Shown here: positions 1 to 57,164 of the stretch, one piece after another
Numbering within the stretch: the first letter of the stretch is position 1
How the letters are laid out: the number at the start of each line of letters is the position of its first letter
Virus record (IMG/VR): IMGVR_UViG_3300004369_000017
Coordinates: 1 to 57,164 of that record
DNA: 57,164 nucleotides
Origin: a virus
Direction: 5' to 3' (one strand)
Program-made: the position numbers and the translations under genes
Notes under the pieces: generated by a model
What the model saw: only the letters and a program-made list of their open reading frames with translations
What the model was told of the DNA's origin: nothing
The model's database searches: none

Positions 1-204
1 GACTGTGTTAAATCCAATTAAAGCTAAACCAGAAGCTCCGTTGAACTGTTGATATGTAGCAATTAATACATCGTTAGGTATGGGCGATGGAAAAAAGGCT
101 GTAATTGGAGTCGTTTGATTTTTGTCATAAAAATGCTGGTCGCCAGATGGAATTAATATTTCACCAAACATTGACTTTTGAACATCAGATAAATCTAATC
201 TCAT
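1..204 (-). CDS. Tail/baseplate-region protein, partial (runs off left edge)
   Basis: An open frame of 68 codons starts at an ATG at 202-204 (MRLDLSDVQKSMFG...) and continues through the left edge without a stop, so only the N-terminus is present. A ribosome binding site (AGGGAA) lies about 8 nt upstream, inside the end of the preceding gene, whose stop is only 4 nt away, so the two are translationally linked. I do not recognise the family. Its place after the tape measure and tip genes suggests a baseplate or tail-tip component, but that is inference from gene order alone. Confidence 0.6.
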   Translation of the reverse strand, partial: MRLDLSDVQKSMFGEILIPSGDQHFYDKNQTTPITAFFPSPIPNDVLIATYQQFNGASGLALIGFNTV

Positions 205-208
205 GACA

Positions 209-1891
209 CTAATTCCCTAACTCATAAGTCCAAGACATGCTAATTGAATATTCACCAGTTTTAGGAGACCAGCTTTCAGATGGTGGAGATAAAAAGAATT
301 TTCTAATATCGGGTTCTCCTTGGGGACTCAATTCTGTCAAAATTAACTTAATTTCTGAAGCAGAAGGCTCTACTAAACTTGGTTTAGTGAGTAACATCCC
401 CTGTCTATCTCCTTCGTATCCCAAACCCCTGTAATCCATAACAAGATTTAAAGAAACATCCCTTCTATATTCTGTTCTGCCTCCAATATTTTGTAAAACT
501 GGCCCATTTACCCTTCCTAACACAGAAATACTGGCAAACACATCTCCCGGATAAGTATCATTAACAGAAATGTTTTCCGAGGTAGCCCCTGTAATAAAAT
601 TACTTGGCCTATTGTTAAACTGTAAATTATAACTCAATTCTCCAGTATATTCGTTGGAGCTTATAGCTAAAGAAAGCGGTTGAGAGTTTAACTGTACTGC
701 AACGGTCTGATTTGCTCTTTTGAATATATCTGAAGTTAGTCCAAATTGCCCATTGTTAGATATTTGTTTGTACTTGTTTAACGCATTTTGGTAGGCATCA
801 CTATTAGCTGGAGCAGCACCGCCAAAACTTTCAGGAGAATTTGAAGATAGCCCCTTAATACTTCCATCTATTGTTACGGATATGAATGGACTGTCTGAAG
901 AACTGGATGTTGAAATATTATAATTTTCATGCACGTTTCCCTTCGCTAATATCCAATTCTCAGTAACAGAATAAGTACCATTAGACTCACTAAGCTGTTC
1001 AGTTCTTACGTGATTAAAACCTCCGTAAGTATTTACTAAACTAATAGTACCTTTACCTATTTGTCCAGCTACGTTAGGGTAATCATTAATATTGTTAGCT
1101 AGTTTGCTTTGAACAAACTTCTTAGCCTGTTCCCAAGCCACTTCTTTTCCATTCGGCCCATAGTGAGTTTTTCCAGTAGCTGATACTGAGTGGGAAATCC
1201 TATAGGTTCTTGGTATATCAATAGATTCACCAACGGAATCGTCTACTTCAATAGACCATTCGTCGGAGTAGTCTTGAATAAAGGCTGCGTTAGGATCGCT
1301 AAGCAAACCTGCTTCAGTTTGCCCCTCAAGTGGCGATCCAGCAAACAATGAGCCATCTGTGTAAACTTCTAGGTTTTTATCAAGTAGTGTGTCGGCTTCA
1401 AGGGTGATAGTAAAATCACATTTATCTACATAGATACCCTCGGTAAAACTGATGTCTATCACTCTTGGAAAACAGATTATACTCGGTTCGTTATCATCAA
1501 TATCTGTGATTTCAAACCTTTGACCATCTTGAGCAAACAAGGAACGTAAAACGTTTTGTTTAAAAAGTATAGCTTGAGTAGAATTATTAAAGGGAACTTC
1601 TTGAGCAGGAGGTCTATTGGAACCGAAGTGTGAGACGTTGTTGTCAAAGGCTCCATAAGGGCCAACATTATTGGGGGTTCCGGCAAACACGTTAAATCTT
1701 ACACCATTGGCGTCGTTAGCGTATGGAGTCCCCTGACTAGCTAGAAGTGTGCCAGTCAAGGTTATTGAGTAATTAACTCCAAATGCTTCACCAGCTCCAT
1801 TTTTTATCACATTTTGAGCAATAGATACTAGAGGAGTGGGACGAATCGTACATTCCTCTGAAGCGATATTATTATACCTTATCCTAATCAT
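209..1891 (-). CDS. Tail tip/baseplate-region structural protein, unknown family
   Basis: This 560-aa protein is predicted to be mostly beta-rich, with many short Thr/Ser/Asn-rich segments and no signal peptide or membrane segment. The start ATG overlaps the stop of the 3711-aa gene (TAATG), with GAGG just upstream. It contains a mixed charged stretch near residues 255-275 (AWEQAKKFVQSKLANN) that could be a helix inside an otherwise beta protein. Position downstream of tape measure and giant tip protein is where siphoviruses keep distal-tail or hub-associated proteins. The family is not recognised; a virion structural role is inferred from context. Confidence 0.65.
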   Translation of the reverse strand: MIRIRYNNIASEECTIRPTPLVSIAQNVIKNGAGEAFGVNYSITLTGTLLASQGTPYANDANGVRFNVFAGTPNNVGPYGAFDNNVSHFGSNRPPAQEVPFNNSTQAILFKQNVLRSLFAQDGQRFEITDIDDNEPSIICFPRVIDISFTEGIYVDKCDFTITLEADTLLDKNLEVYTDGSLFAGSPLEGQTEAGLLSDPNAAFIQDYSDEWSIEVDDSVGESIDIPRTYRISHSVSATGKTHYGPNGKEVAWEQAKKFVQSKLANNINDYPNVAGQIGKGTISLVNTYGGFNHVRTEQLSESNGTYSVTENWILAKGNVHENYNISTSSSSDSPFISVTIDGSIKGLSSNSPESFGGAAPANSDAYQNALNKYKQISNNGQFGLTSDIFKRANQTVAVQLNSQPLSLAISSNEYTGELSYNLQFNNRPSNFITGATSENISVNDTYPGDVFASISVLGRVNGPVLQNIGGRTEYRRDVSLNLVMDYRGLGYEGDRQGMLLTKPSLVEPSASEIKLILTELSPQGEPDIRKFFLSPPSESWSPKTGEYSISMSWTYELGN

Positions 1892-4800
1892 TACTTACCT
1901 CTTAATCGTAGGTTCAACGTTTCTGGCGTTGGTGTTCCGATACCGCTAACGCCTAGATTCAAAATGGCAGAATCTGTGGTAGTTGCAGTACCCTCAGTTG
2001 TTAGATTCAATCCGGGATTACCGCTTCCAGCCTGAGCTTCATTCCAAGAAGATGTGGTCAAATCTAGTGTATTATACACGCTAGCGTTAGTAGGACCAAC
2101 GATTGTTAAATTCATCGACTCAGTTTCTTGTTTGCTCGACCCGATAGTGCCAATATTCATATAATCAGTTACTTTTGTGCCGTCTAATATTTCACCAGTA
2201 ACAATCTTCACAAATGGACGATGTTTAATAAACCCTCTTAGGGATGGATCATATCCAGACGCTTCTAAGAAGATATCACCATTCTGATTAGCAGACACAA
2301 TTCCGCTGACTGAGTACGTTTGAGAGCCGCCAGAAACGTTTTGGTTAACTACAATGTTCAGGTTGTTTTCACTCTTATGGCCAAATACGGCAGCGTGAAT
2401 GTAAGAACCTGAATTGGCGATAGCGGGAACCTGACTCCTTAACATAGCGTCATATGTAAACATTACACCAGAAGAGTCAAGTGCTTCAGGAGCACCAACA
2501 ATCATCGTATAATCGCCGTCACCTCTTAGCGGTCTATCAATAGATACGCTCAACCCAAAGTAGTCGTCTTCGCGGTCTACGCCTTCTTGAGCAACCATCT
2601 TCTCGGCGTATGTCCATTCTTTATAGCGTGTTTGCCAATTGACCATAAAGTGAGAGTAAGTATATACAGCCCCAGCGTTGTCCACATAAGCCCCAGAGTC
2701 ATATACATTGTGCTCTGGAATAGAGAATTCAGCATTAAACTCTTTTCGAATAAATGCGTCAGAATCATACACATCTTCATATGTAACACCTGAGCCATGA
2801 CCCGGAGCGCCAATAGCTACAAAATCATGATCAATAGACACTGAAGCTCCAAACCGATCTTCAGGACTAACTGTATCAGCTTTAAGTTTTTGTTTGAATT
2901 CCCAAGGCAGGAACTCAGAGACCACGTTCACGCCACTATTAGTGTTTTCATAATAGAATACGGCTCCACCACCACGACTTCCATACTCCACATTGCCAGA
3001 ACCTCCAGATGTCCAAGGAGTCACTCCACTGCCACCATAGCTATTAAATGGCGAACCAACCATAAGCTTATTCTCATGTAGAGACACGCTATAACCAAAC
3101 AGATCACCCGGATTCTCAGAGAGGTTGATATGATCAACACCTGAGTCTCGCATGAGCGATGGCATACCACCCATAATACCAGCGTCAATATACTGAGCAC
3201 CGCTAAACCGTGGATACATACCAAAAGCAGTTGTCACATTCTGACCAAAACTACGTATTTCAGCCTTAATTTGTTCAGGGCTGACCGGGTCTGCTGGACG
3301 TACCACATCCCCCGGATGAGTGTTATTCTCATCGTCTACATAGGAATTCAAGTTTCCAGAAACACCAGCCATACCAAAAGCACTGATGTTATTGGCGATG
3401 TTGTTTACAGCAAATGATTTAGCGGGACTTCCACGTTCAGGTGACAACAGTTTTTGAGTGAATTCAAACGATCTTCCGCCACTAGTATTGTTAGTACTAG
3501 GAGAGGGTGGGTAGAGGCTACGAATAAACCGTTGGTTTCCAGTGAGGGCGTCGTCTCTATAGCCTTCGCAGGCACCTTGCACAATAGATGAATCAGAGAT
3601 TAAAATAATACGTGACCTGTTTTGACCGTTTGAGAAGGCAGAGAAGTGTTCTAATTCTTCAGCAGCTACCACTGGACCGTCTTCAATAAGTAAGCCACCC
3701 TTGTCTTTACATAGTGTAGAAGTATTTGGGAAGTCTTGACAGTACTTAGTGTTATCTGTCATTATAGGTCTAAACTGTTCTGGAATGGTTACTATATATG
3801 ATGGGATAGGTCTCCACTCTCCAGAGCAAACTGGATTCGGACTAATATCAGGGTCAATTATTTGTTCTGAGTTAATTAAGACTCTTGGGTTGGTTGGTAA
3901 CATAGCTCCAGAAACAGACAGCACGCGAGGCGTATAAGGTTTCTCATTCGAAGAGGGGATATTTCTCCATCTATCTGATGTGAACTCAAACGACACTGTA
4001 TTTACCCCAGAAGGAACTTTTACATCTACATAAGCAGATTGGGGGAATCCAACACTTGTCCCACTGAGATTTTTGTTAACATGAGAGCTTCCAGCTTTAG
4101 GATCGGCGGATAAAGACACGTTGTTGATACGCATATCAAGAGCATATCTTTCTTCAGGAAATTCCGAAACCCAACTGTAATAAATTCTATATCCTGATCC
4201 GGGAGTAACATTAAAGATTAAATCAGACTCACCCTTGATCTGCCATGCAGTAGGAGTTTCTTGGTATGTCTCATGAACATTTTCGTTGAAGTAGATTAGT
4301 TTGGTGGCGTTATTAGCTTTGATTGGTATATACGAATCTTCTTCACCACTAATAACTAATTTCTCCAGCCTGCTAGACTTACCGTATGTATTTACACAAC
4401 CGGCGATTATTTCACTGTCTGAATCAAGAAGCTGTAGAGGTTCTTCATGCTCGTCATACGGACAGCATGTCTGTTTATTAGAATTACCAATAGTGTCTGT
4501 TGAATGGACAACATGCCTACCGCCACGGTCTATATGTGGAGTAGATGTCATTCCTAGACTTTTCATGATAAAGGCTGCTCTTTGGGCGGATTCTGGACGT
4601 TGATCATAAGTTAAGACCAGTCTCTTTCCGCCAATCGCCAGCCAGTTAGTTAATTTAGTGATATCTGATTCACTAGGAAGCTCCGCTGGATTAGCAATCC
4701 ACACTATATCCACAACATTGTTTAAATTGCCTGTGTAATTTTCTTCAATTGAAGGTGCGTTTGTACCAATTTTAGTGCTAGATAATCTGGCTATTAGTTG

Positions 4801-7800
4801 TGATTCAGAGTAAGCGTCTGCAAACGACACTCTTCTAGTCCACCCACCTAGCTGCTTAACTACAGCCGCATCGTTACAAGACTCTCTCATTAAATTTGCA
4901 TAGAAGAATATGTTCTGGTCGCTATTAAGATTTGTTCTGTCTCCATATCTACCTTCCATACTGTTTTTATTTTCAGGAAACACAGAAGCGATCATCACAA
5001 CCGACGATGTGGTATCTTTATAAGACTCTTCGGTTGCTAATACTGCGTTGTTATCAAGAACCGCTGTTTTATTAACAGGGGGGAGGGTATAAGAACTGCC
5101 AGACCCCTGAATGATACCATCTCTATCTCCCATAAACAGTGGGTTGTAATGATTCTCACTATGACCGATGTGAGCTAAGCCCACACCGCTAACACTGTTC
5201 TCAGCCTCAATTACTCCAGAAACTCCAAACTCTAAGTTATCTATAGGCGTACTTCCGAATTCCCACACGGTTTGACGTGTAGTGACAGTCTTGTACGTAG
5301 TAGTGCATCCTAAATCAACCCACCCACTGGTTGCTGGAACTGTGTAACTTGAAGGGGCTACATACTCAGCCGCAGTTAACAATGGACGAGGTTCTTGATT
5401 TGGTCGATCAATTAATTGAGAAGGAGGTGAATCGCAATCTTGTGATCGCTTTTCGTTACCAAAGTGGAACGGCCAGTTCTCTTTGTAGTGAATTTCTATT
5501 ACAGTATTACCGGCGCGTTTGGTACACATAGCATTCCACTCAGCACGCAAATCTCCACCATGCTGAATTGGCATGTTACATCTATCATTCAAGATATTGC
5601 ATGGAGCGTCAATGAGTAAGTCTGGCTTGTTGACATCCAGACCGTTCAGGTCTATTCTAATGTCGCCAACGCCGCTGGCGTAAATAGGTCCGTTATTGAC
5701 AGCGGTAGAGTGAGCATTAGCTGGAACGTAAGCATTCGTAACATTATATCTATTATTGCTTACATCTGCACAATAATTAATAGCTTCGTATTCATTTCTA
5801 GCTGGATGAATTCTCATTCTAGAATCCAGCTTTTTCAGAATCTTATGTAGAATTGCGTTTGACTTTGCGTATTTCCCACCTTCCTCGTAAGAAGGATCAT
5901 TTCCTACTAGAACGAGAGTTCTGTCACCAAGAGCCATCCAGTTTTTGATATTATCAATTACCTCATCACTAGCTGAATCCAACTCAGGAGTGATAATGAA
6001 TGCTAACCCGGCGTCCTGTGGAATTTCAATGTCGTCGAATGGAAGCCTTTCAAAAGAGCGACCACTGTTATTGAAGATAGTTTTTAAGTCTTCGTATGAT
6101 CCTGAAGCCTCTGGATGGCTATTCTTATCGAGATTTCCAAATCGGTAAAACTCGACCACTCCACTGTGAGGGAAGTAGTTACGGGACTCAAAGACTCTAA
6201 CTGCACCTGCGTTAACGTAAGAAGCCCATGTATTTTCTGATTTAAACCACACATTTGTATCATCAAATTCATTAAAAGAGTCTGTTGGAGCACCAAAGAC
6301 AACTGTATTACCATCTTCACTGACAGAGGTACTGTATCCTAATCTTGAAGTTCCAGCAAAGTGTCCCGGAATAAAGCTCCAAGTACCAGTGTAAGGAATG
6401 TCGGTATATCTATAGTCGTAAGCTGATTTGTAAGGCTGTGGAATTCCACCTCTGCTGTTCCAGAAAGTCTCATCAGAACGAAATTTGAATTTCTCAGACT
6501 GAGTAAGTCCGTAATATGTCTCTAAGCGTCCTGATTCACTTGCTAAGACGTTATCATCTATGATAATACCCTGAGAGTTAAGCCAAGCTGGAAGGCCGTT
6601 AAACAGCCTCTGACGCTCACTAGAAGAGTCTTCGTAAATCTTACATGGATGATTTGAATATGGAGAACCTACACTAATTACTTCGGCATTATCACTGATA
6701 CTAACGCTATGTCCAAATCTGTCGTTTTCCACCTGACCATAATTACCAAGCGAATAAGAGTTTCTTCCTAACTCATCTGGAGATTTTATCTCCTGAATCA
6801 GATTGAACACACCGTTCTCATTCTCGTACACATAGACACGTCCACCAGAAGGAGGTGAAATCTGGAAATCAAGTGCGTTTTCATTAGCCCACTCCTGACC
6901 AACGCCGCTGGTAATAAAACCAAGAGCACTATTCTCAATCAGGTTGCCAGTAGCAAGAGTGTCATCCATTAAATCAATAGACTCTAACATCCAGTCTTCA
7001 GCATTTCCTAACGTTCTATTGACATAACCAGAAGCTCCTACACCACTAGCAAATGTCAGTTCTTTAAAGTAAGTCTCAAATTCATCTACAACTTCTTCGG
7101 TTGCTTCAGTAAACGAAGCAAACGCACCGTTTAACGAGTTACTGGAGTCTTGGAATATCCCCAAAATAGGAGGAAGATTATTATAGAGCCTGCCAGAATC
7201 ACGTTGGAATGTAGCGTTAAATATTTCCTTAACACCGCTTACCATATCATTTTTGATAACAGCCCACTCTTCAGATCCCTTCTCTCCAACTGTACTATCA
7301 TTTAGTTTACCTACATAGGTGTGGGAAATAAAAGCAGGGAGTTTTGGAATCAGTGGCTTTTCTTCAGAAGAGTCAACGCACTGACAGACCATAACCTTAA
7401 TGTCAAGCTCTGGCTGGAATTCACCAGATGTGTTTGGATACCAAGGGGCAGAAAAGTATTTATACAATACATCCCACTTACGTACTACGTTAGAGATTCT
7501 GTAGACCTCATCTTCATCGTATTCAAAGTTGTCTACAAACAACATAATACCGACTGGGATTTTTTCAGTAATGATCTCGTCAAAAGTTCGATTCCACTGA
7601 GCACCCGGAGCACCTACTACGATAACTTCACGGTTTCCACTATTGGCAATATCTACGGCATGGCCCAACTCTCTTCCCTCTTGACCAATACTCCACTTGT
7701 TACCTGAAATCGAACCAACACCCGGATAGGTAATAATCTCTCCAGCATCAATACTGTAATCGCCACGAAAACCTGACGGTAGAATTAAATCGTCTAACGC

Positions 7801-10800
7801 AACCCAATCAGCCTTTGTACCAGCTATTTCTGGATTACGTCTATATAGATAGACTGTTCCAGCAGAAGTTAAAATTTGTCCAGATTCACCCACTATGTCT
7901 TTAAAAGGAGAACCCACAGCCATTAAGTCACCCTTAACAGCGACACTAGTGCCCATCTTCTCGTCTTGCTCTGCATTTGAGTGCTGAACTCCAGAGAACG
8001 CGAGTGTGGAATTTGTGCCATATTCCCACTCTTCAAACTCCGGTGGAGCAGGCACAGATTCCGTGTCTCCGGTATCAACAGTTAGAGTGATGTTATATGG
8101 AGCATTTGGGGTTAAGTCAGAGTACTTACGTATGTCATAGTATTCACCATTTAAAGTGTCGTAAGCACGGAATATTCCAGCGTCGTAACACTGCTCTGCA
8201 TACCAAGTTACACCGTGACTAATAACAGCTCTTTCAACAGCTTTCTGTGGAGAATTACCAGTGCAAGAACCATAGCCTACTAAATCAACACCTCGAATAT
8301 CAGCATCAGATGGAATGGTAGCGTAAACGTTATCTTCAAGATCAATATCAACTCCATAGTTATTATCGAACCATCTGACATGAGCAGCTCCACCAGTTGT
8401 TGGTCCATATGTCGCATTAAACAGGTTTATCTGACCAACCGTCTGATTGGTAGAATATGAATCTCCATAAGATGTCAGATTCATAGATTCTGTTGGATTG
8501 TTGCTAAACGTATACAAGTTCATCTTAGCATCTGGATATCTATTAACCAGAGCCGCTGAAGCTACCGTGGTCAGGTTCACAACGCCAGATAGAGTAGAGG
8601 CACGACCTTCAGTTGAGTACATATCATCTGTATTAGAGAAGATAGGTAGGTGTGCGGTTACTCCAAGATTAGTTTCAGTCGCATTAACGAATAAAGACAG
8701 AGGTGATCCACTAGGAATTTGGACCTCTTCGTTGTTTAGAAGTGAGAGAGACATGCCGAGCACGCCGTCTCCACTTGAACTAATAACGCCCTTACCAATA
8801 GTGTTTATATTTACCAAAGTAGCTAAGTTACGAATATTAGCTTCAGTGTCACCAGTAACATTCACGTTTAATGTAGAAGAAGTCGTTTCCTGTCCATGAA
8901 CATTCATACCAAGTGAAGCGGTAGACATTAAGAGACCACTGGTATAAATTGGGAAACCAGATTCTTGAATCTGAATTGGACCAACGGTGTAGAGATTGAA
9001 CACATCTCCCGACGCCAAGTGGAAATTGCTGGCAAATAAATTCATCTCCCCATTAACTGGGGATGGGTTACCACTTGAGTACATATTCAACATAGAGTAG
9101 CGTTCAGTAGACTGGACAAAAGCGTCTTTTAACCGAACATTCGAGCTGTGTATATTGATCTCTGCTTTGAACTGATCTCCAGAAGGAAATACCAGATCAT
9201 ACTGAATAAACATATCGTCTACGTCAGTAGAGAAATACGTTTCTTCAAACTCTCGAAGTCTCGGCTCCTCTGGGAATAAAGCCCACTGCTCTGTTTCATC
9301 AAGCAGACTGTCGTAGTCAAACACACTCGTAAGTTTATGAATAGCAGTATTACTGTCCAACTGATGTGCGTACCTGTTAACAAGCCCCCAATTGTTTTCA
9401 TCTGGAGTCCAATAAGGCTCTTTACGCTTGGTGTAAAGGCTAACGATAAGCTTTCCGCTGCCTTCACCGTTATGACTAATAACTGTATCTACAGCCATAG
9501 CCTCTTCTGCAAAGTTATAACCACGAGGTAAAGCCTTGGTCACACGTTGAGGAACAGCATAGAAGTTATTAGCAGTGTCGCTCAGATATAAACGCAGGAA
9601 GTCGTTTTCAATCTGTGAATGATAAGAAACTGCTGAATTTAATGTTGTTGGTAAACCTCTTTCAATGTATCCTGAATATGGAGTGCCGGAAGCTGCGAGA
9701 GTAAATCTAAGCATTTCTTTGTTAGGGCGGGATTTAAGCTGCGAGAAAGCTGGCCCGAAAGATGTGTAGCCGTAACTGCCAAGTGTCCAATCACTGTCTG
9801 TGTTTTCATCAATATAGCTCCATAGTTTAACATTGTCGTGGATATAACTAGAATTACCAATCCACCATTGAGAGCGATGATTCTCTAGGAATTTTTGAGC
9901 GGTAACTTCTCTTAAATCGATGTTCGCTCCAGACTCTACAATGTTGTTAGTTGAGACGCCTAATTCTGTAATGAAAGCATTGTAACCAACACCAGAGCCT
10001 GAACATTTGCCGATACGTAACTGGCTGACATCGCTGTTGAGAGTAAAAGCTTCAGAAGTAGCCCTGAGTGTAGCCCAAGAAGGACCATCTCCAGTTAAAG
10101 AAGCTTGAGTCTGAGTTGAAAGAGGAGACCCACCCGCAGACAGGTAATCATCTTCTTCGTTTGGGGTATCTACAAGAGGGTTTTCTGAAAAGTTTTCATT
10201 ATCCGTGTAGAGCTTCAGTTGGTGCGATCCGTGATCATTATACGTGAGTAATACAGACAGTGGGAATGTATACTGATGGTATTCTGCCGTATCGACAATC
10301 TTAACGATAGAACCAGACACATCCATAGCGGTAGCACATAATACGCCGCTCTCATAACCAAGAGTGAATTCTAAACTATTACCGCTATCCCACTTAGATA
10401 CAATTACCCCACTGTCCCACGTAGCATCAATATCTGGTGAGAATCTAGTAAACACACTAAATCCCTGCGACATATCAGTTACGGGTAAGTTGATTGGCTT
10501 ACTGTAGTTAACTCTCACAGCACTATCAAACGCGTCAGCGATCTGACCATATATAGGACTGCTTGTGTAATCGGTTACTCCACTGGTTGTTGTAGTCCAG
10601 TCAATAGACTTGTAGTTACCACTATGTCCAGCGAATATATCTGAATCTAGGAATCTCCAACCCAAGTTCTGATATCTATCGTTAGCAGTACCGTCAAAAG
10701 TGCCAGATAGACTACCTACGGCTGGATTAACTTCCCCAAAAGCATCGCAATCGAATCGGAAGTACCCAGAAAGGAATGGGTATTCCATAACAGGGTTTTC

Positions 10801-13026
10801 AAAGCCGAATGCAAAGTTGGAAGGTTGGAATGGGCCGTTTACCGTTCCTTCTACACCTCTCCATCTACGGGAATAATTTGTTTTGAGAGTTGGTGGAGTA
10901 GAAAAGCCGTGGGGAATACCTTCTATCAGCGAGATAGGCTGGAACGCAGGCCCAAGATTGAATGCGTCATCCGTAGCCTGTCTTTTAACAGGAATAAGCC
11001 TAGCCTCAGAACGAGTGTTTGCAATATGTCGAATAGCCTCTGAGCCATCAACTGAGAACATAATAGCGTTCTGTGGAGCGTGTCTGATTAACAATTCGAT
11101 ATCAGCTATCTCCGCACCACTAGGCACTGGATAGATATCCAAATTTAATCTTTCGAACATCGAACTATTATTATAGTCTCTTGACTTGCCTAACGCAACA
11201 GTGTCTTCGTATACCTTTAGGGGAATCTCATACCAAGTAAACTCTTCGCTTGTGATTACTGTAGGAGACAATAAGTAGTGATCCCCGCCTGCATTATTAG
11301 TGCCAGAAGACTCGTAATATTGATCAGCAGAAGATAGAGGCTCTCCATCAATACCAAGATCATCGCTTGGAAGAAAACCAGAAGCGACAGGAATATCTCC
11401 AGACCCCTCAATGTTTTGCAGGAACCCACCAACTTGCGAGGTAACATTTAATAGACCATCATCGCTGTAACCAACTACATCTATTGAGAAATCTCTTGAT
11501 CCAACTTCTTTCTTAGCAAGGATTCTAAGACTAACAGAGTCAATGGTAAAGAAGTTGTCTTCGACATCCATGTGGTTCTTATTTTGGGTGTCAAAGGCTC
11601 CGAATGGCTGTACCCACATGCCGTAAGTACTTGCGTCGAAAGATTTTGTACCGAAAGATCCATCAGTAATTTCCTTCATTCTATCTGTAGCAGAATGTCC
11701 AAACCTTAATACCAGTTTGCCAGAATCAGCAATGGTAGAAGATTCCATTCTAATATGATTATCATGACGACTACTTAGCAACTTAGAGAGATTGCCAGTC
11801 CAAGTAGTTGACACATTAGGCCACACTTCATTAACTGTGTCAGCGTATAGATAAGTTGGTTTAATAGTACGCTCAACGCGGTGTCCTTTGTCTCTAACGG
11901 GAGCGTAGATTGGTAGATAGTCAGAAATGCCCGGACCTACAGCCCCACTGTTGCAAATCTCAATACCAGCAATACGGATACCGCGAACACCATTAAGCAG
12001 ACCGTTGGTTTGAGAAGATAAGGAATTACCATCCAAGGCCAAATAATCGTTACCAGACCCAATTGAGTCAGGGATAATTCTATTGTCTTCAAACCCTAAA
12101 CTAAAACCGCTATCAAAAGCGTCGTCATTAGACTCCACGGTCATATTAAAGGATAGGGTATACCCGTCACCTTGATGCATTAGAGGGTAATTGGCATCCC
12201 AATCATACTCCAAAGTATTGTTAAGTACAGGAGTGGTGGAGTGAGTGCTGTAATTGACATCTCCAAAAGTTACATGTTGACTATCCCCCTTTACTGTAAT
12301 ATCCTCGTAAGCAATAACGAGGTTACCAGAGGGGTCTTCGAAGCGAATGTCGTGAATTGTGTAAGTTGGGGGAATTCTAGACTCTACATCCATAAGTGGG
12401 GTAGAGGCACGAAATCTTAAATTACTGCTCTCTGGTTTAATAGAAACGGTGCTTAACTCACACTTGTATTTAAACAGTCCTTCAGTATGATCTGTATCAG
12501 GCTGTATATAAGTGTTTTCGTCTGCAACTATTTGTCCGTTCTCACCCTGAGTAATGTAGTCTCCAGTGTGAACTCCATCATCAATGCTAGCATACAGATC
12601 ACTAGAACTATTAAGCTCGTTAACAAACCCCACTCCAGAAGTCTGAATATCAGCAACAGGATAGAGCTTTTGCAGGCACCCAACAAGAGAGAAATCCCCT
12701 GTGTACTTATCCATGTTTGCAACGATTAAATCAGCAGACACATCAATGTTTTTAGTCAAAGCATATGTAGCTGTAATGCCGTCTGTAATATCAACAGAAA
12801 CATCAATATCTACAGCGTTGTTTGCATCCACGTTAAGTGTAACATTTGTGCCTACTTCAGTAGTTATAGACGTACCAATATCACGAGTGGCAGTGATAGA
12901 TACTGTTGAGTTAGCAACAACTTCTACAGAGCCGCTGACTATAGCCGGGTCACAAGATAAAGAAACTGACATCTCAGCAGATACTTCGATGTCAGCAGCA
13001 AGGTCAACGATACAAAGATGATCCAT
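1891..13026 (-). CDS. Giant 3711-aa tail-tip/adhesin protein with FG-GAP repeats
   Basis: One uninterrupted 11.1-kb frame begins 2 nt after the tape-measure stop. Visible pieces: an N-terminal beta-rich region with repeated alternating V/S/T strands (about 1-100); a LamG/concanavalin-like stretch around residues 845-1010; seven FG-GAP-like blades with the pattern F-G-x-S-V-S ... V-G-A/S-P, four near residues 1695, 1795, 2110 and 2240 and three near 3320, 3400 and 3500; and two similar Rossmann-like segments near 2345-2385 and 2770-2825 ending in W-L/M-A-x-G-x-R-L/T-V-L, reminiscent of class I amidotransferase-like folds without an obvious catalytic site. Several short Cys-containing stretches occur between them. 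Gene order points to a central tail fiber or tip that binds the host surface. FG-GAP propellers are known from integrin alpha chains and bacterial surface proteins; their use here as a receptor-binding device is inference. Confidence 0.75.
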   Translation of the reverse strand: MDHLCIVDLAADIEVSAEMSVSLSCDPAIVSGSVEVVANSTVSITATRDIGTSITTEVGTNVTLNVDANNAVDIDVSVDITDGITATYALTKNIDVSADLIVANMDKYTGDFSLVGCLQKLYPVADIQTSGVGFVNELNSSSDLYASIDDGVHTGDYITQGENGQIVADENTYIQPDTDHTEGLFKYKCELSTVSIKPESSNLRFRASTPLMDVESRIPPTYTIHDIRFEDPSGNLVIAYEDITVKGDSQHVTFGDVNYSTHSTTPVLNNTLEYDWDANYPLMHQGDGYTLSFNMTVESNDDAFDSGFSLGFEDNRIIPDSIGSGNDYLALDGNSLSSQTNGLLNGVRGIRIAGIEICNSGAVGPGISDYLPIYAPVRDKGHRVERTIKPTYLYADTVNEVWPNVSTTWTGNLSKLLSSRHDNHIRMESSTIADSGKLVLRFGHSATDRMKEITDGSFGTKSFDASTYGMWVQPFGAFDTQNKNHMDVEDNFFTIDSVSLRILAKKEVGSRDFSIDVVGYSDDGLLNVTSQVGGFLQNIEGSGDIPVASGFLPSDDLGIDGEPLSSADQYYESSGTNNAGGDHYLLSPTVITSEEFTWYEIPLKVYEDTVALGKSRDYNNSSMFERLNLDIYPVPSGAEIADIELLIRHAPQNAIMFSVDGSEAIRHIANTRSEARLIPVKRQATDDAFNLGPAFQPISLIEGIPHGFSTPPTLKTNYSRRWRGVEGTVNGPFQPSNFAFGFENPVMEYPFLSGYFRFDCDAFGEVNPAVGSLSGTFDGTANDRYQNLGWRFLDSDIFAGHSGNYKSIDWTTTTSGVTDYTSSPIYGQIADAFDSAVRVNYSKPINLPVTDMSQGFSVFTRFSPDIDATWDSGVIVSKWDSGNSLEFTLGYESGVLCATAMDVSGSIVKIVDTAEYHQYTFPLSVLLTYNDHGSHQLKLYTDNENFSENPLVDTPNEEDDYLSAGGSPLSTQTQASLTGDGPSWATLRATSEAFTLNSDVSQLRIGKCSGSGVGYNAFITELGVSTNNIVESGANIDLREVTAQKFLENHRSQWWIGNSSYIHDNVKLWSYIDENTDSDWTLGSYGYTSFGPAFSQLKSRPNKEMLRFTLAASGTPYSGYIERGLPTTLNSAVSYHSQIENDFLRLYLSDTANNFYAVPQRVTKALPRGYNFAEEAMAVDTVISHNGEGSGKLIVSLYTKRKEPYWTPDENNWGLVNRYAHQLDSNTAIHKLTSVFDYDSLLDETEQWALFPEEPRLREFEETYFSTDVDDMFIQYDLVFPSGDQFKAEINIHSSNVRLKDAFVQSTERYSMLNMYSSGNPSPVNGEMNLFASNFHLASGDVFNLYTVGPIQIQESGFPIYTSGLLMSTASLGMNVHGQETTSSTLNVNVTGDTEANIRNLATLVNINTIGKGVISSSGDGVLGMSLSLLNNEEVQIPSGSPLSLFVNATETNLGVTAHLPIFSNTDDMYSTEGRASTLSGVVNLTTVASAALVNRYPDAKMNLYTFSNNPTESMNLTSYGDSYSTNQTVGQINLFNATYGPTTGGAAHVRWFDNNYGVDIDLEDNVYATIPSDADIRGVDLVGYGSCTGNSPQKAVERAVISHGVTWYAEQCYDAGIFRAYDTLNGEYYDIRKYSDLTPNAPYNITLTVDTGDTESVPAPPEFEEWEYGTNSTLAFSGVQHSNAEQDEKMGTSVAVKGDLMAVGSPFKDIVGESGQILTSAGTVYLYRRNPEIAGTKADWVALDDLILPSGFRGDYSIDAGEIITYPGVGSISGNKWSIGQEGRELGHAVDIANSGNREVIVVGAPGAQWNRTFDEIITEKIPVGIMLFVDNFEYDEDEVYRISNVVRKWDVLYKYFSAPWYPNTSGEFQPELDIKVMVCQCVDSSEEKPLIPKLPAFISHTYVGKLNDSTVGEKGSEEWAVIKNDMVSGVKEIFNATFQRDSGRLYNNLPPILGIFQDSSNSLNGAFASFTEATEEVVDEFETYFKELTFASGVGASGYVNRTLGNAEDWMLESIDLMDDTLATGNLIENSALGFITSGVGQEWANENALDFQISPPSGGRVYVYENENGVFNLIQEIKSPDELGRNSYSLGNYGQVENDRFGHSVSISDNAEVISVGSPYSNHPCKIYEDSSSERQRLFNGLPAWLNSQGIIIDDNVLASESGRLETYYGLTQSEKFKFRSDETFWNSRGGIPQPYKSAYDYRYTDIPYTGTWSFIPGHFAGTSRLGYSTSVSEDGNTVVFGAPTDSFNEFDDTNVWFKSENTWASYVNAGAVRVFESRNYFPHSGVVEFYRFGNLDKNSHPEASGSYEDLKTIFNNSGRSFERLPFDDIEIPQDAGLAFIITPELDSASDEVIDNIKNWMALGDRTLVLVGNDPSYEEGGKYAKSNAILHKILKKLDSRMRIHPARNEYEAINYCADVSNNRYNVTNAYVPANAHSTAVNNGPIYASGVGDIRIDLNGLDVNKPDLLIDAPCNILNDRCNMPIQHGGDLRAEWNAMCTKRAGNTVIEIHYKENWPFHFGNEKRSQDCDSPPSQLIDRPNQEPRPLLTAAEYVAPSSYTVPATSGWVDLGCTTTYKTVTTRQTVWEFGSTPIDNLEFGVSGVIEAENSVSGVGLAHIGHSENHYNPLFMGDRDGIIQGSGSSYTLPPVNKTAVLDNNAVLATEESYKDTTSSVVMIASVFPENKNSMEGRYGDRTNLNSDQNIFFYANLMRESCNDAAVVKQLGGWTRRVSFADAYSESQLIARLSSTKIGTNAPSIEENYTGNLNNVVDIVWIANPAELPSESDITKLTNWLAIGGKRLVLTYDQRPESAQRAAFIMKSLGMTSTPHIDRGGRHVVHSTDTIGNSNKQTCCPYDEHEEPLQLLDSDSEIIAGCVNTYGKSSRLEKLVISGEEDSYIPIKANNATKLIYFNENVHETYQETPTAWQIKGESDLIFNVTPGSGYRIYYSWVSEFPEERYALDMRINNVSLSADPKAGSSHVNKNLSGTSVGFPQSAYVDVKVPSGVNTVSFEFTSDRWRNIPSSNEKPYTPRVLSVSGAMLPTNPRVLINSEQIIDPDISPNPVCSGEWRPIPSYIVTIPEQFRPIMTDNTKYCQDFPNTSTLCKDKGGLLIEDGPVVAAEELEHFSAFSNGQNRSRIILISDSSIVQGACEGYRDDALTGNQRFIRSLYPPSPSTNNTSGGRSFEFTQKLLSPERGSPAKSFAVNNIANNISAFGMAGVSGNLNSYVDDENNTHPGDVVRPADPVSPEQIKAEIRSFGQNVTTAFGMYPRFSGAQYIDAGIMGGMPSLMRDSGVDHINLSENPGDLFGYSVSLHENKLMVGSPFNSYGGSGVTPWTSGGSGNVEYGSRGGGAVFYYENTNSGVNVVSEFLPWEFKQKLKADTVSPEDRFGASVSIDHDFVAIGAPGHGSGVTYEDVYDSDAFIRKEFNAEFSIPEHNVYDSGAYVDNAGAVYTYSHFMVNWQTRYKEWTYAEKMVAQEGVDREDDYFGLSVSIDRPLRGDGDYTMIVGAPEALDSSGVMFTYDAMLRSQVPAIANSGSYIHAAVFGHKSENNLNIVVNQNVSGGSQTYSVSGIVSANQNGDIFLEASGYDPSLRGFIKHRPFVKIVTGEILDGTKVTDYMNIGTIGSSKQETESMNLTIVGPTNASVYNTLDLTTSSWNEAQAGSGNPGLNLTTEGTATTTDSAILNLGVSGIGTPTPETLNLRLRGK

Positions 13027-13028
13027 AC

Positions 13029-16000
13029 TTAGTCCACTATATGTGTGCCATTAGTTGCGTGTTTGATACTTCTAATTTTTGAGATCACTAAATCCATTAT
13101 TTCATCTTTGACTTTAGCAGTCATCTCACTGAGGAAGCTTGTACCGTTAAAGTTCACATTGACATTAGTTGTGTCAAGTGATAACTGAAGTTTAGTACCA
13201 GCAAGTTTATCAACACTTTCCGCAAATCTAGAAAAACTACTATCAAGACTTGAGATCATATTGCTATAATCAATCGAAATAGAACTGCTATTTGATTGAA
13301 CAGAGCCGCCAGTTTGACGATATTGCACTCCCCTATTATATGATACACCATCCCCACCATTCATAGCTCTTAATAGCTGTAGGTTGTTTCCACGCTGTAC
13401 AGCACCACGATTTACGACGAATTCTCCCGGAGTTAACATGGCGGGAACAGTGTCTGTGCCTCTTGGCACGAACATTCCGTTGTTTGCATATACAGTTCCT
13501 CCGCTAGCGTATCCAGTCCTGTATTGCCCACTACCAACATATGCCGTCTCTGCGCGTTTTCTTTCTTCTTCTCTTCCAAGGGCGTCGTATTGTTTCATCG
13601 ACTCTTCAGTAATGGGTGTGCTATAATCAGGTTGAGTATTATTATCAACACTAAAAGCAATTCCTCTGGTTTGTCTAGATGATCTCAATTGGGCGTCCCG
13701 TATTCTTTGATCTTTTTCTTCTGGTGTTTCTTTTTTTTCCTTAGCTTTATCAGCCTCTTCTTTTTTCTTAGCCTCTTCTTTTTCTTTTGCTCTTTCTTCT
13801 TTTTCTACCTTATCTTTTTCATTTTGCTCATCACGCTTAACCATAGCGTTGTCACGAGCCTGTTTTGCTATGTTGATAACAGCGGATTTGATTTCGATAT
13901 TCCCTTTATCGATCTTTGCTAAATTTTCACCAGCCTGTGGCATAATACCCGCTAACTCAACTGCCTCGTCTATAAGCGGTTTTTCTTCTTCTGTTCGACC
14001 AGTCATTAAGTCTATATTTCTTTGATTAGCAAATGGTCCTAATACGATTTGGGCGGCTCTCGCTAACTTACCCTGTTCTACCCCTTGAGCTTTTAATTGG
14101 TCAAAAGCAGTTTTTAAGGCTTCTTGAGAGAATTGTCCAGCCATCACGTTGTTACCAGACATTAAGGCATCTTGAGCAGCAGCAGCTTCCTGTCCCTTCA
14201 AGTATCCCTCAAAATCGCCGCTAGCTAATTTGTCAATAGAAGACCTTTCTAATTCAGTCTTCTTTCTAGCTAGAGCCAACTCTTCACGCACTATACCTAT
14301 TCTTTCCTGAGTGTATTTTAATAAGTCTTCATTAGCTCTTATATTGCTTTCCAGAGTAGAGTTGCTCAACTCATCATTGCCATTAAAATTACCGCCTGCT
14401 CCAATCTCTCCATTTACTGCATTTACTGCATTTAACCTATTCTGCTGTTCTGCTGAAGCTTTTTTTTCTAAATCTTTAAAAGTATCAGATATATCTTTAG
14501 TACTGGCTTTTGGATCAAGCTCTTTTATTCCAGCGGCCTTAAGGCTGGGGTTTACTGATTCAGTAATAAGCTGTCTTTTTTCATCTGGCGATGTCTTAAC
14601 GCCAGTAAATTCTTCCTTAATACTAGCAGCTTCCATTTTGATAGATGCTAAACGCTGAAGAGAATCGATATGTTTATTCGTAAGAGCATTTTTTTCTCTC
14701 GTTAGACCTAAAAGTATATCTTCCTGCTTAGATATTTCTTCTAATATAGGAAGCACATCTTCAGAAAGTCCTTGTCCCAACGCCTGTGTAAGAGCGTCTG
14801 CAAACTTGCTATAGTCACCACGCTCAATAGCCTCTGTTATTGCTGGATCGTTCATGTCAATATTAGCAGACGCCGACCTTATCCTTTTAGCTTCATCTTC
14901 TCCAATTTTTTTTTCAATGATAATTTGCTCAATAAAATTATCTTTTATCTCGCTTGGTGTTACTTTATTTTTTCTATCCTCCTTGACTTTTTCAAAAGCC
15001 TTTTCACCTCCTTTTGTAAAATCAGTTATAGCCTTGAAAGACTTTTGTACAGTTTCTACTTGGTTGTCGCTAGCTCCACCCAACTTAAGAGCGTTACCGA
15101 CATTTTTCTGTATATTGCCAATCTCCTTATCAGTCATATCGCTAGACACATTACTCATGGCAGCTTTGAATTCAGCAATTTGTTGTTTGTAAGGATTGTT
15201 GCCAATTTCAGAACTAGAAACAGCACCTTCCATCCTTAAGGTTGTCCCACTGGAAATAGCTGAGACACTTCTTAATCCAAAATTTAGGGCTTTTAAATGC
15301 TCTATATTTTCACGAATAGCCTTACTCTGATTTTTATAATCTTCAGTGAGTTCATCGATTTGATCTTGGGTTAAACCCATCTTAGATATAGCTTCGTTAA
15401 ACCCCTCCATTCCAGCCCCAGAATGCACCATTTGTTCAGTCAGTTGTCTGAAAACAGGTCCAAGTGCTTCAAACTCTTTTTCATTCTTCTCTTTACCCTC
15501 TTTTTCTAAAGCTTTAGCTTGTTTTTCTGCTGCCCTGTCTTGTTGTCCAGAGTTGTTAAACAGTAGTCCACCAAGACTAAGCACATCGCGAGTTACTCTA
15601 CTGCCAAAACCAACATTCTTTCTATCACTCCTCAGATTACTAGCAGCTTCTTTATTTGCATTAGATAAATTAACGGACTCAGTGAAATTTTTAGTAACTC
15701 CACCCTCTTTAATAGCTTGTGATGCAGAGATTCTACCAGCTTCAATATCTGCCAGCACTCTTGAGGCGGCTTTTGCGTTCTTAGCGTAATTAAGTTGAAA
15801 TTTACTAGCAAGAGCTGAGGATTTAGCAAGAGCCTTTAATGAAGAAGATGTTGGTCCACCAAACCACTCTTTCATAGCTCTCTCAGCTTTTCCTATTTGT
15901 GGTATCCAACCGCTTAAAGCGTTGCTAATCCCACTTGTTTCCTTAAGAACAGCTAATTCCTGAGCCTTAGCAACATTACCTTCTTCCACGGCGTCGTTAT

Positions 16001-19000
16001 ATTTACCTAGATTATCTTGGTATGCATTAAGTATGGTATTCACTACAGAAAGACCTGTCGTGAGCGTGGCTAGAGGACCAGTAGCAAGCTTCATCACGAA
16101 GCCGCCAGCTTTTCCCAAGGCTCCACCAAAACTCTTTAAGAGGCTACCTATTTTCCCCGAGCCGGGAATTTTGTTGCCTAAATTAGAAGCCCCAACAGTA
16201 AATCTATCATTCAATAGCGAGAAGGGGGAACCTTGTTTACTGTCTATCCGACCTTGAGCCCCATTTATTTTGTTTGCTCTACTAGTTTTAAAACTACTCA
16301 ATTTATCTAAAATTTTGTTTCCAAGACCGTCTTTGCCTGTTCCCATCCCCTTAAAAATTGACGTGACATCTGGTAATTTTAACTGAACCCCAAAACTCTG
16401 TAATGCGAACATAACAGTACCAAGAGACGTTGCCATTCCTAATACAGAATCTACCACACGTCTTGTTGCAGAGGAATTCTCATCAGCCGCACCAGCAATT
16501 TGGTTTATAATAGAGGGTAGTGATTGAAGGGCTAATATACCAGCAAGAGCTTTTCCACCACCACCATCAAACCCACTGTTAGATGGCTTAGCTAACACTT
16601 CGTCACCTTCATTGAACCTCTGAACACCAACAACGCCCCCCTTATTAAAGCCTTGAACACCTAACTTATTCATACGCCTAAGGTTGTTGTAACCAACACG
16701 CTTAGCCGTATCTCTATTGATGACAAACTCACCCGGCGTAAGGAGAGCGGGAACGGTATCAGAACTGGCAATACCGCCTCCTTTTGCGAAATTTGGGAAA
16801 CCAGAAAAAACTTCATCGAAAAAGAATCTTGACCTCTCCTTCCTAATACCGGGAACCCCCTCCGCAATCATCTTGTTTAGATCGCTAGCTTTGATGTTTT
16901 TAACACCTATTTCTTCAGGAAATTGCGAAGAGAAACTTTTAATGTTATCTAAGGTAAGTCCTGAAAATGAAGTCTTAGACTTATCTATAAGTGATTTTGC
17001 AAAAGGGCTTCCTGTTCTTTGTAAATTACTAGTTTCCACCCCTTTTTCTGGACCAGATTTTAGAAATTGCCTACTCAACTCAGGTTGTTGCAGGATTTCG
17101 GCAGCCATCTGCCCAATAGTCTTACTCCTTAAAGAACCACTTTTTGATCCTGTGACACTAGCTGTGGCAAAAGACGCTTTAGCATCTACAAAAGTATTTG
17201 GAAGCTGTGTATAGTTATCTTTTAAAATGCCACTTACACCATTTGGAAAGTCAAAACGCTTTCCAGTATCTGAAGAGAAGGGGTCTCCTTTAATGACTCT
17301 TAGAGTGTCTTCAAAAAGATTTCCACGTGTAGCTGGATTAATAGATTTTAAGAACTTTTCACCGTCGGACTCACCAACCTCACCAAGGTTAGAATTAATC
17401 CCTAAGTCATTCTTCAAGAAACTAGTCGTTGTGTTTACTGATTGAACAATAGCTGTATCTAAAGCTTGGTTGAATTTTTTAGACGTTTCTTTACCAAGAC
17501 CTTCTCTGACGGCGGTAAATTTGCCAGTAATAGATTTATAGTTACTATTAAGGTCTAAACCCATGCTTTTCTCAAGGTCACTCTTTGTAATGTTGAAGTC
17601 TGTAGACCTAGCATTTTCTCCATGCTCTAGAATAGCTGCTCCAACAGTTCTCTGACCAGACTCAGCTTGTTTAACAAGACCTCCAGTGTTTAAGCGTTGT
17701 AGATTATCTAAACCAATAGACTCAACACTTTTCTTCTTAATCACAAATTCACCGGGGGTCAGCATTGCTGGAACAGTATCGCGGTTTCCTTGTCCCGGTA
17801 CTAATCCGCCTGTGTTAAAACCAATAGGCCCACCTTCACTATGTCTAGTGAGGCCAGCACCAATACCGGCAGCAAAGCTCCCTATGCCGCGTGCAATCTT
17901 AATAGCAGCAAGAGCGCCAAGAATAGGCAGGATGGGTTTAAACGACTCAGACAGGCTGATTAGAGAGCTACTTAGATTCAACAGAGTCTGAATCATTACA
18001 CGAAAACTAGATGTCTCCGTCATAGACCTAGCTAAAGCGAGAAATTCTTCTCTCACTTTAGTGAATTGTACAGCAAGTGATTGTTGTGCAGTAATGGTAT
18101 CTTCAGTAAGAGAATTGCCGCCATCTAACGCTGCTTGACGTGCCTTCTCAGCAAGTTCAAATTTCTGAATAAGAGGAAGTACCTTGCCGATTTGACGGAA
18201 GCCACCAAGTTCTTCAGCAATCTTAACAAAACGAATATCACCCGTTTCAAATGAAGACAAGGCTTCACTCAGTCTTTTAATCGCCTCAAATGGACCAACA
18301 AATCTACCCTCTAAGTCAGTCAGCTCAACACCAAACTGCTTCATATATTCAATAGTTTGTGGACGTTGAATACGTGTAAAGATAGTACGCATACCAGTAG
18401 CGATAGATTCAGCAGATTCACGAGTGGTAGCACGTACAGAAGTAAACAGGGCGAGCAATTCGTTGAGATCACCACCGGCAGATTTGAACACACCACCAGT
18501 CCTACGTACAGCAGAAATCAGGTCTCCAGATTCTACCGCAAACTGACCAGCAACAGCATTGATAGAACCAAGCTGCGTTTCGAGAGCACCTACACCCTGA
18601 CCAAATTGCGCTAATACAGCAACCGCACCTTCGGCTGTCTTTTCGATATCCTCAAAAGTTGGAGCAAGCGTAGTTTTGGCTAATGCAGAAAGAGAAACTT
18701 CCAAATCGTTAGCTTGGATACCAGCCTGTGAAAGTATACGAGCTACTCCCAATAGACCTTTTGATGACGTACCCAGCTCGGTAGAAAGACGGGTAACTTC
18801 CTGTGTCAGACCACCCAACTCTTTAACTGTTTTACCAGTAACCTGAGAAATCTTAACAAGCTCACGTTCAAACTCAATAGCCTCTTCAATAGCTTGGGCG
18901 GTTTTAGTAGTAAATAACCCAACAGCTCGGTTGGCAATAGAAAAAGCCGCAAAGCGACGAAGAGATACCCCAAAGGATTTACCCATCCGCTCTGCGGCTG

Positions 19001-19181
19001 TACTTACACTATTAATACGTTGTTCAACTGATCCTAACGCCTTATTGGTCGCTGGAACCCCTTGAATAATAACAGGTATATTAACACCATTCAACTGCTG
19101 TTGAATCGTCTGCATCACCTGAGCAGTGTTGGTTGGGGCACGGAGTTGTAATTCTGCGGTTAGTACAAATCTATCAGACAT
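13029..19181 (-). CDS. Tail tape measure protein
   Basis: This 2050-aa protein sets tail length and is threaded through the tube during assembly. Residues 1-400 resemble the phage tape-measure minor tail family (helical, with a segment FGVSLRRFAAFSIANRAVG and long coiled coils). A short module with core DTVPAMLTPGEFVI, flanked by Gly-rich turns and followed by an N-L-x-R-x-N segment, occurs three times (near residues 464, 810 and 1910). Hydrophobic Gly/Leu-rich segments near 425 and 1040-1060 could be membrane-active. A Lys/Glu-rich helix precedes the third module. At about 0.15 nm per residue the tail would be near 300 nm. The gene follows the tail tube and chaperone candidates, the usual siphovirus order. 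Confidence 0.92.
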   Translation of the reverse strand: MSDRFVLTAELQLRAPTNTAQVMQTIQQQLNGVNIPVIIQGVPATNKALGSVEQRINSVSTAAERMGKSFGVSLRRFAAFSIANRAVGLFTTKTAQAIEEAIEFERELVKISQVTGKTVKELGGLTQEVTRLSTELGTSSKGLLGVARILSQAGIQANDLEVSLSALAKTTLAPTFEDIEKTAEGAVAVLAQFGQGVGALETQLGSINAVAGQFAVESGDLISAVRRTGGVFKSAGGDLNELLALFTSVRATTRESAESIATGMRTIFTRIQRPQTIEYMKQFGVELTDLEGRFVGPFEAIKRLSEALSSFETGDIRFVKIAEELGGFRQIGKVLPLIQKFELAEKARQAALDGGNSLTEDTITAQQSLAVQFTKVREEFLALARSMTETSSFRVMIQTLLNLSSSLISLSESFKPILPILGALAAIKIARGIGSFAAGIGAGLTRHSEGGPIGFNTGGLVPGQGNRDTVPAMLTPGEFVIKKKSVESIGLDNLQRLNTGGLVKQAESGQRTVGAAILEHGENARSTDFNITKSDLEKSMGLDLNSNYKSITGKFTAVREGLGKETSKKFNQALDTAIVQSVNTTTSFLKNDLGINSNLGEVGESDGEKFLKSINPATRGNLFEDTLRVIKGDPFSSDTGKRFDFPNGVSGILKDNYTQLPNTFVDAKASFATASVTGSKSGSLRSKTIGQMAAEILQQPELSRQFLKSGPEKGVETSNLQRTGSPFAKSLIDKSKTSFSGLTLDNIKSFSSQFPEEIGVKNIKASDLNKMIAEGVPGIRKERSRFFFDEVFSGFPNFAKGGGIASSDTVPALLTPGEFVINRDTAKRVGYNNLRRMNKLGVQGFNKGGVVGVQRFNEGDEVLAKPSNSGFDGGGGKALAGILALQSLPSIINQIAGAADENSSATRRVVDSVLGMATSLGTVMFALQSFGVQLKLPDVTSIFKGMGTGKDGLGNKILDKLSSFKTSRANKINGAQGRIDSKQGSPFSLLNDRFTVGASNLGNKIPGSGKIGSLLKSFGGALGKAGGFVMKLATGPLATLTTGLSVVNTILNAYQDNLGKYNDAVEEGNVAKAQELAVLKETSGISNALSGWIPQIGKAERAMKEWFGGPTSSSLKALAKSSALASKFQLNYAKNAKAASRVLADIEAGRISASQAIKEGGVTKNFTESVNLSNANKEAASNLRSDRKNVGFGSRVTRDVLSLGGLLFNNSGQQDRAAEKQAKALEKEGKEKNEKEFEALGPVFRQLTEQMVHSGAGMEGFNEAISKMGLTQDQIDELTEDYKNQSKAIRENIEHLKALNFGLRSVSAISSGTTLRMEGAVSSSEIGNNPYKQQIAEFKAAMSNVSSDMTDKEIGNIQKNVGNALKLGGASDNQVETVQKSFKAITDFTKGGEKAFEKVKEDRKNKVTPSEIKDNFIEQIIIEKKIGEDEAKRIRSASANIDMNDPAITEAIERGDYSKFADALTQALGQGLSEDVLPILEEISKQEDILLGLTREKNALTNKHIDSLQRLASIKMEAASIKEEFTGVKTSPDEKRQLITESVNPSLKAAGIKELDPKASTKDISDTFKDLEKKASAEQQNRLNAVNAVNGEIGAGGNFNGNDELSNSTLESNIRANEDLLKYTQERIGIVREELALARKKTELERSSIDKLASGDFEGYLKGQEAAAAQDALMSGNNVMAGQFSQEALKTAFDQLKAQGVEQGKLARAAQIVLGPFANQRNIDLMTGRTEEEKPLIDEAVELAGIMPQAGENLAKIDKGNIEIKSAVINIAKQARDNAMVKRDEQNEKDKVEKEERAKEKEEAKKKEEADKAKEKKETPEEKDQRIRDAQLRSSRQTRGIAFSVDNNTQPDYSTPITEESMKQYDALGREEERKRAETAYVGSGQYRTGYASGGTVYANNGMFVPRGTDTVPAMLTPGEFVVNRGAVQRGNNLQLLRAMNGGDGVSYNRGVQYRQTGGSVQSNSSSISIDYSNMISSLDSSFSRFAESVDKLAGTKLQLSLDTTNVNVNFNGTSFLSEMTAKVKDEIMDLVISKIRSIKHATNGTHIVD

Positions 19182-19232
19182 TATCTGCTTTCAAATTACT
19201 TACGACCTTTACACTAACCTGTAACTATCCGT

Positions 19233-20099
19233 TCAGTCTGATTCTTTCTTAGTTTTAGCTTTAGTTTTAGCCTTCGCCGGAACTGCTGATGTTACTACTT
19301 CCTCATCATCTTCGTAGACTACTTCTGGTATATAATTCCCGTCTTTATCGCGAGTATTGCCATTAATATCTACCTTCTCCCCCTTATCGTTAATTTTCCA
19401 CCCATCTTCAGATATAGGCTTTCCGTGAATATCAACAAGATGCCCCTCTTTATCTACTAGAGATAATTCTTTATTAACAAGATTGTGTTGTGTCAACCAC
19501 CTGTTTTCTGGGAGATTTGCCTCGAACTCAGAATCGATTCCGTGCAGCATTTCCGCAAGGGCTGAAGCACAGGCATAGCTCACTTCGTCGTCAGCACGAG
19601 AATCATAATCTGCTAAGTCTTTATACACTTTATCCCCGTTTTCCGTAAAACAACACTCAGCAACAAAGAAGTCAAATCTAGCGTTATTAGCTAATGATTC
19701 GGCTGAGTTTAATTCAAAGGAAGAGATATCGGTAAGATGTTTAGTTAGTTCGTATCTTTTTTGTCTGATTTTGATAGCCAAATCTCTACCTTCAGAAATT
19801 TTCATCGTTTTTCTTTTACCATCTCCCTTGTAAAGCTTGGTCTCCAACTCGAACAGCTCTTTCCTGATCTCATGTTCTTTCTTGTTTTGTTCGGTAGACC
19901 AGAAACCCCTCTCAATCAGCTTTTTACGTAACGCATCCTTAGTTGGAATATCGTCCATCACGCACTCATTCCACACCTTAGCTCTGTGTCTTTCTGCACG
20001 TCTAACAAGTTCGTTATTAGGCTTTTTAACAATATACTTCTCTATTACCTCTTTATCATCTACCTTCTTTTTTACTTCCACGGTTTTTTCAATAGCCAT
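19233..20099 (-). CDS. Putative tail assembly chaperone (288 aa)
   Basis: This charged, helical protein starts at an ATG overlapping the preceding stop (TAATG) and ends 51 nt before the tape measure. Its central part (about residues 55-160) shares a layout with the 346-aa protein two genes upstream: a W in a charged helix, a conserved L-x-x-x-x-x-x-L-Y segment, an A-x-x-x-R helix, and an A-R-F-x-F-F-x-x-x-C-like end. The C-terminus holds short repeats around G-K-x-V/I-D-I-x-G-x and a Lys/Ala-rich tail. Phages usually encode one or two tail assembly chaperones exactly between tube and tape measure. I infer that role from position and paralogy; no slippery frameshift site is evident. Confidence 0.5.
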   Translation of the reverse strand: MAIEKTVEVKKKVDDKEVIEKYIVKKPNNELVRRAERHRAKVWNECVMDDIPTKDALRKKLIERGFWSTEQNKKEHEIRKELFELETKLYKGDGKRKTMKISEGRDLAIKIRQKRYELTKHLTDISSFELNSAESLANNARFDFFVAECCFTENGDKVYKDLADYDSRADDEVSYACASALAEMLHGIDSEFEANLPENRWLTQHNLVNKELSLVDKEGHLVDIHGKPISEDGWKINDKGEKVDINGNTRDKDGNYIPEVVYEDDEEVVTSAVPAKAKTKAKTKKESD

Positions 20100-20455
20100 T
20101 AGACTTTCTCCTTTTCCTCAATTTTCTGAAACGGGATTACAACCTGATACTTCATCCACTTTACTTTATACTGACCTAGTTCAACTTGAACATTTCTAAT
20201 CTGAGCGTTTCCTTTATCTAAGATTTCAGACCTTAGCTTATCAAAAACCCCCTTCATCATTTGTGACTGTTCATCGTCTCCATCCCATAAAAAACCAAGA
20301 TGTTCTTCTATGGAACTAAGAGAACCAACCATAGTAGTTCTCACTTTTTGAGCCATAATTTTCGACAAACGAGAGGCGGAATCCTCTTCATATTTCTCTT
20401 CTCTCTTTTTCTTATACTCAGACTTTTCTTGTCTCATAACGTTAAATTCATCCAT
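20099..20455 (-). CDS. Small charged helical protein between tube and tape measure
   Basis: This 118-aa protein has a strongly Lys/Glu-rich N-terminal helix (residues 1-35) and a more mixed C-terminal half. Both ends overlap neighbours by one base (TAATG junctions), so it is translated as part of a three-gene unit ahead of the tape measure. No family is recognised. A role in tail assembly is inferred only from its position. Confidence 0.55.
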   Translation of the reverse strand: MDEFNVMRQEKSEYKKKREEKYEEDSASRLSKIMAQKVRTTMVGSLSSIEEHLGFLWDGDDEQSQMMKGVFDKLRSEILDKGNAQIRNVQVELGQYKVKWMKYQVVIPFQKIEEKEKV

Positions 20456-21495
20456 TATTTCCTCCTGTAGTGCTCTTTTGTAGCAGCCAGCGATTGTTCG
20501 CTGAGCTTAAGTTTCTGGTCAGGAAAATCATGTTGATATGCCTTCCCCTTCTCTCTTACCACTTTACCCCGTTCCGACTTTACTTTCTTGGCATGATCGC
20601 TATTCATGTCATGAATCTGTTTAGCGTGCTCTCTGCTATTAGCCATAATGTAAATTTCATCCGCACCCTTTATTTTTTCATTCTTAGTCATTGAATCAAA
20701 ATCTCTATCAGCTAAATCCTTCTCTCTTTTCTTTCTCTGGAAGATAAACCAACCATCTAGTAAAAGGTCATCGTCAATCACATCATGAGGTGGACAATCA
20801 ATCGACTCTTGTACATTATCGTAAATTCTCGACCATATAACTAAATTCTTCTGATCAACAGACATGTCCCTATCCCCGTTAATAAACAAAGGAGAAATCT
20901 CTTTCATTGTCCAGATAGATTTCCAAGGGTCAGACCTTGCTAATTCACGTACCTGTTTTTCAGTACAGAGTTGGTCATTATAAGCTTGATGCACTTGGGC
21001 GATTGAATGCTTCCGAAAGTCATAGGGGCTATTATCACTGGAAAAAGTACAAAGCTCAATAAAGCGTTCCGCTTTAGCAATTAGGGATAACCCCTCACAG
21101 GTGTTCTCAATATGTTGTGTTTTTTTACGATGAAGTATTTCAGACATGGCTTTTGCTCGCATTACGTTATTACGCATAGTCTTTACGAGTGTTTTATCAT
21201 GCCTGTTAGAGTAGGCATCAAGCCTATACTTCTCCAAATCAGTAACAAGTTCTTTTTCCTTCAAGTCGTCTTCGATAGTCCATATCTCCTTCTCCCTCAT
21301 CCACTCTTCCATCTCCCTCTCTGTAATTAACCCCTCTTCAAGAGATTCATTATAAGAGTTGTTATAAGCAAGATTAATCTGATAGTTGTCGTCAATAGTA
21401 GGTGGCAATACAAATAGGCTGTCTCCACTAATACTAATACGCACCTTACCAGTTCTAATCTTAGATACAAAAAACTCTCGAATATGAAAATCCAT
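20455..21495 (-). CDS. Putative tail assembly chaperone, paralog-like (346 aa)
   Basis: This hydrophilic, helical 346-aa protein is the first of three linked genes between the tail tube and tape measure. Residues about 62-155 resemble the central part of the 288-aa protein two genes downstream (W in a charged helix, L-x-x-Y segment, A-K-A/A-x-x-R helix, then A-K/R-x-x-F with a Cys). The N-terminus carries a short beta stretch (KVRISISGDSLFVLPP). The C-terminal third is Lys/Asp-rich. Its stop overlaps the next start. Assignment as tail assembly chaperone comes from gene order and the paralogy; the similarity is by eye. Confidence 0.5.
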   Translation of the reverse strand: MDFHIREFFVSKIRTGKVRISISGDSLFVLPPTIDDNYQINLAYNNSYNESLEEGLITEREMEEWMREKEIWTIEDDLKEKELVTDLEKYRLDAYSNRHDKTLVKTMRNNVMRAKAMSEILHRKKTQHIENTCEGLSLIAKAERFIELCTFSSDNSPYDFRKHSIAQVHQAYNDQLCTEKQVRELARSDPWKSIWTMKEISPLFINGDRDMSVDQKNLVIWSRIYDNVQESIDCPPHDVIDDDLLLDGWFIFQRKKREKDLADRDFDSMTKNEKIKGADEIYIMANSREHAKQIHDMNSDHAKKVKSERGKVVREKGKAYQHDFPDQKLKLSEQSLAATKEHYRRK

Positions 21496-21549
21496 TACGA
21501 ACCTGCATATCGAGAGTATTTGTTGTATTGCATTTTTATTCCTTTCCTG

Positions 21550-21601
21550 ACGTAGCGGAACACTCGCCCTATCCTATTTTTGCTATCGCGGTCCGCTACG
21601 T
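21550..21601. repeat. Perfect 10-bp inverted repeat with 32-nt spacer
   Basis: ACGTAGCGGA at 21550-21559 is repeated as its exact reverse complement at 21592-21601. It lies in the 135-bp gap between the tail tube stop and the next start on the minus strand. There is no U-run after the stem, so it is not a classic intrinsic terminator; it could be an RNA processing or stability element that sets the ratio of abundant tube mRNA to chaperone mRNA. Confidence 0.6.
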
Positions 21602-21607
21602 AGATCC

Positions 21608-21630
21608 TCTAGTGACCACCACTCACTAGA
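21608..21630 (-). other. Hairpin directly after the tail tube stop
   Basis: TCTAGTGA and TCACTAGA form an 8-bp perfect stem with a 7-nt loop immediately downstream of the tail tube stop codon. No T-tract follows. It probably protects the 3' end of the tube mRNA or attenuates read-through; its function is inferred. Confidence 0.5.
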
Positions 21631-22731
21631 TTAGCTATTTGCTCCAAAGCCAACAAGGTTATGGGTCGCATGTTGAACGTCCAATGAATTGAAGTTAGAA
21701 TAACTATATCTGGTTGTCACATTTCCACCACCAGCATCACCACCACCGTAGGTAACTGATGTTAGACGGTTCTTACTACCAAGGTCGAAGGCAATATCAG
21801 CTCGCAACTTAATGAAGATGCTCTCTTCTTGAGTGTTGTTACCTTCTTGGGGGGTTCCAACAAGTGCTGGATCACCATTTTCATAAGCACTCACAAAGTG
21901 ACCAGAAGTTGAAATAGCTTCGATGTCGCAAGTAACTTCCACCGGAAAACCAGCTGGGCGATAGTAAGGATTCTTGCTACCAAGTTCCATCACATCCTCA
22001 CGTGAGAAGTCAGTACTAATAGCAATAGATTGAATGTGAACAAGGTTTGTTCCGCCAACTTTACCATTACCAACGCCGTTACCAGCAACCCCCTTAATAG
22101 ATACTGGAAGAATGCAGTCTTCAATCATAACATCTTCACGTCTTTGGATACCGCCACTGCCCAATTCTTGTAGAGCCAGAGGTGAGTCTAAACCGTCAAA
22201 GTCAGCAACAGCAGCGGCGATTGTTTTACGCGTCACAGCAGTATCGCCAGTTAGCCAGTTTTTATGGTTTCCAACCAAAGTAATAGACTCGGTTGAGTTT
22301 CCATCAACTGGAATATTGTAAGACACAGAGCCTACATACATGCCAGAGCAGTAAATCTCAACTTCGGCGTCACCACCAGCAGCAACGTTGTTTTGCGTTT
22401 CGTCGAAGATACCAATGCGAACATCGCATCGCTGCTTAGAACGAGCTACGATACCATTTGGACCGGCTCCAACGCCAGTAGTAGCCATATGATATAGTAG
22501 TGGGTATCCATCGATCAGCTTTTCGATTGTCACTTCAACATCTGGCGTACCATCGATATTTTCATAAATCTCAATCTGAGACAGCTCAAAAGCTTGTTCT
22601 GGATTGAAAGAAACGGTGCTAGATACACTTTGAGCGCCGTGTACCATATCTCCGGTACTTATTGATTCATCGCCGTGATTTGTAATAGCCACAGACTGAC
22701 CGGCGTAAAAGATTCTATTATTATTAGACAT
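21631..22731 (-). CDS. Major tail (tube) protein candidate
   Basis: This 366-aa protein has a strong ribosome binding site (GGAGAG) and its own upstream late-promoter-like motif, and is followed by hairpins, all expected of an abundantly made structural protein. The sequence is beta-rich with paired segments such as QAFELSQIEIYENIDG and FPVEVTCDIEAIS that match the general look of tail tube proteins, and a Gly-rich C-terminal region. It sits upstream of the chaperone candidates and tape measure, the normal place for the tube. No second tube or a sheath gene is next to it, arguing against a contractile tail. Confidence 0.7.
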   Translation of the reverse strand: MSNNNRIFYAGQSVAITNHGDESISTGDMVHGAQSVSSTVSFNPEQAFELSQIEIYENIDGTPDVEVTIEKLIDGYPLLYHMATTGVGAGPNGIVARSKQRCDVRIGIFDETQNNVAAGGDAEVEIYCSGMYVGSVSYNIPVDGNSTESITLVGNHKNWLTGDTAVTRKTIAAAVADFDGLDSPLALQELGSGGIQRREDVMIEDCILPVSIKGVAGNGVGNGKVGGTNLVHIQSIAISTDFSREDVMELGSKNPYYRPAGFPVEVTCDIEAISTSGHFVSAYENGDPALVGTPQEGNNTQEESIFIKLRADIAFDLGSKNRLTSVTYGGGDAGGGNVTTRYSYSNFNSLDVQHATHNLVGFGANS

Positions 22732-22765
22732 TTGAACTCTCCTTTGTAAAAGATTACTAACTTTT

Positions 22766-22774
22766 TATACACAA
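22766..22774 (-). promoter_or_regulatory. Late promoter-like motif TTGTGTATA (tail tube gene)
   Basis: On the minus strand TTGTGTATAAAAA occurs 35 nt upstream of the tail tube ATG. The first nine bases are identical in three other positions ahead of late genes (38499, 41568, 43744). It lacks a recognisable -35, as in T4-type late promoters. Likely recognised by the phage sigma-like protein. Confidence 0.6.
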
Positions 22775-22779
22775 AAAGC

Positions 22780-23751
22780 TTAGATATTTGTTTTAACGCC
22801 CTCTGTAGTTATTCTCACTGAACCTGCATAAATGTTAGAATTGATCTCTACCATTTCCTGAGTTCTCGTGTCGGTGAGTTTTATTCTCCCGCCAAAGTGA
22901 TTATTAACTAGATCAGGGTATCTCATAGCTCCAGAAACAACAGCACCGTAGTTATCTATAGGTGAATCTCCAGAGTTGACTATTTTATTATTATCAAACA
23001 AACTAATACTGCTGTCGCTTTGCAGTGACACAATATCAATAAGTTTTTCCCTTGTGCTATTATCTTCCCCGATACAGTGGAACAGCATATCTGTATAGAC
23101 CCACTGACCACCTCCTAATCCATAAGGTTTAAATTTTCTTACTGGAACTATTTCAATAGCTATAGTAGGCAACTCTACAGTAGAGTCTCTAGTCTTACCC
23201 CATCTAACGGAATCCTGATCTAGGAAATCGTCATCTGGCTGCATGTTATTTTGCATCAACTCTTTAAGCCAAGGGATGGTATGAGCGTAACACACATTAA
23301 TCCACTTATAGCTATGTTCAGCCTGTACTTTTGATCCAGTCGGAATAGCTGTATCAAAGATGATCAATCCACTATCGTGGTCGACATAATGGGAGAAATC
23401 TCCCACTGTGTCGTTTGGGTAAAACACGTCATCAACATATACTCCAGAGACACCCGGCACTGTATTGTTAGTACCTACAAGAGGGGGTGGTCCATCGGAG
23501 TAAGTGACACCGCTTTGCCACACCCAATTCTTCCTGAATCCAGCCCATACTTTACCATTGTCCACACCTTTAATCTTCTGCATTCTCAGGCGACTAAGGT
23601 CGTCTCCGTCTGGAGAAAGATCGTTCAGGTATACGTTGAAATAGTTACCCTTGTTTAATAGGCTCCAATTGAAGTACTCCACTACAGAGTCTTCTATGTC
23701 AGTGCTTAACGTCGCGTTATGTACGCTTGTGAAACCTTTTAGTTCTGACAT
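22780..23751 (-). CDS. Tail-region structural protein (323 aa)
   Basis: The start lies 1 nt after the preceding stop. The protein is beta-rich with aromatic residues (FNVYLNDLSPDGDDLSRLRM) and no membrane segment. A middle segment (WINVCYAHTIPWLKELMQ) looks helical. Position between a tail-completion-like gene and the tail tube suggests a tail terminator or connector component. The family is not recognised, so the role is inferred from synteny. Confidence 0.55.
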   Translation of the reverse strand: MSELKGFTSVHNATLSTDIEDSVVEYFNWSLLNKGNYFNVYLNDLSPDGDDLSRLRMQKIKGVDNGKVWAGFRKNWVWQSGVTYSDGPPPLVGTNNTVPGVSGVYVDDVFYPNDTVGDFSHYVDHDSGLIIFDTAIPTGSKVQAEHSYKWINVCYAHTIPWLKELMQNNMQPDDDFLDQDSVRWGKTRDSTVELPTIAIEIVPVRKFKPYGLGGGQWVYTDMLFHCIGEDNSTREKLIDIVSLQSDSSISLFDNNKIVNSGDSPIDNYGAVVSGAMRYPDLVNNHFGGRIKLTDTRTQEMVEINSNIYAGSVRITTEGVKTNI

Positions 23752-23752
23752 T

Positions 23753-24385
23753 TTAAGCCTTTAGTAACAGGGGAAGTAGAGCGGTGATTACCTTTTCCCT
23801 ACCTGAGAAAAGTCTAGTAACGAAGTTGTCTTTTGATGTTCCTGAAAATTCAGGTGGAACTCTCCAAGCTAGTCCTTGTTGCATTGTGCCACCACCAGAC
23901 CGCCCATTTCCCACATTGGGAAAGTAGTGATATCCCACAACAATAATGGAATCACCTCTTTTTAAGAGCCATTCTAGCCAATTGACCTGAATGTTATTTT
24001 TCAGGTTTAGATAAGTGCTATTCATTTTTAGTAAATTCGCAAAATCCACTGGCTGAAAATTAAAAGCAACACTACCTGTAAAATTTGTACCAAAAGGGGT
24101 AACAATTACTTCGGTGGCGTCTATGATAGCTTTAGTTAGTTCGTCTACGAATTTTACCGCTTGCCCCGGCAATAAACCGAATTGAGCATTTAGCGAGCCG
24201 GGAACGCCCTCTTTTAACATACTCTCTATTTCAGGCTGTGACACTACCCAATTAGGTATGGATCGAAACAACTTATCTGTGACAGATTTTTTGTTCTTCT
24301 TAACTCTAGCATTCAAAACTTTAGCGGTAGCTTTAGCTATCTTATCTTCTACGGACTTAACCGTGTCAGTAAGTATGATTGCCAT
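23753..24385 (-). CDS. Tail completion/neck-like protein (210 aa)
   Basis: I place the start at the ATG at 24385, which overlaps the previous stop (TAATG), rather than at a longer in-frame ATG at 24406. The N-terminal 60 residues form a Lys-rich amphipathic helix; the C-terminal half contains short hydrophobic strands (DSIIVVGYHYFP) followed by a Gly-rich loop and a helical end. Together with the two preceding small genes and the following 323-aa gene it forms the head-to-tail joining set found before the tube gene in many phages. Precise family not recognised. Confidence 0.55.
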   Translation of the reverse strand: MAIILTDTVKSVEDKIAKATAKVLNARVKKNKKSVTDKLFRSIPNWVVSQPEIESMLKEGVPGSLNAQFGLLPGQAVKFVDELTKAIIDATEVIVTPFGTNFTGSVAFNFQPVDFANLLKMNSTYLNLKNNIQVNWLEWLLKRGDSIIVVGYHYFPNVGNGRSGGGTMQQGLAWRVPPEFSGTSKDNFVTRLFSGREKVITALLPLLLKA

Positions 24386-24864
24386 TATGCACGCTCCCAA
24401 AAACAACCAAAGTATCTCTCTTGACGCAATCCCATTGGAAAAGGCTCACCGGCTCTCACAAAACGCATTTCAGTTACATCCTTAATTCCCTTATGTACAA
24501 TCAAAGCCTTGGCTTTAGATATGTCAATCAGGTCAGTAGCAAAGAATATAGTTTGAATTGAATTAGATGGAACAACCATGTTATTGGAAACTTTGGTAAA
24601 ATCCTTCTGATCCCAATAGACCTTAAGCTTAATGTCTTGTAAGACTTCCTGTTGAGTAACAGTTTTGCCGCCCTTATTGAACTGCTTCTGCTTCTTTTTA
24701 TGAGCGTTAATGGAATTGTTCACAGGTACATTACTCGCAGCACTAGAGTCAACTTCGACGCTCTCCACCATTACCAACTGACACGTGACACCAAATATGT
24801 CAAATGTCGAATCGACAACATCGAAGTACTTATCGAATACTGATTCTGGAATGCTAACGGGCAT
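24385..24864 (-). CDS. Head-tail connector-region protein (159 aa)
   Basis: This 159-aa protein overlaps both neighbours by one base. It has a beta-rich N-terminus (FDIFGVTCQLVMVE), a Lys/Gln-rich loop at about residues 53-68, and a second beta-rich half with a hydrophobic strand (SIQTIFFATDL). The layout (two beta blocks around a basic loop) recalls head-closure or stopper proteins of phage connectors, but the match is only in general character. Assigned by position. Confidence 0.45.
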   Translation of the reverse strand: MPVSIPESVFDKYFDVVDSTFDIFGVTCQLVMVESVEVDSSAASNVPVNNSINAHKKKQKQFNKGGKTVTQQEVLQDIKLKVYWDQKDFTKVSNNMVVPSNSIQTIFFATDLIDISKAKALIVHKGIKDVTEMRFVRAGEPFPMGLRQERYFGCFWERA

Positions 24865-25061
24865 TATACTTCTACTCCATTAGGACCGCCCCCATAATGA
24901 TAGAGAAATCTATCGTCCCACATGCTGTTCATTTCGCCAGATGTCATCACAACGTTTTCAGGAGGTGAAATCGTTTTAGTATCAGCTCCACCCGCTACAC
25001 TAACAACAATCCTACCATTCTGTATATCATTAGAATCAATAGCCTTAACATATATAGCCAT
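24864..25061 (-). CDS. Small protein, unknown function (65 aa)
   Basis: A 65-aa frame with a ribosome binding site (GGAGAA) and an overlap with the next start (TAATG). It starts with a compact beta-like segment (MAIYVKAIDSNDIQNGRIVV) and ends with a Gly/aromatic stretch. Nothing else is recognisable. Its tight coupling to the connector genes supports it being real. Confidence 0.6.
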   Translation of the reverse strand: MAIYVKAIDSNDIQNGRIVVSVAGGADTKTISPPENVVMTSGEMNSMWDDRFLYHYGGGPNGVEV

Positions 25062-25084
25062 TTATTTTCTCCAAACTTAATTTT

Positions 25085-28000
25085 TTAAGGAATTTCTATC
25101 ATAGCACCAGAGAACCAAACTGAGCCATCTGAGACTAAAATACTATCTCCAGCGAACAGGAGAACGCCTTCGTTAGTAGTGGCAGATACAGCAGCAGTAG
25201 CTGCTGATACATTGGCAAAAGAAGGAATTCTTAGGAAGCCATTTTTATTGATAACTGCATTCCTACCAGTGCTGAACGGAGAAGCTCCCGTCTGTGCTAC
25301 CATCATATCGACAGTAGGAGCTGATTGACCATGCAACAGATTCAGTACGTTTTGATCTGTTTGAGCTGGCTTAATAGAAAGAGTGGCAGTGTCACTAAGG
25401 TCTTTGCTATCACCAATTCTTGTGTATCTGTGATCAGTTGAGTAAGCAACAATAGTGTCGTTCAGGTTAATAATATTGTTAACCAACCCGGTTTGTTTTC
25501 CAGAACCTAAGATTATATTGTTACTACCACCAATTCCACTGCCAACATTTTTACCCAAGAAGATATTATAAGCACCGCTACTAACAGCTCCAGCATCGCT
25601 ACCAATAATTATTGAGTCAGAAATATTTCCGAGTATGTCGTATGCAGCCTGATGCCCAGTAATAAAAGAGTTAGTAATTACTCTATGAACACTATTCCAA
25701 TTATTGTCATCTTTGAACGCTGCATAGTAGCCAATTACAACAGATTTGTTGATAGTATATTCTTTATCGTTTGTAAATGAGTTGTTCCAATCGTAAGAAC
25801 CAGCTCGCTTACCAAATATGATTGACCCGTCTACGTTATTTGTGTTATAACCAGCCTCTTCTCCGATGAAGATGGCGTTAACTAGATTGGAATTTACGGC
25901 TCTATTGTCGTTATTCAGAGACCTACCTTTTGCGGCAGCTCTACTACCCAAAGCCACTACGCCGGACAGAGCGTGTGGGTAAGTGGTAGAATAATAGCCC
26001 ATGTTAGAACCGGCTTCGTGGCCAATTAAGTTTGAAAGATCGGTCTTAGAGGTGTATCCTGATTTATAGCCAATAAAGTTACTATAGCCATCTCCAGACG
26101 CTCTGTATCCAGCGTTGAAGCCAATGAATAAGTTATAATCAAGATTGTTTACTTGGTATCCAGCCTGACTACCTATGCCGATAGTGTCAACAACGCCGCT
26201 GACTTGATACATAGATTGGTAACCCATAGCAATATTTCGGATTGAATTAACCGACCCTCTTAAAACGTCATACCCTAAACCGATATCGTAATCAACTCCG
26301 CTAGAACTATACATTGATCCATAACCGATAGATATGCTAGAAGAGACATCACTGCTCTGATATAAAGAGTATTGACCTAAACCTAAACTAGAAGAGACAT
26401 CACTGCTCTGATATAAAGAGTATTGACCTAAACCTAAAGATGAATTAACTTTATAACACCCTTGGCCAGCTTGCATACCAACGAACACAGTGCCAGTAGA
26501 ATAAACAGATTCCTTACCAGCAAAGTGACCAATACCAACTGTGCGATAACACTCATCAGCAAAACCCAACGCTTGATCACCAATGCCAACGCATCCGTCA
26601 TTTCCACTAGCCTGCAATCCAGCAGCCGGGCCAACAAACACTCCACCATTTGTTTCAGAAGCAGCTTGCGCAGCATTGTATCCGATAGCAACGGTTTCTG
26701 ACATATCGCCAGTAGTGCCGTTTCCAGACAACCTACCAATAAACACCCCATTAACACCATCTGTATTTGCACTCGATCCCAAACTGACAGGATCGGAAAT
26801 GCCGTAGCTACGAATGTTAGAGAAGTAACCAATGCCACTGGTATGATAAGAGCTACCGTTTACCATTAGTCCAGTACCGGCTGACAGGCTCGTACCACCC
26901 GCTGCCGCCCAACCAGAGACATCAGTGATCTGAGACTGCAAATCAGTAGTGACTGTTCCGGCCCACCCAGAGATGGCTACCCCACTAGCTGAGTTAGCTA
27001 GAATATTTGTATTGATCAAAGTGATATCAGACTGAATACTTTCAGCACTGATGATCATGTTATCATCTGCGGCGTCGTAGAAGGTATTGATACCGCTCAC
27101 ACCACTGATCGTTACAGTGTTGTTTGTGATAGTCTCGGTATTATCCAGCATGTCAGAAAGAATCCAACCATTACCAGCGTCAAAAGACACACCATCTGTG
27201 TAAGCCTTAGCGTAACCAGACACAGCGTCAATCAGCGTGTCTAGAACTTCACCAGAAGCATCAATTGTGTAAGCAGCCCATCCTGAGATAGCCACTCCAC
27301 TAGCTGAGTTAGCAAGAATGGCGTTATCATGATAAATGATGTCCAGAGTGTTGATATCAGTTTCATTTTCCAGAGCATTAAATTCACCTTGCAGGTATCC
27401 AGAGATAGCTACGCCGCTGGCTGAGTTTGCAAGAATAGCTGCTGAATTGTCATTACCAGAAACCTCTAGATTACCAATCAATACAGATGGATTAATCAAC
27501 ATTGTCTTGACAGCACCATTAGTGCTCACAGACACGCTAACGCCGCTGATACCGCTGATAGCAAGAGTATCAGCTTGAAGGATATTTGTCGTTATGGCGT
27601 CGTTTCCAGCCACCTTAAACACATCTGCGATATTAATCTCAATCCCATTGTGAATTTCAAGACCACTACCGGCATGATAAGCTCCACTGATAACTGAAGA
27701 ATCGTCAAAGATCACAGAAGGAACATCAATAGCTTGAGTACTTGTCCAAGCATCTGTAGCATCTCTCCAAGTGAACTTCTTATCAGAATCTGTAGACTTG
27801 ATCACGATACCGGCATCGTCAATTTGACTATCATCTAGAGTAGCATTACCACTCACGGAAGCTAGCTCAATCTGATGATCAGCGATTGTAACAGTTGTAC
27901 TGTCTACATATGTAAAATTGCCCTTAACATTTAATGTACCACCAACGATTACATCTCCACCAGTGATAATTTGACCACTGATTGTAGCATCACCATTAAC

Positions 28001-28945
28001 ATCAAGTTCTACTGTGGGAGTTTTCTTATTTACACCAAGATAGTTATTAGCTTTATCCCACACAAAGTATGGATCATGATCCATAACGCCACTGTCCGCC
28101 CAGAATCCTACGCCACTTTCCATACCAGAAGCTGTGTAAGCATCTGGCTCTTGGGTTAAGTACATATGAGAGAGGGAAGGGAGATCATCATCTGTGATAG
28201 CTCGAAACGACGGATAGTCGGGGGCACACGCACCAGAAGGATTGCATCCAGAAGGTGGACCAGAGAAGAATAGTCCAGCGTTTTGCTCTTGGAATTTAAT
28301 AATCTGATTAGACACACCACTTAACTCAAGCACAGCATCTGTACCAGTGGTTGCATCTAGGGCGTTTTCAGTGTACGCTGTAAGTTGGACGGCATTCGAA
28401 AAGGTTACACCAGAAGAACCAACGATCAGACCAGATACGCGAATGCTAGACTCGGTTGCTTCTCCACCAATATCAATTGTGTAAGTAGGAGCCGCATTGT
28501 TAATACCGAGGCGAGTGTTGTCTTTGTCCCAAACAACATTTGAGTCGTAATTCAGAAGTTGATTACTGCCCCAAAATGCTAAACCGCTAGCGTCTGGCTC
28601 ATCAAAACCATCAAGCCCACCCGCTGTCATCACTGCGTATTTACCGGGATATGTTACATATACTTCCTTAACTCCATTTGGGAAGTTTACGATATTATCA
28701 CTGTTAGAACTCTTGTGTGGGAATCTAGTCAGTGCATCGGTAGACCCATCCAGAATATACTGACCAGAGCCTACTTCGTAGTTAATTCCGTCAGTCACCG
28801 CATAGAATACAGCGTCGTTATATGTGTACGAATCAGCAAACGAACTAAAACCTGTAGCAGCTCCATCCAACTGAAGGTTTCCACTTCCAGTGGTGCGGCT
28901 AAGCTCTTTTACTCTGTCAGCCAGTACGATAATGTGTTCAGACAT
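25085..28945 (-). CDS. Large tail fiber with YadA-head-like repeats (1286 aa)
   Basis: The N-terminal 550 residues show phage-fiber features: repeated 'D-x-N-T/Y-L-G-I/V-N' segments (WDKDNTRLGINNAAPTYTID) and several copies of ILANSASGVAISG-like heptad-phase linkers (from about 497) suited to a trimeric coiled stalk. From about residue 705 to 1180 it switches to short repeats with the rhythm V-F-I-G-x-x-A-G, as in the left-handed beta-roll heads of trimeric adhesins such as YadA. One 17-residue unit is exactly duplicated at the DNA level (26337-26438). The C-terminal ~100 residues look like a foldon/tip. It should form a trimer that contacts the host or decorates the tail. Confidence 0.8.
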   Translation of the reverse strand: MSEHIIVLADRVKELSRTTGSGNLQLDGAATGFSSFADSYTYNDAVFYAVTDGINYEVGSGQYILDGSTDALTRFPHKSSNSDNIVNFPNGVKEVYVTYPGKYAVMTAGGLDGFDEPDASGLAFWGSNQLLNYDSNVVWDKDNTRLGINNAAPTYTIDIGGEATESSIRVSGLIVGSSGVTFSNAVQLTAYTENALDATTGTDAVLELSGVSNQIIKFQEQNAGLFFSGPPSGCNPSGACAPDYPSFRAITDDDLPSLSHMYLTQEPDAYTASGMESGVGFWADSGVMDHDPYFVWDKANNYLGVNKKTPTVELDVNGDATISGQIITGGDVIVGGTLNVKGNFTYVDSTTVTIADHQIELASVSGNATLDDSQIDDAGIVIKSTDSDKKFTWRDATDAWTSTQAIDVPSVIFDDSSVISGAYHAGSGLEIHNGIEINIADVFKVAGNDAITTNILQADTLAISGISGVSVSVSTNGAVKTMLINPSVLIGNLEVSGNDNSAAILANSASGVAISGYLQGEFNALENETDINTLDIIYHDNAILANSASGVAISGWAAYTIDASGEVLDTLIDAVSGYAKAYTDGVSFDAGNGWILSDMLDNTETITNNTVTISGVSGINTFYDAADDNMIISAESIQSDITLINTNILANSASGVAISGWAGTVTTDLQSQITDVSGWAAAGGTSLSAGTGLMVNGSSYHTSGIGYFSNIRSYGISDPVSLGSSANTDGVNGVFIGRLSGNGTTGDMSETVAIGYNAAQAASETNGGVFVGPAAGLQASGNDGCVGIGDQALGFADECYRTVGIGHFAGKESVYSTGTVFVGMQAGQGCYKVNSSLGLGQYSLYQSSDVSSSLGLGQYSLYQSSDVSSSISIGYGSMYSSSGVDYDIGLGYDVLRGSVNSIRNIAMGYQSMYQVSGVVDTIGIGSQAGYQVNNLDYNLFIGFNAGYRASGDGYSNFIGYKSGYTSKTDLSNLIGHEAGSNMGYYSTTYPHALSGVVALGSRAAAKGRSLNNDNRAVNSNLVNAIFIGEEAGYNTNNVDGSIIFGKRAGSYDWNNSFTNDKEYTINKSVVIGYYAAFKDDNNWNSVHRVITNSFITGHQAAYDILGNISDSIIIGSDAGAVSSGAYNIFLGKNVGSGIGGSNNIILGSGKQTGLVNNIINLNDTIVAYSTDHRYTRIGDSKDLSDTATLSIKPAQTDQNVLNLLHGQSAPTVDMMVAQTGASPFSTGRNAVINKNGFLRIPSFANVSAATAAVSATTNEGVLLFAGDSILVSDGSVWFSGAMIEIP
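26337..26438. repeat. Perfect 51-bp tandem duplication inside fiber gene
   Basis: The 51-bp unit at 26337-26387 is repeated without any change at 26388-26438 and adds one 17-residue turn (SLGLGQYSLYQSSDVSS) to the repeat array of the fiber. Neighbouring units are diverged, so this copy is recent. Confidence 0.92.
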
Positions 28946-28961
28946 GTATATGATCTCTCAA

Positions 28962-29879
28962 TTAGATGATTGTTACAGAGTCTGTAGTTACGCCGGGACC
29001 ATCTGAATAAACTACCAACTCATTGATCTCAGCATCTACATATTCACCAGCGTCGTTTCTAACAACGAAGGTAATGGTTTTATTTGGGTCCACACCGGAT
29101 CTTGATACGAGACCAACGGTGTTAACATCAAAGTCTTCCATGTTTCCAGAAGACGATGTTGCGTTACTGCTTCCTATAGCGATGTAGTGATCCCCAAGAA
29201 CACCAGAAGCAAACTTAATGCGGAATTTTCCAACATCTAAATCTTCGATTTCCGTCACATTATAGGCAGATCGAACACTGGGTGGGACTCCGCTTCCACC
29301 AGCATTGAAATTAATAAAGGCTTTTGCTACCCCTCTAGCGGAATTATTAACGGAACTATCTGCATACTGGAATTCTCCAGAGACAGTAATGTCCTGCCCA
29401 CCTTCTACGTTAGGAGTAAATTTCAGACCATTGTCTGTGCCAGAAGCTCCAACCCAATTACCTCCCAACTGAAGATTGCCAGTCATAGGGCGAGCACCGC
29501 TGATTGGTACGTATTGAGAGTGAGGGTCTCCATCGTCAAGATTTCCGAGTTCTCGGTGGTCGATATTTTCAACACCCAACCAAGGTTCTACCTGTCGTGA
29601 GCCGCTGTTGTTTGGAGCATTAGGGAAAAGTAGTCCAGACTCAGCGATGAATGTACCGCCATAAGGTGATCCACCGGGGTCTTGTACTTCTGCTCTAACG
29701 TCGTATGTGAAAGGTGTGTCAGTATCTGTATTTCCACTTGCTACTACAGTATTAATTGAAGCTACTACATCCTCAATATTGTGACGTACATCTTCCGCTG
29801 AAATATTACCCGCGTTATTGTCCGCAAGGTCTACTCCAATACTTGTAAGCAAATCAGCTTTTGTTTTAATTGTTGCCAT
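28962..29879 (-). CDS. Tail fiber/appendage protein (305 aa)
   Basis: This 305-aa protein carries the motif D-x-D-P-H-S-Q-Y-V-P followed by R-P-M-T-G-N-L-Q-L-G-G (about residues 116-138), a hallmark of phage fiber modules where a His-containing turn precedes an M-x-G-x-L segment. The N-terminus is helical, the C-terminus beta-rich. It begins at an ATG sharing a base with the preceding stop and lies 16 nt before the large 1286-aa fiber. It may be the adaptor that attaches that fiber. The adaptor role is inference. Confidence 0.6.
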   Translation of the reverse strand: MATIKTKADLLTSIGVDLADNNAGNISAEDVRHNIEDVVASINTVVASGNTDTDTPFTYDVRAEVQDPGGSPYGGTFIAESGLLFPNAPNNSGSRQVEPWLGVENIDHRELGNLDDGDPHSQYVPISGARPMTGNLQLGGNWVGASGTDNGLKFTPNVEGGQDITVSGEFQYADSSVNNSARGVAKAFINFNAGGSGVPPSVRSAYNVTEIEDLDVGKFRIKFASGVLGDHYIAIGSSNATSSSGNMEDFDVNTVGLVSRSGVDPNKTITFVVRNDAGEYVDAEINELVVYSDGPGVTTDSVTII

Positions 29880-30385
29880 TAGTTAAACATCCCATTTCTG
29901 TGTACTACTGGTCTGTAATACTCATTCTCAGTAGCAATAGGTCCAGTGATAACCTGTCCAGCTATACTGTTTCCAGCACGATAGTCTAGCACAAGTTGTT
30001 CGTATTTGTCACACAAGTCTTTATAGTAAACCGTAAGAGTTTTAGAAACACCTCTCAGGTCGATAGCTGAAGGTCCGTCTTTGATAGAAATAGCATTTCC
30101 AGACTCGCTTCTAATCTCGCTACCTATTATCATACACGCTGTACGTAAACCAACTAGAGTAATAAAAGCGTCATCTCTAGGAGAAGTTTCAGTAGGATCG
30201 GGAGATAGAGTACCCCCCTCGATGCTTATAGTGTATATGTTGTCGAATGGGACGGTTGTTGCTGTCATTTGCGCGGCTGCAAGGATACAAGTCTCTATCC
30301 TGCTAGATGAATAGGTATAGTTATCAGAGTCTAAATCGTTAACGATAACTCTCACCATTGTTGTGATCTCACCCTGCCAAGACAT
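29879..30385 (-). CDS. Head-tail adaptor-like protein (168 aa)
   Basis: The first 100 residues have the shape of head-tail adaptor (gp6-like) proteins: MSWQGEITTMVRVIVNDLD, an R-x-E-x-x-I-L-x-A-A helix, a beta hairpin, and a long hydrophobic helix (FITLVGLRTACMIIGSE). Upstream GGAGG overlaps the end of the preceding gene. The C-terminal part ends in a proline/aromatic tail. Adaptors of this kind form the ring below the portal; the assignment rests on pattern and length, not on a search. Confidence 0.5.
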   Translation of the reverse strand: MSWQGEITTMVRVIVNDLDSDNYTYSSSRIETCILAAAQMTATTVPFDNIYTISIEGGTLSPDPTETSPRDDAFITLVGLRTACMIIGSEIRSESGNAISIKDGPSAIDLRGVSKTLTVYYKDLCDKYEQLVLDYRAGNSIAGQVITGPIATENEYYRPVVHRNGMFN

Positions 30386-30386
30386 A

Positions 30387-30704
30387 TTAACCTCCCAAGT
30401 TTCTATCTACAGGAAATGTATAAACATCAGTAGCAAAGGAAGTTGATGCAGATAGCACTTTTGCTTGAAGCTTATGAACACCAACTTGTGTAATATCACC
30501 AGAAACAGTATCGTAGTACATGACTCCAGATAGAGCACTTCCATCATCTAGAGTGCTTGCCAAGTTGTACAGAAGTTCGCCACTAGGATTCTTTATGATA
30601 ATCTGTAAACCAGAAGCGGTAGTGAGATCAATACCCACACCGCTCTCCCTTACAGTTACAAGGAGTCTAGTTCCGACATCCCCTTGATGAATTTTACTGG
30701 CCAT
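30387..30704 (-). CDS. Ig-like/BppU N-terminal-like structural protein (105 aa)
   Basis: This 105-aa protein reads as a single beta-sandwich: GDVGTRLLVTVRESG, then DLTTASGLQIIIKNPSGELL, then a D-G-S-A turn and a final strand ending T-D-V-Y-T-F-P-V. The order is typical of the small domain found at the N-terminus of baseplate upper proteins and of stand-alone phage Ig-like proteins. A ribosome binding site (AAGGTAA) lies upstream. It probably decorates head, neck or baseplate. The 92-bp gap upstream of it holds no gene that I can see. Confidence 0.55.
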   Translation of the reverse strand: MASKIHQGDVGTRLLVTVRESGVGIDLTTASGLQIIIKNPSGELLYNLASTLDDGSALSGVMYYDTVSGDITQVGVHKLQAKVLSASTSFATDVYTFPVDRNLGG

Positions 30705-30796
30705 TCTATTACCTTGTTAAAGCTATACTCAGCACAGTCACTATTTCAAGATCTATTTCATAAACATTCATAGCTTCTCCACTACTAGTTAATACA

Positions 30797-32602
30797 CTAT
30801 TTTCCAACAAACTTCTTGTATAAGACCAAAGCCTCTTCATCGAACACAGGCTTAAAATCATTCACCTTTTCAAAAGGCTTAAACCCTAAATAGTCCCACT
30901 TTTCTTGAAATTCCTGTTCACTTTTTAGGTCTAAAATTACACTGGTATGCCAATCAGCTCTAGCCCATCTGTAGATGTAAGAAGGGTTAGTACCTTCATA
31001 ACGAGTATACTCGCCAGCAGAACGTAGACATTTTTCCCTCATAACCTTGTCTCCGTTAATGTTTAGAACGGACTCGTAACCATTAACATCTTTCCACAGT
31101 TCTATTGAGTAAGCCCAAGTAGCATGAAATCTGCCACTACAATTCTCCTTTACAACATCGCCCATTGTCTGTCCGTAATTACTATAGGCAAAACTAGGAG
31201 CAAAAAACTGTTTCTCACCAGATTTTCTGGACTTAGCGATTGAACTGATATGCCACGGAAGATATATGTCATCATCTTCCCACACACAGATAATATCCGT
31301 TTCTGGATTTCTTAATTCTGCAATAGCGTTAAATTTACCCCACAGGTTACCAACTCTGTCTGTAGTGCTTACAAGTTTCCAGTTTTCACCAGTGCAAGAG
31401 TTCACCTGACCAGCGTCGTCAAGTATGATCAGCTCACACCTATCTTTAGGATAATCTTGTTCCTCAAAGCATTTAACAGCCGCAGCCATGTGCTTGGGTC
31501 TTTTATAAGTAGGGCAAATACAAGTGATGAATGAGGGTTTGCTTTTAACCGAGACTTTGGTTTCCTTGGTTTTATAGATATCTTTAGCTTCAACTACTAG
31601 TTTATCCCACTCTTCCATAGAGAAATGATGTTCATCTACGAAGTGTCTGCGGATTTCGTCTAGTGGTTTTTCCAACTCGGTGAATTCAAGAATGTAGTTA
31701 CGTACTTTATTATGCATGGTCAGTGGGTATTTAACGCCATCCGGCCTGTGGAATCTATGCATCCATTTTAAGAACGGAAGACATATAGCATGTCGACCAT
31801 TTTTTCTATATTTTTCATGTATATACCCCTCTTCACCGCCAAAGCCAACAGCGTGTTTATTAAAACCAAGCCACTGATCTTTTTTAACAAAGAACAGTCC
31901 TAATCCTTGAGAGAAGATTTCAAAAGGTTTTTTAGTATCATGAGATGTAACGTAAGATTGTTTATGTAGAACCGACTCATGTCCATAGTAAGAAATATCT
32001 CTTATTGAAGATTTACATTTTGGGCACTCGTAGTAAATATCTTGAGAAGCAGTATCTCTCATCTCGCATGTGTTATTAGTGTTTTTTTCTACAGAGAATT
32101 TGAAGTCTCCACACTTGCAATCCCAAGAAGTTCTCCATTGTCCCCACATTTGTGAAGACCATTCGTCGTTAAAATGTGTGCTTTCACCAGCGAAGTTATC
32201 ATATACTAGAGGTCCACTATACAGATTTTTAGCGTCAGGGTTTTCTTTTATGAATGTAATTAGTTTGTCTAATGTTTCCACAACGGGACAGAGTAAAACG
32301 TGACAATCCATTACTAACACATATTTACCATTAGCGTTTTCCACCACCGCGTTTCTAGAGGCAGACGTGCCTTGTGTGTCTCTGTGGTGAGTTATTCTCA
32401 CGTCCTTCATATCTCGTGAGAAATTCTGTAGACTGGTTCTATGAAGATTGTCTTTATCAGGACTATTGTCCACGATCAAAAACTCAATCTCGTTCATTAA
32501 ATCTTGTCTATTATTATAAACAAGCTCTTTTCTTATATCTTGAATTGTAAAATAGGCTCCGTCAAAATCATTACAGTGAGCCATTCCTATTGTTAATAAC
32601 AT
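30797..32602 (-). CDS. Double-domain GT2-type glycosyltransferase (601 aa)
   Basis: Two GT-A domains are fused. Domain 1 (about 1-300) opens like a GT2 enzyme (LIVDNSPD at 42-49), has D-C-H at 99-101 where metal-binding D-x-D/D-x-H normally sits, and FGGEEGY at 254-260, an arrangement resembling the D-x-H and G-G-E-x motifs of polypeptide GalNAc-transferases and related protein glycosyltransferases. A CxCG...CPKC zinc-ribbon-like insert lies at 162-198. Domain 2 (about 355-560) starts CICPTYKRP and has EDDD at 442-445. The enzyme likely moves sugars from nucleotide donors in the host cytoplasm. It starts 26 nt after the poly-threonine protein gene, its most likely protein substrate; this pairing is inference. 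Confidence 0.8.
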   Translation of the reverse strand: MLLTIGMAHCNDFDGAYFTIQDIRKELVYNNRQDLMNEIEFLIVDNSPDKDNLHRTSLQNFSRDMKDVRITHHRDTQGTSASRNAVVENANGKYVLVMDCHVLLCPVVETLDKLITFIKENPDAKNLYSGPLVYDNFAGESTHFNDEWSSQMWGQWRTSWDCKCGDFKFSVEKNTNNTCEMRDTASQDIYYECPKCKSSIRDISYYGHESVLHKQSYVTSHDTKKPFEIFSQGLGLFFVKKDQWLGFNKHAVGFGGEEGYIHEKYRKNGRHAICLPFLKWMHRFHRPDGVKYPLTMHNKVRNYILEFTELEKPLDEIRRHFVDEHHFSMEEWDKLVVEAKDIYKTKETKVSVKSKPSFITCICPTYKRPKHMAAAVKCFEEQDYPKDRCELIILDDAGQVNSCTGENWKLVSTTDRVGNLWGKFNAIAELRNPETDIICVWEDDDIYLPWHISSIAKSRKSGEKQFFAPSFAYSNYGQTMGDVVKENCSGRFHATWAYSIELWKDVNGYESVLNINGDKVMREKCLRSAGEYTRYEGTNPSYIYRWARADWHTSVILDLKSEQEFQEKWDYLGFKPFEKVNDFKPVFDEEALVLYKKFVGK

Positions 32603-32628
32603 ATGTTTCCTTTTCCTAAAACGATAAA

Positions 32629-33765
32629 TTATGGTGGGAAATCACTATTAGAAGACCCGGCTGGTCTACATGGGTTTGAATTATAATTACTATTTCCACT
32701 CCACGTTCCGTCACATATGTATCCATACGTATCGTTTTGATCATAGCAGCCACCATTGTTAGTTCTACCCGGACCTAAACATTTTTCACATTGTAGATTA
32801 GTATATCCTAGAGATAAACAGCGATCATACGGAGACTGTGTGGTGGTTGTAGTGGTTGGGTCTAGTGTTGTCGTTGTTGTAGAAGTAGTAGTTGTGGGTG
32901 GAACTGTACCTGTTGTGGGTGGAACTGTACCTGTTGTTGGTATAGAAGTAGTAGTCGTTGTTGTGGCCGTGGTTGGCCCGGCAGTAGTCGTTGTTGTTGG
33001 CCCGGCAGTAGTTGTAGTCGTGGTTGTTGGCCCGGCAGTAGTCGTGGTTGTGGTGGTTGGCTCGGCAGTAGTCGTTGTAGTAGATGAAGTTCCAGTTGTA
33101 GGTGGTTGCGTCGTAGTCGTAGTCGTTGTTGTTGTGGTAGTTGTAGTCGTTGTTGTGGTAGTTGTGGTTGTAGTAGTAGTATGTCCATGTAAACATTCTA
33201 TCCAATAGTTTTCCTCAAAATTACTATGTTGGCCAGTCGCCTCATTAGAAAATCCATATTCTTGTACAAAGTCAGTACACTCTATGTCAAAATTAGCGTC
33301 ATCGCAGTCGCATCCAGTCATAGAAAATAGAGCACAGCCATATAGATTTTTAAAAGTCTGCCAAGTAGCAAACCCACAATTTGGAGCTTCTCCGAAAGTG
33401 CTTACAAATAAATCTTCGCATACTTCATATGAACATGATTGCCCAACATGAAATTCGCCACCTAGCTCCTCACAGTACTCAAATATCATAAAATCGATAC
33501 AAGCTCTCTCTCCATTCCAAGATAAACAACAAGAGCCTCCCGGTTGTGAAGTAGTGGTAGTAGTTGCACATACACGCCAGTCAATAGTCTGACAAGTTTC
33601 ACCAGAATGCCAAGTCCCGCCAGAGTTTAAACAATCCTGCTGATTTAACTCAAAACAGCTCTGGCTCACACAGCAAGCCGCCGTAGGAGGTGGAGTTGTG
33701 GTAGTTGTTGTCGTTGTGGACGTGGTTGTACATACACAAGAGCAGTTGTCTGGTGGGCGACCCAT
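32629..33765 (-). CDS. Threonine-rich mucin-like, cysteine-rich virion protein (378 aa)
   Basis: Residues 1-190 contain short Thr runs separating Cys modules; two are clearly related (ACC..QSC..L..QDC...GGTWHSGETC and SCCLS...C...YCEELGGEFHVGQSC). Residues about 195-315 are almost pure Thr broken by AGP, AEP and TGTVPP linkers, and the last 60 residues form another Cys-rich unit. All four Thr codons are interleaved in the run, so the poly-Thr is maintained as protein and is not a simple slippage tract. No signal peptide is seen. It lies between a large fiber and a glycosyltransferase, with strong AGGAG upstream. I infer a rod-like, O-glycosylated appendage. GGTW-type Cys modules are, from memory, frequent in planctomycete proteins, a weak host hint. 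Confidence 0.8.
   Translation of the reverse strand: MGRPPDNCSCVCTTTSTTTTTTTTPPPTAACCVSQSCFELNQQDCLNSGGTWHSGETCQTIDWRVCATTTTTSQPGGSCCLSWNGERACIDFMIFEYCEELGGEFHVGQSCSYEVCEDLFVSTFGEAPNCGFATWQTFKNLYGCALFSMTGCDCDDANFDIECTDFVQEYGFSNEATGQHSNFEENYWIECLHGHTTTTTTTTTTTTTTTTTTTTTTTTQPPTTGTSSTTTTTAEPTTTTTTTAGPTTTTTTTAGPTTTTTAGPTTATTTTTTSIPTTGTVPPTTGTVPPTTTTSTTTTTLDPTTTTTTQSPYDRCLSLGYTNLQCEKCLGPGRTNNGGCYDQNDTYGYICDGTWSGNSNYNSNPCRPAGSSNSDFPP
32829..33181. repeat. Low-complexity Thr-codon tract (mucin-like region)
   Basis: On the minus strand this stretch is a continuous run of ACN codons with a few Ala-Gly-Pro, Ala-Glu-Pro and Thr-Gly-Thr-Val-Pro-Pro interruptions, several of them tandem copies. The complement reads as GTN and produces a spurious poly-valine frame. 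Length change by recombination is likely here. Confidence 0.88.
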
Positions 33766-33774
33766 CGTAGCTCC

Positions 33775-36700
33775 TTATGAACAGCCAATCCAAGTTGGTC
33801 TATAAGTGCCGTTAATCAACGTGGCGTTGTAATAAGCACCGTTTGGAACAGAAAGAGTGTGATCTCTATTCACTAGATATACAGTTGCTATATCGCCCCA
33901 ATCACTATTCTTAACCGTAGCAATACCAGAAGTCATACCGCCTTCTGAAGGAGCTGCAATAGCCGCTGAATACCCCTCGATAAATATAGGCAATCCTTTA
34001 GCATAGTAGCCCTCGCAGGTAACTTCGGCAACTTTTACATCATCGCAGTACCAAGTTTGAACTGGAACGATTCCAGAATGCCCTTCTATTGTACTGTCTT
34101 TACGAACAGAAAGAGGGGCATCTGGCGTAAGAACTGCATCTCCGATAGATAATCTACGTAATCCAGCATCTCCAGCAAGAACATTGTTTATATTGATCTT
34201 ATTAGCAGCTCCGGGGCTGTTATACAGCAGTCTTTGATTGTCAAGTAATCCAGCGACTATTTCAATATTATTCTCACCAGTCTCTGTGACACCGTCACCT
34301 CGTAATGCGTGCTCACCAATACCAATAGAATTGTTATAGCTAGAGTCTAGACCAGCACTTGATCCAATGAATATAGAGTCGGAAGCTGCCGCTGCGTTTT
34401 TACCAGCATTGCTACCAATAAACGTTGCGTTCTCCAGATTGTCAGCGTTGTAACCAGCTCTATATCCAATGAATGTAGAAGAGGTGTCAGTAGCTAAGCC
34501 TACGTTTGGAGTAGTTGCGTTTTTACCAGCCTCAGATCCAATCATTACTGAATGTTTCCATCCAGTAGCTGAAGCTCCAGTATCACATCCGATAAATACA
34601 GATGAGTCATTTTGACCCACTAACACGTTAGCACTGGTAAATACGTGATTACAATTGTCAGATACGGATGCGTACCCACTGGCCACTAGGCTTGATAACG
34701 TATTGATACTAACTCTACCAACAGGAGAATTCGCACCACTTGCAGTACCCAAAGCGAGGTAGCTATTAGCTGTATCAATACTGCCAACTATTTCAGTGGA
34801 ATCAATAAGATCACTAAAATCGAGATGCATGTAAGACGTACCGTCTACATCTTCTCTTCTAATGCCAGTACCGGCAGCAAAAGTTGCTCCGAGAGTAGAA
34901 CCAAGAGTAGTGCCGTCAGAAAATAAAATGTCTCCAACTAACCGCAGATCGCCTCTTAGTTCGGCATAGGGTCTAGCGACATCAGGTTCTTCCCAAGTGA
35001 CACCAGTATTCATAGGAATAGCGTCATATGAGAAGGACATTAATGTTCCAGCATAGCCACTCGCGTTAGCAAAATCAATACTGAATCCAGCATTGATGTT
35101 GCCACCAAATTCAGTAGTTCCAATGCCAGATTCGTCATCTCTTATTTGTAGAGTAGAAAACCTCTTATTATCTGTCTTGCCAATAAATTTATCGGTAGAC
35201 TGGTAAGTACGAAGGGATGTGGTCTGGTAGGAATGCTTAACGTCAAACTTGTCTGTATTAACCCAAAGTTTTCTGCTGTCAGCGTTAGGGCCAAGAACAC
35301 CTTCCATTAGAGGGATTTGCCCATTGCCAATCAAGAAGCTATAATCAGATACGTTTCCAGACTCTTTAAGGCAGTTGCCGATGATAATAGAGTCAGAGAT
35401 TGATGAAGTGCCGCTTTTTAAAGTCCTAGCACCAATCAATACGTTTCTACTACCATGAGCGACGTTCTTAGCTGTCTCGTTACCAAGGATGGTGTTTTTG
35501 GTTACAGTAGTGCCGGACACTTCCATATTCTCGCCAGCATAACTACCAACGAAAACGTTTTCAGTTGAAGCGGATATATTCTGACCAGCATAGTACCCCA
35601 AAGCGGTATTGTCATCTCCAATCCCCAAGTCTTTAAGAGCTGAGTGGCCTAATGAAGTATTTCGTCCAGCCGATCCTGAAACAGGTCTCGTGGCAGGAGA
35701 GTCAATACCACCATGAGTGTTGCCATTAGCGTCGACATACAATAGAGAATCATCGCTGTTCTGATTAACAGGAATGCGGAATTCGTTACCAGTGCCGTCT
35801 CTAAAATACAGAGCTTCAGTCTGCATATAGCCAGTATGTGGTTTCACATAAATCTTACCATACTCATTGGTTGAAGATGCAGAATCTGTTTGAGACTTAA
35901 GCGATATTGTTCCGCTTAAACTGCCTTGGTAGTTTACAGTAAGTGGAGCGTTAGCGTCGAATCTTCGTACATAGTTATGATGTGTTACACCGATGCCTAT
36001 GAAACCGTTATCGTTTACAGAAATAGCCCCCTGAGCCGCTCCATTTGAACCTGAAGACCTCAGCACAGAAACGTCAAACATCTCAGTAGATGGGCTGTAA
36101 GTCAGCTCCGCTCCAGAAGCTCTCATATTCCCATTACCGAGAATCTGAACTTTTGAAGGTGTTAAGGATCGACTGGAAAATCTAACTTCAGAGTTGCTAG
36201 CAGCTTGAACATTGAAGATAGTGGCTGGAATATGCGTGAAAGATCCACTTGGTATGTTAGTAATACCCACCAACCCACTATCGTATTTACGCATAACAAC
36301 AAGAGCGTCAGTGTTGTTAGAACTATTAGTGTCGTGAGACTTTAAAACGAATCTATCGAGAGACTGAGTACCGCTTGTCTGGTTGGTGTCTACATAATTG
36401 TTAGAAAAACCAATAAGATATCCAGATCCGTTAGTATCAACAAGCATTCTGTTTGCAACTACACTGCCGCGAGTTCGGCTATACGAGCCTACTCCAACGT
36501 CGCCGCTATTGACTACGTTAAAGGAATCATTATACTGAGATAATGCAAAATTCTCTGGGGCAGAGTAAGTATGTTGTTCACCACCCCTAATAAACACACC
36601 ATAGCAACCGCTCTGGCTAACCATAGAAAGATTTTTGGTCGCCAATACTCTATCGGTTTGAATGTGTCGCCCAGAATCAACTTCAATACTAATGTTAGAA

Positions 36701-37995
36701 AACCATCGAGAACGGGAATAGTGACTGTCTTCTTCAAGGCAGGTTAACTCCTGATTAGGGAACTTGTAGATAAATCTGTAATCACGTTGATAATCACTGC
36801 CACTTGAATGCACTTCAAAACCGGCTCCATCTAGTGCTTCATCACTAAGATATCCACATACAGAGCTAGTAATGAGACCGCCAGATGGGTCGCAGAATCC
36901 ACTTGTGGCAAGATGCAACGTCTTGCAATCATACAGGCACTCATTAATAGTGTTGTATTGTAAGTCGTTTATTGTGGCATTTCCACTCACGACAAGGTCA
37001 TTAAAGAAACCGTCCCACATCAATTCTGGAGTACCAATCTTATAGATACTGTCAGAACCGGGAACAATGTTTCCAGCGACTGTCATAAGTCCCTGACCGG
37101 ATGGAACAGCACCCAACCCAAATCTACCATTTCCATCTAGGTATAGTACAGTATTGTGGGTGTATTGGTTGGGATACTGCTCCTGATCGCGTGGTGTGTA
37201 ATATCCGAAAGTCATGCCGCTAGCACTGTGATAAGAGATGCCGCTCATTACGGCAAAAGAATCCCAAGACCTTTGGGCGTTACCTACGGAGCCAACACCG
37301 TTTATTGAAGGTGTGACATCTCCACCAACTTGTACGGTTCCGAAATCGTGTAGAACAGAAGTGGCAACTCCTAGTTGCAACTCTTTCAAATCACCATAGA
37401 GCAGTGGGCTTCTGTAAGTAGAAAAATCGTCACTGCAAATACTGTCAGAATCAACTTCATGAACGCCTACGAACAGTTTATAGCTATTAGCGGACAGGTT
37501 GGTTGGGTAATTGTCAATGTAATAACCAGCTCCATGACCAATAGCAATATTGAAATCACCATCTTTGTTAGACTGAAGAGAATGGTTACCAAGCCCTGTA
37601 TTTCCAGAACCTCTAATGTTACCTGCTAAAGCTCTAAAACCAACTGCTAGATTTTGGCTACCATAGATATTGCAGCTAAGAGCGTTAGAGCCAACGGCGG
37701 TATTCTTGAGACCAGTGAAGTTAGACCCCAAAGAGTTGTAACCAACCGACGTACTATCAGAGCTGCTATACCCCGGATTAGAAATTTTACCTAAAGCTTT
37801 CAGGCCAACAGACGTATTTCTATCTTCAGGAGAAGACAGATTGTCTGTGTCTATCGCCCCATTTAATAGTAGATGCAAAGAGTCTGCTGTGGCAAAGAAA
37901 GCAGAGCGAAGGTCTGCTGGAGAAATCTCTTGAGTAGCGTTATCCGGCAATAAAGATTGGATGTACGTTATGTACTCACTGCTGTCGTAAACCAT
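33775..37995 (-). CDS. Large fiber with three YadA-head-like repeat blocks (1406 aa)
   Basis: The N-terminus (YITYIQSLLPDNATQEISP) resembles fiber attachment segments. Three blocks of short repeats of the T-S/A-V/L-G-x-x-A-L and V-F-I-G-x-x-A-G type occur near residues 55-190, 775-890 and 1125-1225, separated by beta-rich regions with D-x-x-G-x-F/L-G-L/V motifs. This matches trimeric left-handed beta-roll architecture, as in the 1286-aa fiber. AGGGAATAGAG lies before the ATG. The C-terminal ~80 residues (after LSVPNGAYYNATLINGTYRP) form the tip. Together with the following Thr-rich protein it should build a host-contacting appendage. Confidence 0.8.
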   Translation of the reverse strand: MVYDSSEYITYIQSLLPDNATQEISPADLRSAFFATADSLHLLLNGAIDTDNLSSPEDRNTSVGLKALGKISNPGYSSSDSTSVGYNSLGSNFTGLKNTAVGSNALSCNIYGSQNLAVGFRALAGNIRGSGNTGLGNHSLQSNKDGDFNIAIGHGAGYYIDNYPTNLSANSYKLFVGVHEVDSDSICSDDFSTYRSPLLYGDLKELQLGVATSVLHDFGTVQVGGDVTPSINGVGSVGNAQRSWDSFAVMSGISYHSASGMTFGYYTPRDQEQYPNQYTHNTVLYLDGNGRFGLGAVPSGQGLMTVAGNIVPGSDSIYKIGTPELMWDGFFNDLVVSGNATINDLQYNTINECLYDCKTLHLATSGFCDPSGGLITSSVCGYLSDEALDGAGFEVHSSGSDYQRDYRFIYKFPNQELTCLEEDSHYSRSRWFSNISIEVDSGRHIQTDRVLATKNLSMVSQSGCYGVFIRGGEQHTYSAPENFALSQYNDSFNVVNSGDVGVGSYSRTRGSVVANRMLVDTNGSGYLIGFSNNYVDTNQTSGTQSLDRFVLKSHDTNSSNNTDALVVMRKYDSGLVGITNIPSGSFTHIPATIFNVQAASNSEVRFSSRSLTPSKVQILGNGNMRASGAELTYSPSTEMFDVSVLRSSGSNGAAQGAISVNDNGFIGIGVTHHNYVRRFDANAPLTVNYQGSLSGTISLKSQTDSASSTNEYGKIYVKPHTGYMQTEALYFRDGTGNEFRIPVNQNSDDSLLYVDANGNTHGGIDSPATRPVSGSAGRNTSLGHSALKDLGIGDDNTALGYYAGQNISASTENVFVGSYAGENMEVSGTTVTKNTILGNETAKNVAHGSRNVLIGARTLKSGTSSISDSIIIGNCLKESGNVSDYSFLIGNGQIPLMEGVLGPNADSRKLWVNTDKFDVKHSYQTTSLRTYQSTDKFIGKTDNKRFSTLQIRDDESGIGTTEFGGNINAGFSIDFANASGYAGTLMSFSYDAIPMNTGVTWEEPDVARPYAELRGDLRLVGDILFSDGTTLGSTLGATFAAGTGIRREDVDGTSYMHLDFSDLIDSTEIVGSIDTANSYLALGTASGANSPVGRVSINTLSSLVASGYASVSDNCNHVFTSANVLVGQNDSSVFIGCDTGASATGWKHSVMIGSEAGKNATTPNVGLATDTSSTFIGYRAGYNADNLENATFIGSNAGKNAAAASDSIFIGSSAGLDSSYNNSIGIGEHALRGDGVTETGENNIEIVAGLLDNQRLLYNSPGAANKININNVLAGDAGLRRLSIGDAVLTPDAPLSVRKDSTIEGHSGIVPVQTWYCDDVKVAEVTCEGYYAKGLPIFIEGYSAAIAAPSEGGMTSGIATVKNSDWGDIATVYLVNRDHTLSVPNGAYYNATLINGTYRPTWIGCS

Positions 37996-38006
37996 TCTCT
38001 ATTCCC

Positions 38007-38450
38007 TTATTTAAATGTAATACTAAGGGCGTCGTCGTTGATGCGAGGACCGTCTCCAGTATACATAATTCGTGGGTTAGTAAGTTGAGCGTAGAAAAGT
38101 AAGTTACCAGAACCGTGAGCTGAATTGTCTAAAATAGCAATTCCAGAAACCCATCCCCAATCTAATAGAGCGGTGCCGAAAGTAACGTTACCATCAATAG
38201 AAGCTACTCCAGACAGTTCTACCCATCGAGAATCACCACTGGTAGCGGGGTCATCTAGAGAAACTCTAGCGTAACCAGTTCCTGAACCATTAATAGTCAG
38301 GGGGATTTCAGGGATAGTGCTACCATCATCTGAATCCTGTGGAACCCCACTTGTAAGAGCTATAGCGATCTCGCCTGGCTTACTGAACTCATCCCCCATG
38401 AGAATGTGTTTCGCAAGTGCAGATTCGAGATAGTTGGACATTTTTGACAT
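38007..38450 (-). CDS. Phage head/tail-fiber-like protein (147 aa)
   Basis: The opening MSKMSNYLESALAKHILMG, a P-G-E-I-A-I-A-L-T-S segment, a G-Y-A-R-V-S-L turn and a C-terminal W-G-W-V-S-G-I-A-I-L-D segment match the small phage 'tail fiber' family that is often encoded next to capsid genes. It has its own late-promoter-like motif 49 nt upstream and AGGAG before the ATG, and follows the capsid terminator, so it starts a new transcription unit. Confidence 0.65.
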   Translation of the reverse strand: MSKMSNYLESALAKHILMGDEFSKPGEIAIALTSGVPQDSDDGSTIPEIPLTINGSGTGYARVSLDDPATSGDSRWVELSGVASIDGNVTFGTALLDWGWVSGIAILDNSAHGSGNLLFYAQLTNPRIMYTGDGPRINDDALSITFK

Positions 38451-38498
38451 ATGTATCTCCTGAAAAAACCGTAGTCCTGCTGGATTGTGCTACCCTAT

Positions 38499-38507
38499 TA
38501 TACACAA
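38499..38507 (-). promoter_or_regulatory. Late promoter-like motif TTGTGTATA (fiber unit)
   Basis: TTGTGTATAATAG on the minus strand directly follows the T-run of the capsid terminator and lies 49 nt before the 147-aa gene. The nine core bases match three other late-gene positions exactly. It should restart transcription of the appendage genes after the capsid unit ends. Confidence 0.6.
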
Positions 38508-38547
38508 AAAAAGAGCCGCCTCCAGAACTCTGAAGACGACTCTTTCT
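38507..38547 (-). terminator. Intrinsic terminator after major capsid gene
   Basis: On the minus strand AAAGAGTCGTCTTC pairs with GAGGCGGCTCTTT (G-U pairs included) around a 9-nt loop and is followed by a T-run. It starts about 16 nt after the capsid stop codon. A strong terminator here is normal for a highly expressed capsid gene. Confidence 0.88.
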
Positions 38548-38562
38548 TATGATTCAACCGGC

Positions 38563-39573
38563 TTAGAATGAGCCGATGATAATACGACGGTTGTCAAGAA
38601 CGCCGAATCCCATTTCGGCCCAGCCGTAAAAACCAACACGTTGCTGGCGATGCATAGCAGGGTCTTCGAAGATTTCAACTTCTTGCTTCACTGGCATAAC
38701 GAATGCGTCAGTAGACGATTGATCAAGACCAACTACAATTTCAGCATCGTTGGTTTGAACGTCTCCGTCCAGACCTTCTGAAGATTCGTAGAATGTTTGA
38801 TACTCTTGACCTTCGCCAAGCTCATCCAAGTCATGCAGGTTAACACCAAAGATACGTGTAATTGGAGCACCATTCTCAGGAGCATTGTAAATGCTAACAC
38901 GAACAGCATCTGGAACTTGATCCAGACCCCAGTTACGTACATCTTCCAGAGCTTCTGGAGAAACATACAAGTCAGTCAGGCGGCCACGATTAGATGATCC
39001 AGTGTTACCACCAGAGTTACGTCGCATGACTGTCTGCATAAGAGAAACTAGTCTTTTAGTGAACATTCCTTCTGGAGCTACACCGTCGAAAACAACAATG
39101 TTGCGGTCTACAGCAGACGCTAGAAGCGTGTGCCAACCACTATCATTAATCTTCTTGGTGAAACCAGCTTCCATAACCTGCATAGCACGTGCAGCGATAT
39201 CCCAACGGGCTTCTCGTGCATATCGAAGCAGATAGTCAATAGATGAAGCAATCCCGAAGGTTGGAATCATCACGTAACCAGACTCGACGCTACGCTCAGG
39301 AATTCGACCATGCCCCGGATTGGTGTAAGCGACGTGCTCACCCTCAAGTCCCGGAGGAATCAAGTCGAGTGGATATTCTGTAGAGCCACCCGGCTCAACA
39401 GTAAAGGTTTCGAAAATATTACCGAGAATGTCACCAACCAGAACGCCTTTACGTAGCGGCAATTCAAGAGCTTTGGCAAATTCTCTTTGAGCTGCTTGTG
39501 CAACTCCCAAATCTTGACTACCCGACTTACGAAGCATGTCAATAAAACTTTCATCAGGTCTTTTAAGAGCCAT
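38563..39573 (-). CDS. Major capsid protein
   Basis: This 336-aa protein has the strongest expression signals in the module: GGAGAA before the ATG and an intrinsic terminator just after the stop. Its length and pattern fit an HK97-fold shell protein: helical N-arm (about 1-40), a P-G-G-S-T-E-Y-P-L strand, a long spine-like helix (AREARWDIAARAMQVMEAGF), and a beta-rich P-domain-like C-terminus. Gene order protease/scaffold - decoration - capsid agrees. No long N-terminal delta domain is obvious, consistent with a separate scaffold. The fold is inferred. Confidence 0.85.
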   Translation of the reverse strand: MALKRPDESFIDMLRKSGSQDLGVAQAAQREFAKALELPLRKGVLVGDILGNIFETFTVEPGGSTEYPLDLIPPGLEGEHVAYTNPGHGRIPERSVESGYVMIPTFGIASSIDYLLRYAREARWDIAARAMQVMEAGFTKKINDSGWHTLLASAVDRNIVVFDGVAPEGMFTKRLVSLMQTVMRRNSGGNTGSSNRGRLTDLYVSPEALEDVRNWGLDQVPDAVRVSIYNAPENGAPITRIFGVNLHDLDELGEGQEYQTFYESSEGLDGDVQTNDAEIVVGLDQSSTDAFVMPVKQEVEIFEDPAMHRQQRVGFYGWAEMGFGVLDNRRIIIGSF

Positions 39574-39598
39574 TATGTATTCTCCTTATCTTTCTTGA

Positions 39599-40078
39599 TT
39601 ACTGAGGCAGGTTAACAGACACTTTGGCGTAGCCGTCAGCGTCTTTGTTAGTGTCGAAACGACCAACACGAAGGTTACCAGATGCTTCAGCATCATCGGC
39701 GGTGTTCGTTAGGTTTCCAGCAGTTGCTGAGTCGGCGTATGCTGGGTCACCCGGAGCTGGAGTACCAGTAATCTTGTTGGTAACAACATAGCCTTCTGTT
39801 AGAATTGTAACCTTACCATTCAGAGGTACTTCATTCTTGTAGATGTCCAAATGGGTCTGGGTTTGATCTTTGTCAACAACATCGTTAAGAAGGATTCCTC
39901 GAACAACGTCAGAAGGAGTCGCTTGCTTATATTTCACTTTGTTAGCGGCTTGGTCCATTGCTGCACCAGAAGCGTTTACGTTGTCAAGAACAACAACACC
40001 GCCTCTTGTAACTGCTCCAGCACTGTAAAAGTGGCTAATATCAGTTGCCTTTTCGTATCTATCTGCTTTTAGAGCCAT
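39599..40078 (-). CDS. Capsid decoration-like protein (159 aa)
   Basis: The Gly/Ala/Val/Asp-rich, beta-type sequence begins MALKADRYEKATDISHFYSA, followed by R-G-G-V-V-V-L and a P-A-P-G-D-P-A-Y turn seen in small head decoration proteins. AAGGAGAA precedes the ATG. It lies between protease-scaffold and capsid, where decoration (head stabilising) proteins are normally encoded. It probably coats capsid three-fold or quasi-three-fold sites; that detail is inference. Confidence 0.68.
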   Translation of the reverse strand: MALKADRYEKATDISHFYSAGAVTRGGVVVLDNVNASGAAMDQAANKVKYKQATPSDVVRGILLNDVVDKDQTQTHLDIYKNEVPLNGKVTILTEGYVVTNKITGTPAPGDPAYADSATAGNLTNTADDAEASGNLRVGRFDTNKDADGYAKVSVNLPQ

Positions 40079-40116
40079 TTTTTATTTCTCCTTATTGGAA
40101 AATGTTTCGTTAATTA

Positions 40117-40770
40117 TTACTGAGCCACAACAGTTGACTTGAGCACACTTGACTCAATCCAGCTTGCCATGCTTTTGCGTGTAGCCATCAATTCTTCAGC
40201 AACGTCTTGGTTTTCAATAACAAGAGAGGCTTCAGATGACTCTACATCATCAAAGACTTCAGAAGCATCGGCTTCATCTTCTTTTTCGTCAGAAGCTTCT
40301 GACTCATCTTTTTTGTCGTCCTTCTTGCCCTTCTTTTCGAACTTATTGAAGGTGGCAACTACAGCCTTGAAAGCATTGTCATCAAGTGATGCAAAGGCTT
40401 CCACGTTTGCTTCTGCGGTTTCATCATCACAGCCAGCTTGAACAAGCTGAGCAAAACGATCAGCTTTCTTCTCTCGCTCAGCAATTACTTTTAGCTCAGC
40501 TTTAGAAGCTTCAAGGGCTTCTTTAGTCTCACTAAGTGCAACATTCACTGTTTCAAAAGCTGTCTGAGCTTCTGCATCAGCGGCCTTAAGCACGCCAATC
40601 TCTTCAGTGAGGGCTGCTACAGTGTCTTCAAATTTAGAAATCTTAGCTGCATACTCTTTGTCTTTAGCCTCGATAACTGCCTGCTTAGCGGCTTCTGCTT
40701 CAGCTTTTGCTTCAGCAAGACTAGCCTTAAGCTCATCGATCTGCGATTGCAGAACCTTGTCGTCGCTCAT
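40117..40770 (-). CDS. Nested in-frame scaffold protein (217 aa)
   Basis: Inside the protease-scaffold gene an ATG at 40770 (MSDDKVLQSQIDELKASL) is preceded by AGGAG with 8-nt spacing (40779-40783). Translation from here yields exactly the coiled-coil and acidic region without the protease. Lambda (C/Nu3) and other phages make scaffold from an internal start in this way. Whether both products are made here is inferred from the site. Confidence 0.62.
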   Translation of the reverse strand: MSDDKVLQSQIDELKASLAEAKAEAEAAKQAVIEAKDKEYAAKISKFEDTVAALTEEIGVLKAADAEAQTAFETVNVALSETKEALEASKAELKVIAEREKKADRFAQLVQAGCDDETAEANVEAFASLDDNAFKAVVATFNKFEKKGKKDDKKDESEASDEKEDEADASEVFDDVESSEASLVIENQDVAEELMATRKSMASWIESSVLKSTVVAQ

Positions 40771-41547
40771 TGTTAATTCTCCTATTGAAAAACCTCTATT
40801 GTTTAGTACAAAGGACTTAGATTTTTGGTTAAGGATTACACTTCTTGGGTTTGCTGGATTAGAAACTAAACCCTTGCCCGAAAAGGAAATTGCTTTAAGG
40901 GATCGTCCTAACTTCCACCCCTCGTACTCACCTTTACCACCATAAGAACGCAGGTGTTTAGTAAGGAAGGAGGTCTCTTCATTTCTCGCGAGCAGGCGAG
41001 TTTCTCCAGAAGCGTTGGTTAGAGCGTAGTCAAAACCAGCGAAGAGACATTCCATAGACACAAACCATTTCCCGTCAGCAATTTCTGCGAGAATTGTGTC
41101 CATTCTATTTACATTTTTAGCTTCAGTCCAACTATTGTAGATTACAGCGCGAGTGATAATATCAAATTGCTCTGGAGCTGTCTCTATTGAATCTGAAATG
41201 GTGTTGCCATTATTGTCTACAACATAGCAACTGGTAATATGCCCGATGATATCATTTTCATCATGCATGAAGTTAAACTGTTTATCTTCAGGTGTTTTCC
41301 TTGCGGCCCACGTAGCTTCAGGAACAAACACGTCATCATTCTTATTCCAACCAGTAGATACAAGTACTGACTCTAGGTAGTACAGGTCAAACTGGTCTTT
41401 GTTTTCAGCGAGTACTTTAATTTCTGGTGTTACGGCTGGTTTATCTGCAACCGCGACAGAGGAACAGTAAGCTACTGAAGCTTGCGACTTCACGGCTTCG
41501 GCTACACCATCATTAATTTCGCTTTGAAAGACTTGGATTGTATTCAT
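40117..41547 (-). CDS. Prohead protease-scaffold fusion (476 aa)
   Basis: I take the start at the ATG at 41547, preceded by AGAGGTG, and not at the GTG at 41574 that lies inside a promoter motif. Residues 50-240 look like a phage prohead protease: a FNFMHDEND segment with His95 followed by I-I-G-H-I, and W-F-V-S-M-E-C with Ser164, the spacing expected for His/Ser maturation proteases, then S-G-K-G-L-V-S-N-P. Residues 260-476 are a long Ala/Glu/Lys coiled coil with an acidic linker, the usual scaffold. A nested start (40770) would give the scaffold alone. The protease assignment is by motif only; the third catalytic residue is not certain. Confidence 0.65.
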   Translation of the reverse strand: MNTIQVFQSEINDGVAEAVKSQASVAYCSSVAVADKPAVTPEIKVLAENKDQFDLYYLESVLVSTGWNKNDDVFVPEATWAARKTPEDKQFNFMHDENDIIGHITSCYVVDNNGNTISDSIETAPEQFDIITRAVIYNSWTEAKNVNRMDTILAEIADGKWFVSMECLFAGFDYALTNASGETRLLARNEETSFLTKHLRSYGGKGEYEGWKLGRSLKAISFSGKGLVSNPANPRSVILNQKSKSFVLNNRGFSIGELTMSDDKVLQSQIDELKASLAEAKAEAEAAKQAVIEAKDKEYAAKISKFEDTVAALTEEIGVLKAADAEAQTAFETVNVALSETKEALEASKAELKVIAEREKKADRFAQLVQAGCDDETAEANVEAFASLDDNAFKAVVATFNKFEKKGKKDDKKDESEASDEKEDEADASEVFDDVESSEASLVIENQDVAEELMATRKSMASWIESSVLKSTVVAQ

Positions 41548-41567
41548 AAATTCACCTCTACTATAAG

Positions 41568-41576
41568 TATACACAA
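41568..41576 (-). promoter_or_regulatory. Late promoter-like motif TTGTGTATA (protease-scaffold/capsid unit)
   Basis: TTTTTTGTGTATACTTATAG on the minus strand lies 21 nt before the protease-scaffold ATG, just after the portal stop (41597). The nine core bases are identical to the other late-gene motifs. It would drive protease, scaffold, decoration and capsid up to the terminator at 38507. Confidence 0.6.
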
Positions 41577-41596
41577 AAAAGTAGTAATTTCAAAAA

Positions 41597-43699
41597 TTAA
41601 CTATTTTCTTCGAAGATGAATTCTAAATAACATCCAAGCATACACTTTTTATAATCGCCAACACTCATCTTTTCAATGGAGATATCACGATCATTTAATA
41701 GGTTATTGAACTCTGATGAATAAGAAACTCCAGATCTCAACAGATTTATTACTAAGCTATCGTCCACCTTAGCCATTAACGGGCAGGCACACAATATGTC
41801 AATTTTGATATTTTCAAGCTCTGAATTTTGAGCCTTGGTTAATTGACGTAAGTTCTTTTTACCACAATTGTGTAGAAATGCATTATTAGTAATCAGAGAG
41901 ATATTATCAAACGCGTCCTGTAACCAAACTACAGTCTCGGCAACACCCGGTTTTTTACGTGGGGTATCAACTCTTTTCTTGCGTTTACTTTGATCTGTAG
42001 CCTGTTTAGGTCTGCCACCACTTGGATTACCCTTCTTCTTAGTTTGCCCCATAGGGCCAGTGGGTTTGTTAGGGTCTGAAGGAAGTAACAGTTTATCAGG
42101 AACTGTAGTATCTATACCAACATCAGTAGGCTTCACCTTTCCAGACTGTAGAGCGATTTTCTGTAGCTCATGCTCAGTCTGCGGGTTGTGATAAGGACTG
42201 GCTTTCTCTGGAGACTTACCTTCTTCACGCATCTTTCTCTCTCTCTGAAGGCGAATCTTTTCAATCCCCGGCATTTCCTTGAATCTCTCTAGCACTGTTT
42301 CATGGCTTATGATATCTCTATCCGCCAACTGTAAGAGAAGGCTTTTCTCAGATGAGTCGTCTGCAAGAGACATTTGATCGAAAGTAATATGAGCTGGCTT
42401 ACGGAAACCCATAGCCCTACGTACTATTTCTATCTCTTGTTCCCAGAAAGTATTAAGAAGAGATCGACCATACTGCAATCTTTCAACTAAAGTCTTTAGG
42501 GATATGAAGTTATTAGTGAAACCACCACTTTGCCCAGCCATACCAGTAAGAGTTGGTGGAACCCCCAATCCTGCGTAAATACTATTTAACACAGAGCTGT
42601 ATTTCTCAGAACCAAGAAATTTGTACACCTGACTATTAGATTCTGTATATGTTAGCTCTGGACCCCACACTAGTTCCATAGTTCCGCCATTGGAAATATT
42701 AGCCAGAGCGTCACGAACTCTGTTGATACCAGCCTTAGTTGGAAGAACTCTATATTCAAAGTTACCAACGGTCCATAGTCTTACGTTAGAGATAGCTCCA
42801 TCTAAAGCAGATAAGTCTGCTAACCTCATTTTCTCAAGCATGATAATATCATCAAGAATAGCGTATATCATGGGATTGGCCCATTGATCCCAATCGTCTT
42901 TTTTGTAATGAAATATACACATCTTGGATGAATCAAGGGCCACGGTCCTGCCACCCTGCTCAATCGCCTTCTTCACCTCTGGAGGCAGGGTTTCTGAATA
43001 CTGCTGTGGAATCTCAGCATTCTTGAATTTATCTACAAAGGGGGAGATGTTGAGACTATGAGACCTTTTCCCAGCGAACATACTCATAACACCATCACGC
43101 ACTTCAACGGATAGTGGATTAAAGAAGTTATATCTCCAAGGAATTGTAGACTCATCGAACTTGGGAACTTCCACTTTAATGTCAGATGCCATTGATCGAA
43201 TATATTGTTTAACCGCTGGGGTGATGCTAGCGGAGCTTCGATAGATAATTACATTGCCACACTTGTATAGTGTGTTAAGGAAACGCTCTGAACGCTCTTT
43301 ACCGGATATCTTCTTAAACCATTGCTTGTAAAACTTCTCAACGCTCTTGTCTTCATGTACGATGGATATGCCTTGGCTTCCGAAATCCCCCATCAAATCA
43401 ATTACATTCCGAATGATTCCAACTTTGTTGTAGGCATCCATACACATCCTTAAAGACTCACGATAAACAGTGGGAATATTCTCAGAGGGGCGATAACCTG
43501 AGTAGTCGCTTCTATTAAAACTAGAACGAACAGAAACATTAGGTTGGACACCAATAAAGCTTCTATTCGCTTGAGTTTTGTTGATATTACCATAAGATTC
43601 TGAAGACTCAGAGTATGTAGCAAAAGCAGCTTCTCTGGATGAAGAATCGTCGTTTTTCCAAGTTACTAAATTAGCGTTTGATCGTTCTGTAGTTTCCAT
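41597..43699 (-). CDS. Portal protein
   Basis: I set the start at the ATG at 43699 (METTERSNANLV), preceded by a GAGG site; a GTG at 43750 lies inside a late-promoter-like motif and is unlikely. The 700-aa protein follows large terminase and shows portal features: M-C-M-D-A-Y-N-K-V-G-I-I-R-N-V-I-D-L-M-G, a helical stem region near 390-430 (G-L-G-V-P-P-T-L-T-G) and the following L-K-T-L-V-E-R-L helix, with Lys/Pro-rich linkers in the C-terminal third (S-P-E-K-A-S-P, K-K-K-G-N-P). Twelve copies would form the DNA entry ring. The C-terminal ~130 residues after the Lys-rich linker look like a separate domain, maybe for internal protein contact. Confidence 0.85.
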   Translation of the reverse strand: METTERSNANLVTWKNDDSSSREAAFATYSESSESYGNINKTQANRSFIGVQPNVSVRSSFNRSDYSGYRPSENIPTVYRESLRMCMDAYNKVGIIRNVIDLMGDFGSQGISIVHEDKSVEKFYKQWFKKISGKERSERFLNTLYKCGNVIIYRSSASITPAVKQYIRSMASDIKVEVPKFDESTIPWRYNFFNPLSVEVRDGVMSMFAGKRSHSLNISPFVDKFKNAEIPQQYSETLPPEVKKAIEQGGRTVALDSSKMCIFHYKKDDWDQWANPMIYAILDDIIMLEKMRLADLSALDGAISNVRLWTVGNFEYRVLPTKAGINRVRDALANISNGGTMELVWGPELTYTESNSQVYKFLGSEKYSSVLNSIYAGLGVPPTLTGMAGQSGGFTNNFISLKTLVERLQYGRSLLNTFWEQEIEIVRRAMGFRKPAHITFDQMSLADDSSEKSLLLQLADRDIISHETVLERFKEMPGIEKIRLQRERKMREEGKSPEKASPYHNPQTEHELQKIALQSGKVKPTDVGIDTTVPDKLLLPSDPNKPTGPMGQTKKKGNPSGGRPKQATDQSKRKKRVDTPRKKPGVAETVVWLQDAFDNISLITNNAFLHNCGKKNLRQLTKAQNSELENIKIDILCACPLMAKVDDSLVINLLRSGVSYSSEFNNLLNDRDISIEKMSVGDYKKCMLGCYLEFIFEENS

Positions 43700-43743
43700 G
43701 TGTACCTCGACATTCGGAATGTAATTAGTAATGTCTGAGGTTT

Positions 43744-43752
43744 TATACACAA
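43744..43752 (-). promoter_or_regulatory. Late promoter-like motif TTGTGTATA (portal unit)
   Basis: ATTGTGTATAAAACC on the minus strand starts 1 nt past the terminase stop codon, 45 nt upstream of the portal ATG. The core is identical to the motifs at 22766, 38499 and 41568. A GTG inside it makes the portal reading frame look longer than it probably is. Confidence 0.6.
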
Positions 43753-45741
43753 TTAATCGTAAATACCTTCCATTGCCTCAGTAAACCAAGATGGCCCTGT
43801 GTAGTTACAAAGGTCTTCTACTCCCGGCATTGTCTCTGATCCAGCAAAACCGCCATAGAATTCATAGTCCGCAACATCTGGCGTTCTTTCCATTACTCTA
43901 GCAGCCATGTTTGCCATGATAAGAGCTGAATAACGGTCCTTTCTCATACGATCCTTCTTGCCGACAGCAACTACCGTTTCAGGCACATCCCACCTATCTC
44001 GTCCAGCGACAGTTTGAGTCATTTGAATGATGGATAGCTCATCCTTTAAATCTTCTATCTCCATAAAGCATTCTTCCAAAGTGTCATACATGCGGCCTTT
44101 GAATGAGTCTTCAACATTAGACAAGCCAAAGGACACGCCGTCAAATGCTGGGAATAATGTGGTTCTATCTTCAAAGTCTTTTCTTAAGCCGTGATTTGCT
44201 TCTGCTAGCCAGTCTGCTTTTGCAAATTGGCATAACTCAAGAATATGAAGACCTTTGTTTCCATCTGTATCCTTTTCTTTATCTAGATCAATAGTAGGCC
44301 AAATTGGAAGTTCTCCCTCTTTTATCTTATCTTGATCATGCAGAGCCTCTGATACAGCAATGCCGCCCCCCTGTGCATCCATAGCTATATGAACACATGG
44401 AAACCTTTGCATTAAATCACGTATCTTACGAGCACAGTACGAATAAAAATCAGTCTCGCTTACATACCCCTTCTTAACACGGTCTTTGTGTTCTGACCTA
44501 TTAGTCGTCCAACAGTGAACTATACGTCTATGATCAGAATTTACTTCAATAATTACGATACTGAAATTGTCAACTTCAGAAGCTGGGTCGATACCAAAAA
44601 CATATTTTTTCTCACTATGGCCAATAAGCTTTGGGTTGAACATGATGATTTCACCATTGCTGTCTAAGATAGGGTCTTCTTCGTTACAGACACAAGACTC
44701 AATCAATGATCTCTTAAAGAACCCTTGAGAATCTCTTGTAAATGTAGCCCCATATTCCATCTGGTAAATTCCTGAGTGAACAGTGGCCTTAGATCGAGCA
44801 ACCTGTGCCGCGTCCATAAATCCTTCTGGAAGGAGTTCGTAAGGGATTCGAATAATAGAGTACTCATTCCACTTGAAGTCTTTTGGAACCTCTTCTCCAC
44901 CGAAAATCTCCTGTAATCTGTCTGGATGCCCACCACTTCTAATAAACGACTTCCATCGTTTCCAGTACGTAGCAAAGTGATTGAAGTCATAGTAAGCGGT
45001 TCCAGAAAGTATAATTTGATTATGTTTAGCTCCTACAGAGTTGTCTGTATCCTGCTCAATGATAATTCCCATTTCTTTAGCTTTTTTCTGAGCCGCAATC
45101 CTTTTCACGTTTCCAATAGGATCAGCACTGACAGCCGCAAAACCAGCAACAACAGTTTCAAAAATATCTCTGGGAATAGAAGCAAACTCGTCACTGATAA
45201 TATCATTGGCACGTTGACCACGAATTTTTTGACCATCACCTAATGGTAAACAGGTAACTCTACTTTCGTTGATTCTTAGAACGCATCTGTCCATTTCCCG
45301 ACGTGGACCACTATTTTCACTGCACATACTTCTGAGCATAGGAGCATTATTCCACACTGTTTCCATATACTCAAACAGCACTTTAGACTGACGGAAAGCA
45401 GCTCCAACAATAACCACCTTACGCTTTGGGAGTATCAAGGCTCTAAGGATAGCATACAAAGCCAGCATGAATGACTTACCAAAACCACGAGAGGCAATCA
45501 ACATAGGAAAACGCCTATTCCACATCTCATGCAAAATCACCGCTTGAGAAGGAAGAATCTGAATATTCAAGACGTGCTTACATAAAAAAGAGAAATACTC
45601 AGGGCGAGTCATTAGGTAAATGAGCTTTAAGTGATATTCAGAGTCGTCAGCTTTGATAATACTTGTAGGGTTGAATAGCTCTTTATCTTGAAAATCTATA
45701 CCAAGCCAAGCATCTTCTATTGATTTTAGTTCTAAGCTCAT
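43753..45741 (-). CDS. terL: Terminase large subunit (DNA packaging motor)
   Basis: The 662-aa motor cuts and pumps concatemeric DNA into the prohead. Walker A is at about residues 83-90 (ASRGFGKS), Walker B at 180-185 (DIISDE), followed by a S-G-T-A-Y motif (C-motif region) near 246-250. The RNase H-like nuclease domain has FGIDPASEVDN with Asp385, AMDAQGGG with Asp455, and a late K-D-R-x-S-A-L segment near the C-terminus that supplies the third acidic site. ATGA overlaps the upstream protease stop. Length is slightly above the usual 500-600 residues. Confidence 0.95.
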   Translation of the reverse strand: MSLELKSIEDAWLGIDFQDKELFNPTSIIKADDSEYHLKLIYLMTRPEYFSFLCKHVLNIQILPSQAVILHEMWNRRFPMLIASRGFGKSFMLALYAILRALILPKRKVVIVGAAFRQSKVLFEYMETVWNNAPMLRSMCSENSGPRREMDRCVLRINESRVTCLPLGDGQKIRGQRANDIISDEFASIPRDIFETVVAGFAAVSADPIGNVKRIAAQKKAKEMGIIIEQDTDNSVGAKHNQIILSGTAYYDFNHFATYWKRWKSFIRSGGHPDRLQEIFGGEEVPKDFKWNEYSIIRIPYELLPEGFMDAAQVARSKATVHSGIYQMEYGATFTRDSQGFFKRSLIESCVCNEEDPILDSNGEIIMFNPKLIGHSEKKYVFGIDPASEVDNFSIVIIEVNSDHRRIVHCWTTNRSEHKDRVKKGYVSETDFYSYCARKIRDLMQRFPCVHIAMDAQGGGIAVSEALHDQDKIKEGELPIWPTIDLDKEKDTDGNKGLHILELCQFAKADWLAEANHGLRKDFEDRTTLFPAFDGVSFGLSNVEDSFKGRMYDTLEECFMEIEDLKDELSIIQMTQTVAGRDRWDVPETVVAVGKKDRMRKDRYSALIMANMAARVMERTPDVADYEFYGGFAGSETMPGVEDLCNYTGPSWFTEAMEGIYD

Positions 45742-46343
45742 TTAACAACCTCATCAGCAAAACCGTAATAAACAATCTCGTCCCCAAACATATACCAATC
45801 GCCATCTTTCATTTTTCTCCTTAGGAAGCTTTTCACTTGTCGCTCTGTAGGGATACCGTATTTATCCTTAGCCCATTTGCTTTTCAGCATTTTTTCGACA
45901 TATATGTCAACCATTTGATCTACAATGGTTTTCTGCCACTGTGAAGTAGTTTGCATGGTCTGATAATCACCGTCAAAATAACAGCTACCGTAATGACACA
46001 TGAAGTAAGAATACTTAGACACCACTCTATGATCGGCGGATTGTAGGATTACACTACTCATTGACTCAGCTTGGCCACGAACTCTGATTGTAACAGGAGC
46101 TTTTGATTCTCTGATAGCTTCAAAGATAATCATTCCAGCAGACCATTCACCTCCAATGAGACTCATCTCCACAGTAATAGGAAGCTTTCCTCCAGTATTC
46201 AGAATGTGGATGTTTTTCAAAAAAGTATCCGCTACTCTATGCTCTACGCCAGCATCCACTCCACTATCATCATGAGATTGGAGGTAGATGACTCTGTTAT
46301 CGACATCAATATTGTGATCGTGAATATTGTCAATTGCAGCCAT
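45738..46343 (-). CDS. ClpP-like serine peptidase (phage prohead/processing)
   Basis: This 201-aa protein matches the ClpP fold pattern: Ser94 in GQAESMSS, His117 in FMCHYGSC (23 residues later, near the usual 25), and an Asp in D-G-D-W-Y-M followed by Y-Y-G-F-A-D-E-V as in ClpP. The ATG is preceded by GAGGAA. Phage relatives act in capsid maturation, but the genome also has an apparent protease in the scaffold gene, so this one might instead process other proteins. Overlap with terminase (ATGA) couples the two. Confidence 0.82.
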   Translation of the reverse strand: MAAIDNIHDHNIDVDNRVIYLQSHDDSGVDAGVEHRVADTFLKNIHILNTGGKLPITVEMSLIGGEWSAGMIIFEAIRESKAPVTIRVRGQAESMSSVILQSADHRVVSKYSYFMCHYGSCYFDGDYQTMQTTSQWQKTIVDQMVDIYVEKMLKSKWAKDKYGIPTERQVKSFLRRKMKDGDWYMFGDEIVYYGFADEVVK

Positions 46344-46348
46344 TTTCT

Positions 46349-46846
46349 CTATTCCTCGTCTAAAAGGTAAAGTTCAGCCATTCTCTTGAAAATACTGGAT
46401 ATAGTTTTCATAGACGCCATTCTAGAACCACAGAATAATAGGTGTACGCCATACTTGATCTGTATTTCCATTAAAGACTTGAGCATGAACGCTCCCGTCA
46501 TACGTACTTCATTTCTTTTGATATGAGGCACTCTAGAACCGGCGTGATTAGGGAAATCTAACAATTGCTGTAGAGTGAATTCCATTAGAATTATCTTATG
46601 GTCAAATGTCTGCATTCTCTCTATTTCCCTCATAAAGCGAGGCTTCTCTTTTCCAAGATTAATAGCCATTTCTTCTGGAGAAGCTTTTCTCTCAATACAG
46701 AGCTTCTTCTCAAGCCCCCTTAAGGTATAGTCTCCGGTATCTAATTTCTTACACACCATCCCCATACATTTGTACTGATCATTTTTCGAAAATGTGTATC
46801 CATCAGTCTCTCTAGTATCTTTGATAACTATGTAACTCTTAGCCAT
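46349..46846 (-). CDS. ERCC4/XPF-family nuclease
   Basis: Three nuclease motifs are visible in a 165-aa protein: D-T-R-E at 10-13, L-D-T-G-D-Y near 36-41, and I-E-R-K at 51-54, the typical metal-binding set of ERCC4 nucleases that cut branched or flapped DNA. It sits beside HNH and terminase genes, suggesting a role in resolving replication branches before packaging. It overlaps the HNH gene by 8 nt. No helicase or HhH extension is present, so it is a minimal nuclease. Confidence 0.85.
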   Translation of the reverse strand: MAKSYIVIKDTRETDGYTFSKNDQYKCMGMVCKKLDTGDYTLRGLEKKLCIERKASPEEMAINLGKEKPRFMREIERMQTFDHKIILMEFTLQQLLDFPNHAGSRVPHIKRNEVRMTGAFMLKSLMEIQIKYGVHLLFCGSRMASMKTISSIFKRMAELYLLDEE

Positions 46847-47108
46847 TTTTATTACCTATTATCTCTAGGAATAGACCCACATAATGTTCTTCGTGGGTAT
46901 TTATTTCTGCGTGACAGTAATAGCACAAGCATATGCCGTTAGATACTTCGTACCTTAAAGAGGGGCATCTAGACCATTTTTGAATGTGGTGAACCTGTAT
47001 TCTTTTACGAGATCCACATCCCGGCATTTGACACCTTTTTCCATCTCGCTTGCGAACAGCTTGTCTCCATTTGGCGTACTCTGGATCATTGTAATTTCTA
47101 CGTGTCAT
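46839..47108 (-). CDS. HNH endonuclease
   Basis: I place the start at the ATG at 47108, which overlaps the preceding stop (ATGA), giving 89 aa; an upstream in-frame ATG at 47159 lies inside the previous gene. Motifs: C-Q-M-P-G-C, V-H-H-I-Q-K-W, then N-G-I-C-L-C-Y-Y-C-H-A-E-I-N, matching the Cys4-zinc HNH pattern with the catalytic HH. Placed near terminase, small HNH proteins often assist phage packaging cleavage, so it could act with TerL; a stand-alone homing role is also possible. Confidence 0.82.
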   Translation of the reverse strand: MTRRNYNDPEYAKWRQAVRKRDGKRCQMPGCGSRKRIQVHHIQKWSRCPSLRYEVSNGICLCYYCHAEINTHEEHYVGLFLEIIGNKNG

Positions 47109-47356
47109 GTTGGAGCAAAAACCTTTATAACTCTGATATCCTGCATCATATCTCTGCACATTAACTTATTCTCTATTGAGTCATCCTGACTTAGGATATG
47201 ATTGATTAGCCTTGAAGTGGCCTGATGACACGCGTCATCTGGGTCTTTAGCTTCGACAAAAATGATAGGTCTCTCAGTTGCATATTCTTTGAGAGAAAAC
47301 TTTTTCAATCTCGACAACGCTAATTGTAAACAAAGCTCGACTTTGTAAATGATCAT
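47105..47356 (-). CDS. Small protein, unknown function (83 aa)
   Basis: An 83-aa frame overlapping the Gmd stop at its start and the HNH start at its end (ATGA both times), so it is almost certainly translated. It has two helical segments and the core RPIIFVEAKDPDDACHQATS, with an E-A-x-x-x-D-A pattern often seen in small phage 'DUF' regulators. No family is recognised. Confidence 0.6.
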   Translation of the reverse strand: MIIYKVELCLQLALSRLKKFSLKEYATERPIIFVEAKDPDDACHQATSRLINHILSQDDSIENKLMCRDMMQDIRVIKVFAPT

Positions 47357-48465
47357 TTGATGTCATGCTGAACCATTTTATGGACCAGCTCCTCAAAGGA
47401 ATGCTTAGGGGTCCATCCTAACTGCTCATACGCCTTCCTATTAATCCCTCTCAAGTAATCTACTTCTGCTGGGCGATAGAACTCAGGATCGACAACTACA
47501 TAATTCTGCCATCCTTCCAAGCCCGCTGATTTAAAAGCCGCGTCTAGAAAATCGCGAATTGTATGAGTCTCACCTGTGCAAATGACATAATCATCAGGCT
47601 TTTCCTGTTGAAGCATCATCCACATGGCTTCCACATAGTCTCCTGCGTACCCCCAATCACGAAATGCTTCGAGGTTCCCTAAACGCAGCTTGGGAAATTG
47701 AAAACCCTGCTCTCTATTGAGTCTGCCGGGACAATACAACTCCTCTTTTATATTGCAGCCAATAGATTTTTTTGGATCTATATTGACTTTCTTACACCAT
47801 CTAATATAATCGCCAATCCACTTGGTTATTTTTCTGGTTACGAAATTTTCGCCACGCCTCGGACCTTCATGATTGAACAAAATGCCACTGCTCGCATGAA
47901 CGCCATACGCCTCGCGGAATAATCTAGTCATGTAGTGAGCTGCGCACTTTGCAATAGCATAAGGAGACTGAGGCATAAACTTGGTATCTTCATCTTGGTA
48001 TTTGATTGTTTCTGTAGAAGTTCCGTTAAAAGGAGCTTCCAAGTCAACTGGAACTACCATTTCATCAAAGTTTTTACCAAACATCTCGCTTGAGCTTGCT
48101 TGATAAAACCTGCATTCCAACTTGAGGTCAACAATAGATTGTAGAATGTTTAGATTTCCCTTGCCGGTAATATCCCACGTTAAAGCTGGTTGTTTAAACG
48201 ATATAGCTACATGAGATTGGGCTGCAAGGTTGTAAACTTCAATTGCATCTGAATGCTGCCTCAGAATATTCATGACACTAAACTGATCAGTAATATCACC
48301 ACTAGTCACCATGAAATTTTCAGATTGACATAGATGTGCAATTCTACCCTCGTTATCAGAAGAAGCTCTACGTGCAACTCCTACTACCGTATACCCCTTA
48401 TCTAGTAAAAGTTCTGATAAGTGGCTTCCGTCCTGTCCAGTTACTCCAAAAATAATAGCTTTCAT
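47353..48465 (-). CDS. gmd: GDP-mannose 4,6-dehydratase
   Basis: The 370-aa enzyme converts GDP-mannose to GDP-4-keto-6-deoxymannose, precursor of fucose, rhamnose or perosamine donors. Seen: NAD(P) motif G-V-T-G-Q-D-G at 7-13; Ser125/Glu127 in ASSSEMFG; Tyr169 and Lys173 in the S-P-Y-A-I-A-K catalytic segment; and GILFNHEGPRRGENFVTRKI, diagnostic of Gmd. A small insert at about 135-160 sits before the catalytic Tyr. It is embedded in the packaging operon with TAATG/ATGA overlaps on both sides. With glycosyltransferase genes in the same genome, it likely feeds phage or host surface glycosylation; no GDP-fucose synthase or reductase is visible in this window. Confidence 0.93.
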   Translation of the reverse strand: MKAIIFGVTGQDGSHLSELLLDKGYTVVGVARRASSDNEGRIAHLCQSENFMVTSGDITDQFSVMNILRQHSDAIEVYNLAAQSHVAISFKQPALTWDITGKGNLNILQSIVDLKLECRFYQASSSEMFGKNFDEMVVPVDLEAPFNGTSTETIKYQDEDTKFMPQSPYAIAKCAAHYMTRLFREAYGVHASSGILFNHEGPRRGENFVTRKITKWIGDYIRWCKKVNIDPKKSIGCNIKEELYCPGRLNREQGFQFPKLRLGNLEAFRDWGYAGDYVEAMWMMLQQEKPDDYVICTGETHTIRDFLDAAFKSAGLEGWQNYVVVDPEFYRPAEVDYLRGINRKAYEQLGWTPKHSFEELVHKMVQHDIK

Positions 48466-49265
48466 TAATCTACCACCTTATATGATTTAGCTGATTCCGG
48501 TGTCAAAAACGGTTGATCTACAAACCCGTCTGTGAATTCATGAGGCTGAGACAATCTTTCTCTTTCTTTATTCATTGCAAGTCTCATTTTTTCCATATCT
48601 ACCCCATACTCTTTAATGATCTCTGGATTTTTGATCAAGTACAATATCCAGTCTTTGAAATTCTCTTTGCTGTCTTCAAGCTTTTTTACTCGCTGCTCTC
48701 TGGTTGCTCGCATTTCTTTCAACATGCCATTCTTTTTAACCTGCATGTCACGATAGTCTCTATTCATGGACTCCTGAGAGGCTCTGAGAGACGATATCTG
48801 ACGTTCAGAGTTCATGATGAGTTCTCTATCCTGTTGGCTGATGTCTTGATGTCTCTCGATCAACACGAGCCTCTCAAGTAGCTCAATCTGCTCCATACCT
48901 GAGCGATTCATCTTCAAGCAGCGATTCATAAGCAATTCAAGCTTGATCAGGTCGACCACCTGCAACTCTTCTGTTGGTGTTACATCATCCCTAAACTGAG
49001 AAACGATTCTAGACCAATGGTAGACAAACAAGTCTAACTCAGATTGTGCAAACTGCTGTGTAATTTCATACCAGTATGGACGCTCTTTAAGATCAAAAAC
49101 AGCAGATTCTTCTTCTGATACTTGAAGCCTCACCTTTCTCTTTACAAAGTTTTCTACAGAAAGTGGGTCTCTGTCAAGGTGTGTCGCAATTTCGTCTACA
49201 GTTTGGCTTGTTGCATTCTCAAGCATGTAGTCCATTTCTTCACGAGAAAATCTACCCTTCTTCAT
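48465..49265 (-). CDS. HTH coiled-coil protein, putative terminase small subunit
   Basis: The ATG at 49265 is preceded by AGGGAG with ~8-nt spacing inside the sigma gene; a longer frame starting at 49295 lacks a site. Residues 1-45 (MKKGRFSREEMDYMLENATS...IATHLDRDPLSVENFV) form a homeodomain-like helix-turn-helix, followed by a long helical region (60-240) with several coiled-coil heptads. This DNA-binding plus oligomerisation layout is typical of small terminases, and it lies a few genes before the large terminase, but four genes intervene. It could instead be a transcription factor working with the neighbouring sigma-like protein. Confidence 0.5.
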   Translation of the reverse strand: MKKGRFSREEMDYMLENATSQTVDEIATHLDRDPLSVENFVKRKVRLQVSEEESAVFDLKERPYWYEITQQFAQSELDLFVYHWSRIVSQFRDDVTPTEELQVVDLIKLELLMNRCLKMNRSGMEQIELLERLVLIERHQDISQQDRELIMNSERQISSLRASQESMNRDYRDMQVKKNGMLKEMRATREQRVKKLEDSKENFKDWILYLIKNPEIIKEYGVDMEKMRLAMNKERERLSQPHEFTDGFVDQPFLTPESAKSYKVVD

Positions 49266-49779
49266 CTTCATTCTCCCTGTCAATGCCAAACTCAACTAAA
49301 ATAGCCTTGACTTCATCCATCACTTGCTCTCTTCGCTTTTTAGGTAGATATGCATCGTTTACTACTTTTAAATAGTCCATACGTAGAGAAGCGGGTAAGT
49401 GACGGTCAACCAGACTTTTCATCGCAGCCATATCCAAAGCGTGAGAATCCACTTTAAATTTTTCACTACCGTCAAGTAGTAGGTCTTCATTATCAAGCTG
49501 TGCTGGCTGTATGATTTTACCTTTATCGGAACTTGGATCGTTATGATGGTTGTCTCTTACGAAGTTCTTTAAGCGGTTAGAGAGATGTACGGCTAAAAAG
49601 TTCTCCAACGGCTTTCCGGGGTGGTAACGAGGCAAGGCTTCCATACATATAATAAACGCTTCCTGCTGCAAGTCAGCTACTACAAAGCCGGGAAATACAT
49701 AATTATGGGCAATCCTATTCACGACCCTAGTGATTGTATCCACTACTTCATCTTTTTCCATTCCTTCTGGTACTAACAT
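49252..49779 (-). CDS. Phage sigma-70-like late transcription factor
   Basis: The 175-aa protein has a sigma region 2 core at about residues 35-76: ADLQQEAFIICMEALPRYHP followed by FLAVHLSNRLKNFVRDN, the pattern of sigma-70 region 2 (D-L-x-Q-E...A...F-x-P). C-terminal residues 105-165 form a helix-rich domain. The size and presence of little beyond region 2 recall the T4 gp55 late sigma. GGAGGAA precedes the ATG. Likely partner of host RNA polymerase at the TTGTGTATA elements upstream of late genes; that pairing is inference. Confidence 0.78.
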   Translation of the reverse strand: MLVPEGMEKDEVVDTITRVVNRIAHNYVFPGFVVADLQQEAFIICMEALPRYHPGKPLENFLAVHLSNRLKNFVRDNHHNDPSSDKGKIIQPAQLDNEDLLLDGSEKFKVDSHALDMAAMKSLVDRHLPASLRMDYLKVVNDAYLPKKRREQVMDEVKAILVEFGIDRENEDEEG

Positions 49780-49780
49780 A

Positions 49781-50551
49781 CTATTCCTCCGTTTTTATCT
49801 TTAGCCATTTATCACCAGTTCCTAATTCAAGACATTTTGAATCACTGTTATAGATAATAGTTGCCTCGGAAGGTTCCGGCCTATTGCTATTGTTGAATGG
49901 TTTAAGTTTTATTGAAGAAATTGACAGACCAGATTTGTTAACAAGCGATAGTAGCTTAGTTCTTAGCTCAATAGCACCTTCATGTTTCGAAATTGCCCCA
50001 ATGATATCTTTAGCAGTGAGTATCTCTAATAGCTCCCCACTGTCAATGGATTGTATCCTGCCGTCGAGCCTTCCAAGAAGTGTCTTTTCAGGTAACTCAA
50101 CAGGCGTGGGAGTTTGCGGGGAACTGGAACATAAGACTGAATATGCCCCCTGTAGAGCCTCATTGTAGGAAGGAGGTAAATACGTAGAGATGGTTATGTG
50201 GGTGTCAAGCTCAGAAAACGTCACCCTCCTACCCGGAATGAGAGGGGTCATCTGGTATCCATCCCAATAGGACAGGGGTGTATTGCGTACTAGGTATATA
50301 GGGGATGGTTGTTTGTTTTTAGTTCTTTGCTTTAATAGATAGCCCACTCCCCTCTCACATTGTACTAACCTATTAGCTTTATATTGCTGTATCTCGTAGA
50401 AGAAGTTCTGATCAAAGCCTACTTCTTGTTCAATCCCTGTTGTGAAATACTCCCCACGTAGATCATTGAAATTCTTGAGTAACGCAGGAGAGTCTAGCTT
50501 TAAATTAGTGGAGTCTTTTACAAGTACTCCTAAAGATAGCCCCTTAGTCAT
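49781..50551 (-). CDS. Unknown protein (256 aa) upstream of sigma factor
   Basis: Of three in-frame ATGs at the start (50575, 50560, 50551) the last fits best: AGAGG sits about 9 nt upstream and it overlaps the stop of the preceding 48-aa gene. The protein has mixed helices and beta strands (YNEALQGAYSVLCSSSP loop), ending with a C-terminal module T-I-I-Y-N-S-D-S-K-C-L-E that resembles an end segment of some fiber proteins. No family is recognised. It is the second gene of the leftward unit. Confidence 0.55.
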   Translation of the reverse strand: MTKGLSLGVLVKDSTNLKLDSPALLKNFNDLRGEYFTTGIEQEVGFDQNFFYEIQQYKANRLVQCERGVGYLLKQRTKNKQPSPIYLVRNTPLSYWDGYQMTPLIPGRRVTFSELDTHITISTYLPPSYNEALQGAYSVLCSSSPQTPTPVELPEKTLLGRLDGRIQSIDSGELLEILTAKDIIGAISKHEGAIELRTKLLSLVNKSGLSISSIKLKPFNNSNRPEPSEATIIYNSDSKCLELGTGDKWLKIKTEE

Positions 50552-50690
50552 TCTGTTCATCCTCTTCTGAATCAAGCAAATCAGCGAGAGACTTGTCAGG
50601 GGCGGTTAGCTCTTGTTCGATCTCACACTCAAGGGACGCGGTTGCTTTGCAGCACAACTCAGAACTACAGGTTTGCGGTGTTTTCTTCAT
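50544..50690 (-). CDS. Small Cys-containing leader gene (48 aa)
   Basis: A 48-aa frame begins at an ATG at 50690 with AGGAG upstream and ends inside the next gene's start (overlap). It has a Cys pair (SSELCCKATASLECE) and an acidic C-terminal tail (DSEEDEQND). It is the first gene of the leftward transcription unit; function unknown. Confidence 0.6.
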   Translation of the reverse strand: MKKTPQTCSSELCCKATASLECEIEQELTAPDKSLADLLDSEEDEQND

Positions 50691-50747
50691 TTTAGCTCCT
50701 CTTTTTAAACTATTTTGAGAATCTTACAACATTTCATACACTTTTTG

Positions 50748-50776
50748 TTGACAGATGACGAAACTTAGACTATAAC
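50748..50776 (+). promoter_or_regulatory. Strong sigma-70 promoter of the rightward unit
   Basis: TTGACA at 50748-50753, 17-nt spacer, TATAAC at 50771-50776. Transcription should start near 50782 into a structured RNA. It lies back to back with the leader of the leftward genes, so this is the divergence point. A loosely related minus-strand motif (AGTGTATGAAA, about 50731-50741) overlaps it. Confidence 0.88.
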
Positions 50777-50780
50777 TAGT

Positions 50781-51040
50781 GGCGAGTATTCAGAACTTCG
50801 CCGTTTCTGAAAATATGTCTAGTTAAGCAATCTGGTGTCTGAGACGTACCAGCGAGGGGCTTCCCTCTGAGTCAGGAACGAGCAGGGGATGGTTAGGGGT
50901 GGAGAGCTAGTGATCACAAACTAGTAAACCTGTGGCAGTGCAAGTAGGGAGTGAACCTTCTCCCCACACCGTAGAAGGCACTGGTGGGTTGCCCGCTAAT
51001 GAGTATCTTGATTACCAGAGGCTCACGCTTCTATGGTGGT
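50781..51040 (+). ncRNA. Candidate structured noncoding RNA / 5' leader
   Basis: About 260 nt directly downstream of a near-consensus promoter contain no convincing protein gene but many stems: 50781-50785/50798-50802; 50832-50836/50848-50852; 50854-50858/50863-50867 (tight GCTT loop); 50907-50911/50920-50924; 50931-50934/50965-50968 with inner 50947-50951/50960-50964; and 50969-50977/51028-51036 (9 bp, one G-U) enclosing 50981-50985/51014-51018 and 50986-50988/50992-50994. The density of helices in one strand is far above what surrounds it. It could be an independent RNA or the 5' leader of the small genes that follow. It does not fit RNase P, tmRNA, 6S or group I intron core motifs that I can recall. 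Structure predicted by eye. Confidence 0.6.
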
Positions 51041-51054
51041 AAAAGGGACGTGGT

Positions 51055-51264
51055 ATGCACAATGATAATGAAGAAATAGACGGTCTTATGTCGCAAGTCA
51101 GGTTGTTAACTGACTGGAAGGGTTTCTACGATATTAAAAATCCCATAACTCTAAGGTATGTTTTTAATGTTCACACAGGAAGAGGTCTATCTAATAACGA
51201 CTGGCTGTTCTACACTCTTCCACTCTATGCAAGGAGCGCGCCATGTCGCCGTAAAATACAGTAA
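51055..51264 (+). CDS. Small early protein (69 aa)
   Basis: The ATG at 51055 follows the structured RNA, with AGGGA about 9 nt upstream. The stop overlaps the next ATG (TAATG), so translation is coupled. The protein begins acidic (MHNDNEEIDGLMSQ) and ends with a basic Cys-Arg-Arg tail. No family is recognised; small size makes the call moderate. Confidence 0.45.
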   Translation: MHNDNEEIDGLMSQVRLLTDWKGFYDIKNPITLRYVFNVHTGRGLSNNDWLFYTLPLYARSAPCRRKIQ

Positions 51265-51491
51265 TGAAAATTCTAATGAATCAAATAAAAAAAAGGAACG
51301 GTGTACAAAGAACCATGAAAGAACATTTAGCAGATCTACTTAAAGCCAACCTAAATATCTGCTTCCAAAACATTTCATCTGACCTATTCTATAGAAATAG
51401 ACAGTTACATGCTAAGAATATCGATAAGTTAGGCTACAGGCTTTTTAACGGTCAAAGCGACATGCTAATAGCCGCATATAGGATGAATTAG
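51264..51491 (+). CDS. Small basic early protein (75 aa)
   Basis: The ATG shares a base with the previous stop. The N-terminal ~20 residues are Lys/Arg-rich (MKILMNQIKKRNGVQRTMKE), then a helix and a mixed C-terminus. A second start at residue 18 (MKEHLADLL, 51315) is also plausible. No known family; a nucleic-acid-binding role is only a guess from charge. Confidence 0.45.
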   Translation: MKILMNQIKKRNGVQRTMKEHLADLLKANLNICFQNISSDLFYRNRQLHAKNIDKLGYRLFNGQSDMLIAAYRMN

Positions 51492-51701
51492 ATGCCACAT
51501 AAAATGCTCTATGAAGAAGATTACTTAAAACGTAGTTGTTTTAGACAATTTGCTGGGATTAATACTACAAGAGCTAGTATGCTCCAGAATGGAATGATTG
51601 TAAATATACCAGATATACTAAAAGGTAAAACCGCACACCCTCTTGGGATAATATCACTAATTCTTACAGGTAGATTTAGAAAAGTTGTTGTGTCATCTTG
51701 A
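51492..51701 (+). CDS. Small early protein (69 aa)
   Basis: Starts directly after the previous stop (TAGATG) with AGGATG just upstream. It contains the compact segment FAGINTTRASMLQNGMIVN and a hydrophobic helix (HPLGIISLILTGRF). No family is recognised. Ending 49 nt before the glycosyltransferase gene, it may be the last gene of the small-gene operon. Confidence 0.45.
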   Translation: MPHKMLYEEDYLKRSCFRQFAGINTTRASMLQNGMIVNIPDILKGKTAHPLGIISLILTGRFRKVVVSS

Positions 51702-51750
51702 AGAAGCACGAAGTTTATTACAACACAAAAAACAAGACAATAAGAAATAA

Positions 51751-52536
51751 ATGAAACAATATTGGTTCTTCGCCAACAACGAACTCACAGTTAAGTACAA
51801 AGAGTATTGTGACATGACTCTTGCAATGCTGGCGAGTCAATCCATCAATGCCCCCGACTTAATCCCCCTCATGATATATGATGGTGAGCCTTGCGAGTTT
51901 ACTAGGCTCGTAGAGGAATCAGGGGCAACCATCCTGTATCACAAATATTCCCTCATTGACACTATTGCGGAGAACCCACTGTGGGAAGATGTGCGGTTCC
52001 AAAGAATTACTCGCGGCACCTATCTACGTCTCGATATCCCCACCTTGTTTGAGAAGCATCAACTCAACTCATCCCTCCCCGTCTTGTATACAGACATTGA
52101 CGTTATCTTCCTGCGTCAGCCGCCGCCCTTTGAACTTGGAAACGCCCCCTTTGCATGTGCTCCAGAATTTGACAAAGAAGACTACTGTAACATCAACGCG
52201 GGGGTTATGTACATAAATATAGAGGGGATGTCGCAAACTCGCCACGCCCTCTGTAAGTATATCAAACAGCACCACTTAGACACAACCGCCTATGATCAGG
52301 GGATTTTACGAGGGTTTTATACTGGACAATGGGGGCATCTGCCGATAGAATACAACTGGAAGCCCTATTGGGGGATCAATGAAAACGCCCTACTTGTACA
52401 TTACCACGGTCCCAAAGCTTTCATGAGGGGCAGTCAGCACGTAGAAAATAGCATCAAAGATTTGCAAGTAGGCGGCTACGCCTACTACTGTGGAGTCTAC
52501 GATGCCTACCTGAACATATTCAACAGGGTGTCATAA
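51751..52536 (+). CDS. GT8-like glycosyltransferase
   Basis: A GT-A enzyme of 261 aa: VLYTDIDVIFL contains the metal-binding D-x-D (115-117); NAGVMYIN (149-156), DQG (182-184) and HYHGPKAF (217-224) are the typical GT8 follow-up motifs (N-A-G-V, D-Q, H-x-x-G). It likely transfers a sugar from a nucleotide donor to a phage or host acceptor; lacking a signal or membrane segment, it acts in the cytoplasm. It is early-side and separate from the late double GT2 enzyme, so the two may work on different acceptors. Its codon use and base composition look richer in G/C than the neighbours, a hint of later acquisition. Confidence 0.8.
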   Translation: MKQYWFFANNELTVKYKEYCDMTLAMLASQSINAPDLIPLMIYDGEPCEFTRLVEESGATILYHKYSLIDTIAENPLWEDVRFQRITRGTYLRLDIPTLFEKHQLNSSLPVLYTDIDVIFLRQPPPFELGNAPFACAPEFDKEDYCNINAGVMYINIEGMSQTRHALCKYIKQHHLDTTAYDQGILRGFYTGQWGHLPIEYNWKPYWGINENALLVHYHGPKAFMRGSQHVENSIKDLQVGGYAYYCGVYDAYLNIFNRVS

Positions 52537-52539
52537 ACA

Positions 52540-52758
52540 ATGTCTGAAAAAGTCTTTTTCAAGCTTAAGGATAGTCTAGGCATATTTAATTCGTGGCTGT
52601 TTTTCACTGTATATGAACAGAAAAGGGGCATTATGATGAATACGTTTCGCACACCTCTGTATGTAGAATCAGAAAATATGATGGAAGATGAAATTAAGCT
52701 ACGCGAGTTGCAGTCGTGGTACATGTCGCCTGCCAGCGATTCAGAGGGTGCCGAATGA
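52540..52758 (+). CDS. Small protein, unknown function (72 aa)
   Basis: Starts 3 nt after the glycosyltransferase stop with no clear binding site; an in-frame ATG at 52633 (MMNTFRTPLYVESE) has AGGGG about 7 nt before it and may be the real start (41 aa). The N-terminal part is aromatic (FNSWLFFTVYE). No family is recognised. The end overlaps the next gene's ATG. Confidence 0.45.
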   Translation: MSEKVFFKLKDSLGIFNSWLFFTVYEQKRGIMMNTFRTPLYVESENMMEDEIKLRELQSWYMSPASDSEGAE

Positions 52759-52877
52759 GGCAATGGGCGAGGATTAGAAAATACATTTCCGAGGGGCCGA
52801 GTGAAGATGTATGGACCACCCCGCGTTTTTGGACAGATTCAGACACATTCCGATCTGAAGATAAAACCCCACCCTAG
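52755..52877 (+). CDS. Tiny protein (40 aa)
   Basis: ATGA overlap with the preceding gene, 40 codons: MRQWARIRKYISEGP, then an acidic, Trp/Thr-rich end. Too short for a family call; overlap and clean frame support it. Confidence 0.4.
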   Translation: MRQWARIRKYISEGPSEDVWTTPRFWTDSDTFRSEDKTPP

Positions 52878-52892
52878 TTGTACAGTGTACAA
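52878..52892. promoter_or_regulatory. 15-bp palindrome TTGTACAGTGTACAA
   Basis: A perfect dyad (7 bp on each side of a central G) directly follows the stop codon of the 40-aa gene and lies ~70 nt upstream of the next promoter-like box. It has the size of a dimeric repressor operator. As RNA the stem would have almost no loop, so DNA binding is more likely than termination. Confidence 0.5.
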
Positions 52893-52961
52893 ACGCATTT
52901 TATTTGTAAAATTCTGAGAAAATACTTGCTTTTACCTGTGGATTCAGCTCTGAAAATACGA

Positions 52962-52967
52962 TATAAT
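52962..52967 (+). promoter_or_regulatory. -10 box TATAAT ahead of first GW-family gene
   Basis: TATAATACTTAG occurs 42 nt before the 49-aa gene in the same setting as the other early promoters. No good -35 is seen at the usual distance (nearest hexamer TGGATT), so it may be weak or activator dependent. Confidence 0.5.
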
Positions 52968-53009
52968 ACTTAGACGCGAGTGACAAACACATAACATCGG
53001 AGAGAAGCA

Positions 53010-53159
53010 GTGTTCGGAATCACCAAAGAGCAGCAACTCATTTTGAATGAACTCATGCGGGACGGATTCGAATGTCACGTTGATAAGAATGGTTGGACGA
53101 TTGGCGGTCAAACGTTCAGCACCCTTGAAGAAGCTCTAGAATACGCGGGGACGCTCTAA
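53010..53159 (+). CDS. GW-family small protein 1 (49 aa)
   Basis: GTG start with GGAGAG upstream. The sequence, MFGITKEQQL... then V-D-K-N-G-W-T-I-G-G and F-S-T-L-E-E-A-L-E-Y-A, belongs to a family of four paralogs in this window (see 53493, 54388, 56552). Helix, short strand with D-x-x-G-W, then helix is the common layout. The next gene's ATG overlaps the stop. Function unknown; the setting suggests a host-takeover protein made early. Confidence 0.6.
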   Translation: MFGITKEQQLILNELMRDGFECHVDKNGWTIGGQTFSTLEEALEYAGTL

Positions 53160-53254
53160 TGTACGAATCGATTCAGGATGCCATGCCGTTTGTGTTTGGT
53201 GCAATGTCTTTTCTGGCAATCATGATGTTTCTGGAAAATAAAGAAATTCTTTAA
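53159..53254 (+). CDS. 31-aa single-membrane-helix microprotein
   Basis: TAATG overlap with the first GW gene. The middle PFVFGAMSFLAIMMFL is a clear transmembrane helix with charged ends (E-S-I-Q-D before, E-N-K-E after). It could act at the host membrane (for instance an inhibitor or exclusion protein), an inference from topology alone. Confidence 0.5.
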   Translation: MYESIQDAMPFVFGAMSFLAIMMFLENKEIL

Positions 53255-53262
53255 GATTAGAC

Positions 53263-53290
53263 TTGCACCGTTGACGATAGTTGTTATAAT
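53263..53290 (+). promoter_or_regulatory. Early sigma-70-type promoter
   Basis: TTGCAC at 53263-53268, 16-nt spacer, TATAAT at 53285-53290, followed by ACACTCTCACAAGCAAC, the initial transcribed sequence shared by several early promoters. Drives the 57-aa gene and overlapping followers. Confidence 0.75.
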
Positions 53291-53322
53291 ACACTCTCAC
53301 AAGCAACGAACCAAAGAAAACA

Positions 53323-53496
53323 ATGATGATTACTGAAACCCACGACAACAAACAGTACACTGGCCGAACTTCACTTGACATTGCTTTGCAGGTTGCGAGT
53401 GATCGCGATGACGCCAGCCGCCAGCAGCGACGTTACAACCGTCGCCCATATGTTGGGCAGAAATGCTCTGAAGATCGTAAACTGAGGAACAAATGA
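53323..53496 (+). CDS. Small Arg-rich protein (57 aa)
   Basis: ATG at 53323 (a second at 53326), 33 nt after a promoter -10; stop overlaps the next ATG (ATGA). The N-terminus is neutral (MMITETHDNKQYTGRTS); the C-terminal half carries Arg runs (SRQQRRYNRRPY) suited to nucleic acid binding. No family is recognised. Confidence 0.5.
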   Translation: MMITETHDNKQYTGRTSLDIALQVASDRDDASRQQRRYNRRPYVGQKCSEDRKLRNK

Positions 53497-53675
53497 TTCA
53501 CCCGCAAGATCAGCTTATCGTGGACAGGATGTTCCGCGATGGGTTTGAGTTGAAGATTGTGAAAAACGGTTGGCAATTGATTGATCCAATGGGGGGGAAA
53601 CAAACGTTCTCAACATTTGGATTATTGAAGCAAGCAAACCCCTGTTATTGGAATGATGAACATGCGTCACGATGA
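53493..53675 (+). CDS. GW-family small protein 2 (60 aa)
   Basis: ATGA overlap with the previous gene. Pattern: L-I-V-D-R-M-F-R-D-G-F-E-L then V-K-N-G-W-Q-L, a 4-residue insert (PMGG), and T-F-S-T-F-G-L-L-K-Q-A. It matches the other GW paralogs in this window except that the first Asp is replaced by Val-Lys. A C-terminal extension W-N-D-E-H-A-S-R is unique. Role unknown. Confidence 0.6.
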   Translation: MIHPQDQLIVDRMFRDGFELKIVKNGWQLIDPMGGKQTFSTFGLLKQANPCYWNDEHASR

Positions 53676-54150
53676 ACTGAGAGAATTGATTACTGCTCAC
53701 GAAAACTGTACTATACAGGCGGCTCGCGACCATATCGCGAAGGCTATCCGTGTTCTGGTAAATGCTGAGTTCACGGATGGCCAGTCTATCCGTGACAGGA
53801 TTATCGAAGTATATAATGAAGGAGCAGGAAGGCATTTCATTGCCGCCATTCGTGAATATCGTTCACTGACAGAAGCAAGTCTTAAAGATGCCAAGCACAA
53901 GGTAGAAGAAATCACAGGCCACAAGCCAATTGATCCTAAGATTTCTATCTCTTTGCAAGAGTTTCAAAGTCTTGATCAGGGAGTCGCCTGCAAACCCGAC
54001 AATATCCGCCTCGGACAGGCGTACATGATTGAACTATATAAGCTCAGTCCAGCAATATACAATCTAGTAATAGCTAAGGGGCTGGACTGCTTCCATGAAG
54101 ACGACAAGTATGCCGCCGTGAGACTGTTTGTTCACGACTTTATCAAGTAG
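53653..54150 (+). CDS. Phage protein with L7/L12 C-terminal-domain-like motif (165 aa)
   Basis: Begins inside the end of GW gene 2. Three in-frame starts (residues 1, 2, 4) are possible; I keep the longest. Residues 64-85, AAIREYRSLTEASLKDAKHK plus V-E, align without gaps to the ribosomal L7/L12 C-terminal helix region (A-x-I-K-x-x-R-x-x-T-x-x-x-L-K-E-A-K-x-x-V-E). The rest is helical with a Cys pair only in separate places. Such domains recruit translation or other factors; a role in redirecting host translation is inference. No transmembrane segment is present. Confidence 0.55.
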   Translation: MMNMRHDELRELITAHENCTIQAARDHIAKAIRVLVNAEFTDGQSIRDRIIEVYNEGAGRHFIAAIREYRSLTEASLKDAKHKVEEITGHKPIDPKISISLQEFQSLDQGVACKPDNIRLGQAYMIELYKLSPAIYNLVIAKGLDCFHEDDKYAAVRLFVHDFIK

Positions 54151-54210
54151 CGTCTCATCTTAACCACCAGCCTAGCCCGCTGGCGAGTCTGTTTATTCAA
54201 TTCCAGAATA

Positions 54211-54259
54211 AATCGGCCCGCCAAAATTGTTGTAAGTCTATACGCTGTAACGACTTGCG
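54211..54259 (+). repeat. Dispersed ~50-nt element, copy A
   Basis: One of three related copies (others at 55137 and 56385) starting AATCGGCCCGCC. It contains a TGTAAGTC/GACTTGCG stem with a 13-nt loop and is preceded by two more perfect hairpins (54167-54171/54179-54183 and 54192-54198/54206-54212). An AT-rich run and an early promoter follow. May end or process the upstream transcript. Confidence 0.65.
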
Positions 54260-54310
54260 TTGACAAAATAAAAACTTTTTATTTCTTTCTGTTTTTCTAT
54301 TGCTTTGGGG

Positions 54311-54338
54311 TTGTGAGTGTCGATAGATAGAGTATAAT
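54311..54338 (+). promoter_or_regulatory. Early sigma-70-type promoter
   Basis: TTGTGA at 54311-54316, 16-nt spacer, TATAAT at 54333-54338, then ACGCTTATCAG. It lies after repeat copy A and feeds the 48-aa GW gene. Confidence 0.72.
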
Positions 54339-54387
54339 ACGCTTATCAGAAACAACAATTTGTTACAAATGACTCAGGAGAAACACG

Positions 54388-54534
54388 ATGACGACTTCAC
54401 TCACACAAGCACAGCGAATCACCCTGATGGAATTGCGACGACAAAACGCTGACATGTACGTTGATAGTTACGGTTGGTGGTTGCAAGGCGTTGTCTATCC
54501 TACGCTGGAAGCTCTGCTGAATGCTGCTGGCTAA
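54388..54534 (+). CDS. GW-family small protein 3 (48 aa)
   Basis: AGGAG stands 8 nt before the ATG (MTTSLTQAQRITLMELR). Layout matches GW genes 1, 2 and 4: helix with Q-x-x-x-L, V-D-S-Y-G-W-W-L, then Y-P-T-L-E-A-L-L-N-A. It is a single-gene promoter unit. Function unknown. Confidence 0.6.
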   Translation: MTTSLTQAQRITLMELRRQNADMYVDSYGWWLQGVVYPTLEALLNAAG

Positions 54535-54559
54535 TTGTGAAAATTATTCGAAACCAAGC

Positions 54560-54588
54560 TTGACATTGCAAACGCTATCGATTAGAAT
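54560..54588 (+). promoter_or_regulatory. Early sigma-70 promoter
   Basis: TTGACA at 54560-54565, 17-nt spacer, TAGAAT at 54583-54588, then ACCCCTTCACAGCAAC. Sits 25 nt after the GW3 stop and drives the duplicated 72-aa gene. Confidence 0.8.
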
Positions 54589-54618
54589 ACCCCTTCACAG
54601 CAACCAACCCTTTGGAGA

Positions 54619-54756
54619 GTTACCATGGAAGCTACCCACATTGATGACATTCTGACCGCTGAAGAAAAGGCTGCACGAGAGTTCTGGGGGGTTACGATGG
54701 AAGATACCCACATTGATGACATTCTGACCGCTGACGAAAAGGCTGCACGAGAGTTC
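54619..54756. repeat. 72-bp tandem duplication including start codon
   Basis: Bases 54619-54690 recur at 54691-54756 with only three changes in the first 66 nt. The duplication carries a TTAC(C/G)ATG start context and adds a second H-I-D-D-I-L-T-A-x-E-K-A-A-R-E-F segment to the protein. Confidence 0.92.
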
Positions 54757-54843
54757 GCCGAATACTTTGAAGAATTTGGGCGAATTGAACGTGAGAACAA
54801 TGACTCAAAAGAATTGATTGAAGAAATGGAAAATTTCTTCTAA
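54625..54843 (+). CDS. Acidic small protein with internal duplication (72 aa)
   Basis: The N-terminus (MEATHIDDILTAEEKAAREF) is repeated at residues 25-44. The rest is an acidic helix (EYFEEFGRIEREN...). The second copy also has ATG and a GG-rich stretch, so a shorter 48-aa product from 54697 may exist. High Glu content (about a quarter) and helical character suggest a binding or inhibitor peptide (DNA mimicry is possible but unproven). No family is recognised. Confidence 0.55.
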   Translation: MEATHIDDILTAEEKAAREFWGVTMEDTHIDDILTADEKAAREFAEYFEEFGRIERENNDSKELIEEMENFF

Positions 54844-54850
54844 AACAGGG

Positions 54851-54879
54851 TTGACGGGCTACAGTGGGGCGGTTATAAT
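54851..54879 (+). promoter_or_regulatory. Early sigma-70 promoter
   Basis: TTGACG at 54851-54856, 17-nt spacer, TATAAT at 54874-54879, then ACCGCCTCACC. It starts 8 nt after the stop of the duplicated acidic gene. A frame reading through it from 54818 is not the real gene start downstream. Confidence 0.82.
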
Positions 54880-54925
54880 ACCGCCTCACCTTTCTCACTT
54901 GTACTACACCATACGGAAAGCTGTC

Positions 54926-55105
54926 ATGAACGATCTTAACGCGCTGCACCTTGACAACACAGATTTCTGGTCTGACATTGAATTCTGGATGGATTCTGTC
55001 CACTTTTGGACAAACCAACTTACTAAGTATGGCGACAAAAACGGTTTCTACGCTAAGTTGATTAAACAGGCGTGGGGACAGGTCGATTATTACCTATTCG
55101 GCTGA
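54926..55105 (+). CDS. Small Trp-rich protein (59 aa)
   Basis: I use the ATG at 54926, downstream of the promoter at 54851, with GGAAAG upstream, not the longer frame from 54818. The protein is aromatic (four Trp: FWSDIEFWMDSVHFW and KQAWGQV) and helical. No family is recognised. Confidence 0.55.
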   Translation: MNDLNALHLDNTDFWSDIEFWMDSVHFWTNQLTKYGDKNGFYAKLIKQAWGQVDYYLFG

Positions 55106-55136
55106 TCACTAAACCGATGGCTTGCAATGTGCAAAA

Positions 55137-55186
55137 AATCGGCCCCGCCAAAATTGCCGTAACTCCTGTGATGGTAACGACTTACG
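55137..55186 (+). repeat. Dispersed ~50-nt element, copy B
   Basis: Second copy of the element seen at 54211 and 56385: AATCGGCCCCGCC then AAATTG, a CGTAACTC/GACTTACG stem (one mismatch) and a T-rich run afterwards. An upstream CCGAT (55114-55118) can also pair with its ATCGG. The T-run makes it the most terminator-like copy. Confidence 0.65.
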
Positions 55187-55232
55187 AGGAGTATTTTCTT
55201 TTTATTTTTTTTCATTTTCTTATGGCTTAGGC

Positions 55233-55261
55233 TTGACTTAGCAGAGCAAATAGACGATAAT
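55233..55261 (+). promoter_or_regulatory. Early sigma-70-type promoter
   Basis: TTGACT at 55233-55238, 17-nt spacer, GATAAT at 55256-55261; a second TATAAT at 55267-55272 is close by. Follows repeat B and drives the 71-aa gene. Confidence 0.72.
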
Positions 55262-55300
55262 ACGTATATAATAAACAATCACAATCACGAGAGAAACACA

Positions 55301-55516
55301 ATGCTAATCAAGACACGCGGACTGACAGTTGGTAGTATCATGGCTTCTGGCGAAAAGGTGATCGGCACCAACGAAGAAGATCACTACTATACAGGCAAAC
55401 CAGTGCTCAGAGTGGTACTAAGCAAAGAAGTTGACGGCGGCTACAAGAATCGTGTCGCCTACTGGAATCTGAACGGAAATGTTTTTGTCAAACAGCTTGC
55501 AACCCGCTTTGCTTGA
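55301..55516 (+). CDS. Small beta-rich protein (71 aa)
   Basis: ATG after GAGAGAAACACA, 29 nt past a -10-like box. Sequence pattern G-L-T-V-G-S-I ... Y-Y-T-G-K-P-V-L-R-V-V ... N-R-V-A-Y-W-N-L-N-G suggests a small beta barrel. Stop at 55514-55516; the next promoter's -35 begins 3 nt later. No family is recognised. Confidence 0.5.
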   Translation: MLIKTRGLTVGSIMASGEKVIGTNEEDHYYTGKPVLRVVLSKEVDGGYKNRVAYWNLNGNVFVKQLATRFA

Positions 55517-55518
55517 GC

Positions 55519-55547
55519 TTGACAGACAAGCCAGATTCGACTACAAT
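55519..55547 (+). promoter_or_regulatory. Early sigma-70 promoter
   Basis: TTGACA at 55519-55524, 17-nt spacer, TACAAT at 55542-55547, then ACGCTCTCACAGTAAC. Its -35 starts 3 nt after the previous stop. Confidence 0.82.
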
Positions 55548-55586
55548 ACGCTCTCACAGTAACTAACTCAAACAGGACGCAAGAAG

Positions 55587-55796
55587 ATGCCACGACCAGA
55601 AAAGAACCTTTGGTATTCAGTACGTATTGACGGCGTTGTCCCCAGCGATTTCTCACAGGAACTCGATTTCCTGATGGTCGCACAATACGAGGGGTGCAAC
55701 TACGAAGTGGCTGATCAGTCACAATTCGACGGTGCATATGACAGGGGCAGGGGTAAGAATATCCTAAAATTCAAATTTGTTGAGATGTTCGGTTGA
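55587..55796 (+). CDS. Small protein, unknown function (69 aa)
   Basis: ATG at 55587 follows ACAGGACGCAAGAAG. The sequence (WYSVRIDGVVPSDFSQELDF) is mixed beta/helix with a basic R-G-R-G-K stretch before a final strand. Its stop overlaps the next promoter. Function unknown. Confidence 0.5.
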   Translation: MPRPEKNLWYSVRIDGVVPSDFSQELDFLMVAQYEGCNYEVADQSQFDGAYDRGRGKNILKFKFVEMFG

Positions 55797-55821
55797 AAGC
55801 CAGAAACGGTTCCGCTATAAT
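55793..55821 (+). promoter_or_regulatory. Early sigma-70-type promoter overlapping a stop codon
   Basis: TTGAAA at 55793-55798 contains the TGA stop of the previous gene; 17-nt spacer; TATAAT at 55816-55821, then ACGCCCTCACAGTTAAC. It shows how tightly the cassettes are packed. Confidence 0.82.
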
Positions 55822-55857
55822 ACGCCCTCACAGTTAACACCTCACAGGAACGCTACT

Positions 55858-56271
55858 ATGTCACAGTCACCGCTGAATATCGTCGCCCTTCGCCAAGAAT
55901 GCCTTGAAGCAATGGCACAAGCAATCTGTATCCCCAACAGCTACCTCGCTCCAGAGTTTCGGAATAATCGCAAAGTAAGCGGAAAGATGGGTGAGGATGA
56001 TTCTGTACAGCGTGAACAGTCGCAGAGCATCGCGACAATTCTCCGAAAGGTTGAACAAGCCGAACTGATCGCCGCTCTGAAAGACGCCCCAAGCGAAGCT
56101 GAACTGCTGAAGCAAACTCGATTGTCACGGATTGAAAGTTATGCTGAGCAGTTTGACGCAAGCGAATCCTTTGAATACAACGTAGATGAAGACCTACTAT
56201 ACAGACGACAGCTTGAATTTGCTAATGCGATTGGTATGGAATTTGATGAAGAGGATTCTTGGGGTGAATAA
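55858..56271 (+). CDS. Helical acidic protein, unknown function (137 aa)
   Basis: The ATG at 55858 has CAGGAA upstream and lies 36 nt after a promoter -10; a longer frame from 55777 overlaps that promoter and is rejected. The protein is helical with Glu/Gln runs (VALRQECLEAMAQAICIPNS, then E-Q-S-Q-S-I-A-T-I-L-R-K) and an acidic C-terminus (FDEEDSWGE). No family is recognised. One of the larger early genes. Confidence 0.58.
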   Translation: MSQSPLNIVALRQECLEAMAQAICIPNSYLAPEFRNNRKVSGKMGEDDSVQREQSQSIATILRKVEQAELIAALKDAPSEAELLKQTRLSRIESYAEQFDASESFEYNVDEDLLYRRQLEFANAIGMEFDEEDSWGE

Positions 56272-56410
56272 GGTTTGGCAGATTGTATGGCTGGACATGG
56301 GCACCGGCAGGATAAAGCCGGTGCATAAAATGATCAACAACTTTCCAACACTGTACAGAAATACGGTTGCCGATCCGTCAAAAAAATCGGCCCGGACAAA
56401 TTTGTCATAA
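56264..56410 (+). CDS. Possible 48-aa protein overlapping repeat C
   Basis: A GTG start inside the previous gene's last codons opens a 48-aa frame (VWQIVWLDMGTGRIKPVHKM...) that ends in repeat copy C. It may be a coupled gene, or merely a frame left open by chance: the DNA also forms a perfect hairpin at 56301. Low confidence. Confidence 0.3.
   Translation: MNKVWQIVWLDMGTGRIKPVHKMINNFPTLYRNTVADPSKKSARTNLS
56301..56324 (+). other. Perfect GC-rich 8-bp hairpin
   Basis: GCACCGGC and GCCGGTGC form a strong stem with an 8-nt loop, between the 137-aa gene and repeat copy C. No T-run follows directly, so it may be a stability or pausing element. Confidence 0.6.
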
Positions 56411-56434
56411 GTCTATATGACACAACAACTTACA
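56385..56434 (+). repeat. Dispersed ~50-nt element, copy C
   Basis: Third, most diverged copy: AATCGGCCCGGAC, AAATTTG, then a TAAGT/ACTTA stem with ~14-nt loop. CCGAT at 56371-56375 can pair with its ATCGG, as in copy B. An AT-rich stretch and a promoter follow, as with the other copies. Confidence 0.6.
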
Positions 56435-56484
56435 ACGGCTTTTAGAAAATTTCAAATTCTTTGTGAAATTATTAGTGTCTGGGG

Positions 56485-56513
56485 TTGCACAGTGTCGATA
56501 CTAAGTGTATAAT
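56485..56513 (+). promoter_or_regulatory. Early sigma-70-type promoter
   Basis: TTGCAC at 56485-56490, 17-nt spacer, TATAAT at 56508-56513, then GCGTCTTCACAAGAAC. Drives GW gene 4. Confidence 0.8.
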
Positions 56514-56551
56514 GCGTCTTCACAAGAACGACAGCCAACAAGGAAACAAAG

Positions 56552-56710
56552 ATGTTCAACCTGAGTAAATCTGAAAAAGCGGTTTTCGGCAAGCTGGTTT
56601 CCAATGGCAACGACCTGCACGTCGATGGTTCTGGCTGGCACTTTAACGAGATGGTTTTCGAATCTTTTCGGGAATTCTGGAAATTCTGTCAAGATCAGCT
56701 TGACAAATGA
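56552..56710 (+). CDS. GW-family small protein 4 (52 aa)
   Basis: ATG at 56552 with AAGGAAAC upstream. MFNLSKSEKAVFGKLVSNGN then L-H-V-D-G-S-G-W-H-F and V-F-E-S-F-R-E-F-W-K-F. This keeps the same helix, D-x-x-G-W strand and helix order as GW1-3. The following promoter's -35 starts within its last codons (56700). Unknown function. Confidence 0.6.
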   Translation: MFNLSKSEKAVFGKLVSNGNDLHVDGSGWHFNEMVFESFREFWKFCQDQLDK

Positions 56711-56728
56711 CGGTCACTGTAGTACAAT
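56700..56728 (+). promoter_or_regulatory. Early sigma-70 promoter overlapping gene end
   Basis: TTGACA at 56700-56705 (inside the last codons of GW gene 4), 17-nt spacer, TACAAT at 56723-56728, then ACAAGCACAAGAAACAAC. Drives the next two genes. Confidence 0.82.
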
Positions 56729-56761
56729 ACAAGCACAAGAAACAACATCACTCAGGAGAAA

Positions 56762-56995
56762 ATGATGACACCCATCACAAGTCGAGAGATTCCAGAAGGT
56801 TTCCAACTTGATTGGAATTCAGAAACGTGGAACGTTGGGTTCGTGTTTGTCTGGTCTGAAGTGTTTGAAGGTTACTTACAACAGGGGCAGATCACCGTGA
56901 AACCCGGTGATACGCTGTCAGAAGCGTTTGAGCGGGCAGTTGGTGAACCGTTGTTCTCTGATCGTGAAGTATTCTTTGTAAAGGAACAGGCATGA
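56762..56995 (+). CDS. Small acidic protein (77 aa)
   Basis: AGGAG lies 3-6 nt before two adjacent ATGs (56762, 56765). The protein is aromatic and acidic (FQLDWNSETWNVGFVFVWSE) with a middle T-V-K-P-G-D-T-L-S-E-A-F-E-R-A helix cap. Its stop overlaps the next ATG. No family is recognised. Confidence 0.52.
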   Translation: MMTPITSREIPEGFQLDWNSETWNVGFVFVWSEVFEGYLQQGQITVKPGDTLSEAFERAVGEPLFSDREVFFVKEQA

Positions 56996-57164
56996 AAAAA
57001 GTCGCCCACTATGCTTTCCCCGGTGGTTATCAAATGTTCTATTATGTGGAATCTGACGATGGTAAGTTCCACAGTTGTCCATCATGTGTAAATCAGAACC
57101 GTATCGGCAAGAATGTCGATTGTTGCAAGGGGCATATCAATTATGAGGATGATACGCTTTTCTG
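56992..57164 (+). CDS. Cys/His-rich small protein, partial (runs off right edge)
   Basis: ATGA overlap with the previous gene; 57 codons are visible before the window ends. C-P-S-C, then C-C and a following His (SCPSCVNQNRIGKNVDCCKG) form a zinc-binding-like cluster. N-terminal MKKVAHYAFPGGYQMFYYVE looks beta-rich. Incomplete, so no family call. Confidence 0.5.
   Translation, partial: MKKVAHYAFPGGYQMFYYVESDDGKFHSCPSCVNQNRIGKNVDCCKGHINYEDDTLF

Follow-up and report, generated by a model that had tools for sequence, protein, structure and literature searches.

A multiply pseudoknotted RNA at the early/late divergence point in a clade of uncultured phages

The large RNAs known from phages are mostly tRNAs, introns, and a few ornate RNAs from metagenomics. 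The put RNAs of phage HK022 are ~70 nt long, consist of two stem-loops, and occur in two copies per genome (PMC9378689). GOLLD, ROOL, and OLE are elaborate phage or bacterial RNAs of unknown function that contain loop–loop contacts and are known mainly by covariation; in OLE and GOLLD, covariation of adjacent bases has been interpreted as a symmetric contact between molecules (PMC12286853). Here we describe a new family of multiply pseudoknotted RNAs of 260–340 nt that is delineated by comparative sequence analysis and occurs once per genome in a large clade of uncultured phages. The window from which the analysis started is a 57-kb phage record from IMG/VR, analyzed over its full 57,164 nt.

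Genomic site and homologs

The window contains late genes on the − strand up to position 50690 and early genes on the + strand from 51055 on, where the labels early and late rest on gene content and promoter type and not on expression data. The RNA occupies approximately 50781–51054 of the + strand, from its 5′ hairpin P0 to a 3′ tail ending in GUGGU. This extent is based on 41 distinct homologs, on conservation that breaks off sharply where the next ORF starts, and on covariation, and it is slightly greater than that in the initial annotation, which had the RNA end at 51040 after ~260 nt. The same annotation placed a near-consensus promoter at the divergence point. A predicted sigma-70-type promoter (50748–50776, +) is indeed recognizable by sequence, with TTGACA (50748–50753) and TATAAC (50771–50776) separated by a 17-nt spacer that is kept in the close homolog L003; the promoter-like sequence stops 4 nt ahead of P0. 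Most homologs have a −10-like hexamer just upstream of the RNA, with a more variable −35 element.

The late operon is divergent from the RNA. Its first gene (50544–50690, −), the direct neighbor of the RNA, encodes a small protein of 48 amino acids with a C..CCKATA motif, and its third gene (49252–49779, −) encodes a sigma-70 region 2 protein, with a match to Pfam PF04542 that exceeds the cut-off (E 1.4e-06). Between the RNA and the operon lies a candidate late-promoter-like box, GTGTATGAAATG (50730–50741, −), that faces the operon. Nearly all listed homologs have a box of this kind before the late operon on the strand opposite the RNA, reading GTGTATAATA, GTGTATTATATA, or GTGTATTATATAGTG, and the sigma-like protein that the phage encodes is a candidate to recognize this box, which is common to the clade. 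On the other side, the first early ORF after the RNA (51055–51264, +; 69 amino acids) matched nothing in Pfam or PHROGs and shows no homology to its positional counterpart in L003. ARAGORN found no tRNA or tmRNA in the window. Elsewhere in the late region, an ORF of 378 amino acids with long threonine runs (TTTTTT...; 32629–33765, −) lies beside a glycosyltransferase-like ORF.

Homologs were gathered via the neighboring late proteins and then via DNA patterns drawn from the RNA only. A 264-amino acid gene used alone as the first protein query did not recover relatives. The terminase query led to 17 related contigs, two of which (L002 and L003) carry the region at ~81% identity. Similarity between the window and L003 starts at the promoter and stops sharply at the next start codon; the ORFs that begin there encode unrelated proteins. 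Single-base indels between these two sequences break every reading frame, in agreement with the earlier statement that the region has no convincing coding frame; a conserved protein frame, which had been named as evidence against a structured RNA, is not found across the region. L007 contains a far more diverged copy of the RNA, in which the helices are maintained by compensatory changes. An alignment of the sigma-70 region 2 protein led to 80 loci, and a short pattern from the 3′ part of the RNA alone led to 42 more matches in viral contigs and one in a Thalassolituus metagenome-assembled genome. The RNA is present in all 43 matches, and its 5′ part differs in four of them. In L119, L123, and L126, the 3′ part is that of type A and the 5′ part is not, as though 5′ domains had been swapped. 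Relatives of the window type amount to 64 hits in all, or 41 distinct sequences, with only two distinct sequences in the window's own subgroup; a strongly diverged sister type, E, contributes 35 distinct sequences.

In all 64 hits the RNA runs divergently from the small late gene, the sigma-like gene, or both, usually with 110–190 bp between the 5′ end of the RNA and the small late gene, and every homolog found by RNA pattern alone occupies the same site. A second RNA-only pattern, for type E, returned 33 true loci, of which 30 have the same arrangement and two have too little flanking sequence. The one true exception, L150, has a different gene context, with its own promoter-like sequence before the RNA and a further promoter-like sequence ~80 nt downstream of it. 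The other six of the 39 matches to this pattern lie within a protein-coding gene (candidate portal-like) of unrelated phages and were discarded. By comparison of these loci, the RNA is located just behind a sigma-70-like promoter sequence and back to back with a late operon carrying a sigma-like protein. It is single-copy in each of five records tested, among them records of 162 kb and 97 kb; two further matches in the copy-number search (E ~0.6) are noise.

The initial annotation could match the RNA to no large RNA class, and Rfam 15 concurs: at the gathering cut-off, no family matched the window, L007, L091, L053, L035, or nine type E loci, and permissive thresholds gave chance matches only. 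A DNA search of cultured phages with the RNAs of the window and L096 returned nothing relevant, and the late sigma-like protein had no match in cultured phages. We found no description of the RNA in open-licence papers, and a report that we have not seen is possible.

Covariation and fold

Folding energy and covariation give different pictures of this RNA. The initial annotation held that a folding energy like that of shuffled sequence would speak against structure, and the minimum free energy of the window RNA is ordinary relative to dinucleotide shuffles (z −0.72; 42 of 200 shuffles are equally good); however, this test is blind to pseudoknots and is uninformative here. Covariation, the absence of which would likewise have counted against the proposal, was found in the homologs and bears out a large structured RNA, with 12 helices backed by compensatory changes, six of them long-range or pseudoknotted. 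In the 31 sequences and 68 pairs of group A, 97.9% of 2108 cells are paired, compared with 34–43% of cells in slid controls, and 28 of the 68 pairs change on both sides, compared with 2–7 pairs in slid controls and 16 in shuffled ones. Counted over 28 pairs on a tree inferred from the unpaired columns, pair-state changes sum to ~100, which is an upper guide given that neighboring pairs within a helix are non-independent. An unbiased mutual-information scan of 31 well-aligned sequences has nine helices represented among its top 60, many of the base pairs being 100% Watson–Crick or G–U, and it revealed three contacts missed by eye, namely P1, LR, and PK5. P1b, P6, and P7 are near-invariant within group A and draw their support mainly from comparison between groups. 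The alignments present a well-supported RNA family whose conservation is too strong for accident.

Comparison of the homologs establishes a fold with a pseudoknotted 5′ domain, in which P1a and P1b lie inside P1, and next to it a core of interlocked P3 and P7; the 3′ tail enters the loops of the P2 and P6 hairpins and pairs across P7. All helices described here are on the + strand, and the counts of paired cells and arm combinations cover 38 sequences, the arms of the seven outside group A having been placed by hand. The 5′-terminal hairpin P0 (50781–50802; GGCGAG/CUUCGCC) is based on complementarity and reads GGCGAG/CUUGCC in L003. P1 (50805–50877), the outer helix, pairs UUCUGA (50805–50810) with UCAGGA (50872–50877), or UUCUGG with CCAGAA in L003, and is paired in 183 of 198 cells with 14 arm combinations. 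It encloses the 5′ pseudoknot (50815–50852), in which P1a, AUGUCU (50815–50820) with AGACGU (50842–50847), crosses P1b, CUGGU (50832–50836) with ACCAG (50848–50852); P1a is paired in 228/228 and P1b in 152/152 cells, with four arm combinations each. The hairpin P1c (50854–50867; GAGGG/CCCUC) is placed by complementarity, covaries in group A (reference positions 93–98), and varies in length across the family. A second pairing of the 5′ end in the window, UUCAGAA/UUCUGAA, was dropped, as P1 takes the same 3′ strand and covaries across groups.

Downstream of this domain, the P2 hairpin (50907–50924; CUAGU/ACUAG) is paired in 219 of 222 cells with 12 arm combinations. Its loop UCAC (50914–50917) pairs with GUGG of the 3′ tail (51050–51053) to form PK6, for which all 152 cells are paired in four combinations (ACCC/GGGU, ACCA/UGGU, AGCC/GGCU, and UCAC/GUGG). 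The P3 pseudoknot (50936–50983) joins CAGUG (50936–50940) to CACUG (50979–50983), with 229/229 cells and 10 arm combinations. Within it lies the P6 hairpin (50947–50964; GGGAG/CUCCC; 190/190 cells), and the P6 loop CCUU (50956–50959) forms PK5 with AAGG of the tail (51043–51046; 188/188 cells, nine arm combinations). In the window subgroup, PK5 and PK6 comprise 4 bp each. P7 (50968–51037) pairs ACCGUAGAAG (50968–50977) with CUUCUAUGGU (51028–51037) in 292 of 304 cells and six arm combinations, and is crossed by PK4 (51012–51042), which joins UUACC (51012–51016) to GGUAA (51038–51042) in 182 of 189 cells and 15 arm combinations. P7 is probably the 9-bp helix enclosing a nested hairpin that the initial annotation described, but its interior is interlocked with P3 and PK4 and not simply nested; among the stems then read by eye, P0, P1, P2, and P6 are real as well.

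Two helices of the wider family set the window subgroup apart. P4, a GUAA-capped hairpin paired in 160/160 cells across the family, is absent from the window subgroup. LR, a long-range helix between the 5′ end and the 3′ half (276/285 cells, 22 arm combinations), is strong in other groups and was sought in the window subgroup but not found. The RNA also contains conserved unpaired nucleotides. The extra conserved bases of the tail show no consistent covariation with the 5′ end. The two neighboring tail bases that follow GGU-N read CG, UA, or UG in each of the 66 type A and E sequences, and CA in none; this pattern gives only a hint of a symmetric contact between copies of the RNA.

A weak covariance-model match at L027 (E 0.054) led to type E, which occupies the same site and had been missed by the first profile. 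Type E has covariation of its own in a 5′ hairpin whose loop pairs far downstream, in a pseudoknot resembling P1a/P1b, in P2, in the P6 hairpin, and in a long-range helix. The same covariation also gives a P3 pseudoknot, GUUAGG/CCUAAC, and P7, CCUGUGAAG/CUUCACAGG. The order of P1a/P1b, P2, P3, P6, and P7 is that of type A and is followed by a similar GGU-NYRN tail. Based on topology and place, and not on formal alignment, we read types A–D and E as one superfamily.

Downstream genes and possible roles

The genes that directly follow the RNA are mutually unrelated and include those for DUF1289 proteins, HNH endonucleases, a cytidylyltransferase, a sugar-nucleotide dehydrogenase, an FkbM methyltransferase, and unknowns. 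Judged by sequence, the early gene that most often comes first after a type A RNA appears to be that for a DUF1289 protein (Pfam PF06945, confirmed for L007), as in L007, L024, L044, and many others. The HNH endonucleases, which belong to different families, lie directly behind the RNA in L072, L091, L137, and others, as if homing endonucleases preferred to insert at the conserved RNA gene. Type A RNAs are often followed by a start codon after just 18–35 nt, and type E RNAs often by no convincing ORF for hundreds of bases, a gap that can be 300–600 nt. In the window, a putative Shine–Dalgarno sequence, AAGGGA (51043–51048), lies within the tail and overlaps an arm of PK5; the position of the Shine–Dalgarno sequence relative to the tail is not conserved across the family. 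The window early region has no terminator-like site on the + strand, and one in all, on the other strand, compared with 6.3 expected. L136 has two weak terminators downstream of the RNA, in a search that covered intrinsic terminators. The downstream genes themselves are equipped with strong promoter-like sequences: the L136 early region (4577–12503, +) has nine perfect 12/12 sigma-70 promoters and several 11/12 matches, far above the shuffled expectation. The window has a weaker version of this promoter richness at 54.5–56.7 kb. A second conserved noncoding element, GG.UU.G..AAUACAU ... (GA)ACCACCCC ... GAAGAUAAAACCCC(C)AC, is found at 52763–52875 (+) of the window. L023, L035, L080, L027, and L055 have this element downstream of their type E RNA, and L015, L043, and L045 have it close to the small late gene; its L035 region had no Rfam match.

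The unrelated next genes, the stretches with no convincing ORF after type E RNAs, the promoter-like sequences of the downstream genes, and the lack of + strand terminator-like sites in the window early region together favor an autonomous RNA, as do the constant site of loci found by RNA pattern alone, the occurrence of the L150 RNA behind its own promoter-like sequence, and the single copy per record. We posit, with a probability of roughly one-half, that the family comprises autonomous, early-expressed phage noncoding RNAs that probably act in trans, a mechanism we infer from sequence. Host RNA polymerase would make the RNA early in infection; the RNA would fold co-transcriptionally, its own tail locking the fold, and would act alone or with protein or other RNA copies on the expression machinery of host or phage. 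As no terminator follows the RNA, a free RNA would need processing. A fuller version is slightly more tentative: a new, clade-wide class of autonomous knotted RNA, expressed early, whose two sequence types have the fold but not much sequence in common, and which acts in trans on gene expression of the host or the phage and perhaps self-associates via its tail. The initial annotation had offered a regulator, a ribozyme, or a leader-type switch, three different things among which the data choose none. A switch specific for the next gene becomes less likely given that different phages have unrelated first downstream genes, sometimes hundreds of bases away.

The short distance to the next start codon in type A and the Shine–Dalgarno sequence in the window tail leave room for a leader role, and we consider the cis-acting leader roles, taken together, less likely than the autonomous RNA. 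Slightly ahead among them is a cis-acting leader by which the early transcript would modify host RNA polymerase for processive antitermination, resembling HK022 putRNA with a different and larger fold. The RNA opens the early region, right after a promoter-like sequence and before unrelated genes, and HK022 put acts in cis without a protein from an equivalent position (PMC9378689). This reading is weakened by the lack of + strand terminator-like sites in the window early region and by the many consensus promoters of the L136 downstream genes; fold and size are unlike those of put, and the L150 RNA, in its other context, has a second promoter-like site shortly downstream. We therefore regard antitermination as rather improbable. 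Ranked next is an element of the 5′-UTR whose knotted 5′ end blocks nucleases and so stabilizes the early mRNA, or whose tail pairing hides the ribosome-binding site and so controls translation. The 5′-terminal hairpin, the missing terminator, the nearby start codon of many type A members, and the overlap of AAGGGA with the PK5 arm are consistent with such an element; the distance to the next ORF in type E (up to 300–600 nt), the nonconserved spacing of Shine–Dalgarno sequence and tail, and a structure far more elaborate than stability requires speak against it, and we doubt it slightly more.

A ribozyme, possibly a group I-like derivative, is decidedly improbable. The order 5′P3, P6, 5′P7, 3′P3, 3′P7 is like that of a group I core, with P3 and P7 paired in nearly all cells, and the GUAA-capped hairpin and the HNH-type proteins directly downstream in several lineages are also suggestive. 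However, no Rfam model matched, Intron_gpI included; the window has one short hairpin, P6, between P3 and P7 and hence no P4–P6 domain; and no interrupted gene or exon was seen. Except in L150, every locus with flanking sequence has a promoter-like sequence and a divergent gene start next to the RNA. We know of no pairing of a tail into the P2 and P6 loops in group I introns. A metabolite-sensing riboswitch of the early operon, to which the leader position, the knotted fold, and the conserved unpaired nucleotides would be suited, is the least credible reading, as the downstream genes are unrelated and have no common function, and no terminator or other expression platform was found.

The RNA lies at the control point of the phage genome and is retained in very divergent relatives. 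With six long-range or pseudoknotted pairings in ~270 nt, it is well suited to structure determination and is a good candidate for a new way in which phages steer their hosts; its alignments and base-pair lists allow the fold to be tested directly.

Relation to described RNAs

Like HK022 putL and putR, the RNA is structured and lies directly behind a phage early promoter, here a promoter-like sequence, and before varying genes. In contrast to put, it is 260–340 nt long, has 12 supported helices, and is multiply pseudoknotted and single-copy. Terminators that would have to be overridden were not found on the + strand of the window early region, and L136 has two weak ones. With GOLLD, ROOL, and OLE it shares an elaborate structure known mainly from covariation, with loop contacts, although no Rfam match to the models of these RNAs was obtained; GOLLD is often >800 nt and located near tRNAs, unlike the shorter RNA described here and its tRNA-free window. 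None of the known systems fits as a family: the nearest by position, though not by fold, is HK022 put; the nearest by the order of P3 and P7 is the group I core; and the nearest in kind are GOLLD, ROOL, and OLE.
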